From Anaerolineaceae bacterium (lineage in GTDB: Bacteria > Chloroflexota > Anaerolineae > Anaerolineales > Anaerolineaceae), in the NCBI GenBank assembly GCA_002702705.1, contig PABH01000005.1, positions 1 to 32,077 on the forward strand: a DNA stretch of 32,077 nt, read 5' to 3'. A program made the translations under genes and the position numbers. The notes under the pieces were generated by a model, which searched no databases, was not told the DNA's origin, and worked only from the letters and a program-made list of their open reading frames with translations. This document shows positions 1 to 32,077 of this stretch, piece by piece (positions within the stretch are counted from its first letter, which is position 1; each line of letters begins with the position of its first letter).

Positions 1-1
1 A

Positions 2-190
2 TGGAAATGTCCTCAATGCCAAATTGAACATAATCGAGATGTCAATGCGGCAAAGAATATCTTAAAACAAACTACCGTAGGGGCTACGGGAAGTAACGCC
101 AGTGGAGTCCAAGTAAGACCTGAAGTGCAATATTTACACAAGCAGGCAGGGACGTCGAAGCTGGAAATCCCACAGCTTGCTGTGGGGTAG
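2..190 (+). CDS. tnpB: TnpB RNA-guided nuclease, C-terminal fragment (5' partial)
   Basis: Frame 2 is open from the edge to TAG at 188-190. It begins with a CPQC half of the TnpB zinc-finger motif and continues with HNRDVNAAKNIL. That motif is the signature of the last RuvC block of TnpB (OrfB), where the aspartate of RDVNAA is a catalytic residue. The remaining 40 or so residues are the usual variable tail. TnpB is a programmable nuclease guided by an RNA (omegaRNA/reRNA) transcribed from the 3' end of its own gene into the flank, so this segment probably also encodes guide scaffold. Only the last 62 codons are present, so whether the full gene is intact cannot be seen. Confidence 0.88.
   Translation, partial: WKCPQCQIEHNRDVNAAKNILKQTTVGATGSNASGVQVRPEVQYLHKQAGTSKLEIPQLAVG
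168..187. repeat. IS right-end hairpin
   Basis: CCCACAGC (169-176) pairs with GCTGTGGG (179-186) across a TT loop, with a possible T-G wobble at 168/187. It overlaps the last tnpB codons. Imperfect-hairpin ends are recognised by the IS200/IS605 transposase, and the same hairpin would lie at the 3' end of the omegaRNA scaffold. Confidence 0.8.
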
Positions 191-192
191 TT

Positions 193-294
193 CATCTGAT
201 CTTACTGCCGCAGGTGGCAGCCTTGGTTGGGTTGGGGGCTGGTTTATTGGCTGATTGGCTGCCGGGATTGCGACGTAAAACCCAATCACCATAA
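193..294 (+). pseudogene. C-terminal remnant of a gene cut by the insertion sequence
   Basis: Directly after the insertion sequence a frame is open from about 193 to TAA at 292-294. It reads as a hydrophobic, Gly/Leu/Ala-rich stretch (LILLPQVAALVGLGAGLLAD) followed by a basic tail, as expected for the last membrane helix and cytoplasmic end of a membrane protein. It has no start codon or ribosome site of its own. I infer it is the 3' end of a gene interrupted by the element; the 5' part would lie beyond the left edge. The short length leaves chance possible. Confidence 0.4.
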
Positions 295-303
295 AATACA
301 TGC

Positions 304-332
304 TTGTATTTCAAACTTCATTTTGTTATACT
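304..332 (+). promoter_or_regulatory. Candidate sigma70 promoter of the xylose operon
   Basis: TTGTAT (304-309) and TATACT (327-332) are separated by 17 nt, giving 4/6 and 5/6 matches to the -35 and -10 consensus. The predicted start near 339 lies about 43 nt upstream of the repressor gene. Confidence 0.5.
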
Positions 333-340
333 TTAGTTAA

Positions 341-357
341 TTTGTTGCCCCAACAAA
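341..357. promoter_or_regulatory. Candidate ROK/XylR operator
   Basis: TTTGTTG (341-347) and CAACAAA (351-357) form a perfect 7-bp inverted repeat with a CCC centre. It sits right at the predicted transcription start, where a bound repressor would block initiation. TTTGTT/AACAAA-rich palindromes are typical of xylose ROK repressor sites. Confidence 0.5.
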
Positions 358-381
358 CAAATATATCTAAGAGAGTTCATC

Positions 382-1620
382 TTGGTAAAAACTGCTGATC
401 AAAACTTTGTCCGTAAATTTAATACAGCCCTTGTTTTGGAAATGGTACGGAAAGAAGCGCCATTATCCCGGGCGTCCATTTCTGCTCAAACCGGGCTCAA
501 TCGCAGCACGGTTTCCAGCATTGTGCAGGAACTGCTTGAAACCGGATTTTTAATCGAAACAGAACTACAGGGGGATAAGGTGGGAAGGCCTGGCATATTA
601 CTCAGGCTTAATCCAAACGGCGGCGCATTTTTGGGGATTGAAATAAACGTCGATTATTTGGCAGGGGTGTTGGTGGATTTCAGTACCAAACTGCTCGAAA
701 AACGGTTTATCCCCTCCGATCCAACCCAAGGGTCTGAAGCAATTTTGACCGCCGTACAGCACATGATCACCGATCTGGTGGCTCAGGCTGAACAACGTGA
801 TCTGCCCGTAATGGGGATTGGAGTCGGTCTGCCCGGTGTGGTTGATACCAATCGTGGAAGTTTGGTGTATGCCCCCAATTTGGGTTGGCGGGATACACCC
901 GTGCGGGATATGCTCCAACAGCTTTTTAATTTACCGGTGCTGGTCGATAATGAAGCCAACTGCGCTGTTTTGGGTGAATATCGTTTTGGTATCAGCCAGG
1001 ATGTGTCGGATGTTGTTTATTTGAGTGCGAATGTTGGTCTGGGTGGTGGCATTCTATCCGATGGCAAAATTTTCCGCGGCAGTTCTGGTTTTGCAAGTGA
1101 AATTGGCCACGCCGTGATTGACCCGGCTGGTCCAGCTTGCGGCTGTGGTCGTTTTGGCTGTTGGGAAACGTTTGTTGGCACCCGTGCCGTCGTGGATTTG
1201 GTCAAAAAACGTTTACCCGGTTCCGGTTCTTCTCTGGTTGGCAAGTCATCCGTTGATTTTGCAGATGTGCTTTCCGCTGCCCAAAGCGGGGATGCGCTTG
1301 CTTTGGATGTGCTGGGGGAGGTCGGTCGGTTTTTGGGCATTGGCATCACCAATCTGGTTAATATTTTTAACCCCCGGCAGGTGGTTTTGGGCGGTACTCT
1401 GGGAAAGGCAGCCGAGCTGTTGTTACCGCAAATATCATCGACTGTGTTTGGTGAAAGTTTATTATCCACCCACGCCGATTTGCGCCTGGATGCTTCTGCT
1501 TTAAAGGAAGAAGCTTGTTTATTAGGGGCTGTTTCCCTGGTTTATGATGAGGTAATTCGCGATCCGATCGGTTGGATCGTTAAAAGACAAAATTCAAACC
1601 ATAATAGAAATGAGGATTAA
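382..1620 (+). CDS. xylR: ROK-family transcriptional repressor, probably xylose-responsive
   Basis: This is a 412-residue repressor of normal ROK length. An N-terminal winged helix-turn-helix spans about residues 12-60 ([20 protein letters not shown]). It is followed by the actin-like ROK sugar-binding fold with GIGVGLPG (145-152), the DNEAN motif at 189-193, the glycine-rich GLGGG at 219-223, and the ROK zinc site H243 plus C253, C255 and C260 in [10 protein letters not shown]. The start is TTG at 382, preceded by GAGAG at 371-375. Its frame ends 1 nt before xylA begins, so it is the first gene of the operon. In this family sugar binding releases the operator; xylose as effector is inferred from xylA and xylB downstream. 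The 341-357 palindrome suggests autoregulation. Confidence 0.9.
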
Positions 1621-1621
1621 A

Positions 1622-2785
1622 ATGGCTTACGAACCTACTCCTGAACAAAAATTTACCTTTGGTCTTTGGACTGTTGGCAATACCGGTAGTGATCCTTTTG
1701 GTTCATCCGTACGCGAAAAACTTTCCCCTGCGGAAATAGTGCGTTTATTGGGTGAGGTTGGTGCTTACGGTGTTAATTATCATGATAATGACCTGATTCC
1801 GATTGATGCGACTCCGGCTGAAAGAGACAGCATTCTTAAGGATTTCCGGCAAGCTTTGCAGGAAACCGGTTTGGTTGTCCCGATGGCAACCACCAACCTG
1901 TTTGGAGATCCCATCTTTAAGGATGGTGCTTTCACCGCGAATGACCCCAAAGTTCGGAAATATGCCCTTCAAAAAACGATGTTAAATATGGACCTGGGTG
2001 CCGAATTAGGCGCTAAAGTATACGTTTTTTGGGGGGGACGGGAAGGTACCGAGTCTGATGCGACCAAATCGGCTTTGGATTCTTTAAAACATTTCCGCGA
2101 ATCGTTAAATTTCCTGTGTGAATATAACCGCTCCCAAGGATATGGTTATAAATTTGCCCTGGAAGCCAAACCGAATGAACCTCGTGGTGATATTTATTTA
2201 CCCACCACGGGTGCCATGCTCGGTTTTATTGAAACCCTCGATTATCCCGATATGGTAGGCGTGAACCCCGAGATGGCACACGAACACATGGCTGGCTTAA
2301 ACTTCATGCACGCCGTCGCACAGGCCTGGGATGCAGGTAAGTTGTTCCATATTGACCTGAATGACCAAAATTATGCCCGTTTTGATCAGGATTGGCGTTT
2401 TGGCATGCAGAACCTGAAACAAACCTTCTTCCTGGTGAAACTGCTGGAAGATGTGGGTTATGAAGGCAGCCGCCACTTTGATGCGCATGCTTTCCGAACC
2501 GAGGATTACGAAGGCGTAAAAGATTTCGCGCGGGGCTGTATGCGTTCTTATATGATCTTTAAGGAAAAAGCGGAACGATTTAATAAAGACGCAGAAATTC
2601 AAGGACTGCTGGCTGAAATTACAAAATCCGATCCGGAAATGGAAAAATTTGACGGTGAATTTACTTCTGAAAAAGCAGAAGCCTTAAAAGCCTATTCCTT
2701 TGACCGAAAAAATATCGCTGCCCGTGGTTTGGGTTACGAAAAGTTAGATCAACTCACCAATGAATTGTTAATGGGTATTCGTTAA
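1622..2785 (+). CDS. xylA: Xylose isomerase, short (class I) type
   Basis: It converts D-xylose to D-xylulose in the cytoplasm, the entry step of xylose catabolism. At 387 residues it matches the short actinobacterial type in length and numbering. All catalytic and metal ligands are visible at their standard positions: H54 and D57 in YHDND, E181 and K183 in EAKPNEP, E217 and H220 in NPEMAHEH, D245 in HIDLND, D255 and D257 in DQDW, and D287 in HFDAH. I prefer ATG 1622 over the in-frame ATG at 1610, because GAGG at 1611-1614 gives a properly spaced ribosome site and the protein then begins MAYEPTPEQ as in relatives. It lies between the repressor and the xylulokinase gene in one operon. Confidence 0.97.
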
Positions 2786-2814
2786 GAAAAACGCCCTTCC
2801 GAAAGGGATGATTG

Positions 2815-4314
2815 ATGACAAAAAAAACATACTTTTTGGGTTTAGATATTTCCACCACCGGTGCCAAAGCTCTTTTAATAGATGCTGTTGGCGCTGTGGT
2901 GGGAACAGCAAATACCGCTATTAGCCTGCAAACCCCGCATCCGCTCTGGTCGGAACAGGACCCGGAGGAATGGTGGCAGGCTATGCAGCGCAGCATCCGT
3001 ACCCTGCTGGAAACCAGTGGAATATCTGGAGAATCGATTGCTGCCATTGGTTTGACAGGTCAAATGCATGGTTTGGTGATGTTGGATCGGGATGGCAAGG
3101 TACTGCGTCCAGCCATGTTGTGGAATGACCAGCGAACTGCTGCCGAATGTGACTTGATCCGCGAGAAGGTTGGCAAAGAGCGCCTTATTCAAATCACAGG
3201 TAATGATGCCCTGACTGGTTTCACCGCGCCCAAGATTTTGTGGGTGCAGCGGAATGAACCGGCGGTTTATGCCCGCTGCGAACAGGTGCTGCTTCCCAAA
3301 GATTATATTCGGTTCCGTCTGACAGATACCTATGCTACCGACAAAGCAGGGGCGGCGGGAACCCTGTTGATGGATGTCCGCCAGCGGGACTGGTCGGATG
3401 AGGTTTTATCCGCCCTGGAAATTTCCAGAAGCTGGATGCCAAAAACATTTGAAGGTACGGCCATCACCGGTTCGATCACAACTGAAATCGCGACCCAAAC
3501 CGGGCTGGTTGCCGGAACACCTGTGGTTGGCGGTGGAGGAGATCAGGCTGCCGGTGCAGTTGGAGTTGGTGCGGTTGAACCGGGTATTGTGGGACTGGTA
3601 TTGGGTACTTCGGGTGTGGTATTTGCCTCTACCGGTGAACCGTTTATTGAAAAAAATGGTTTGTTACATGCCTTCTGTCATGCCCTGCCGGATGCCTGGC
3701 ACCTGATGGGAGTGATGCTTTCCGCAGCGGGCAGTTTGCAGTGGTATCGGGATACCCTGGCACCAAAAATGAACTTTGACGATTTGTTAAAACCAGCTGA
3801 AGCCATTTCCCCCGGGGCGGGTGGATTGTTTTTCCTGCCCTACCTGACCGGAGAACGAACGCCACACCCCGATCCGTATGCCCGTGGTGGTTTTATCGGC
3901 TTGACTCGCTCCCATACCCAGGCGCACATGACCCGTGCTGTTTTGGAAGGGGTTGCCTTTGGGCTGCGAGATGGTTTGGAATTGGTGAAAGGTGCCGGCT
4001 TAGGTGAAATCCGCCAGATTCGTGTTTCCGGCGGTGGGGCAAAGAGTCCACTCTGGCGCCAGATTCTGGCTGATGTATTGGATGCTGAACTGGTGACGGT
4101 GAACACTACCGAAGGTGGCGCATTTGGGGCGGCCTTGCTGGCAGCAGTTGGGTTAGGCAACTGGCCCGATGTGCCCACAGCCTGCGCGGAAACCATTCAA
4201 GTTTTGGATACCACAATTCCCAATCTGGAGGCTGTAAAGGAATATGCGGCAGTTTATCCACTCTACCGCGAACTTTACCCGGCTTTAAAAGGCTTTTTTA
4301 AAAACTTATCTTGA
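2815..4314 (+). CDS. xylB: Xylulokinase
   Basis: It phosphorylates D-xylulose with ATP to give xylulose 5-phosphate for the pentose phosphate pathway. This 499-residue FGGY-family kinase has GLDISTTGAK at 9-18 (phosphate loop), GQMHG at 82-86 and WNDQRT at 103-108 (substrate site), the catalytic aspartate D243 in GGGGDQAAG, LTGERTPH, and a C-terminal VSGGGAKSPLW ATP-site motif. ATG 2815 is preferred over the adjacent in-frame TTG at 2812; GAAAGGG at 2801-2807 is the ribosome site. It starts 29 nt after xylA and is followed by a strong hairpin terminator, so the operon ends here. No xylose transporter gene is present. Confidence 0.96.
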   Translation: MTKKTYFLGLDISTTGAKALLIDAVGAVVGTANTAISLQTPHPLWSEQDPEEWWQAMQRSIRTLLETSGISGESIAAIGLTGQMHGLVMLDRDGKVLRPAMLWNDQRTAAECDLIREKVGKERLIQITGNDALTGFTAPKILWVQRNEPAVYARCEQVLLPKDYIRFRLTDTYATDKAGAAGTLLMDVRQRDWSDEVLSALEISRSWMPKTFEGTAITGSITTEIATQTGLVAGTPVVGGGGDQAAGAVGVGAVEPGIVGLVLGTSGVVFASTGEPFIEKNGLLHAFCHALPDAWHLMGVMLSAAGSLQWYRDTLAPKMNFDDLLKPAEAISPGAGGLFFLPYLTGERTPHPDPYARGGFIGLTRSHTQAHMTRAVLEGVAFGLRDGLELVKGAGLGEIRQIRVSGGGAKSPLWRQILADVLDAELVTVNTTEGGAFGAALLAAVGLGNWPDVPTACAETIQVLDTTIPNLEAVKEYAAVYPLYRELYPALKGFFKNLS

Positions 4315-4343
4315 ATCAGATTTCTTTGATTCTTCTCCTATCA

Positions 4344-4372
4344 AAAGGGGGGGCCATCATGGCCCCCCCTTT
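4344..4372 (+). terminator. Hairpin terminator after xylB
   Basis: A 12-bp perfect stem (AAAGGGGGGGCC at 4344-4355 with GGCCCCCCCTTT at 4361-4372) closes a 5-nt loop, 29 nt after the xylB stop. The stem is very GC-rich but the T tract is short (TTTAAGATT), so it fits a Rho-independent terminator with a weak tail. Confidence 0.8.
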
Positions 4373-4394
4373 AAGATTCGGGGATAAGTTATGG

Positions 4395-4615
4395 ATGCGA
4401 CGTACTGTGCTACGTTTGGTGTGACGCACTTGGGTGTAGAAGATCCCTTTCTACCCTAGCTTGCTTGCCGTCTATTGTGGTTTTTACTCCAAGAGTGCGC
4501 TGCACTTGAGAAATATTTCCTGTATGTAGTTGCAACGAACGAAATTTACTGAGGTTTTAATCTGATTTCTATGTATTAGGGAAGAGAAGTAAATTCTTAA
4601 CCAAGTGCATCGCAC
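4395..4615. repeat. Gene-free stretch with scattered copies of a 15-bp motif
   Basis: No convincing gene lies between 4373 and 4782. The stretch holds variants of one motif, best written GTGCGACGCACTTGG: 4395-4409 (degenerate, ATGCGACGTACTGTG), 4419-4433 (GTGTGACGCACTTGG), 4495-4509 (GTGCGCTGCACTTGA), and an inverted copy at 4601-4615 (reverse complement GTGCGATGCACTTGG). Each copy is itself partly palindromic. A small hairpin, GTAGAA with TTCTAC, sits near 4435-4453. From 4620 to 4782 the sequence is AT-rich with nothing I can name. Confidence 0.5.
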
Positions 4616-4782
4616 CTAAATTGTAAGTTAACATGAAAAAATCCCATTGAAACAAGAATTTAAAAACAGTATATTTAAAGTAACATCCTTCCTCCCTAAA
4701 CTAGTAAAGAAGTATCTTTTTAGAAAAAAAGTGGTAATTAAGATTTAAAACAATCATTACCATCTGGAAAAGGAAGAAAAAA

Positions 4783-5067
4783 ATGATTTATTCAGATCAA
4801 AATTTAGCGTACCTTGAACTGTTAAAAACCCAACAATCCGCCCATAAACGAAATACCCGTGTAATCGGTGTGGTTAGTCTCTTTGTTTTTTTGTTAACCT
4901 TAGGAACAGGTATGCTGCGCGGCTTGGGTAGCAGAGAAGTATATCTTCTTGCTGGTTTAAATGTGGTGTTAGTTCTCAGTTTTGTGATGGCCTGGGTACG
5001 CCTGGAAGTTGTCAGCCAGAATATATCACTGATTACAAACTTGACTTTGATAGCTAACCATAAATAA
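4783..5067 (+). CDS. Small two-helix membrane protein, unknown function
   Basis: This is a 94-residue protein with a polar, partly basic N terminus of about 25 residues. Two hydrophobic segments follow at about 26-45 (VIGVVSLFVFLLTLGTGMLR) and 54-72 (YLLAGLNVVLVLSFVMAWV), then a short polar end. An AAGGAAG-like ribosome site precedes ATG 4783. I do not recognise a family. It stands alone between the xylose terminator and the SET gene, with 134 nt to the next gene, so an operon link to either is not supported. Confidence 0.6.
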   Translation: MIYSDQNLAYLELLKTQQSAHKRNTRVIGVVSLFVFLLTLGTGMLRGLGSREVYLLAGLNVVLVLSFVMAWVRLEVVSQNISLITNLTLIANHK

Positions 5068-5120
5068 TCCGAAGCAAATTTCCCAAAGCGGAAACCTAAT
5101 AATCTGACCCCTCAAAATGC

Positions 5121-5149
5121 TATACATTCACCCCGTGCGGTTGTATAAT
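5121..5149 (+). promoter_or_regulatory. Candidate promoter of the SET-domain gene
   Basis: TATACA (5121-5126) and a perfect TATAAT (5144-5149) are spaced by 17 nt. The predicted start, near 5156, leaves a leader of about 45 nt before ATG 5202. Confidence 0.5.
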
Positions 5150-5201
5150 CCGTTTTATTAAAAATTCTCCATTATGATAAATAACCAAATATCGGAGGCG
5201 T

Positions 5202-5708
5202 ATGGAATCGGATTGTATGTCTTTTATGAGTGATTTGCTGGAAGTGCGTGCATTTCAGCAAAAGGGGTCTTTTGGTATCTTTGCTCAGCAGTTTATCCAG
5301 GCTGGCACATTGTTGATGTTTTGGGGTGGGCGTATATTACCCTGGGAAAAGTTCCAGGCTTTAAGTGAGGATTGGCGCATCCACAGTGCTCAGGTGGAAG
5401 AAAACTTGTTTATTGTGCCGCTCTCTATGGATGATGAAACCAACTTCATTAATCATTCTTGCAATCCGAATGCTGGTTTTTCCAGTCCTGTCTCCATTGA
5501 AGCCATGCGTGATATTTTACCTGGGGAAGAGATTTGTTTTGACTACGCCATGTGTGATTCGCTGCCCTATGATCAGTTCACCTGTGCCTGTGGTGATCCT
5601 GCCTGCCGAGGCCAGATTTCGGGAGATGATTGGCGACTCCCCGAATTGCAAAAACGCTACCGTGGATATTTTTCACCTTATCTGGAACGCCGTATCAAAA
5701 ACCGGTAG
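5202..5708 (+). CDS. SET-domain protein, putative protein-lysine methyltransferase
   Basis: The 168 residues form a stand-alone SET domain with a post-SET cysteine cluster. An N-terminal strand with KGSFGIFA (21-28) is followed by NFINHSCNPN at 81-90, whose NHSCNPN core contacts S-adenosylmethionine. The catalytic tyrosine Y115 lies in GEEICFDYAM. C118, C128, C130 and C135 (CACGDPACRG) could bind zinc as in eukaryotic post-SET regions. Known relatives methylate lysine side chains of proteins; the substrate here is unknown and no histone-like gene is nearby. GGAGG at 5194-5198 is close to ATG 5202, so the in-frame ATG at 5217 or 5226 could be the true start. It has its own promoter and no obvious operon partner. 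Confidence 0.85.
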   Translation: MESDCMSFMSDLLEVRAFQQKGSFGIFAQQFIQAGTLLMFWGGRILPWEKFQALSEDWRIHSAQVEENLFIVPLSMDDETNFINHSCNPNAGFSSPVSIEAMRDILPGEEICFDYAMCDSLPYDQFTCACGDPACRGQISGDDWRLPELQKRYRGYFSPYLERRIKNR

Positions 5709-5884
5709 GTAAAAGTAGGTTGGGCACGGTTAATATTGGTGATAACATGTTTGCAAAAAGAGACAGAAATTCACCAAGAAATAATAGCCACGTGTCCAAC
5801 AAAAAAATAAAAAGGGAAATATCCGAGCTTATCTCTAAAAGGGGATTCCTCTTACATAAAAATCCCGGTTTTTGGATGCTACCC

Positions 5885-5975
5885 GACCTCGAGATTTTTG
5901 AATGCCCGGTTAATTTGGTTGCGAGTTCAGCCAAATTAAAGCGGAACAATATTTGCAAAAATCCATCTCGAGGTC
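5885..5975. repeat. Nested inverted-repeat element in a 344-nt gene-free stretch
   Basis: The interval 5709-6052 has no convincing gene. It holds an outer pair of arms, GACCTCGAGATTTTTG (5885-5900) and its complement at 5956-5975 with a 4-nt bulge, enclosing a second perfect 9-bp hairpin, TTAATTTGG (5910-5918) with CCAAATTAA (5931-5939). The 91-nt unit could be a small palindromic repeat (MITE/REP-like) or a structured RNA. It is not followed by a T tract. A frame starting at ATG 5747 crosses it, but I see no coding signal there. Confidence 0.6.
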
Positions 5976-6052
5976 TGTTATTTAAATGCGAATAAAGCAT
6001 GAGAAATTAAAAATCAGGTAGACATTTCTAAATATTCCAATCGAATAAAAAC

Positions 6053-7264
6053 CTACCGAATCAACATTGGTAAGTAGATAAAGAATTCATCCTCTGGTGG
6101 AAGGGTTAGGGTGAAATCTACATTTTCAATCGATTCATTGATAATGGAGATTGTTTGATATAAAGGTTGTAAATTCAACCCGCTATCAAGAGCATTGATT
6201 GTGTAACTGCCTGGAAATAAATTGGTAAATTGATAATTTCCTGCATTATCTGTAGAAAACGTATTTTCAAAGGGGGTGATTTGCATGGCTATATTGGCTG
6301 CTGGTAATCCTGCGTCTGTTAATACCGTACCGGAGATGGCATATACATTTGAATAAACCAATAGATCCACAAAATCTATAGAAATCATTTTGGATATACC
6401 TTGTGAAGTATTGATTACCAGAAAATTCAAATCTTTAGAAAAAGGTAAATTCGTCTCAATAGTTGTTTTTAGTGTGCCGTCAATATAAAATTTTGCATAA
6501 AATGGTGATGTTTCAATCCGGTAGGTATGCCATTCCAACACATTGATCCCTGATAAATTAAAAACAGTTTCCGGGACGAGATTACTTTCCCTGACAATGG
6601 CTTGTAGTTCACCTGTGGAGGATAAACGAAACCCTACTACACCATTTTCATTGATACCTTGCATACCCCAAAAATAACTTGAATTGTTATCCAATTTTAT
6701 TCTTGTATCCGCTTTGATAAGCTGTGAATCAATGCGAAAAGTGTCGATCGAAGAAAGTGTACTACTACTGTTTAAGCTTGTACCAATATTAATATTTAAA
6801 AATGGATTAGACATATTTGTATCATCAAATTGATATGTACCGTCGGAAGAGGTTGTAAAAAACCAAGGAGATTCGGTGAGGGTTTGACCAAAAAAGCCAT
6901 CGTATAATAAAGTGTCTTGTTTTGTAACTTCGATTTCCTGATCGGATGAAACAATAACATAGCCATTCCAGTCCGAGGATAAAGAAATGATATCAACTAG
7001 GTTGCTAGTAATCGTTTGATTAGGCTGAAGTGACCCATCCACAGTTGTTATAAGATCACCATTCATACTAAAAAAACTTTCAACATAAACAGCATCGACG
7101 ACACTTGAATTTTTAATATCGTATCTGGATGATTTAAAAAGGTTTTCTAACGAGACTTGAAAACCAGCTCCTTTTACATTGTTTATATTATTTGTAAAAA
7201 ACGGAACATATAAAGACAAAAAAAACGTGATTGCTAAAAAAATATTCAAAATAAAGCTTTCCAT
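6053..7264 (-). CDS. Secreted protein with laminin-G-like and carboxypeptidase-regulatory-like domains
   Basis: This 403-residue exported protein starts with a hydrophobic signal/anchor at about 4-24. The middle (about 105-305) is beta-rich and contains FRIDSQLIKADTRIKL and WHTYRIETSPFYAKFYIDG, the pattern of concanavalin/laminin-G-like jelly-roll domains. Residues about 310-390 form an Ig-like carboxypeptidase-regulatory repeat (ISGTVLTDAGLPAANI, GNYQFTNLFPGSYTI). It ends FIYLPMLIR, a short hydrophobic-plus-arginine tail I have seen on many secreted Chloroflexota proteins and that may be a sorting signal. GGGGGAAAGAGAT upstream serves as ribosome site. Many Asn/Ser/Thr residues fit an extracellular role. 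Carbohydrate binding or adhesion is a guess; no catalytic residues are evident. The call of secretion is firm, the domain names moderate. Confidence 0.7.
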   Translation of the reverse strand: MESFILNIFLAITFFLSLYVPFFTNNINNVKGAGFQVSLENLFKSSRYDIKNSSVVDAVYVESFFSMNGDLITTVDGSLQPNQTITSNLVDIISLSSDWNGYVIVSSDQEIEVTKQDTLLYDGFFGQTLTESPWFFTTSSDGTYQFDDTNMSNPFLNINIGTSLNSSSTLSSIDTFRIDSQLIKADTRIKLDNNSSYFWGMQGINENGVVGFRLSSTGELQAIVRESNLVPETVFNLSGINVLEWHTYRIETSPFYAKFYIDGTLKTTIETNLPFSKDLNFLVINTSQGISKMISIDFVDLLVYSNVYAISGTVLTDAGLPAANIAMQITPFENTFSTDNAGNYQFTNLFPGSYTINALDSGLNLQPLYQTISIINESIENVDFTLTLPPEDEFFIYLPMLIR

Positions 7265-7303
7265 TATTATCTCTTTCCCCCACTTTTGGGTTTTAATTAT
7301 GCA

Positions 7304-7335
7304 AAAGTGAATTTATTATTAATTATATTCACTTT
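7304..7335. repeat. 9-bp inverted repeat upstream of the secreted-protein gene
   Basis: AAAGTGAAT (7304-7312) and ATTCACTTT (7327-7335) are perfect complements across 14 AT-rich nt. The pair lies 40-71 nt upstream of the minus-strand start at 7264, where an operator could be; there is no T tract to suggest a terminator. Confidence 0.4.
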
Positions 7336-7501
7336 AGAAAAGAATATCCAGTGAATTTAAAGCAATCTTTAAGATTTAAGTTCCGAAAGATTTCTATATA
7401 AATGCAGGGCACTCTCTTGTTTTTGGGTTCAATTTTTTTCCAAAATGGTTTTTCCGGAGATGTGGTTGTGAAAAAAGCGCATCACTCCTACTGCAACGAA
7501 T

Positions 7502-8176
7502 CTACAGCATCTCCACAAAAATCAAGTTGCTCAACTCCGGGCCGATTGCATAAGATTGATTCTTTTCACCTACCAAAAGTTGTAAGGTTTGGTCGAAAGG
7601 GTTCCGGCTGCGCAGTTTCAACCGTGCTCCTGGGCAGATACCCTGTGCGCTCAGGTGGCGCAGCAGTTCGGATTTGCTGACCTGCACCCGTCGGATAATC
7701 GCTTCAGCCTGTTCATCTAACTCGGCCAGCGGAATGAAATTGGTGGTAGGCAGGTTTAAATCACGGTCGGGAATGGGGTCACCGTGTGGGTCAAATTTTG
7801 GATCATCCATGAGTTTTGCGATTTGATTTTCAAATTTTTCAGAGATGACATGTTCCAATTCATCTGCTTCAGTATGGACATCCTCCCATTGATAATTAAG
7901 TATGTTTACCAAAAACAACTCCAACAGCCGGTGGCGGCGTAAAAGTCGCAGGGCCAGGCGTTTTCCGGCTTCGGTCAGATTGACACCCTGGTGTTTTTGG
8001 TAATCCACAAGGGCTGGTTCCTGGTTTGCCAGTTTAATGAGCATACTGGTGATGGAAGGAGGTCGGACGTTTAAAAAATCAGCCAAAGCCATTGTGTTGG
8101 TTGTATCCTGATCGAGTGTGAGGGTGTAAATCGCTTTTAAGTAATCACCTTCGGACTTGGATAAATTAAGATCCAT
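7502..8176 (-). CDS. DtxR/MntR-family metal-dependent repressor with C-terminal FeoA domain
   Basis: The 224-residue protein has a winged helix at about 1-65 (MALADFLNVRPPSITSMLIKLA), a dimerisation domain to about 140 ending DPHGDPIP, and an SH3-like FeoA domain at about 150-222. Metal ligands can be aligned: D11 at the Met10 position of DtxR, H82, H101, D105 at the Cys102 position, E108 and H109 in LEHV. Aspartate at the first site resembles MntR, but the gene sits at the end of the feoB operon, so iron or manganese sensing both remain possible. It follows the FeoB permease gene by 55 nt that hold a 13-bp hairpin. It would act as a cytoplasmic repressor that binds DNA when metal is plentiful; the palindrome at 11547-11564 is a candidate target. 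Confidence 0.9.
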   Translation of the reverse strand: MDLNLSKSEGDYLKAIYTLTLDQDTTNTMALADFLNVRPPSITSMLIKLANQEPALVDYQKHQGVNLTEAGKRLALRLLRRHRLLELFLVNILNYQWEDVHTEADELEHVISEKFENQIAKLMDDPKFDPHGDPIPDRDLNLPTTNFIPLAELDEQAEAIIRRVQVSKSELLRHLSAQGICPGARLKLRSRNPFDQTLQLLVGEKNQSYAIGPELSNLIFVEML

Positions 8177-8188
8177 GTTATCTCCAAA

Positions 8189-8224
8189 GCGGTTAACCCG
8201 AAAATCTCATCTCGGGTTAACCGC
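8189..8224 (-). promoter_or_regulatory. Strong intercistronic hairpin before the DtxR gene
   Basis: GCGGTTAACCCGA (8189-8201) pairs perfectly with TCGGGTTAACCGC (8212-8224) around a 10-nt loop. On the transcribed strand it lies 8 nt after the feoB stop and ends directly before the TTTGGAG ribosome site of the regulator gene, with no T tract. It is more likely an mRNA-processing/stability element or translation control than a terminator, though a palindromic protein site (GGTTAACC) is possible. Confidence 0.6.
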
Positions 8225-8231
8225 AGTTTAT

Positions 8232-9635
8232 TTAAACCCAACCGGCTAAACGAGCAATGGTTGCTGTTAAGAAGGTTACGATAAATGCTGTTCCAAGTGT
8301 GATCACCACACTAAGGGCAGCCCATTTTTTGCTTTTGGTTTCCTTATAGATCGTCATGATGGTCGTAGCACAAGGATTATGCAGCAGTGAAAACAACATC
8401 AAGTTAACAGCGGTTAACATGGTCCAACCGTGCCCATCGACCAACAAGGTATGCAGTTGGCTGTAAGAAGGCGGATCGGTCATCATACCTACACCCATAT
8501 AAACCATCATCATGGTGGGTACCACAATTTCATTGGCTGGAATTGCAATGATGTATGCTAACAAGATGACACCATCCAGACCAATTAAAAAGCCAAGTGG
8601 GTCCAAAAAATTGGCAATAAGCTGAGCCAGACTGACGCCCTGAATATTGATATTCCCTAAAATCCAGATCGCGGCACCAGCCGGTGCGGCGGTTAAAATG
8701 GCACGCCATAAAACAAAAATGGTGCGATCAATGATGGAGGTATATAAAATACGGCCAATACTGGGGCGGCGGTAAGGCGGTAACTCGAGTGTAAAAGCTG
8801 ATGCCTCTCCTTTTAAGACCGTACGGGATAGGATCCAAGACATGAGCATCGTAAAAAATACACCGATCAACACCACACCCACCACAGTTCCTGCTGCTAC
8901 AAAGGAAGAAAAGACGGGGGGGAATGAGGCGGCTACAAACACAGTTGCCAGCATAATCAAGGTGGGGAAACGCCCATTACAAGGAACAAAATTGTTGGTT
9001 AAAATAGCGATCAAACGTTCACGAGGGGAGTCAATCACCCTTGTGGCAACTACACCGGCGGCATTACAGCCAAATCCCATTGCCATTGTGAGGGCTTGTT
9101 TTCCATGCGCTCCCGCTTTTTTGAACATCCAATCCAAATTAAAAGCCACACGAGGTAAATATCCCAGATCTTCCAAAATGGTGAAGACCGGGAAAAAGAT
9201 TGCCATGGGTGGCAGCATGACGCTGATAACCCAAGCCAGTCCGCGGTAAACCCCATGCCAGATAAAACCTGTGATCCACCAGGGGATACCAATACTCGTA
9301 AAGAGATTTGCAGCTTGTTCTTCAATCCAGAATAAACCAGTTGCTAACATTTGGGATGGCACATTCGCACCAACAATAGTGATCCAAAAAACAGCGGCTA
9401 AAATAAGCAGCATGATGGGTAATCCAAAGATCGGTGATGTCACCAGGCGGTCAATACGTTGGTCCAGGTCCCATTTCTTTTTACTGCCCTTATTTACTGC
9501 ACGATCCACAATCCGCTGCGCTTCCGTATACATGGATTGAACAATTTCATCTCGAAAACCGCTGCCCAATTGAGGACGCAGGCTTTCGGCCATAGCCAGC
9601 ACATCTTGTGGTTGAAGTTGTTTGGTTTCTGTCAT
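8232..9635 (-). CDS. feoB: FeoB permease half (Fe2+ transporter membrane domain)
   Basis: This is the membrane part of the ferrous iron transporter FeoB as a separate 467-residue protein. After a soluble 65-residue lead it has about 8-10 hydrophobic segments from residue 68. The two Gate (nucleoside-recognition) repeats carry the conserved cysteine motifs GFGCNAAG (C190) and NNFVPCNGR (C219), followed by the FeoB_C region and a final helix (VVITLGTAFIVTFLTATIARL). The GTPase domain is absent and is made by the gene just upstream. An AAAGGAG ribosome site lies in the 11-nt gap, so the split is a genuine gene boundary and not a simple frameshift. The two products are expected to assemble in the cytoplasmic membrane. 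Confidence 0.93.
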   Translation of the reverse strand: MTETKQLQPQDVLAMAESLRPQLGSGFRDEIVQSMYTEAQRIVDRAVNKGSKKKWDLDQRIDRLVTSPIFGLPIMLLILAAVFWITIVGANVPSQMLATGLFWIEEQAANLFTSIGIPWWITGFIWHGVYRGLAWVISVMLPPMAIFFPVFTILEDLGYLPRVAFNLDWMFKKAGAHGKQALTMAMGFGCNAAGVVATRVIDSPRERLIAILTNNFVPCNGRFPTLIMLATVFVAASFPPVFSSFVAAGTVVGVVLIGVFFTMLMSWILSRTVLKGEASAFTLELPPYRRPSIGRILYTSIIDRTIFVLWRAILTAAPAGAAIWILGNINIQGVSLAQLIANFLDPLGFLIGLDGVILLAYIIAIPANEIVVPTMMMVYMGVGMMTDPPSYSQLHTLLVDGHGWTMLTAVNLMLFSLLHNPCATTIMTIYKETKSKKWAALSVVITLGTAFIVTFLTATIARLAGWV

Positions 9636-9646
9636 GGCTGCTCCTT

Positions 9647-10471
9647 TTATTGGCGTCCTTCGACGGCCATTTTCCTGCTAAATTGAACGTCGGCTCGGCG
9701 TTGGCTGGCAACCAACTCGGAAATTTCTCCGCTGGCAATAGCAGATTGTACGCGAGCATCACCATCCAATAAACGGATTGCTAACCAGCGTGCATTTGGC
9801 ACGCCTGGGTAAAGCTGTTCGATTTGTTCTGCCAGCGTGGTGATAGAGCGTTGATATTCCGGGCTGCCCTGCACACGGATCGGTTGGGTTTTTACTTCCC
9901 CTTCGATCACTTCTGCGACGGTGCTTAATAACATTTGGATACCCTCACCAGTGCGAGCAACAATTGGAATTGATGGAACGCCAAGGTCACGGGAGAGCGA
10001 ACGGGTATCTACTTCAATCCCTTTGCGACGAGCTTCATCCATCAGATTCACCGCTACCACAGCTTTATCGGTGATCTCTAAGACTTGAATGACGAGGTTT
10101 AGGTTTCGTTCCAATGCGGTGGCATCGGTCACCACGATGGTGCAGTCCGGTTGGCCGAACAGAATAAAATCGCGGGCGACCTCTTCATCCTGTGAAGCAG
10201 ATAATAAAGAGTATGTGCCGGGGAGATCAACCAATTTATATTTTACATTTTGAAATTCATACCCACCTTCGGCACGGGTCACTGTTTTTCCCGGCCAATT
10301 GCCAGTATGTTGTTTTAACCCTGTTAAAGCATTAAACAGGGTGGATTTTCCCGTATTGGGATTGCCCGCCAGGGCAATGATGCGATCAAAATTATCTACT
10401 TTTAAACCCATTTGGGCTAATTGAGCGGTCATGGGGCATCCTTCGCATCCACTTGCAGCATGTTGTACCAT
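9647..10471 (-). CDS. feoB: FeoB GTPase half (N-terminal G domain)
   Basis: The 274-residue protein is the cytosolic G domain of ferrous iron transporter FeoB. GNPNTGKS (36-43, G1 phosphate loop), DLPG (82-85, G3) and NLMD (142-145, G4) are intact, with a helical spacer after about residue 200. It ends before any membrane segment. The N terminus carries GCEGCP (8-13), a CxxC pair that could bind metal or an Fe-S cluster. AAAGGAA precedes the ATG with good spacing. It begins 15 nt after the membrane-anchored DtxR-like gene and is 11 nt from the permease half, so all are cotranscribed. GTP binding and hydrolysis are known to gate Fe2+ import in FeoB; here the coupling must occur between two polypeptides. 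Confidence 0.94.
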   Translation of the reverse strand: MVQHAASGCEGCPMTAQLAQMGLKVDNFDRIIALAGNPNTGKSTLFNALTGLKQHTGNWPGKTVTRAEGGYEFQNVKYKLVDLPGTYSLLSASQDEEVARDFILFGQPDCTIVVTDATALERNLNLVIQVLEITDKAVVAVNLMDEARRKGIEVDTRSLSRDLGVPSIPIVARTGEGIQMLLSTVAEVIEGEVKTQPIRVQGSPEYQRSITTLAEQIEQLYPGVPNARWLAIRLLDGDARVQSAIASGEISELVASQRRADVQFSRKMAVEGRQ

Positions 10472-10486
10472 GATAAATTCCTTTCT

Positions 10487-11512
10487 TTAAGCCTGCGGCA
10501 ATGGTTTAACCCAGATGTCGTCAGCTTGATCTTTTCTTAATGCGATTAAGGTGCCACGCACACGATAGGCGCGTGGATCTCCAAACGCGTTTTCGAGTTC
10601 GGCGTAAATTGTTGTGCCGGGGGTTAAACCCAAGTCCAAAAATCTGCGCCGGGTAAAACCCTGGCAGCGTTCATCCAACTGTACGATCTCAGCTGGTTGT
10701 GTCCCTTTTAAGGCGGTTAAGGGAATTGCATCCCGTAAGGCCTGATCCGTCTCAGAAAGTTCCTGGAGAAAAACGTTGGCTGCCACAGCAGGTGCCAGGG
10801 TAAATTCGTTTTCACCATCTGTTAAAACAATACGTTGATTGTTCTTTTCTAAAATGCGGATCGTTTGTCCCAGTTTTAAACCAGTTGCTAAAATCTGAGC
10901 AAAAGCCAGTGGGGGTTCATCTTCCAAATGAATGATCTTACCAGGCGTATTTTCTTCCCAGTGATTTAGGTTGGTTCCTTTTTCGTGTGGACGGAATATA
11001 CCTGCCGCATTCGGAATTGGGTCTCCGTGTGGGTCAGCCAAAGGGTGCCCTAAAGCCGCATCCAATTCTTCAATTTGAGTTGAACTCATGCCATGTTCGC
11101 GGCGGTGCGCGACCGAATGTACTTTATTTAACGGCAGCCGGGCTTCATCGGCCAGATACCGTTCCCACAAACGATGAGCACGTACGATTTGTAAGGCTAA
11201 CTTTTCACCGTTTTCAGTGAGAATGATTTGACTTTGTTCGTGTTGGATTAAACCCTGTGATTCCATTTGATCCAAAAGAGAATAAATTCGTTTGGCTGAG
11301 ATCTCCAAAGCACCACGTAAGGCATCTTGATGAACATAATGGCCTTGCTGTTCCTGGTCAAAGATGTATTTTAGAGCATCTTCCAGGGCTTCCCGTTCAA
11401 CGGATTTTTGATAATGCTGCCAGCGTGATAATATTCCATATCGCGGTAAAAAAAACACGGCTACGATGAAAACAACCAGTAAAATTAATAAGATCCAAAA
11501 TGATCCTTCCAT
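10487..11512 (-). CDS. Membrane-anchored DtxR-like regulator fused to two FeoA-like domains
   Basis: This 341-residue protein opens the iron operon. Residues 5-23 are a single hydrophobic helix (FWILLILLVVFIVAVFFLP) followed by basic residues, so the bulk should face the cytoplasm. Next come a DtxR-type winged helix (about 40-105, SAKRIYSLLDQMESQGLI) and a dimerisation domain with recognisable metal ligands D45, H113, H132, H136, E139 and H140, ending DPHGDPIP at 160-167. Two SH3-like FeoA modules follow: about 185-252, and 263-337 with the clearer FeoA pattern (GFTRRRFLDLGLTPGT). FeoA normally works with FeoB, so this could both sense metal and contact the transporter, or repress as a tethered transcription factor. 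Whether it still binds DNA is unknown. The promoter upstream has an overlapping palindrome. Confidence 0.85.
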   Translation of the reverse strand: MEGSFWILLILLVVFIVAVFFLPRYGILSRWQHYQKSVEREALEDALKYIFDQEQQGHYVHQDALRGALEISAKRIYSLLDQMESQGLIQHEQSQIILTENGEKLALQIVRAHRLWERYLADEARLPLNKVHSVAHRREHGMSSTQIEELDAALGHPLADPHGDPIPNAAGIFRPHEKGTNLNHWEENTPGKIIHLEDEPPLAFAQILATGLKLGQTIRILEKNNQRIVLTDGENEFTLAPAVAANVFLQELSETDQALRDAIPLTALKGTQPAEIVQLDERCQGFTRRRFLDLGLTPGTTIYAELENAFGDPRAYRVRGTLIALRKDQADDIWVKPLPQA

Positions 11513-11546
11513 AAAATACCTCTCATTTATGAATGTTTAAATTTAT

Positions 11547-11564
11547 ATTTAGACATGTCTAAAT
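11547..11564. promoter_or_regulatory. Perfect 18-bp palindrome, candidate DtxR/MntR-type operator
   Basis: ATTTAGACATGTCTAAAT is fully self-complementary. It overlaps the edge of the minus-strand -10 box and would cover the transcription start of the iron operon, 35 nt upstream of the first gene. TTAG...CTAA half sites are typical of DtxR-superfamily metalloregulators. Which of the two local regulators binds is not shown by the sequence. Confidence 0.75.
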
Positions 11565-11590
11565 TATAATAGATTTTTGTAATTTTGCAA
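11563..11590 (-). promoter_or_regulatory. Promoter of the iron operon
   Basis: On the minus strand TTGCAA (11585-11590) and a perfect TATAAT (11563-11568) are separated by 16 nt. The 11547-11564 palindrome overlaps and follows the -10 box, a classic repression geometry. Confidence 0.7.
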
Positions 11591-11707
11591 GAGAGTATAT
11601 ATTTTTTATCGCTTTTTTGGTAACAATTATTGGATTAAAATCGTACATATTTTAGAATTACAAAATTTGAATTTGTTTCATTCCTTTCAAATTTCTCTTT
11701 CCCGCTT

Positions 11708-11737
11708 AAAAACAAAACAGCCCAATTTTGGGCTGTT
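11708..11737 (-). terminator. Rho-independent terminator after the FMN reductase gene
   Basis: AACAGCCCAA (11716-11725) pairs with TTGGGCTGTT (11728-11737). On the minus strand the stem is followed by TTTTGTTTTTAA. It lies 16 nt after the stop at 11754. Confidence 0.85.
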
Positions 11738-11753
11738 AAGGCGAAGTAATAAA

Positions 11754-12347
11754 TTAATTGGTTGGTATTCCTGTTTCCAGTGGCAATTTCAACTGACGAG
11801 TTAGGTTTACCAGGTTTTTTAGCAGTTCTTCCGTTAAATTAATCGCAAACTGGTCGGTTAGGTTATTTTCGGCATCAAATACCTTTTTTGGATAATTGCT
11901 AACCAAAACTTCTGGTCGATTAATGGTAATCATATTAAGATGGCTGGCAATCTGTCTTAAGTGATTTTGTGCGCGGGCTGTGCCAAACCGTCCACCCACG
12001 CCTATGATTGCAAGTGGTTTGCCGTCCATTGGTTTGCTTTTATCAGCATTGGCACGAGATGCCCAATCCAGGGCGTTTTTTAACACACCTGGAATGGAAT
12101 AATTATATTCTGGAGTGGCAATCAGGAATGCATCTGCCCGATATAAAGCTGAGCGAAAGGTCTCCACTTCTTTTGGGAACCCAATCTTTTCAATATCTTG
12201 GTTATACATTGGTATGGGCGTCAGATCAAGTATTTCATAACTTGTTTCCGGGGGTAATAAATGAACCGCTGTATTTAATAAACTACGGTTGTAGCTGTAT
12301 TCTCTTAAACTGCCGGCGAATGCGGCGATATGGATGGTGTTTTGCAT
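11754..12347 (-). CDS. NADPH-dependent FMN reductase (flavodoxin-like)
   Basis: This is a cytoplasmic flavoprotein of about 197 residues in the NADPH-dependent FMN reductase/chromate-quinone reductase family. It shows the FMN phosphate-binding GSLREYSYNRSL motif near the start and PEYNYSIPGVLKNALDW, the family signature over the flavin ring, then a GVGGRFGTARAQ loop. Members reduce flavins, quinones, azo compounds or metals with NAD(P)H; the substrate cannot be told here. ATG 12347 is chosen because GGAGA lies 6 nt upstream; an in-frame ATG at 12359 overlaps the stop of the MarR gene (TAATG), so coupled initiation there is possible. The MarR gene directly upstream probably controls it, as in quinone- or electrophile-sensing pairs. 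Confidence 0.9.
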   Translation of the reverse strand: MQNTIHIAAFAGSLREYSYNRSLLNTAVHLLPPETSYEILDLTPIPMYNQDIEKIGFPKEVETFRSALYRADAFLIATPEYNYSIPGVLKNALDWASRANADKSKPMDGKPLAIIGVGGRFGTARAQNHLRQIASHLNMITINRPEVLVSNYPKKVFDAENNLTDQFAINLTEELLKNLVNLTRQLKLPLETGIPTN

Positions 12348-12358
12348 TATATTCTCCA

Positions 12359-12811
12359 TTAATTGTTTATGCTTTTACCCAATTTGCGGAGTAAATCTCC
12401 CAATGTTTTTTGTTCTTCATTTGAGAGTGCACTAAAAATTTTGACCATATTTTTTGTGTGTTCTGGAAAAACAGATTCAATCAGCTGTTTACCAGTATCC
12501 GTAAGATTGATAATGATCATTCTACGATCATTTGTATCTCGTTCACGGCGCACCAGGCCCCTTTTTTCAAGATTGTCAATTACGGTTGTCATATTGCTGT
12601 TGCTTTTTAATATTTTTGAACCGAGTTCATTCTGGCAAAGGGGACCTAAGTGATACAGGGCTTCCATGGTTCCGAATTGACTTATGGTTAACTCTTTCAT
12701 AGAAGAACCATTTAACAGGCAAGCTTGCACAGAATCCATAGCCCGGGAAAGTTTGATATAGGTGTTCAACGCTTGAACTTCTTCGGGTTTTCCTTTATAG
12801 TGGGTTGGCAT
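12359..12811 (-). CDS. MarR-family transcriptional regulator
   Basis: The 150-residue protein has the MarR winged helix: LTISQFGTMEALYHLGPLCQNELGSKILKSNSNMTTVIDNLEKRGLV spans the helix-turn-helix, followed by the wing sequence RRERDTNDRRMIIINLTDTG. ATG 12811 is preferred because GGAGAG ends 5 nt upstream; the frame also has a TTG at 12823. It is cotranscribed with the FMN reductase gene. An inverted repeat just below a near-perfect promoter suggests autorepression released by a small molecule or oxidant. One cysteine is seen in the N-terminal helix (VQACLLN) and another in GPLCQNE, so thiol-based sensing is possible but unproven. Confidence 0.92.
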   Translation of the reverse strand: MPTHYKGKPEEVQALNTYIKLSRAMDSVQACLLNGSSMKELTISQFGTMEALYHLGPLCQNELGSKILKSNSNMTTVIDNLEKRGLVRRERDTNDRRMIIINLTDTGKQLIESVFPEHTKNMVKIFSALSNEEQKTLGDLLRKLGKSINN

Positions 12812-12823
12812 AATTCTCTCCAA

Positions 12824-12838
12824 ATCAAATAGTTTGAT
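12824..12838. promoter_or_regulatory. Candidate MarR operator
   Basis: ATCAAA (12824-12829) and TTTGAT (12833-12838) form an inverted repeat with a 3-nt centre. It sits between the -10 box and the ribosome site of the MarR gene, as expected for an autoregulated MarR operon. Confidence 0.6.
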
Positions 12839-12844
12839 ATCGGA

Positions 12845-12873
12845 ATAATAACAAATGAATGATTTGCTGTCAA
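12845..12873 (-). promoter_or_regulatory. Promoter of the marR/FMN reductase operon
   Basis: On the minus strand a perfect TTGACA (12868-12873) and TATTAT (12845-12850) are 17 nt apart, close to the sigma70 consensus in both boxes and spacing. Confidence 0.75.
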
Positions 12874-12992
12874 AACATTGTAAACACTTCTTGATACGAG
12901 GAGGTTTTTGATTTGAAAAAATGGTAGGAAATCAGAAAAGGTTAAACGGTTCAAAATATGTTAATTTCATAACTAACATTCTGATTAATCCT

Positions 12993-13001
12993 TGCTATAA
13001 T
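12993..13001 (+). promoter_or_regulatory. Extended -10 promoter element
   Basis: TGCTATAAT is a perfect extended -10 box, about 40 nt upstream of the small membrane protein at 13041. No good -35 box is seen, which extended -10 promoters can tolerate. Confidence 0.55.
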
Positions 13002-13040
13002 TGAGGATATAAACAAGGGATAAAAAGGAGAGGAGGAGAG

Positions 13041-13292
13041 ATGCGTTTTCCACCAACTTTATGGGGTTTCCCAATGACGGTCGGCTTATGGTATGTACTA
13101 ATTATTGTCGCTGCCATTTTGGTACTTTTATTTGTACTTCGTATCTTTAAAAACATGATCAAGGATTTTGCAAGCGGCGTTATTTTCTTTTTATTAATTC
13201 TTGTATTTGGATTTATTTTTGTTAATTTAATTTCAGGCCAAAATGCTTTGGAAAGCGGATTCAGCGGTTGGTTTAACAATATTTTTCGATAG
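13041..13292 (+). CDS. Small two-helix membrane protein
   Basis: The 83-residue protein has an unusually strong purine-rich ribosome site (GGAGAGGAGGAGAG) right before ATG 13041. Two hydrophobic helices lie at about 13-35 (VGLWYVLIIVAAILVLLFVL) and 45-65 (SGVIFFLLILVFGFIFVNLI), joined by a basic loop with RIFKNMIKD. I do not recognise the family. It has its own extended -10 promoter, and the next gene begins 105 nt later, so it may be monocistronic. Strong translation signals and high hydrophobicity suggest an abundant membrane component. Confidence 0.65.
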   Translation: MRFPPTLWGFPMTVGLWYVLIIVAAILVLLFVLRIFKNMIKDFASGVIFFLLILVFGFIFVNLISGQNALESGFSGWFNNIFR

Positions 13293-13397
13293 CTAAATCA
13301 GTCAATTTGTAGACGTTAATTATTTTTAAAAAGAAATTATTAAGTCAGCCGATTCGATAATAACATCAAAAATTGATTTTTGGAAAGGCGGAAGGTT

Positions 13398-14702
13398 ATG
13401 TTAAAAGTTACAATTATCGGTGGTGGTTCAACCTATACGCCTGAAATCATTCAGGGCTTTTTATCCCGAGTGGACGAATTGCCTGTAGATGAAATTTGGT
13501 TGATGGATATTGATGAATCGCGTTTGCAAATAGTAGGTGGATTAATCCAACGTATGGTAGCCGCAGCCGGAAATCCATTTACTATCCATCTCACCTTGGA
13601 TCGAAAAGAAGCCATTCAGAATGCCAACTATATCATTACCCAATTTCGTGTGGGGCAGATGGAAGCTCGCCGAAAGGATGAGTATTTAGGTAAGGATTAT
13701 GGTCTGGTGGGTCAGGAAACAACAGGTGTGGGTGGTATGGCGAAGGCTTTACGCACCATCCCGGTAATGTTGGATATTGCCAATGAGATCCGCACGTTGG
13801 CCCCTGACGCCTTGCTGCTTAACTTTACCAATCCTTCCGGGTTAATCACGGAGGCCTTAAATCGTTATGCGCGCGATATTTCAGTAGTAGGTGTTTGTAA
13901 TTCTGCTTATACCACCAAAATGAATATTCTTGAAAAATTAACCAAACATACCGGTGAAATCATACATCCCGACCAGGCACAGTTGCTTGGTTTGGGATTA
14001 AACCATCTGTCTTGGTATTATGGCTTTGAAGTTAATGGAGAAGATCGTTGGGATGATGTATTTGGTATTTATTTGCAGGAGCTGCGTGAAAGTGAAACGC
14101 CCATGTTTACACCGGGTTTTATCCGCAAGTTGGGCATGATGCCAAATTATTATCTCGAATATTATTATGAAACTGAACGCAAATTGGAAGAACAAGAAAA
14201 ATGGCCACCCTCTCGTGCTGAACAGGTCATGGAAATCGAAAAGGAACTGTTGGCTGCGTATCGCGAACCGGACCGTACACAACCGCCTGAGTCCTTAATG
14301 CAGCGAGGCGGTTCCTATTATTCCACTGTGGCGACCCAGTTGATCAATGCTCACTATAATGACCTGGATGAAATTCATATCTGTAATGTCCGGCATAATG
14401 GGGTAGTACGTGGATGGGAAAAATCATGGGTATTGGAATTGCCATGCCGGGTAAATGCGACGGGTATTCATCCCATTCCAACAGAACCCCTTCCTTTATA
14501 TAATTACGTCTTATTGGAACAAGTGAAAAATTACGAATTGATGACGATTGAAGCTGCTGTTCATGGTGATGTACGCTCACTTCATCTGGCACTTGCAGCT
14601 CATCCATTAGGTCCACCAGAAGACCAATCAGCAGATCTCATCGAAGATTTGTTACGGATTAATCGTTCGTATTTACCGCAGTTTTTCCCCGCTTCGGTTT
14701 GA
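13398..14702 (+). CDS. Glycoside hydrolase family 4 (6-phospho-beta-glucosidase-like)
   Basis: This is a 434-residue NAD-dependent GH4 enzyme. The Rossmann motif GGGSTYTPE is at 8-16, NFTNPSG at 142-148, and the manganese-binding cysteine C167 (GVCNSA) and histidine H203 (LGLNHLSW) are in their family places. GH4 enzymes cleave glycosides by transient C3 oxidation with NAD and a divalent metal. Annotated members are mostly 6-phospho-beta- or alpha-glucosidases and alpha-galactosidases. The kinase encoded next and the absence of a PTS in view leave the real substrate open; amino-sugar disaccharides are a reasonable guess. ATG 13398 is chosen over the upstream TTG 13380, with AAAGGCGGAAGG as ribosome site. 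Its stop overlaps the kinase start by 1 nt (TGATG). Confidence 0.9.
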   Translation: MLKVTIIGGGSTYTPEIIQGFLSRVDELPVDEIWLMDIDESRLQIVGGLIQRMVAAAGNPFTIHLTLDRKEAIQNANYIITQFRVGQMEARRKDEYLGKDYGLVGQETTGVGGMAKALRTIPVMLDIANEIRTLAPDALLLNFTNPSGLITEALNRYARDISVVGVCNSAYTTKMNILEKLTKHTGEIIHPDQAQLLGLGLNHLSWYYGFEVNGEDRWDDVFGIYLQELRESETPMFTPGFIRKLGMMPNYYLEYYYETERKLEEQEKWPPSRAEQVMEIEKELLAAYREPDRTQPPESLMQRGGSYYSTVATQLINAHYNDLDEIHICNVRHNGVVRGWEKSWVLELPCRVNATGIHPIPTEPLPLYNYVLLEQVKNYELMTIEAAVHGDVRSLHLALAAHPLGPPEDQSADLIEDLLRINRSYLPQFFPASV

Positions 14703-15679
14703 TGGATCTTTTTCTTGGTGTTGATGTAGGTGGCAGCAAAACCCACGCCTTAATTATGGATGATCAGGGCAACCTGCTGGGTTTTGGAAAAGCTGCTGGC
14801 GGAAATCCTGAAATGGTGGGATATGATGGATTGGCGATCGTTTTGCGTCAATCTGTAAAGCAGGCTTTAATGGCGGCAGAAGCACAGATGAACCAGGTGG
14901 TAAGCGCCGCCTTTGGTATTGCGGGATATGATTGGCCGGCCCAGTTAAATGATATGCTACTGACGATCGACAGTCTTGGACTTGCTGCAAAAACAAAAAT
15001 CGTTAATGACGCTGCGATAGGTTTATTTGTAGGTGCTCCTCGGGGCTGGGGTATTGTTGCCTCTGCAGGAACCGGTAACAACGTGTGGGGACGTAGACCG
15101 GATGGACGTGAAGGTCGAATTACTGGAAATTCTACCCGGTTTGGCGAATACGGCGGCGCGAGTGAGTTGGTTGCCGTTGCCATTCAACGGGTGGCTTATA
15201 TGTGGACACAACGTGGTCCAAAAACTGATTTAGGTGATGTCTTTTTATTCCAAACAGGGGCCCGGAACCTTGAAGAATTATTAGAAGGTCTGATCGAAAA
15301 AAAGTATTACCTTGGTGCGGAACACGCCCCTTTGGTGATTAAAACTGCCCAGGCTGGAGATGTGGTCGCAATGGATGTCATTCGTTGGTCTGTAAATGAG
15401 CTGGCTGAATCGGTCCTTGCTGTCACCAGGCAATTGGATTTGGAGCAGGAACCGTTTGATATTGTCCTCTCGGGTAGTTTATTTCGGCAGAGTGAGTTGT
15501 TTCGTTTTGAATTTGAAAAAAACATAAAATCAAAATTACCAACGGTTTCAACGCATCTATTAGAGGTAGAACCGGTTTGTGGTGCTGTGCTGTTAGCGAA
15601 ACAGGAATATGATGGTGTGGTTTTTTCGATTCGAGAAAAGGTAATAAATCAAATGGCGAACCAAAAAGTGGAAAGATAA
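14702..15679 (+). CDS. BadF/BadG-type ATPase, probable N-acetylglucosamine kinase
   Basis: The 325-residue protein has the ASKHA nucleotide fold. GVDVGGSKTH near residue 7 is the phosphate-1 loop, VNDAAIGL holds the catalytic aspartate region, ASAGTGNNVWG is the phosphate-2 loop, and VLSGSLF near the C terminus is the adenosine motif. GlcNAc and glucosamine kinases of the BadF/BadG family have this size and order. The reaction would be ATP-dependent 6-phosphorylation of an amino sugar in the cytoplasm. It is translationally coupled to the GH4 gene through the TGATG overlap, supporting a joint role in uptake-derived oligosaccharide use. The exact sugar is inferred from family and context. Confidence 0.82.
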   Translation: MDLFLGVDVGGSKTHALIMDDQGNLLGFGKAAGGNPEMVGYDGLAIVLRQSVKQALMAAEAQMNQVVSAAFGIAGYDWPAQLNDMLLTIDSLGLAAKTKIVNDAAIGLFVGAPRGWGIVASAGTGNNVWGRRPDGREGRITGNSTRFGEYGGASELVAVAIQRVAYMWTQRGPKTDLGDVFLFQTGARNLEELLEGLIEKKYYLGAEHAPLVIKTAQAGDVVAMDVIRWSVNELAESVLAVTRQLDLEQEPFDIVLSGSLFRQSELFRFEFEKNIKSKLPTVSTHLLEVEPVCGAVLLAKQEYDGVVFSIREKVINQMANQKVER

Positions 15680-15683
15680 AAAA

Positions 15684-16484
15684 ATGCTCATAGAGAAAAT
15701 TCAAAATGTAACTTTAGTATATGAACCTGCTGAGCAACATGATGCTGATGTGGTGAAAGAAGCGATCACTCGCTGCAGTCAGGTTTGTTTGGAAGTTTGG
15801 GGTTTAAAAACTCCAATGGATGCCTGGGTGGTGGTGATGACGGATTGGGAGATGTTTTTGGATGTGGCAATGCCAGCCAATTGGCAGTTTCAAAAATGGT
15901 TTATCAAACGTTTTCAAGGCAGCCGGTTCGAGCAGATTTGGCAGGTGGCAGGTGGATGGAACCAGTCTTTTGGAAAGCGGGTCGCCACTGGGGTGAAACC
16001 AGGCCGATTGATTGAAAAAGCAGACCGCCGAATTGGCGAAAGGATCTTTGTTAAGGAAACGGAGATGGATCAGAAAGTTTTTTCCGTCACCTGCCATGAG
16101 TTAACCCATGCCTTTAGCGACTATTTAAAACTACCGGCCTGGCTGCATGAGGGTTTAGCCATGCGAACCGCTGATTTGTGTATGGATAAACAAACGGTTT
16201 TACCGGAAACCTTGAATCTGTTAAAGGATTCCATGAAGGGACGCATCACCCGATACGATTTGCAGGATGAAAACACCTTGGTACTTCTGTATGTGCGTTC
16301 TTATTGGTTAACCCGCTGGCTTGAAGCAGAAAAAATGGAAACCCTGAAACGCTGGTTACAGCGACCGATGCGTCCCACTGAACTGGAAAAACAAATAGCA
16401 GCCGCTCTCGATTTGCCATTGACCGATTTGTGGGGCCGGATGGATTCGTTTTTATGGGAATATTTTGAAAAAAGAATATCCTGA
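15684..16484 (+). CDS. Zinc peptidase-like protein of the gluzincin (peptidase MA) type
   Basis: This is a 266-residue soluble protein without a signal peptide. HELTH at 138-142 and the downstream glutamate E156 in PAWLHEGLA form the HExxH...E zinc site of gluzincins (peptidase MA superfamily), where the second motif usually reads WhxEG. The remaining sequence is helical and shows no domain I can name. It starts 4 nt after the kinase stop and its own stop overlaps the hydrolase start by 1 nt (TGATG), so it is an operon member. A cytoplasmic aminopeptidase-like or protein-processing role is an inference; the substrate is unknown. Confidence 0.75.
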   Translation: MLIEKIQNVTLVYEPAEQHDADVVKEAITRCSQVCLEVWGLKTPMDAWVVVMTDWEMFLDVAMPANWQFQKWFIKRFQGSRFEQIWQVAGGWNQSFGKRVATGVKPGRLIEKADRRIGERIFVKETEMDQKVFSVTCHELTHAFSDYLKLPAWLHEGLAMRTADLCMDKQTVLPETLNLLKDSMKGRITRYDLQDENTLVLLYVRSYWLTRWLEAEKMETLKRWLQRPMRPTELEKQIAAALDLPLTDLWGRMDSFLWEYFEKRIS

Positions 16485-17425
16485 TGAAACGAAATTTCCT
16501 CTTAGCCTTTTTTATCCTCGTTTTATTAATTACCTTTTTGCCTTTTTTGGTGCCGGTCAATGAACTCCACGATACTGTCCCAGTTGAAGATATTATTACT
16601 GCGCCATCCCAATTAATTGAATTGGATCACTTTACTGCCCATGTTCGTGTTTTGGGCAGCGGCGAACAAAAGATTGTTTTACTGCATGGTTTTGGCTCAA
16701 CGTTAAATACTTGGAACGATATGCAGCTTGCTTTAGCAAAAAATATGCAGGTGATTTCGATGGATTTACCGGGATATGGCCTGACGCGGGCAAATGAAAA
16801 AAATCTAGCTGCATCGAATTATGATATTTATAATCGGGCTGAATTTGTGATCGAAATTTTGGATACACTGGATATTAAAAAAGCAGTATTTGTTGGTAAT
16901 TCTGCTGGCGGCAAACTGGCAGCTTACATTGCCGCAAACTATCCGGAACGGGTTGATAAATTAATTTTAGTTGATCCAGCTATATTTGGCGGAGGTATTC
17001 CGCCATTTCTCAGCCCGCTGTTTCACACTCCGCAAATGGATCACCTAGGACCATTATTTGCTCGTTTTTTTATCAAACAATGGGTTAATCTTGTATGTAA
17101 CAATCGTCATCATCCGGAAGATAATCTGGAAGATTGGTTAAACACCTACCAGCAGCCGCAGTTGATTCACGATTGGGATGTCGAATTATGGAAACAAATT
17201 CAATATTCTGCCGGTGTGCTGCCAGAGAGTGTACTGATGTCCATTCAGATACCCACCTTGGTGTTGAATGGCGAATTTGATCAAATTGTGAAAGAGGAAG
17301 ACAGCCGCAAAGTGCAATACCTTATTGGTGGAGCTGAATTTCAACTTATACCAAATAGTGCCCACCTTCCCCAAGAGGAAAATCCGGCGGCTTTGGTTCA
17401 GTTGATTGCGGACTTTATCCGATAA
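16484..17425 (+). CDS. Alpha/beta hydrolase, membrane-anchored or exported
   Basis: The 313-residue protein starts with a hydrophobic helix at about 4-24 (NFLLAFFILVLLITFLPFLV), acting as a signal or anchor. It then has a complete alpha/beta hydrolase fold: HGFGST (68-73, oxyanion loop), nucleophile S140 in GNSAGG, acid D266 in NGEFDQ and base H294 in NSAHLP. This triad and order match esterase/epoxide-hydrolase-like and lactonase-like members; substrate cannot be assigned. It is the last gene of the run from the GH4 gene, coupled by TGATG to the peptidase gene. The catalytic domain probably faces outside, unlike its cytoplasmic operon partners. Confidence 0.88.
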   Translation: MKRNFLLAFFILVLLITFLPFLVPVNELHDTVPVEDIITAPSQLIELDHFTAHVRVLGSGEQKIVLLHGFGSTLNTWNDMQLALAKNMQVISMDLPGYGLTRANEKNLAASNYDIYNRAEFVIEILDTLDIKKAVFVGNSAGGKLAAYIAANYPERVDKLILVDPAIFGGGIPPFLSPLFHTPQMDHLGPLFARFFIKQWVNLVCNNRHHPEDNLEDWLNTYQQPQLIHDWDVELWKQIQYSAGVLPESVLMSIQIPTLVLNGEFDQIVKEEDSRKVQYLIGGAEFQLIPNSAHLPQEENPAALVQLIADFIR

Positions 17426-17464
17426 ATGGATGACCAGCCATATCTTCGGTCAGACTGGATATGA

Positions 17465-17526
17465 GGTAAAACGCACGTTTAATCAGTGTTGCCATAAAAA
17501 CGATTTGCCTCGAAGTGCGTTTTACC
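17465..17526. repeat. 12-bp inverted repeat with 38-nt loop between convergent genes
   Basis: GGTAAAACGCAC (17465-17476) and GTGCGTTTTACC (17515-17526) are perfect complements. The pair lies between the alpha/beta hydrolase and the convergent CPBP gene and is followed by T-rich but interrupted sequence. It could be a weak terminator structure or a small repeat element. Confidence 0.5.
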
Positions 17527-17582
17527 AGATTGGTTTTGGTTGTTTTTATTCAGCCTTCGCCATTTGTTTTTAAAAGTTCTTC

Positions 17583-18380
17583 TTATTTGATGACTACTGT
17601 TTTCGCGTCGGTGAAGACTGTATCAACATCGTGGTTATGCCATGTCCGCAACAAATAAATACCATAGATCATGGTTAATGTAACTTGAACTACATCCAGA
17701 GGAATAGCGGGAAAATTGGTAAATTTTAATAATAGATCATGCAAACCATGAAGGATGACAACAAACCAAATGGTATTTGTGCGAAGGCGTATTGCAGCCA
17801 GGCCAATTCCATGCACAAATGCTCCAAGCATCTGTGCTAGCACAATGAATGGATTCCGGAAAATGAAATTGGTAACATGTAAAAAGCCGAATAATAAGGA
17901 CGAAACCACCACGCTGCGGGTGATCCCAAGCGGTTTGAGTACACGTAGAACAACTCCGCGCATTAAGCCTTCTTCCATAAAACCAGTTAGAGCATAACCG
18001 ACAATCAGGTAAGCAAGGGATTTCAAATTTTCCTTGTTGAAACCCATCAGGAAGGGTAGGATGATGACAATTGTGAACGGAATAATGACCAGTCCTACTT
18101 CTCGCCATTGACTGGGTGCATTAAAACCGGTTACCTTCCACCAACCTAGCGTAGTTATCAACAAGGCAACAAGTGCAGATAATGCAATTAAAGTTACAAA
18201 CTCGGGTTCAAATTGAGGAAAGACCGCTTTGGCTGTTAGTCCAATAACAATCGAGAAAACAAGATCCACGATGGTGATGATGACTGCAGATGCAAGTGGA
18301 TGCATCTTAAAATATTCCTGCAATATTGAATGTTGGTTATTGTCAGGAGATTTCATTGAATTAGTCAAAGTATTTTTCAT
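17583..18380 (-). CDS. CPBP-family intramembrane protease
   Basis: The 265-residue protein has about 7 hydrophobic helices. The catalytic motifs of the CPBP (Abi/CAAX protease, M79-like) family are complete: E136-E137 and R141 in EEGLMRG, H168 in FGFLHVTN, and H211 with D215 in HGLHD. Such glutamic-type intramembrane proteases act in prenyl-protein processing in eukaryotes and in bacteriocin immunity or signalling in bacteria; the substrate here is unknown. GGAG stands 7-8 nt before the ATG. The gene is alone, 212 nt downstream of the histidine kinase gene on the same strand, with a strong terminator between, so it is a separate unit. Confidence 0.9.
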   Translation of the reverse strand: MKNTLTNSMKSPDNNQHSILQEYFKMHPLASAVIITIVDLVFSIVIGLTAKAVFPQFEPEFVTLIALSALVALLITTLGWWKVTGFNAPSQWREVGLVIIPFTIVIILPFLMGFNKENLKSLAYLIVGYALTGFMEEGLMRGVVLRVLKPLGITRSVVVSSLLFGFLHVTNFIFRNPFIVLAQMLGAFVHGIGLAAIRLRTNTIWFVVILHGLHDLLLKFTNFPAIPLDVVQVTLTMIYGIYLLRTWHNHDVDTVFTDAKTVVIK

Positions 18381-18494
18381 ATCATACTCCTAATGAAAAA
18401 ATTATTTTAAAAACTAAAATGATTGTACATATTTCGTTTTTCTTAATCATCAGACTTTTGACGGAGATTTGTCTCTAACCTTCGCCGTATCTAT

Positions 18495-18529
18495 AAAAAA
18501 AAAATTGTTCACAATTTGTGAACAATTTT
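18495..18529 (-). terminator. Strong terminator after the histidine kinase gene
   Basis: AAAATTGTTCACAA (18501-18514) and TTGTGAACAATTTT (18516-18529) are perfect 14-bp arms. On the minus strand the hairpin is followed by ten T residues, and on the plus strand by CGTTTTTTT, so it could stop transcription in both directions. It lies about 65 nt after the kinase stop. Confidence 0.85.
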
Positions 18530-18592
18530 CGTTTTTTTATGTTAATCAGAGCGTCCCTATTGTGGGTTATTAAAAACTCTGAGGTCCCTTTA

Positions 18593-20659
18593 TTAAACGT
18601 TTTGTTTAAGATCCATTGTTACTCGAATAAGCGTGCCCCACCCTGGTTTGCTTTTGATCTCTAATATACCGTCAAGATTATTCACCCGTTCACGCATGGA
18701 CTGTAATCCTAAATGGCCCGGAAATTTACCTTGTGGGTCAAATCCTTTACCGTTGTCTTGGACTTCCAATTTGAGGTAGCCTTCTCCTGTTTGTAGAGCT
18801 AGTTCTACATGGGTAGCACTGGCGTGTTTGGTGATGTTGTGCAAGGCTTCTTGTGCAATTCGATAGATCGTTTCTTTATCTTCCAACGATATGTCCGGTT
18901 CGGAACTAAACGACGTAACAATATCGAGTTTGTGACGGGTTCGCAATGCATCTGCTTGTTTTGTCAAAGCAGTAACTAAGCCCTCTTTTTGAAGCGATTC
19001 AGGACGTAATTCGAAAATCAGCGCCCGCATCTCTGTGAGTCCCGCCTCGGCAAGAGAAAGAATATAATCAAGAGGTTCTGCCACCTTGGCTGGATCACGT
19101 TCAAGTTGTGTTCTGGCAGTACGTGCCCCCAGTGCAATTCCGTATAAAGCCTGTGAGACGGAATCATGCAGTTCACGTGCCAGGCGTTGCCGCTCTTCCA
19201 AGGTTGCGACTTTTAGTTGGGTCTTCTTAATCTCGAGTTCATCACTTGTTTGTGATAATTGTTGCGTACGATGTTTTAGTTCTGTGGTCATTTGGTTGAA
19301 AGAAGTGGCAAGTTCACCAAGTTCATCGTTGGCAATAACCGGGACTGACACATCCAAGTTCCCTGATGTAATCGATCGTACTCCTTTTAACATTTGTAAA
19401 ATTGGAATAGTAATAAAACGCAAACTCAGCAGAAGAGATACCAACCCCGCTATTAAGAAAAAGAAACCAGTAATAAAAAGTGTGTTACGTATCGTTTCGG
19501 AGCCATTTTCGAGAATAGACGTAGATACATTTTTTGATTTTGCAGTGACTTCATCTAACGGTACTATAATTGATAGTATCCAATTCAGGTCGGTGAGTGG
19601 AGCGTAAGTAACGATTGCTGGTTTACCGTCGAGGTTTATATTCAAGGATCCGCTTTGGGATAACTTAGCCGGGTTATTTAATGCGGTTGCCAAGTTTGGA
19701 TTAATATCCTGGAGAGCCAACCCTAACAAACCATTTGGTAATCTTTCCTGAGGAGTAAGCTCGCGACTTGCAAAATACGCCGTTTCTTCCGAAGAGATTG
19801 CAATCAATCTGCCGTCAGAATCCATTAGAAAGACAAAACTTCCCTCGGTTGGTATAAGAGCATTCAAACTTTCGGCCATTCGGGAAAGCGAAATGTCAAT
19901 ACCGATAAAACCTTGAAACTCATCACCATAATAGATCGGTGTGTTTGCGCTAATAAGCAGTCCCTGTCCAGCGTCATCGAGATAAGGTGCCATCCAAACC
20001 GTTTTGCGTTCGGGATTATTGTTTGGTGCTACCGAAAAGTCCTCAATTTTTGCAGATTGTGCGGCTTCTGCTTTGCCATTTTCAATTTCTACAACTGGTA
20101 AATTTCGTACAGGATAATACCGAAATGTAAGTTGCGGGCTTTGAAAATAAATTCCGACCCCTGTTTCCACCTGAGCCAGCAAAGATGGAAATAATTCATC
20201 AAGAACAGCAGAATCTCTCAAGCTTATATCCGTGTTAATATTGGGTACAACACTGCCGATATGTAATATTTCCGTCTGGCGATTGGGGTTTGCATCGTAA
20301 TAAAGCAACCCTTCCGGGCTAAGTGTTAATTGAGATGATTGATAAACTATGTTCTTGGCATTCGACCAATCAATCAATACCCCTGAGTCATGCATATTTT
20401 CCATGTATTCCGCTGCAATGATGGTCATGTTTGCCGCACGTTGCAGTTTGCGGTTATAAAGCTGAGCATTCTCATCCGTTAACTTTAAGAGCGAATCCAT
20501 ACTCTGAGTTTGAAGACTTTCAGCACTTATTTTGACAGCAGATTGTTCAGCCTGGTCAAATCCTCGTTTGACAATTACGCTGGTTACGATTGCAACCAAT
20601 AATAAAAAAAACAATAATCCGGCACCAATTTTAAAGCTTAAGTTATTAATCTTAAACAT
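18593..20659 (-). CDS. NarL-type sensor histidine kinase with extracellular CACHE-like domain
   Basis: The 688-residue membrane sensor has TM1 at 11-31, a large extracellular region at about 33-385 with double-CACHE features (YYDANPNRQTE, GFIGIDISLSRM, FVFLMDSDGRLIAIS), TM2 at 392-413 and a HAMP linker at 414-468. The HisKA_3 helix carries phospho-accepting H498 in ARELHDSVSQ, followed by a HATPase with EALHNITKHA (604-613) and DNGKGF (635-640). It is transcribed 12 nt after its response regulator gene. CACHE domains bind small ligands such as amino or carboxylic acids; the ligand here is unknown. The LiaI/LiaF-like gene nearby suggests envelope-stress sensing, as in LiaS or related kinases. 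Confidence 0.92.
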   Translation of the reverse strand: MFKINNLSFKIGAGLLFFLLLVAIVTSVIVKRGFDQAEQSAVKISAESLQTQSMDSLLKLTDENAQLYNRKLQRAANMTIIAAEYMENMHDSGVLIDWSNAKNIVYQSSQLTLSPEGLLYYDANPNRQTEILHIGSVVPNINTDISLRDSAVLDELFPSLLAQVETGVGIYFQSPQLTFRYYPVRNLPVVEIENGKAEAAQSAKIEDFSVAPNNNPERKTVWMAPYLDDAGQGLLISANTPIYYGDEFQGFIGIDISLSRMAESLNALIPTEGSFVFLMDSDGRLIAISSEETAYFASRELTPQERLPNGLLGLALQDINPNLATALNNPAKLSQSGSLNINLDGKPAIVTYAPLTDLNWILSIIVPLDEVTAKSKNVSTSILENGSETIRNTLFITGFFFLIAGLVSLLLSLRFITIPILQMLKGVRSITSGNLDVSVPVIANDELGELATSFNQMTTELKHRTQQLSQTSDELEIKKTQLKVATLEERQRLARELHDSVSQALYGIALGARTARTQLERDPAKVAEPLDYILSLAEAGLTEMRALIFELRPESLQKEGLVTALTKQADALRTRHKLDIVTSFSSEPDISLEDKETIYRIAQEALHNITKHASATHVELALQTGEGYLKLEVQDNGKGFDPQGKFPGHLGLQSMRERVNNLDGILEIKSKPGWGTLIRVTMDLKQNV

Positions 20660-20671
20660 GCCAACAAAATC

Positions 20672-21304
20672 CTATTTAATCGTGACCAGTCCAATGCGCA
20701 CAGCATGCAGCGCGGCCTGTGTTCGGCTGGATACATTTAGTTTTCTGAGAATACTGCTTACATGAGTTTTGACTGTTTTTTCACTTACGCTAAATTCAAG
20801 TGCAATCTCTTTGTTTGCACGTCCAAGTGCGATAAGACGTAACACATCGGTTTCCCGCTCGGTTAGTTTTTCAACGCTTTGAGGGGCCTTTATTTCCCGC
20901 ATCAATCGTGCTGCAGCCTGTGGCGAAAGCTGCACTTGACCCGCTGCTGCCGCTTTGATTGCACGGCATAATTCATCCGCATGTGTGTCTTTCAAAAGGT
21001 AACCCATTGCCCCAGCTCGCATTGCTTCAAATACCAAAGCGTCTTCCAATACACTGGTTAAGGCGATAATTTCAGTTTCGGGGGCTTGTTCCCGGATCAC
21101 CTTAATGGCTGTTATCCCATCCATGACAGGCATTAACAGATCCATTAAAACGATATCTGGGCTTAAACTGGATACGAATTGAACGGCTTGTTCGCCGTTT
21201 TCTGCTTCTCCCACGACCTCCAGGTCTGTATCCAATTCGAGGAACATTTTTAACCCCTGACGAACAACAGCGTGATCGTCTGCAAGCAAAATTCGGATGG
21301 TCAT
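20672..21304 (-). CDS. NarL/FixJ-type response regulator
   Basis: The 210-residue regulator has a receiver domain with acidic pair D9-D10, phospho-acceptor D55 in IVLMDLLMP and the conserved lysine in YLLKD. A C-terminal LuxR-type helix-turn-helix (about 145-208) has LTERETDVLRLIALG and EKTVKTHVSSILRKL. ATG 21304 is preferred, with GAGG 5 nt upstream, over the GTG two codons earlier. A TATAAT box lies at 21327-21332 on the minus strand. It leads the operon with the kinase and is divergent from the pseudo-receiver operon 125 nt away, so the shared intergenic region is a likely place for its own binding sites. Confidence 0.93.
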   Translation of the reverse strand: MTIRILLADDHAVVRQGLKMFLELDTDLEVVGEAENGEQAVQFVSSLSPDIVLMDLLMPVMDGITAIKVIREQAPETEIIALTSVLEDALVFEAMRAGAMGYLLKDTHADELCRAIKAAAAGQVQLSPQAAARLMREIKAPQSVEKLTERETDVLRLIALGRANKEIALEFSVSEKTVKTHVSSILRKLNVSSRTQAALHAVRIGLVTIK

Positions 21305-21428
21305 AAGCACCTCACAATTAAGTTTAATTATAGCGCTCTTTGGTTAAATTTTTCTAAGTCTTAAGTCGGAGATAGAATTCTGTCCTTTGCCTGATGTGTG
21401 TTTGTTCAACGAGGACTAAACTCAAATT

Positions 21429-21800
21429 ATGATCAAAATATTACTCGTTGATGAACAAGCTAGTATACGCCGCGGTGTTAGGATGCGCTTAGGGCTGGAA
21501 TCGGATTTTTCAGTTGTAGGCGAAACCAACGACGGTTGGGAAGCGCTGGTATTGGTGCGCGAACTGCAGCCGGATGTGGTTGTGACAGGTATCCGTCTGC
21601 CTCAGCTTGATGGTATTGCCCTCACCAAGCGTTTACAACAAGATTTTCCTTCTTGTGCAGTTGTTATCCTCAGTTTATATGATGATCCTATCACCCAGGA
21701 TCTGGCTAAAAAAGCTGGTGCTGCGTTTTTTGTAAGCAAACAAAAACCAGATGGGGATCTTGTTGATGCAATAAGAAACGCCGTTATTAAACCGGACTAA
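21429..21800 (+). CDS. Stand-alone receiver domain lacking the phospho-acceptor aspartate
   Basis: The 123-residue protein is a single CheY-like receiver with no output domain. The acidic pair is D8-E9 (LLVDEQ), the switch serine is S82 (VILSLYD) and the lysine is K104 (FFVSKQ), all in family positions. Where the phosphorylated aspartate should be, the sequence reads VVVTGIRLP, with G54 in place of Asp. It therefore cannot be phosphorylated in the usual way and is best called a pseudo-receiver. It heads a plus-strand operon divergent from an intact kinase/regulator pair. It may act as a phosphorylation-independent partner or competitor of that pair. Confidence 0.88.
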   Translation: MIKILLVDEQASIRRGVRMRLGLESDFSVVGETNDGWEALVLVRELQPDVVVTGIRLPQLDGIALTKRLQQDFPSCAVVILSLYDDPITQDLAKKAGAAFFVSKQKPDGDLVDAIRNAVIKPD

Positions 21801-21879
21801 TAAATGCTTCATGGAAGGATAATTTATTTTCTTTATCAGTCTGAACCAAATTGTACTTAATATAAACAGGAGTTATAAA

Positions 21880-22197
21880 ATGAAAAATAATCTCGAAAAA
21901 AGAGGCATATCTAGCGGTATTTTTTTGATTGGTTTGGGTATATTGGCTTTCACCAATCAATGGTGGCCCGGTATTTTATTTGTAATTGGCCTGGCAAGCA
22001 GTGCAGAATTGGTAATGCGGGGAAAATATTTGCCTGCATTAATTACCTTCGGGTTATTTTCAGTCTTATCTTTATTCGTCGTTGCGAATATACAGTGGAG
22101 TGTATTTGGTCCATTTATCCTGATTGTTTTGGGTGCTCTACTCATTATCAAGCGTTTTACAAACCAGCATGGAAATGACAATCCACATCTAGAGTAA
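21880..22197 (+). CDS. LiaI/LiaF-like small membrane protein
   Basis: The 105-residue protein has about four short hydrophobic helices and the GIFLIGLGILAFTNQWWPGILFVIGLA pattern of LiaI/LiaF-type transmembrane domains (also called DUF5668-like). Members occur next to LiaRS-type two-component systems and are induced by cell-envelope stress; LiaF-type proteins restrain the kinase. AGGAG precedes ATG 21880. It follows the pseudo-receiver by 79 nt and precedes the TMEM175-like gene by 5 nt. The LiaF C-terminal domain is missing, so a LiaI-like role is the better comparison. Confidence 0.7.
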   Translation: MKNNLEKRGISSGIFLIGLGILAFTNQWWPGILFVIGLASSAELVMRGKYLPALITFGLFSVLSLFVVANIQWSVFGPFILIVLGALLIIKRFTNQHGNDNPHLE

Positions 22198-22202
22198 TAA
22201 CC

Positions 22203-22838
22203 ATGATACCTGGATCTGATTTTTTCAAAACAAATTCAAAAAATGAACAATTTGATGATAAAGCTGGTTTGGAACGGTTAGTATTCTTTAGTGATGCGGT
22301 TTTTGCCATCGCGATCACGTTACTAGCCCTAGATATTCGATTACCTGTGGATGCGAATAATTTGACCGACCAACAATTGTATCAAAGCCTTACGGAAATT
22401 TGGCCGAAATACCTGAGTTTCATAATCAGCTTTCTGGTAATTGGGAACTTTTGGATAGCTCACCACCGTCGTTATCGTATGATCTCACGTTACGATATGC
22501 GATTACTTTTGCTTAATATTCTGGTGTTAATGTCTATTGCATTTATACCTTTTCCTACATCGATATTGAGTGAGAATGGTAATCGAACGGCAACCATCTT
22601 TTATTCTTTAAGCATTGCCCTGACCGGCCTGCTTTCTGCGCTTTTATGGTGGTACGCCTCATGGAAGAATCGACTCTTAAAAAGTGATTTTGACCCCGAA
22701 ATCAGCTACCACAACTTGTTATCTATTTTAACAATTCCGGTGGTTTTCCTTTTATCAATCGGACTGGCATTTATTAATCCGGACCTGGCAAAATTCTCAT
22801 GGATATTGACTGCGCCAGCTGCCTTAATAGTGAAATAA
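22203..22838 (+). CDS. TMEM175-family (DUF1211) putative potassium channel
   Basis: The 211-residue membrane protein has about six helices and carries RLVFFSDAVFAIAITLLALDI at residues 25-45. The FSD core (29-31) at the first helix is the hallmark of TMEM175 channels, in which that helix lines the potassium-selective pore. Bacterial members have one six-helix repeat and assemble as tetramers. The length fits this type; the C terminus ends shortly after the last helix. It lies 5 nt after the LiaI-like gene, so the two are likely cotranslated. Ion conduction is from the family and is not shown here. Confidence 0.85.
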   Translation: MIPGSDFFKTNSKNEQFDDKAGLERLVFFSDAVFAIAITLLALDIRLPVDANNLTDQQLYQSLTEIWPKYLSFIISFLVIGNFWIAHHRRYRMISRYDMRLLLLNILVLMSIAFIPFPTSILSENGNRTATIFYSLSIALTGLLSALLWWYASWKNRLLKSDFDPEISYHNLLSILTIPVVFLLSIGLAFINPDLAKFSWILTAPAALIVK

Positions 22839-22864
22839 TCCAAAATAACAAATAATGGAGAAAA

Positions 22865-23974
22865 ATGAAAACGTATAAAAAAATGTCAAAAAACATAAAT
22901 GTATTAAGAGAATGGACTCAGTTTATTCTGGTGTTTTCTCTGCTTGTAGTTTTATTGTCTGCCTGTGTGCAATCCTCACCAACTTCGGTACCAGGATCTG
23001 TTATTGATCCTACCCCTCGACAGACGCAGACCGCAACAACTCCTTCAGTTAACACCGAAGATGTAGTGATTGCTGAAGCAAAGTCCGAATTGGCAAATAA
23101 ATTAGACCTGACTACAGATGTTCCTCACCTTATAAAAATCGAATCTGTCCAGTGGCCGGATAGCTGCTTGGGTGTACAAGAATCTGGAATTATGTGTGCA
23201 ATGCATGTGGTGGATGGATACCGGATCTTACTGTCTGTAAACGGATTAATATACGCTGTGCACAGCAATTTAGACGGGAGTCAGTTAGTTGTTGTTCCAA
23301 ACCTTATTCCCGAACCAGCTGGAATTAGCTCTACAATCGATTCCAGCGATTTGTGCCAGACATTCCTTTTTACTGAAAATGAGGATGTAAAAATTGCTTC
23401 GTGTAATAACCTTCCGGAGGTAGTCCCATTTGTTGAGATGATTCGAGAAAAGGAACTTCGTCATTACATAGATACCTATCAATCCTTCTCGGTGGCCTTG
23501 CCGAATGGATTTATGAATTTTCTCGGGAGAGGTGATAAAGAGGCATCAGATGCGGAGCAACGAAGTGTGATTGCTTGGGTTCAACTGGTTTCAGCGGAAA
23601 CCTTGGCTGGCCGCTCAAGTGCATCGGAAGGAATGATATTGAGTTGGCATCGAGAGGGAGGTATTGCTGGTTTTTGTGATGATTTGGTAATTTATCAGAC
23701 CGGGGCTGCTAATGTAACCAGTTGTAAAAATGGACAACCGAAAGATTTGGGACAAATCTGGCTTGATAAAGACCAATTAACCCAAATTTACCAATGGTAC
23801 GATCATTTTGGGAATTTTGAATATGCTCCCCAAACAAATGCTCAAGCCGATGGAATGACCATTGATCTGGTTTTTGCTGGATCCGGATCAACAAATGCTG
23901 TTGATAATGAACAACAAACGATCGAAACTTTTGTTGAAAGGATATACGCACAAACAATGAAGACGCCTCAATGA
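22865..23974 (+). CDS. Putative lipoprotein of unknown function
   Basis: The 369-residue protein has a basic N terminus, a hydrophobic helix and a lipobox LLSAC with the lipidated cysteine at C34, so it should be anchored at the outer face of the membrane. A Pro/Thr/Ser linker (about 36-62) leads to a domain with VQWPDSCLGV...C...GYRI...NG..Y, a cysteine-pair pattern I have met in other Chloroflexota surface proteins but cannot name. A second region begins near residue 155 and contains further cysteines (SDLCQ, ASCNN, GFCDD, TSCKN). GGAG 4 nt upstream of ATG 22865 supports the start. It belongs to the run that begins at 21429. Confidence 0.7.
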   Translation: MKTYKKMSKNINVLREWTQFILVFSLLVVLLSACVQSSPTSVPGSVIDPTPRQTQTATTPSVNTEDVVIAEAKSELANKLDLTTDVPHLIKIESVQWPDSCLGVQESGIMCAMHVVDGYRILLSVNGLIYAVHSNLDGSQLVVVPNLIPEPAGISSTIDSSDLCQTFLFTENEDVKIASCNNLPEVVPFVEMIREKELRHYIDTYQSFSVALPNGFMNFLGRGDKEASDAEQRSVIAWVQLVSAETLAGRSSASEGMILSWHREGGIAGFCDDLVIYQTGAANVTSCKNGQPKDLGQIWLDKDQLTQIYQWYDHFGNFEYAPQTNAQADGMTIDLVFAGSGSTNAVDNEQQTIETFVERIYAQTMKTPQ

Positions 23975-23994
23975 ATTCAAAATAGGACAATCAA

Positions 23995-24333
23995 ATGGAA
24001 ATTTTCAAAATTGTAAACCTAGGTGCTCGTTTTTTTCTTGAATTATGTATTTTGGTGATTTTTGGATATTGGGGATTCAAAACAGGTGAACAAACGTTAG
24101 CAAAAATCTTATTGGGTATTGGCAGTCCCATTTTGTTTGCTGTTGTTTGGGGTTCATTTTTAGCCCCGAAATCCTCCATGCGTTTACAAGAGCCCTGGCT
24201 GTTCCTGTTGGAACTTGTCATTTTTGGACTGGCTTGCTGGGCTTTGTATACCGCTGGCAGTAAAAATCTGTCGGTTGCTTTTGGGGTAATCTATATACTT
24301 AACAAAATTTTGATGTTGATTTGGAGACAATGA
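23995..24333 (+). CDS. YrdB-like (DUF2568) membrane protein
   Basis: The 112-residue protein has four predicted helices and matches the Bacillus YrdB/DUF2568 pattern: LGARFFLELCILVIFGYWGF at the start, then VVWGSFLAPKSSMRL before the third helix and a final helix ending MLIWRQ. Function is unknown in the family. It starts 20 nt after the lipoprotein gene, and its stop overlaps the next start, indicating translational coupling. Confidence 0.8.
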   Translation: MEIFKIVNLGARFFLELCILVIFGYWGFKTGEQTLAKILLGIGSPILFAVVWGSFLAPKSSMRLQEPWLFLLELVIFGLACWALYTAGSKNLSVAFGVIYILNKILMLIWRQ

Positions 24334-24776
24334 TGAATAAAAAAATAAACACCAAAGCTCCCATGTTTGCAAAAAAGGAAATTACCATCGAAGCGCCAGT
24401 AGAAAAAGTGTGGGACTTGCAAACTAACATTAAAAACTGGCCACATTGGCAGCCTGATATTACCTCCACTAAATTGGATGGTCCTCTCACCATTGGTTCG
24501 ATCTTTCGCTGGAAAGCCAAGGGCCTTAATATTGTGTCAACGATTCATACCCTGGAACCACAAAAAGAAATCGGATGGACCGGGGTTTCACTTGGCATGT
24601 TTGCTATCCATAACTGGAGATTTGAATCGCAAGGCAGCCACACAACTGTAATCACAGAAGAATCCCTTTCAGGGTGGCTCACCCGTTTATTAAAATTATT
24701 TGATCCGCACTTCCTCGAAAAATCGCTCGAAGGTACCTTAAATTTACTCAAAGCACTGGTTGAGCAAAAAATATAA
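24333..24776 (+). CDS. SRPBCC-family protein
   Basis: The 147-residue protein has the SRPBCC/polyketide-cyclase-like helix-grip fold: KEITIEAPVEKVWDLQTNIKNWPHWQPDI is the typical opening, followed by alternating strands and a final long helix (FLEKSLEGTLNLLKALVE). The fold makes a hydrophobic cavity for lipids or small molecules; ligand unknown. ATG 24333 has GGAGA 5 nt upstream and overlaps the preceding stop (TGATG); ATG 24330 is an alternative. It ends the plus-strand operon; no clear terminator hairpin was seen after it. Confidence 0.82.
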   Translation: MNKKINTKAPMFAKKEITIEAPVEKVWDLQTNIKNWPHWQPDITSTKLDGPLTIGSIFRWKAKGLNIVSTIHTLEPQKEIGWTGVSLGMFAIHNWRFESQGSHTTVITEESLSGWLTRLLKLFDPHFLEKSLEGTLNLLKALVEQKI

Positions 24777-24884
24777 TAAAGTCTTTTTTTAAAATGGAGT
24801 CTTGATAAGGAAGTAATTTAAATTTGAAGTACAAGGATATTTATCAAAGATTAAGAGCTTAACCTGGTTGGGATGCTTGTTGTT

Positions 24885-26450
24885 TTAATTTGCAATTTGA
24901 CCTTTCTTTTTAAACAATTGTTTCAAACCTGCCCATTTTTGCTTAAAGGTAGGTGCTAACAATGCCAGCATCGCACCTTTCGCAAAGTGGTAGTTGCCTG
25001 GGCTGCGAATGATGGTGGCGATGTCAAATGACTTGGGTTTGCCGGATACATACCCGATGGGCTGTGTAAATTCCAAAAGACCCGCTTTACCATTGCTGCG
25101 TCCATTGCCTGACTGTTTCACCCCGCCGAAGGGCAGTTCCGGGAGACCGTAGTGGGTGAGGGTGTCGTTGATATTGACTGTGCCGACTTCCAAAGACTCT
25201 GCAACCTTTTTTGCCCTGGTCAGGTCTTCTCCAAACACGGAAGCACTTAATCCAAAAGGTGAATCATTCGCCAGACGAATGGCCTCCTCTTCGTCTTTCA
25301 CCTTGATAACCGGCAGCAGCGGGCCAAAGGTTTCTTCCTGCATCACCAGCATTTCATCGGTTATGTTGGTCAGCAGAGTCGGTTCAAAAAATAAATTTTG
25401 GTGAGAACCGCCTGTTAATTGGTTGGCACCTTTTTGAAGCGCGTCCTCTAGCTGATCGGTCACGATATTTAATTGTCGGGGAAAGGTCATAGAACCGTAG
25501 TTGTTTTTACTCTCCGGTTCGAAAGAATAACCGACTTTTAATGTCTGAATTTCTTTTTGGACGGCTTGAATAAATGGCCCATAAACCGATTCCACCACAT
25601 ACACCCGTTCCGGAGACATGCAGGTTTGTCCGCTGTTGGAGAAAGCTCCCCATACCCCCCAGCGTGCAGCAGCCTCGATATCAGCATCTGCTAATACGAT
25701 CATTGGGTCTTTGCCGCCCAGTTCGCACACCACCGGGGTCAGGGTTTTGGCGGCGGCTTGACTAATCTTCCGGCCAGTTTCAACCGACCCCGTCACATAG
25801 ATCAGATCCGGATTGGCGTTAACCAGGGCTGCACCAACGGACCCATCCCCATACACAAAACGGATGGTTTCCTTTAAAGCAGGGATTTGATTAAACAGGT
25901 CTTCGAGGTATTCTTCTACTGCCGGAGTTACTTCGGAACCTTTCACCACAACCGTATTGCCGCTAATTAACGCACCCAAAATAGGGTTCAAGGTTAATAT
26001 AAAGGGATAATTCCAGGGTGAGATGACAGCCACCACCCCGTATGGCTTTTGTTTGATCCAGGCTTTTTTAAAAAATTGTAATCCCGTACTTACTTTTTTA
26101 TCCTTCAGCCAGCGAGGTGCTTTTTTAAGCAGGGTGGAAAAATAATTCAGGCTGGTAAAAACCTCAATCAGGGCATCCTGACGGGGTTTGCCGGTGTCTT
26201 GTGTGATGACAGCTGTGATCTGGTCAATCTCATCAAACAATAGTTGATAAAGTTCTTTCATCAACTTGATTCGTTCCCGGAGGGGTTTGGTTGCCCAGGA
26301 AGCTGAGGTGGCTTTCATTTCGGATACAGCCTGGTTTACCTCTTCAGGTGTGGTGGTGGTGATCGATCCAAATTCTTCTCCGGTTGCTGGGTTGATGAAT
26401 GGCAGTCTGTTATTTGATGTTTTCCCTTTTTGTTGCACGGCGTTGAGCAT
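24885..26450 (-). CDS. Aldehyde dehydrogenase (NAD(P)-dependent)
   Basis: The 521-residue enzyme is a member of the aldehyde dehydrogenase superfamily, somewhat longer than the usual 480-500. Catalytic residues are present: N147 in ISPWNYPF, K170 in VVVKGSE, general base E243 in CELGGKDP and nucleophile C277 in NSGQTCMSPERV. A 40-residue C-terminal extension after the conserved core is basic and partly hydrophobic (FAKGAMLALLAPTFKQKWAG), as in some aldehyde dehydrogenases that act on fatty or membrane-derived aldehydes. GGAGG 7 nt upstream marks ATG 26450. It stands alone; its substrate cannot be assigned. Confidence 0.93.
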   Translation of the reverse strand: MLNAVQQKGKTSNNRLPFINPATGEEFGSITTTTPEEVNQAVSEMKATSASWATKPLRERIKLMKELYQLLFDEIDQITAVITQDTGKPRQDALIEVFTSLNYFSTLLKKAPRWLKDKKVSTGLQFFKKAWIKQKPYGVVAVISPWNYPFILTLNPILGALISGNTVVVKGSEVTPAVEEYLEDLFNQIPALKETIRFVYGDGSVGAALVNANPDLIYVTGSVETGRKISQAAAKTLTPVVCELGGKDPMIVLADADIEAAARWGVWGAFSNSGQTCMSPERVYVVESVYGPFIQAVQKEIQTLKVGYSFEPESKNNYGSMTFPRQLNIVTDQLEDALQKGANQLTGGSHQNLFFEPTLLTNITDEMLVMQEETFGPLLPVIKVKDEEEAIRLANDSPFGLSASVFGEDLTRAKKVAESLEVGTVNINDTLTHYGLPELPFGGVKQSGNGRSNGKAGLLEFTQPIGYVSGKPKSFDIATIIRSPGNYHFAKGAMLALLAPTFKQKWAGLKQLFKKKGQIAN

Positions 26451-26647
26451 TCGATTTCCTCCCGCGGGTTGTTTTTAATCAACCTTACTTAAAAAATGAA
26501 CATAGTTCAAAAGATCGTAGAATCATGTCGAGTAGAGGTTAGGCATGGGTAAAAAAGGTGATAGACTGATTGCGTGAAGATGGTCATATTCACGGCGAAA
26601 AGATAGTCACATGCCCAGTAACAAAATCTTCACCTCTCTGGTTTCAT

Positions 26648-27056
26648 GTGATGCCGCAGGTGGATGCGCAGTTTCGGCTCAATTCTCAGGCCGAAATTCG
26701 GGCGCTGGGTGGGTTATTCACGTGGGGCGAATTGGGCGGTCCAAATTGGCTTTACCGAACCCGACTTGTTTGGCGCAATTGGGGCGCATAGTTACCCCAC
26801 ATTCAGCGGGGATACCAACTTGATTTCTAGCTGGGTGGAATTCTTACAGCCGGAGCAATACCCTCACCTTTTGATCGATATTAGGGGAAATAATACCTTT
26901 TTACCTTATACGTCTGCTTTTGAGGCGGAGTTGGTTAGGATCGGTTTCCCACATGAATACCGCCTGCAGCCCGGCGGCCATGATTACGCCTACTGGGAAA
27001 CCTATGCGGCGGATTATCTGTGCTGGTATGCTGAGGGCTGGGAGGAATCTCAATAA
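26648..27056 (+). pseudogene. Frameshifted, 5'-truncated esterase-type alpha/beta hydrolase
   Basis: Two frames together give one esterase C-terminal half. The frame beginning near GTG 26648 reads VMPQVDAQFR...IRALGG. At the G run 26707-26713 it must shift by one base into the next frame, which continues YSRGANWAVQIGFTEPDLFGAIGAHSYP and ends at 27056 with FPHEYRLQPGGHDYAYW. Removing one G restores the nucleophile elbow GGYSRG of esterase D-like/putative-esterase proteins; the final GGHD carries the catalytic histidine. The N-terminal half is not found upstream. A sequencing error in the G run could explain the shift, but not the missing 5' half. Confidence 0.75.
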
Positions 27057-27062
27057 TTTTAC

Positions 27063-27088
27063 TTGTGGATTTCCACAGTAGTTTTTTT
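27063..27088 (+). terminator. Hairpin with T tract after the esterase remnant
   Basis: TGTGGA (27064-27069) pairs with TCCACA (27072-27077) over a TT loop, and GTAGTTTTTTT follows. The same TGTGGATTTCCACAGTAG core recurs at 27491-27508. Confidence 0.6.
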
Positions 27089-27163
27089 GAAAATAGTTCA
27101 TTATTATTAAATAGCAGCTTGAGCTGGACAAATAATGAAAATCAAAAAGTATGGTGACAAATA

Positions 27164-27340
27164 ATGGAATATATCATTATTGTGTGGGTCTTATCCATCG
27201 TAGTAACGATTTATTGGCTAATTCGTTATCGTGAACTATCAGATACGGCACGGGCAATCTGGGTATTGGTCATTTTGCTTTTTCCATTTCTGGGTTGTAT
27301 TGCCGCCTTATTGGCAACTATGGATAAGCGAAGACCATAA
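27164..27340 (+). CDS. Small PLDc_N-type membrane protein
   Basis: This is a 58-residue protein with two hydrophobic helices at about 3-20 and 30-50 separated by RYRELSDTAR. The pattern YWLIRYRELSDTARAIWVL followed by LLFPFLGCIAALL and a basic end is that of the PLDc_N (phospholipase D nuclease N-terminal) module, which often occurs as a stand-alone small protein. The ribosome site is weak (GGTGAC). It lies between two repeat-bearing intergenic stretches. Its function is unknown. Confidence 0.7.
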   Translation: MEYIIIVWVLSIVVTIYWLIRYRELSDTARAIWVLVILLFPFLGCIAALLATMDKRRP

Positions 27341-27433
27341 AATTTGGCTAACCGCGTTCAAGCCACACAGCCGATGTCGTAGTTCGCGCTTTAGAGAAAA
27401 TGCAACGCTCAGCCAAGCTCGGTATTGATAATC

Positions 27434-27508
27434 GAAAAAATGGTAGTCTTCATAAAGATCACCATTTTTAGTTTACCTACCGCAAAAACCTGTGGATTTC
27501 CACAGTAG
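27434..27508 (+). repeat. Terminator-bearing repeat, copy A
   Basis: AAAATGGT pairs with ACCATTTT across a 16-nt loop (about 27437-27468) and is followed by GTTTACCTACCGCAAAAACC and the TGTGGATTTCCACAG hairpin. By eye it aligns over about 68 nt with 28942-29010. It could terminate the small PLDc_N gene, and together with copy B it brackets the next two genes. Confidence 0.65.
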
Positions 27509-27587
27509 AATGCCGAAACAAAAGCTGGTATTCTGAGTTCGTATCCAATTGGATCAATTTTTTATGGTTGATGAGATGGAGGTTTTG

Positions 27588-28436
27588 ATGCAAGGAAAAT
27601 TGCGAACGGCATGGATTATTTTGGCAATATTGTTCGCCGTGCTGAGTTTGGCGATGATTGAATTTAACCTCAATCCTCTGCTTCAGGCACAGGAAGTCTA
27701 TGATTTTTCAAAATTAGGCACCCGTGAGAACCCAACCCGTGATCTTGAAGAAATTACGAATGCTCTGATGTTCATTAAGGAAAACAGGGTAAAAACATAT
27801 ACCAATGTGTGGGTGCATAATCAATGGATCAACACAAAAATACCGGACGAAGTGGGCAGTCCTTATTTTGCAAAAGATGGTGTAGACATCATCAATACCT
27901 GGGATTCTATCAATGCGGATGGCTTGCTGGAAAAACGACTGCTGATCCAAACTGACCGGGAAGGGAATGAATTACAGGTGGTGGCGTATGGGGAGGGGAT
28001 CAGCGGTAATCTTTCCGCTATTCGCAATAACGACCGTACAGCCTCCACTCTCGATGAATTTGTACCCGTCCGTTTTCAATGGGGGACAGGGATTGTAGGT
28101 ATGCTGAATGAGATGAAAAATCCTCAATATACGGATATATACGGGTGGGTAGAAGAGACCTCAGCGGGACAGGTGCTGTTTTTAAGCGGGGTCATGCCTG
28201 CTCAAACCCATCCCGTATACAATACTTCATTAGAAAGTTATATTCTTACGGTGGGCCTATTTTTAGATAATGGTGAGAGCGCTCATTTAAGTATTAAGAA
28301 TGAGCTTACTCCGGGAGAATTTACGGTAACTCAATCTGAAGATAATAAAGTTTATGAAGTTTTGGAATCTGCCCAGCTTATAGAAAGTCAACATGCAAAC
28401 GTGTTGGAAGCCCTGCGACAAGAAGGGAAACGATAA
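27588..28436 (+). CDS. Membrane-anchored extracytoplasmic protein, unknown family
   Basis: The 282-residue protein has one N-terminal hydrophobic helix (AWIILAILFAVLSLAMIEF at about 8-26), after which a soluble domain should lie outside the membrane. The domain is mixed alpha/beta with few cysteines and no enzyme motif that I can see. ATG 27588 is preferred because GGAGG is 5 nt upstream; the frame is open back to a TTG at 27549. Its stop lies 1 nt before the start of the six-cysteine secreted protein, so the two are almost certainly cotranscribed and may form a pair (for example a carrier, processing or protective partner). I do not recognise it. Confidence 0.65.
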   Translation: MQGKLRTAWIILAILFAVLSLAMIEFNLNPLLQAQEVYDFSKLGTRENPTRDLEEITNALMFIKENRVKTYTNVWVHNQWINTKIPDEVGSPYFAKDGVDIINTWDSINADGLLEKRLLIQTDREGNELQVVAYGEGISGNLSAIRNNDRTASTLDEFVPVRFQWGTGIVGMLNEMKNPQYTDIYGWVEETSAGQVLFLSGVMPAQTHPVYNTSLESYILTVGLFLDNGESAHLSIKNELTPGEFTVTQSEDNKVYEVLESAQLIESQHANVLEALRQEGKR

Positions 28437-28437
28437 A

Positions 28438-28917
28438 ATGAAAAAGAAAAATTTGATTTTTGTAACAGTGTTTGTTCTGATACTCTTATCTGTGTTGACA
28501 ATGGCAGTTAATGCAGATACAAAAACATATAATACAAAAATAAGCAGTACAAACGTAACATTATATGCAGAAAATTCAGCTTATAAATATGATAATACCT
28601 ATGGAGGCTGTTTATGGATAAGTCGTTCTTCGCCGTGGGTTTCAAGTTACAAACAAATTGATCCCGCACAATGTCGATCTAAGTGTAATGGGGGGTTTAT
28701 AATAAGTTATGTAAATGGTTCGAGGAGTGAAACGAGTGGGTACGTAAGTTTAAGTAAAACCGTGACGTATAGAATAAATTCATGCCCAGGTTATCTTTGG
28801 CCATCACGAGTTATTGAATCTGAAGCCAAACATGGGATATATCATGATTACGGTGTATGGGAACCATGGACTTTTGCCAGTTACAATATCAATTGTAAAT
28901 GGTGTAACCCTTATTAA
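28438..28917 (+). CDS. Secreted six-cysteine protein, unknown function
   Basis: The 159-residue precursor has a clear signal peptide: a KKK N terminus, a hydrophobic core LIFVTVFVLILLSVLTMAV and a likely cut after VNA near residue 25. The mature part of about 133 residues is rich in Ser, Tyr, Trp, Asn and Gly and has six cysteines (GGC, AQC, SKC, NSC, INC, KWC), so up to three disulfides are possible. The C-terminal HGIYHDYGVWEPW recalls small beta-sandwich bacteriocins such as lactococcin 972, but I cannot claim membership. It starts 1 nt after the anchored protein gene and is followed by a strong terminator. It is convergent with the kinase/regulator operon at 29087-32077. Confidence 0.7.
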   Translation: MKKKNLIFVTVFVLILLSVLTMAVNADTKTYNTKISSTNVTLYAENSAYKYDNTYGGCLWISRSSPWVSSYKQIDPAQCRSKCNGGFIISYVNGSRSETSGYVSLSKTVTYRINSCPGYLWPSRVIESEAKHGIYHDYGVWEPWTFASYNINCKWCNPY

Positions 28918-28941
28918 GTTTTTATGTACTTTAGTTGGGAT

Positions 28942-29010
28942 TAAAAATGGCAGCTTTTATAAAGGACTGCCATTTTTTCGTGTTACCTATTGCAAAAACC
29001 TGGGGAATCC
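28942..29010 (+). repeat. Terminator-bearing repeat, copy B
   Basis: This copy aligns with 27434-27501: the same AAAATGG hairpin, then GTTACCTATTGCAAAAACCTG and GGAATCC. The TTTCCACAG half of the downstream hairpin is degraded here. Copies A and B lie about 1.5 kb apart in the same orientation. Confidence 0.65.
28943..28977 (+). terminator. Rho-independent terminator of the two-gene secreted-protein unit
   Basis: AAAATGGCAG pairs with CTGCCATTTT across a 13-nt loop, and TTTTTT ends the structure. It begins 26 nt after the stop of the six-cysteine protein. Confidence 0.85.
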
Positions 29011-29086
29011 AATATGCATTCAATTTAGATGCGCTTCAGCAGGAGGGGAAACCTATAAAAAAGTGGTGGATTTATTTATATCTGTT

Positions 29087-29716
29087 TTAGGTAAGCGGAA
29101 GGCCATGTTCCTGTACCCACAGGATCAGTTCGATTTTGTTGAAAACCCCTGTTTTCCGGAAAATATTAGATAGATGATACTCAACCGTGCGTTCCACGAC
29201 ATTTAATTTTTGCGAAATTTCTTTGTTGGTTAAGCCATCTACCACGTTTTGTATTACTTCCAGTTCCCGTTGTGTAAGAAGTTGTTCCGGAAGTGAATTT
29301 TCAAGTGATTCACCTTCCAACAGAGGGAGCAGTACCGGGCTGACCCAGGTACCGCCCTGATGAACGGTACGAATAGCCGCCGCTAACTCTTCAATGGCAT
29401 CATCTTTAAGCAAATACCCATCCGCACCGCCTTTTAACATACTTAATACGGTACCCCGGTCACGATAAGCACTTAGCATGATCACCTTGGTGGGCAGGTT
29501 AGCTTTGATCTCTTGCAACACCTGAATGGCTTTTTTTCCCGGCATATTAATATCCAACAGCAAGATATCGGGTTGGTGTTGGCAGGTGAAGGTGTAGGCT
29601 TCATCACCATTCTTAGCTTCCATGATTAAGGTAAAATCTTCTTCCAAGGCTAATTCTGATCGAATACCCGCAAGGATTAATGGATGATCGTCTGCAATCA
29701 TGATTCTAATCGTCAT
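29087..29716 (-). CDS. NarL/FixJ-type response regulator
   Basis: The 209-residue regulator has a receiver with D9-D10, phospho-acceptor D55 (ILLLDINMP), the switch serine (VIMLSAY) and lysine (YLLKD), all intact, and a LuxR-type helix-turn-helix at about 145-205 (LTQRELEVIQNVVDG, ERTVEYHLSNIFRKTG). Its start overlaps the kinase stop by 11 nt, and GGAG lies 6 nt upstream inside the kinase gene, so the two are translationally coupled. Targets are unknown; the secreted-protein unit that converges on it is a candidate by position only. Confidence 0.94.
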   Translation of the reverse strand: MTIRIMIADDHPLILAGIRSELALEEDFTLIMEAKNGDEAYTFTCQHQPDILLLDINMPGKKAIQVLQEIKANLPTKVIMLSAYRDRGTVLSMLKGGADGYLLKDDAIEELAAAIRTVHQGGTWVSPVLLPLLEGESLENSLPEQLLTQRELEVIQNVVDGLTNKEISQKLNVVERTVEYHLSNIFRKTGVFNKIELILWVQEHGLPLT

Positions 29717-32077
29717 GGACTTCTCCAGGGATGAATGCAGTCAGGGTACAGCCTGCATCAGGCATGGAGTGAACGGTTAATTCTCCCTGATAATATAACA
29801 ACATTTCCTGCATCCCAGCCAATCCGAAGTGATTATCCTTTACCAAGATTCCGAACTGTGCAGGGGGGCAAAACCCCACCCCATCATCTTGTATGATTAA
29901 GCTTAACCCTTGGTCGGTTTTGTTTAATAAAATTTGCACTGAGACTGCCTTGGCATGTTTTTCAATATTAAGAATAGCTTCTTGTAAAACACGGTAAAGA
30001 CAAATGGCATGGTTTTCCGGAATGTCTTCTTGCAGAGCCAGATTATGCTCAAATCGAATTGAATGAGGGGATGACTGTGATTTTAAAAATACAAAAGTCT
30101 GAATGGACGCAACCAGGCCGCTTACATCTAATGCGGGCGGGCGCAGTTGGTTACAAACTTGGCGTGAATCGTTAAGGAGTTCCTCGGTTTGCTGCCGGAT
30201 TGCTTCCAATTCAATCCGCTGCTGCGGGGAAAGGCTATGTTTTAAACGATTGATACGATACTTTAAGCCCAACAATGATTGTATTATCGTATCGTGAATA
30301 TTGGCCGCGATACGTTTTTTTTCATCTTCTTTTGCAAGGAAAAGCTTTCGGTTTAACAGACGAATTTGTGTGGCGTTTTTTCTTAATTCCTGATTCAGCA
30401 AGGCATTTTCCATCGCAAAATTTGTCTGACGGATCAGTTTTTCTAACAATTCCCAGTCTGTTTTTTCGTAAAAATCACCACCGTGGCGCGGCCCTAACAA
30501 TAGGATACCGGTTGGGGTGGTTAGGCTGTCAATCAAGACCCAGGCGGACAGCTTTAAAAACGCTTCTTTTAGCTCCTTTCCTGGTTGAAGGCTTACAAAA
30601 GGTTGGTTATTAACTCCGAATTTTTCCTTGGTGTGGCGTTGAAGGTGATCCAATATGGATTGGGCTGTTTCTTTATCAATATTTCCTTCCTGGAAGGATT
30701 GGTTGTGTTGGGTTATAAAATAATTCCCATCGGCTAATAACAATGTTGTTTTTTCGAGGGTGAAAACATTTTGGATCGTTTCACTTAAAATAAAAGGCAA
30801 ATTTTCACGAGTGTCTGCTTTTGTGGCAAGGGCTGTCTGCATATATTGAATAGCTTGATCTTCATCCCAAAACTGGCTAAATAACAACCGGGTGAGAGTT
30901 GTTTGCAAAAGTTGATAGAGCGGGTTGTACGTGATGACCATCAAGACAATGAATATAAAGTTTGTTAAAAATTGCAGATCAACCGGGATAAAAATATAGC
31001 TGATTTGTAAACCAGTAAAATACAAAAAAGAAAAAAAGGTAATGATGATCCCATAGATAGCAGCCCGCTGAACATATCGTTCAAGATGGACAAACTGATT
31101 TTGCAAAAAAGCGTATCCATATCCGGCTGGAATTGATATCATTGCTAATAAAGACCCAGAACCTGAAATTGCAGCTTTACCAAAAAGCATTTCGGGGAGC
31201 AGGGTTAACAGTAAAAATGGCAAAATGCCGATCGTTACGCCTAATAAAACCGGGGTGAGTATTTTTTTTGTATTTCCAGCAGGTTCCTTTTTAACTTTTA
31301 AAAATACAAGGCCGATCATTAAACAAAAATTCAACATGATCCAGGGGTATTGAACAGAACGGATCCATGCAAACTGACCATATAAAAAATTAATACTATA
31401 GAGACCAAAACCTAAAACCGTGAGATAGAATAAAAAACGAAGCGCTTTTCGAGCCTGTGTGGAAAGCGGAAAGAACAAAAACAGGGATTGGAATAAAACA
31501 CCGATTGGCACGACCCACCAAGTGCTGCTGTTAAAAAGCCAGACCATCCATAAAGGCGCATACGCAGATACAGAACCAGTAGCCAAGGTTAAACTGAACC
31601 CCTGGCAAAAAAGAAAAAAAGAAATAATTGCCAGAGTGAGACGGCTGTAAAACAGAACCAGCAGACTGATCAGCGAAAACAAAATGGCGATCAAAAGGAC
31701 CAAAAATCGATCGATTAAAACGTCAAGCCCCGGTCTCTGCAGCGTGACCGTGATTGGTATGGTCTTTTCTCGGCTTAAAACCAGAATTTCAACAGTGTCC
31801 CCCGCTTGTTTTCCGGGAAGATAGCGTGCTTCGGCCAGCGAAAGGCCGTTGATTGCTATTATTTTGTCCCCGGGTTCAAAAAGAGATTGATATAGCGGAG
31901 AAAAGAATGAGATCTTGCCGCTTATAAATGACCAGGTTAAACCAGCATCCGGCTGGCGGGAAGCCAAATAAGCACAAATGTCAATGACCGGGTTAGACTT
32001 TACCAGTGATAGTCGGGCGAAGTTTACCAGAGATCGCCGCCCGGTGTTTACCAGGTATAGTCGGAGGATGTTTACCA
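29706..32077 (-). CDS. PDZ/multi-span sensor histidine kinase, ComP-like layout (5' end open)
   Basis: From the first in-frame start codon seen (TTG 31967) it has 753 residues: a PDZ-like domain at about 15-77 (FEPGDKIIAINGLSL), about eight membrane helices between 84 and 350, a degenerate GAF-like region at about 380-520, the HisKA_3 helix with H558 in AANIHDTIIQ, and a HATPase with N-box EAILNIEKHA and DDGVGF. This order is like that of ComP-type quorum-sensing kinases. The frame stays open through 31968-32077 to the edge with no ribosome site before TTG 31967, so the true start is probably outside. That stretch encodes an eight-residue repeat (LVNxxRxx) where relatives usually have a first helix. 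It is coupled to its regulator gene. Confidence 0.88.
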   Translation of the reverse strand, partial: VNILRLYLVNTGRRSLVNFARLSLVKSNPVIDICAYLASRQPDAGLTWSFISGKISFFSPLYQSLFEPGDKIIAINGLSLAEARYLPGKQAGDTVEILVLSREKTIPITVTLQRPGLDVLIDRFLVLLIAILFSLISLLVLFYSRLTLAIISFFLFCQGFSLTLATGSVSAYAPLWMVWLFNSSTWWVVPIGVLFQSLFLFFPLSTQARKALRFLFYLTVLGFGLYSINFLYGQFAWIRSVQYPWIMLNFCLMIGLVFLKVKKEPAGNTKKILTPVLLGVTIGILPFLLLTLLPEMLFGKAAISGSGSLLAMISIPAGYGYAFLQNQFVHLERYVQRAAIYGIIITFFSFLYFTGLQISYIFIPVDLQFLTNFIFIVLMVITYNPLYQLLQTTLTRLLFSQFWDEDQAIQYMQTALATKADTRENLPFILSETIQNVFTLEKTTLLLADGNYFITQHNQSFQEGNIDKETAQSILDHLQRHTKEKFGVNNQPFVSLQPGKELKEAFLKLSAWVLIDSLTTPTGILLLGPRHGGDFYEKTDWELLEKLIRQTNFAMENALLNQELRKNATQIRLLNRKLFLAKEDEKKRIAANIHDTIIQSLLGLKYRINRLKHSLSPQQRIELEAIRQQTEELLNDSRQVCNQLRPPALDVSGLVASIQTFVFLKSQSSPHSIRFEHNLALQEDIPENHAICLYRVLQEAILNIEKHAKAVSVQILLNKTDQGLSLIIQDDGVGFCPPAQFGILVKDNHFGLAGMQEMLLYYQGELTVHSMPDAGCTLTAFIPGEVHDD
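31999..32077. repeat. 24-bp tandem repeat running off the right edge
   Basis: TTTACCAG begins at 31999, 32023 and 32047, and TTTACCA again at 32071: exactly 24 bp apart, with units similar but not identical. On the minus strand the unit keeps the kinase frame (8 codons) and reads LVN plus five variable residues. The array continues beyond the window. Confidence 0.9.

Follow-up and report, generated by a model that had tools for sequence, protein, structure and literature searches.

How does a DtxR-type metalloregulator work when it is apparently tethered to the membrane, joined to two FeoA-type domains and encoded at the head of a feoB operon? This question is raised by a gene at positions 10487-11512 (minus strand) of a 32,077-nucleotide stretch of Anaerolineaceae bacterium DNA (contig PABH01000005.1; the whole stretch is hereafter referred to as the window), and it touches two open questions, the regulation of FeoB and the role of FeoA. 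We refer to the tethered DtxR-FeoA-FeoA protein as T and to a soluble DtxR-FeoA protein encoded in the same operon (7502-8176, minus strand) as S. A sequence-only reading of the locus had proposed that T is a direct sensor between transporter and promoter. The analysis below retains the anchored metal-sensing chain tied to FeoB and argues against the reading of the promoter. We lean towards the view that T is a membrane-anchored metal sensor whose target is the importer rather than DNA, with S as the reader of the operator.

Domain architecture of T and organization of its operon

T starts with ATG and has 341 residues. Pfam searches placed Fe_dep_repr_C at residues 99-168 (82.6 bits against a cut-off of 27) and FeoA at residues 263-337, with a whole-protein FeoA score of 74.8 bits over two stretches; in a profile search of the genome the two stretches scored 58 and 23 bits (cut-off 23). 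The best NCBIfam model gave 93.7 bits, below its cut-off of 350. An AF2 model built from 41 family members (mean pLDDT 94.8, pTM 0.86) consists of a helix at residues 2-21, a helix at residues 27-55 that continues into the winged helix, a dimer domain and two FeoA/SH3 folds.

On the minus strand, the chain thus comprises a single predicted membrane helix (residues 2-21, 11450-11509; AF2 secondary structure and family hydropathy); a winged helix (about residues 40-98, 11219-11395; family alignment) that carries the metal ligand D45 and has unconserved DNA-contact positions; the Fe_dep_repr_C metal-binding and dimerisation domain (11009-11218; Pfam and alignment) with H113, E117, H132, E139 and H140; a first FeoA/SH3-type domain, FeoA-1 (about residues 179-252, 10757-10978, borders approximate; profile search, AF2 and superposition), which contains the family-specific motif HxEDEP (residues 195-200, 10913-10930); and a second FeoA domain, FeoA-2 (residues 263-338, 10499-10726; Pfam and superposition). 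Residues 42-252 superpose on the manganese-bound structure 5zr6 (Z 20.8, rmsd 2.1 over 206 residues), residues 40-176 on Deinococcus DR2539, 8pvz (Z 21.2, rmsd 1.5 over 136), and FeoA-2 on Bacteroides fragilis FeoA, 7r7b (VIA-align Z 14.2, rmsd 1.5 over 74). Pfam and AF2 thus confirm that a helix, a winged helix, a DtxR metal/dimer domain and two FeoA-type folds lie on one chain, as the sequence-only reading had it.

Downstream of T on the minus strand follow the FeoB G-protein half (9647-10471; PF02421, 203.3 bits), the FeoB membrane half (8232-9635; PF07670 and PF07664) and S (Pfam; conserved recognition helix), which is the likely operator reader; the intergenic gaps are 15, 11 and 55 bases. 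Gene order and Pfam also agree with the earlier description of T as the head of a split-feoB operon without a separate feoA. Beside the operon, on the same strand, lie genes for an FMN reductase and a MarR-type regulator (11754-12823). The genome has a second, ordinary system (L036; G000:C26:93000-106000) with a stand-alone FeoA, a 693-residue FeoB and a divergent soluble DtxR-FeoA.

A predicted membrane-tethered family linked to FeoB

A scan of named genomes gave 210 relatives, of which the best 80 were kept; together with stretches from further relatives, and after removal of seven duplicates, they made a set of 102 distinct ORFs, selected through similarity to the window's own T. One of its rows (L037) is a fusion to NRAMP, which was kept in the alignment counts and removed from the entropy test on published contacts. 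By record title, the relatives come from eight phyla (Chloroflexota, Gemmatimonadota, Planctomycetota, Acidobacteriota, Bacteroidota, Ignavibacteriota, Calditrichota and Methylomirabilota), with the proviso that nearly all are metagenome-assembled genomes, in which misbinning may blur individual phylum labels. Inside the window's phylum the distribution is patchy: 21 of 400 sampled genomes matched at E <= 1e-50, and five of these matches (E 1e-51 to 1e-54) resemble shorter, untethered relatives. Among viral contigs, one stretch fitted a peptide pattern, and no relative was encoded. Both PF04023 (FeoA) and Fe_dep_repr_C matched all 41 T proteins scanned out of the 102.

We called an N-terminal hydrophobic helix when the Kyte-Doolittle mean over 19 residues was at least 1.6. 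Such a helix is present in 96 of the 102 members. Among the remaining six, two narrowly miss the threshold, one is truncated at a contig end, and in three the ORF as called has no such helix. In 77 of the 96, the flank that follows the helix is more positively charged than the one that precedes it, a pattern that suggests a cytosolic main part. Four loci (L038, L039, L040 and L049) encode DtxR-like proteins of 312-337 residues with no clear N-terminal membrane helix, L040 being cut by a contig end; they align to T over about 78-340 (L038-L040) or 61-235 (L049), and L038, L039 and L049 adjoin a FeoB that has a short G domain. This arrangement may resemble that of PgMntR with FeoB2.

The linkage to FeoB is nearly complete. 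Of the 96 loci that extend far enough, 94 have a feoB start within 600 bases downstream of T; the exceptions are the NRAMP fusion L037 and L102, whose sequence continues for about 0.8 kb downstream. FeoB is split in many, not all, of the loci. With one phmmer query, a small FeoA ORF was found in a single locus of the 102 (L133), which has a second feoB system. By coordinates, the T-FeoB operon of L063 and L287 (G071) lies close behind an ABC operon encoding a binding protein, an ATPase and two ABC-3 permeases, an arrangement that hints at manganese or zinc.

The FeoB proteins linked to T share a feature of their own. We compared G halves scoring at least 250 bits to that of the window, all from T loci. 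An N-terminal arm bearing CxxC before the P-loop is present in 93 of 96 T-linked G halves (in the window, C9 and C12; 10436-10447, minus strand). Among 27 FeoB loci unlinked to T, none of the 26 readable N termini has CxxC after the presumed ATG; the script flagged a CxxC upstream of the presumed ATG in L245 and L247, and L251, the second FeoB of the window's own genome, gave no row. In L133 and L142, which have two FeoB systems each, CxxC occurs only in the T-linked FeoB. The arm is a possible metal or redox site.

Conserved metal sites and an NRAMP-fused sister branch

The family alignment confirmed that the metal ligands of T align with those of DtxR, and they are nearly invariant: D45 is kept in 100 of 102 members, H113, E117, H132 and H140 in all 102, and E139 in 100. 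Position 136, which corresponds to C102 in the primary metal site of DtxR, varies (E in 36, H in 34, Q in 15, D in 12 and K in 2 of the 102). The HxEDEP motif of FeoA-1 is equally well kept (H195 101, E197 102, D198 102, E199 101 and P200 101 of 102). It aligns with the SH3 residues around E170 of DtxR, a ligand of the ancillary metal; the title of structure 1c0w mentions a metal-binding SH-like domain.

In a related branch, the same module is joined to a different importer. Four genomes (G033, G691, G537 and G623; loci L037, L213, L214 and L215) encode the helix, the DtxR core, two FeoA stretches and NRAMP in one frame of 760-766 residues; L037, the one fusion scanned, scored 428 bits with Pfam Nramp. 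A fragment from G572 has the sensor module and NRAMP in separate frames. In a quick tree the fusions form one clade beside T (SH-aLRT 87 for T, 99 for the fusions and 99 for T plus fusions against S), and we therefore count them as one event, not four. When a whole fusion was used as the query, 119 of 400 genomes matched at E <= 1e-60 with stand-alone NRAMP, the listed matches covering the NRAMP part only. The search was therefore repeated with the N-terminal part alone, which matched 136 of 400 genomes at E <= 1e-30, T and fusions combined. The N termini of NRAMP proteins are cytosolic, which fits a cytosolic main part of T.

All four fusions keep E44, D45, H113, E117, H132, E139 and H140 as well as HxEDEP; position 136 is M, M, T and M. 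Each has lost 8-10 of 15 listed FeoA-2 residues. R288, R289, R290, D293, E305, R319 and R326 are lost in all four, and G299, D312, P313 and Q329 are kept in all four. This combination of retained ligands and lost FeoA-2 residues suggests that the DtxR-type metal core is able to work with a second kind of transporter and that the residues lost are those that serve FeoB. The branch is a natural experiment in which the metal-sensing part can be told apart from the part likely to contact FeoB.

These observations bear on the alternative that T is a constitutive FeoA-type scaffold, which assembles or holds FeoB at the membrane with a DtxR core that is structural and senses nothing. T does occupy the place of the missing FeoA, and FeoB is split in many, though not all, of the loci. 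We nevertheless regard this explanation as unlikely: the ligands and HxEDEP are near invariant across eight phyla, and the NRAMP branch has held on to its ligands even with most of the listed FeoA-2 residues gone.

Divergence of the DNA-contact surface in T

The sequence-only reading had called for a check on DNA-contact residues across orthologues. Even at a permissive E of 1, PF01325, the Pfam model for the DNA-binding domain of DtxR, did not match the winged helix of the window's T; at E <= 0.001 the model matched one of the 41 T proteins scanned (of 102) as against 48 of the 48 S proteins scanned (of 65). For the contacts themselves we used those listed for IdeR in the consulted part of PMC8464063: Thr7, Arg27, Ala28, Arg29, Gln36, Ser37, Pro39, Thr40, Ser42, Gln43, Arg47, Arg50 and Arg60. 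A preliminary contact list had given a somewhat larger contrast than this published one. The sets were 66 non-redundant T proteins (of 101, L037 removed) and 42 non-redundant S proteins (of 65).

In T, the mean entropy was 2.71 bits at the 13 contact positions versus 1.93 at the remaining positions of the winged helix, and among 5000 random sets of positions 30 were equally variable; the corresponding values in S were 1.77 versus 1.53, with 1146 of 5000 random sets. At the four base-contacting positions, the entropy was 2.91 versus 2.03 in T (214 of 5000 random sets) and 1.45 versus 1.58 in S. We also compared pairs of proteins, which are mutually dependent, at matched identity of the dimer domain. 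Among T pairs with 0.7-0.8 identity there, contact identity was 0.25 as against 0.51 elsewhere and was the lower of the two in 260 of 263 pairs, whereas S pairs in the same range had 0.59 against 0.61, with the contacts lower in 71 of 151. Among S pairs at 0.5-0.6, contacts had 0.34 against 0.47 for the rest and were lower in 322 of 387, so that the contrast between T and S is clear only among the closer pairs. Judged from these two ranges, the contacts of T drift faster than their surroundings even between close relatives, and those of S only between distant ones.

The outcome of the check, variable contacts together with the near absence of PF01325 matches, speaks against DNA reading by T. 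Some caution is due. The mean charge of the winged helix is -2.2 in T and +2.1 in S, and that of DtxR itself is -2. The recognition helix of the window's T has K74 and R75, so this one protein may still bind DNA. Specificity in the DtxR type is largely indirect readout, and IdeR Q43A still binds normally, according to the consulted part of PMC8464063; divergence of the contacts is thus, by itself, insufficient proof of lost DNA binding.

S as the simplest candidate reader of the operator

An operator-like palindrome, TTTAGACATGTCTAAA, was found by motif search at 11548-11563, about 35 bases upstream of the T start codon. It is the sole mismatch-free match to TTTAGACNNGTCTAAA in the genome; with up to two mismatches the genome has 11 sites compared with 65 for the reversed control, so the motif is unenriched genome-wide. 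A promoter-like TTGCAA-16-TATAAT (11563-11590, minus strand; consensus match only) abuts the palindrome. Such consensus matches number 9 in the region versus 7.9 in shuffles; on this consensus match, a box abutting TATAAT would be in a usual position for a repressor.

We then related the box, defined as TTTAG-N6-CTAAA with at most one mismatch in ten, to the order of T and S. Because a script assigned the start codons and operon heads, the counts are approximate; four loci short of upstream sequence (two with S directly preceding T and two with T first) were excluded. Where S directly precedes T, the box lies before S in 17 of 23 loci and at none of 25 S-T junctions. Of the 15 loci that have S downstream, 12 carry it before T, as do 25 of the 43 T-first loci; it was absent before T in all nine loci with S further upstream and in all seven with a divergent S. 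Control windows from the same loci, leaders included, had the box in 42 of 2020 cases (2.1%).

In some loci, both the palindrome and the recognition helix of S depart from the usual form. Four of the seven divergent-S loci, from closely related Acidobacteria, have the palindrome TTTTGA-N4-TCAAAA, and their S helices read APGTATTMVKAL versus the usual PASVTGM type; L131 and L138 have a TTTAA..TTAAA palindrome and likewise unusual S helices. These palindromes were chosen as the best partial matches to the usual box and so were not found independently of it. There are misfits in both directions: L102, L128, L129 and L145 have an ordinary S helix and no box, and L139 and L149 have a less usual S helix and keep the box. 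The T helices, for their part, vary widely under one recurring box. Since the box recurs while the T helix varies, and since it precedes S when S is first, the simplest reading of these patterns is that S rather than T reads the operator.

The same patterns weigh on the possibility that T is a tethered repressor, which, held at the membrane, would bind the operator together with metal and so link transporter to promoter. The complete DtxR fold seen by AF2 and superposition, the conserved metal/dimer domain and the palindrome just upstream of T are what one would expect of such a protein. Its unconserved DNA contacts, the PF01325 match in one of 41 proteins and an operator that recurs over varying T helices and moves to S when S comes first make it improbable. 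This is the part of the original transporter-to-promoter proposal that found no support.

T might instead control S, with the shared dimer fold drawing S to the membrane or forming DNA-blind heterodimers. The two genes occur near each other in many loci and the dimer domain is common to both proteins. However, W116, R118 and Y119 in the dimer domain of T (99, 99 and 100 of 102) differ from the usual residues of S, in which W occurs in 8 and Y in 13 of 65 and R at position 118 is outside the five commonest residues; S may be placed upstream, downstream or divergently; and the four NRAMP-fusion loci, which span 7-11 kb, showed no S nearby. We consider such control quite improbable. That proteolysis frees the DtxR part of T as a repressor, as in the permease-DtxR fusion reported to be cleaved in cells (PMC5599777, consulted in part), is highly improbable in view of the same unconserved contacts and of the continuous helix 27-55, which in the AF2 model starts close to the membrane helix and passes into the winged helix with no linker.

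A proposed role for T at the importer

We return to T as an anchored metal sensor of the importer, paired with S at the operator. Gene order, the missing separate feoA, the match of FeoA-2 to a solved FeoA fold (7r7b) and the FeoA-2 losses in the NRAMP branch make the FeoA part of T the likely contact to FeoB, and it is on these same points that the surviving part of the sequence-only proposal rests. In the mechanism we envisage, the DtxR core and FeoA-1 would bind Fe2+ or Mn2+ on the cytosolic side, and FeoA-2 would replace the missing FeoA and contact the FeoB G half. Metal binding would alter the presentation of FeoA-2 and thereby adjust the GTPase state of FeoB and import, while the soluble DtxR of the same operon, S, would read the operator and handle transcription. 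FeoA stabilises GTP-bound FeoB in B. fragilis, according to the consulted part of PMC8980893; if metal were to shift FeoA-2, the G domain could hence be slowed or released.

If this is true, T is a protein-level feedback valve, in which the metal pocket that otherwise represses genes gates transport directly and is paired with an operator-reading soluble DtxR. By joining a readable metal site and a FeoA domain at the membrane, the family makes direct metal feedback on an importer a testable idea. We put forward, as a tentative generalization with close to an even chance of being right, that a DtxR-type metalloregulator left DNA and became the metal-sensing subunit of importers, in one branch anchored at FeoB via FeoA-2 and in another fused to NRAMP. 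T-type proteins are likely to be annotated, by their best domain matches, as transcriptional regulators, perhaps wrongly.

Comparison with known systems

Among the matches listed in our literature searches, no title or abstract opening described an anchored DtxR-FeoA-FeoA partner of FeoB or a DtxR-FeoA-NRAMP fusion. The sequence-only reading knew of no accepted mechanism for an anchored DtxR protein; this overlooks YtgCR of Chlamydia, in which a permease is fused to a DtxR-type repressor that is released by cleavage. Fusions of this kind are reported in 11 phyla (PMC5599777, consulted in part). As in T-type modules, a DtxR-type domain is joined there to a membrane metal transporter. According to the same part of that source, YtgR follows an ABC permease at the C-terminal end, undergoes cleavage and binds its operator, whereas T has an N-terminal anchor, two FeoA domains and divergent DNA contacts. 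T is also not fused to an ABC permease: it is separate from FeoB, and the related branch is fused to NRAMP. A search of long-frame ABC-3 permeases for a YtgR-like control yielded none; the nine loci inspected (L282-L290, from the window's phylum) encode ABC-3 permeases whose C-terminal tails resemble winged helices and, as judged by eye, have no DtxR metal domain.

A similar architecture is that of PgMntR from Porphyromonas gingivalis, in which, according to the examined part of PMC4805248, a DtxR core is likewise followed by two FeoA domains and tied to metal uptake. In that account PgMntR binds promoter DNA and its last FeoA domain has positive surface charge, and the word "transmembrane" is absent from the PgMntR text examined; T, in contrast, is predicted to have a membrane helix and lacks a conserved DNA surface. 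The manganese- or iron-dependent repressors 5zr6, DR2539, IdeR and DtxR, of which the first two superpose on T, share conserved ligands with it; unlike T, they are soluble DNA-binding repressors. On the transporter side, FeoA-2 has the FeoA fold and adjoins FeoB, as do FeoA and FeoAB in the consulted parts of PMC8980893 and PMC8749426, the latter of which also describes FeoA-FeoB fusions and proteins with two FeoA-like domains. FeoA proteins are small and either stand-alone in the cytosol or fused to FeoB, whereas T is a 341-residue chain in which the FeoA fold is combined with a predicted membrane helix, the metal core of a DtxR protein and one further FeoA-type domain.
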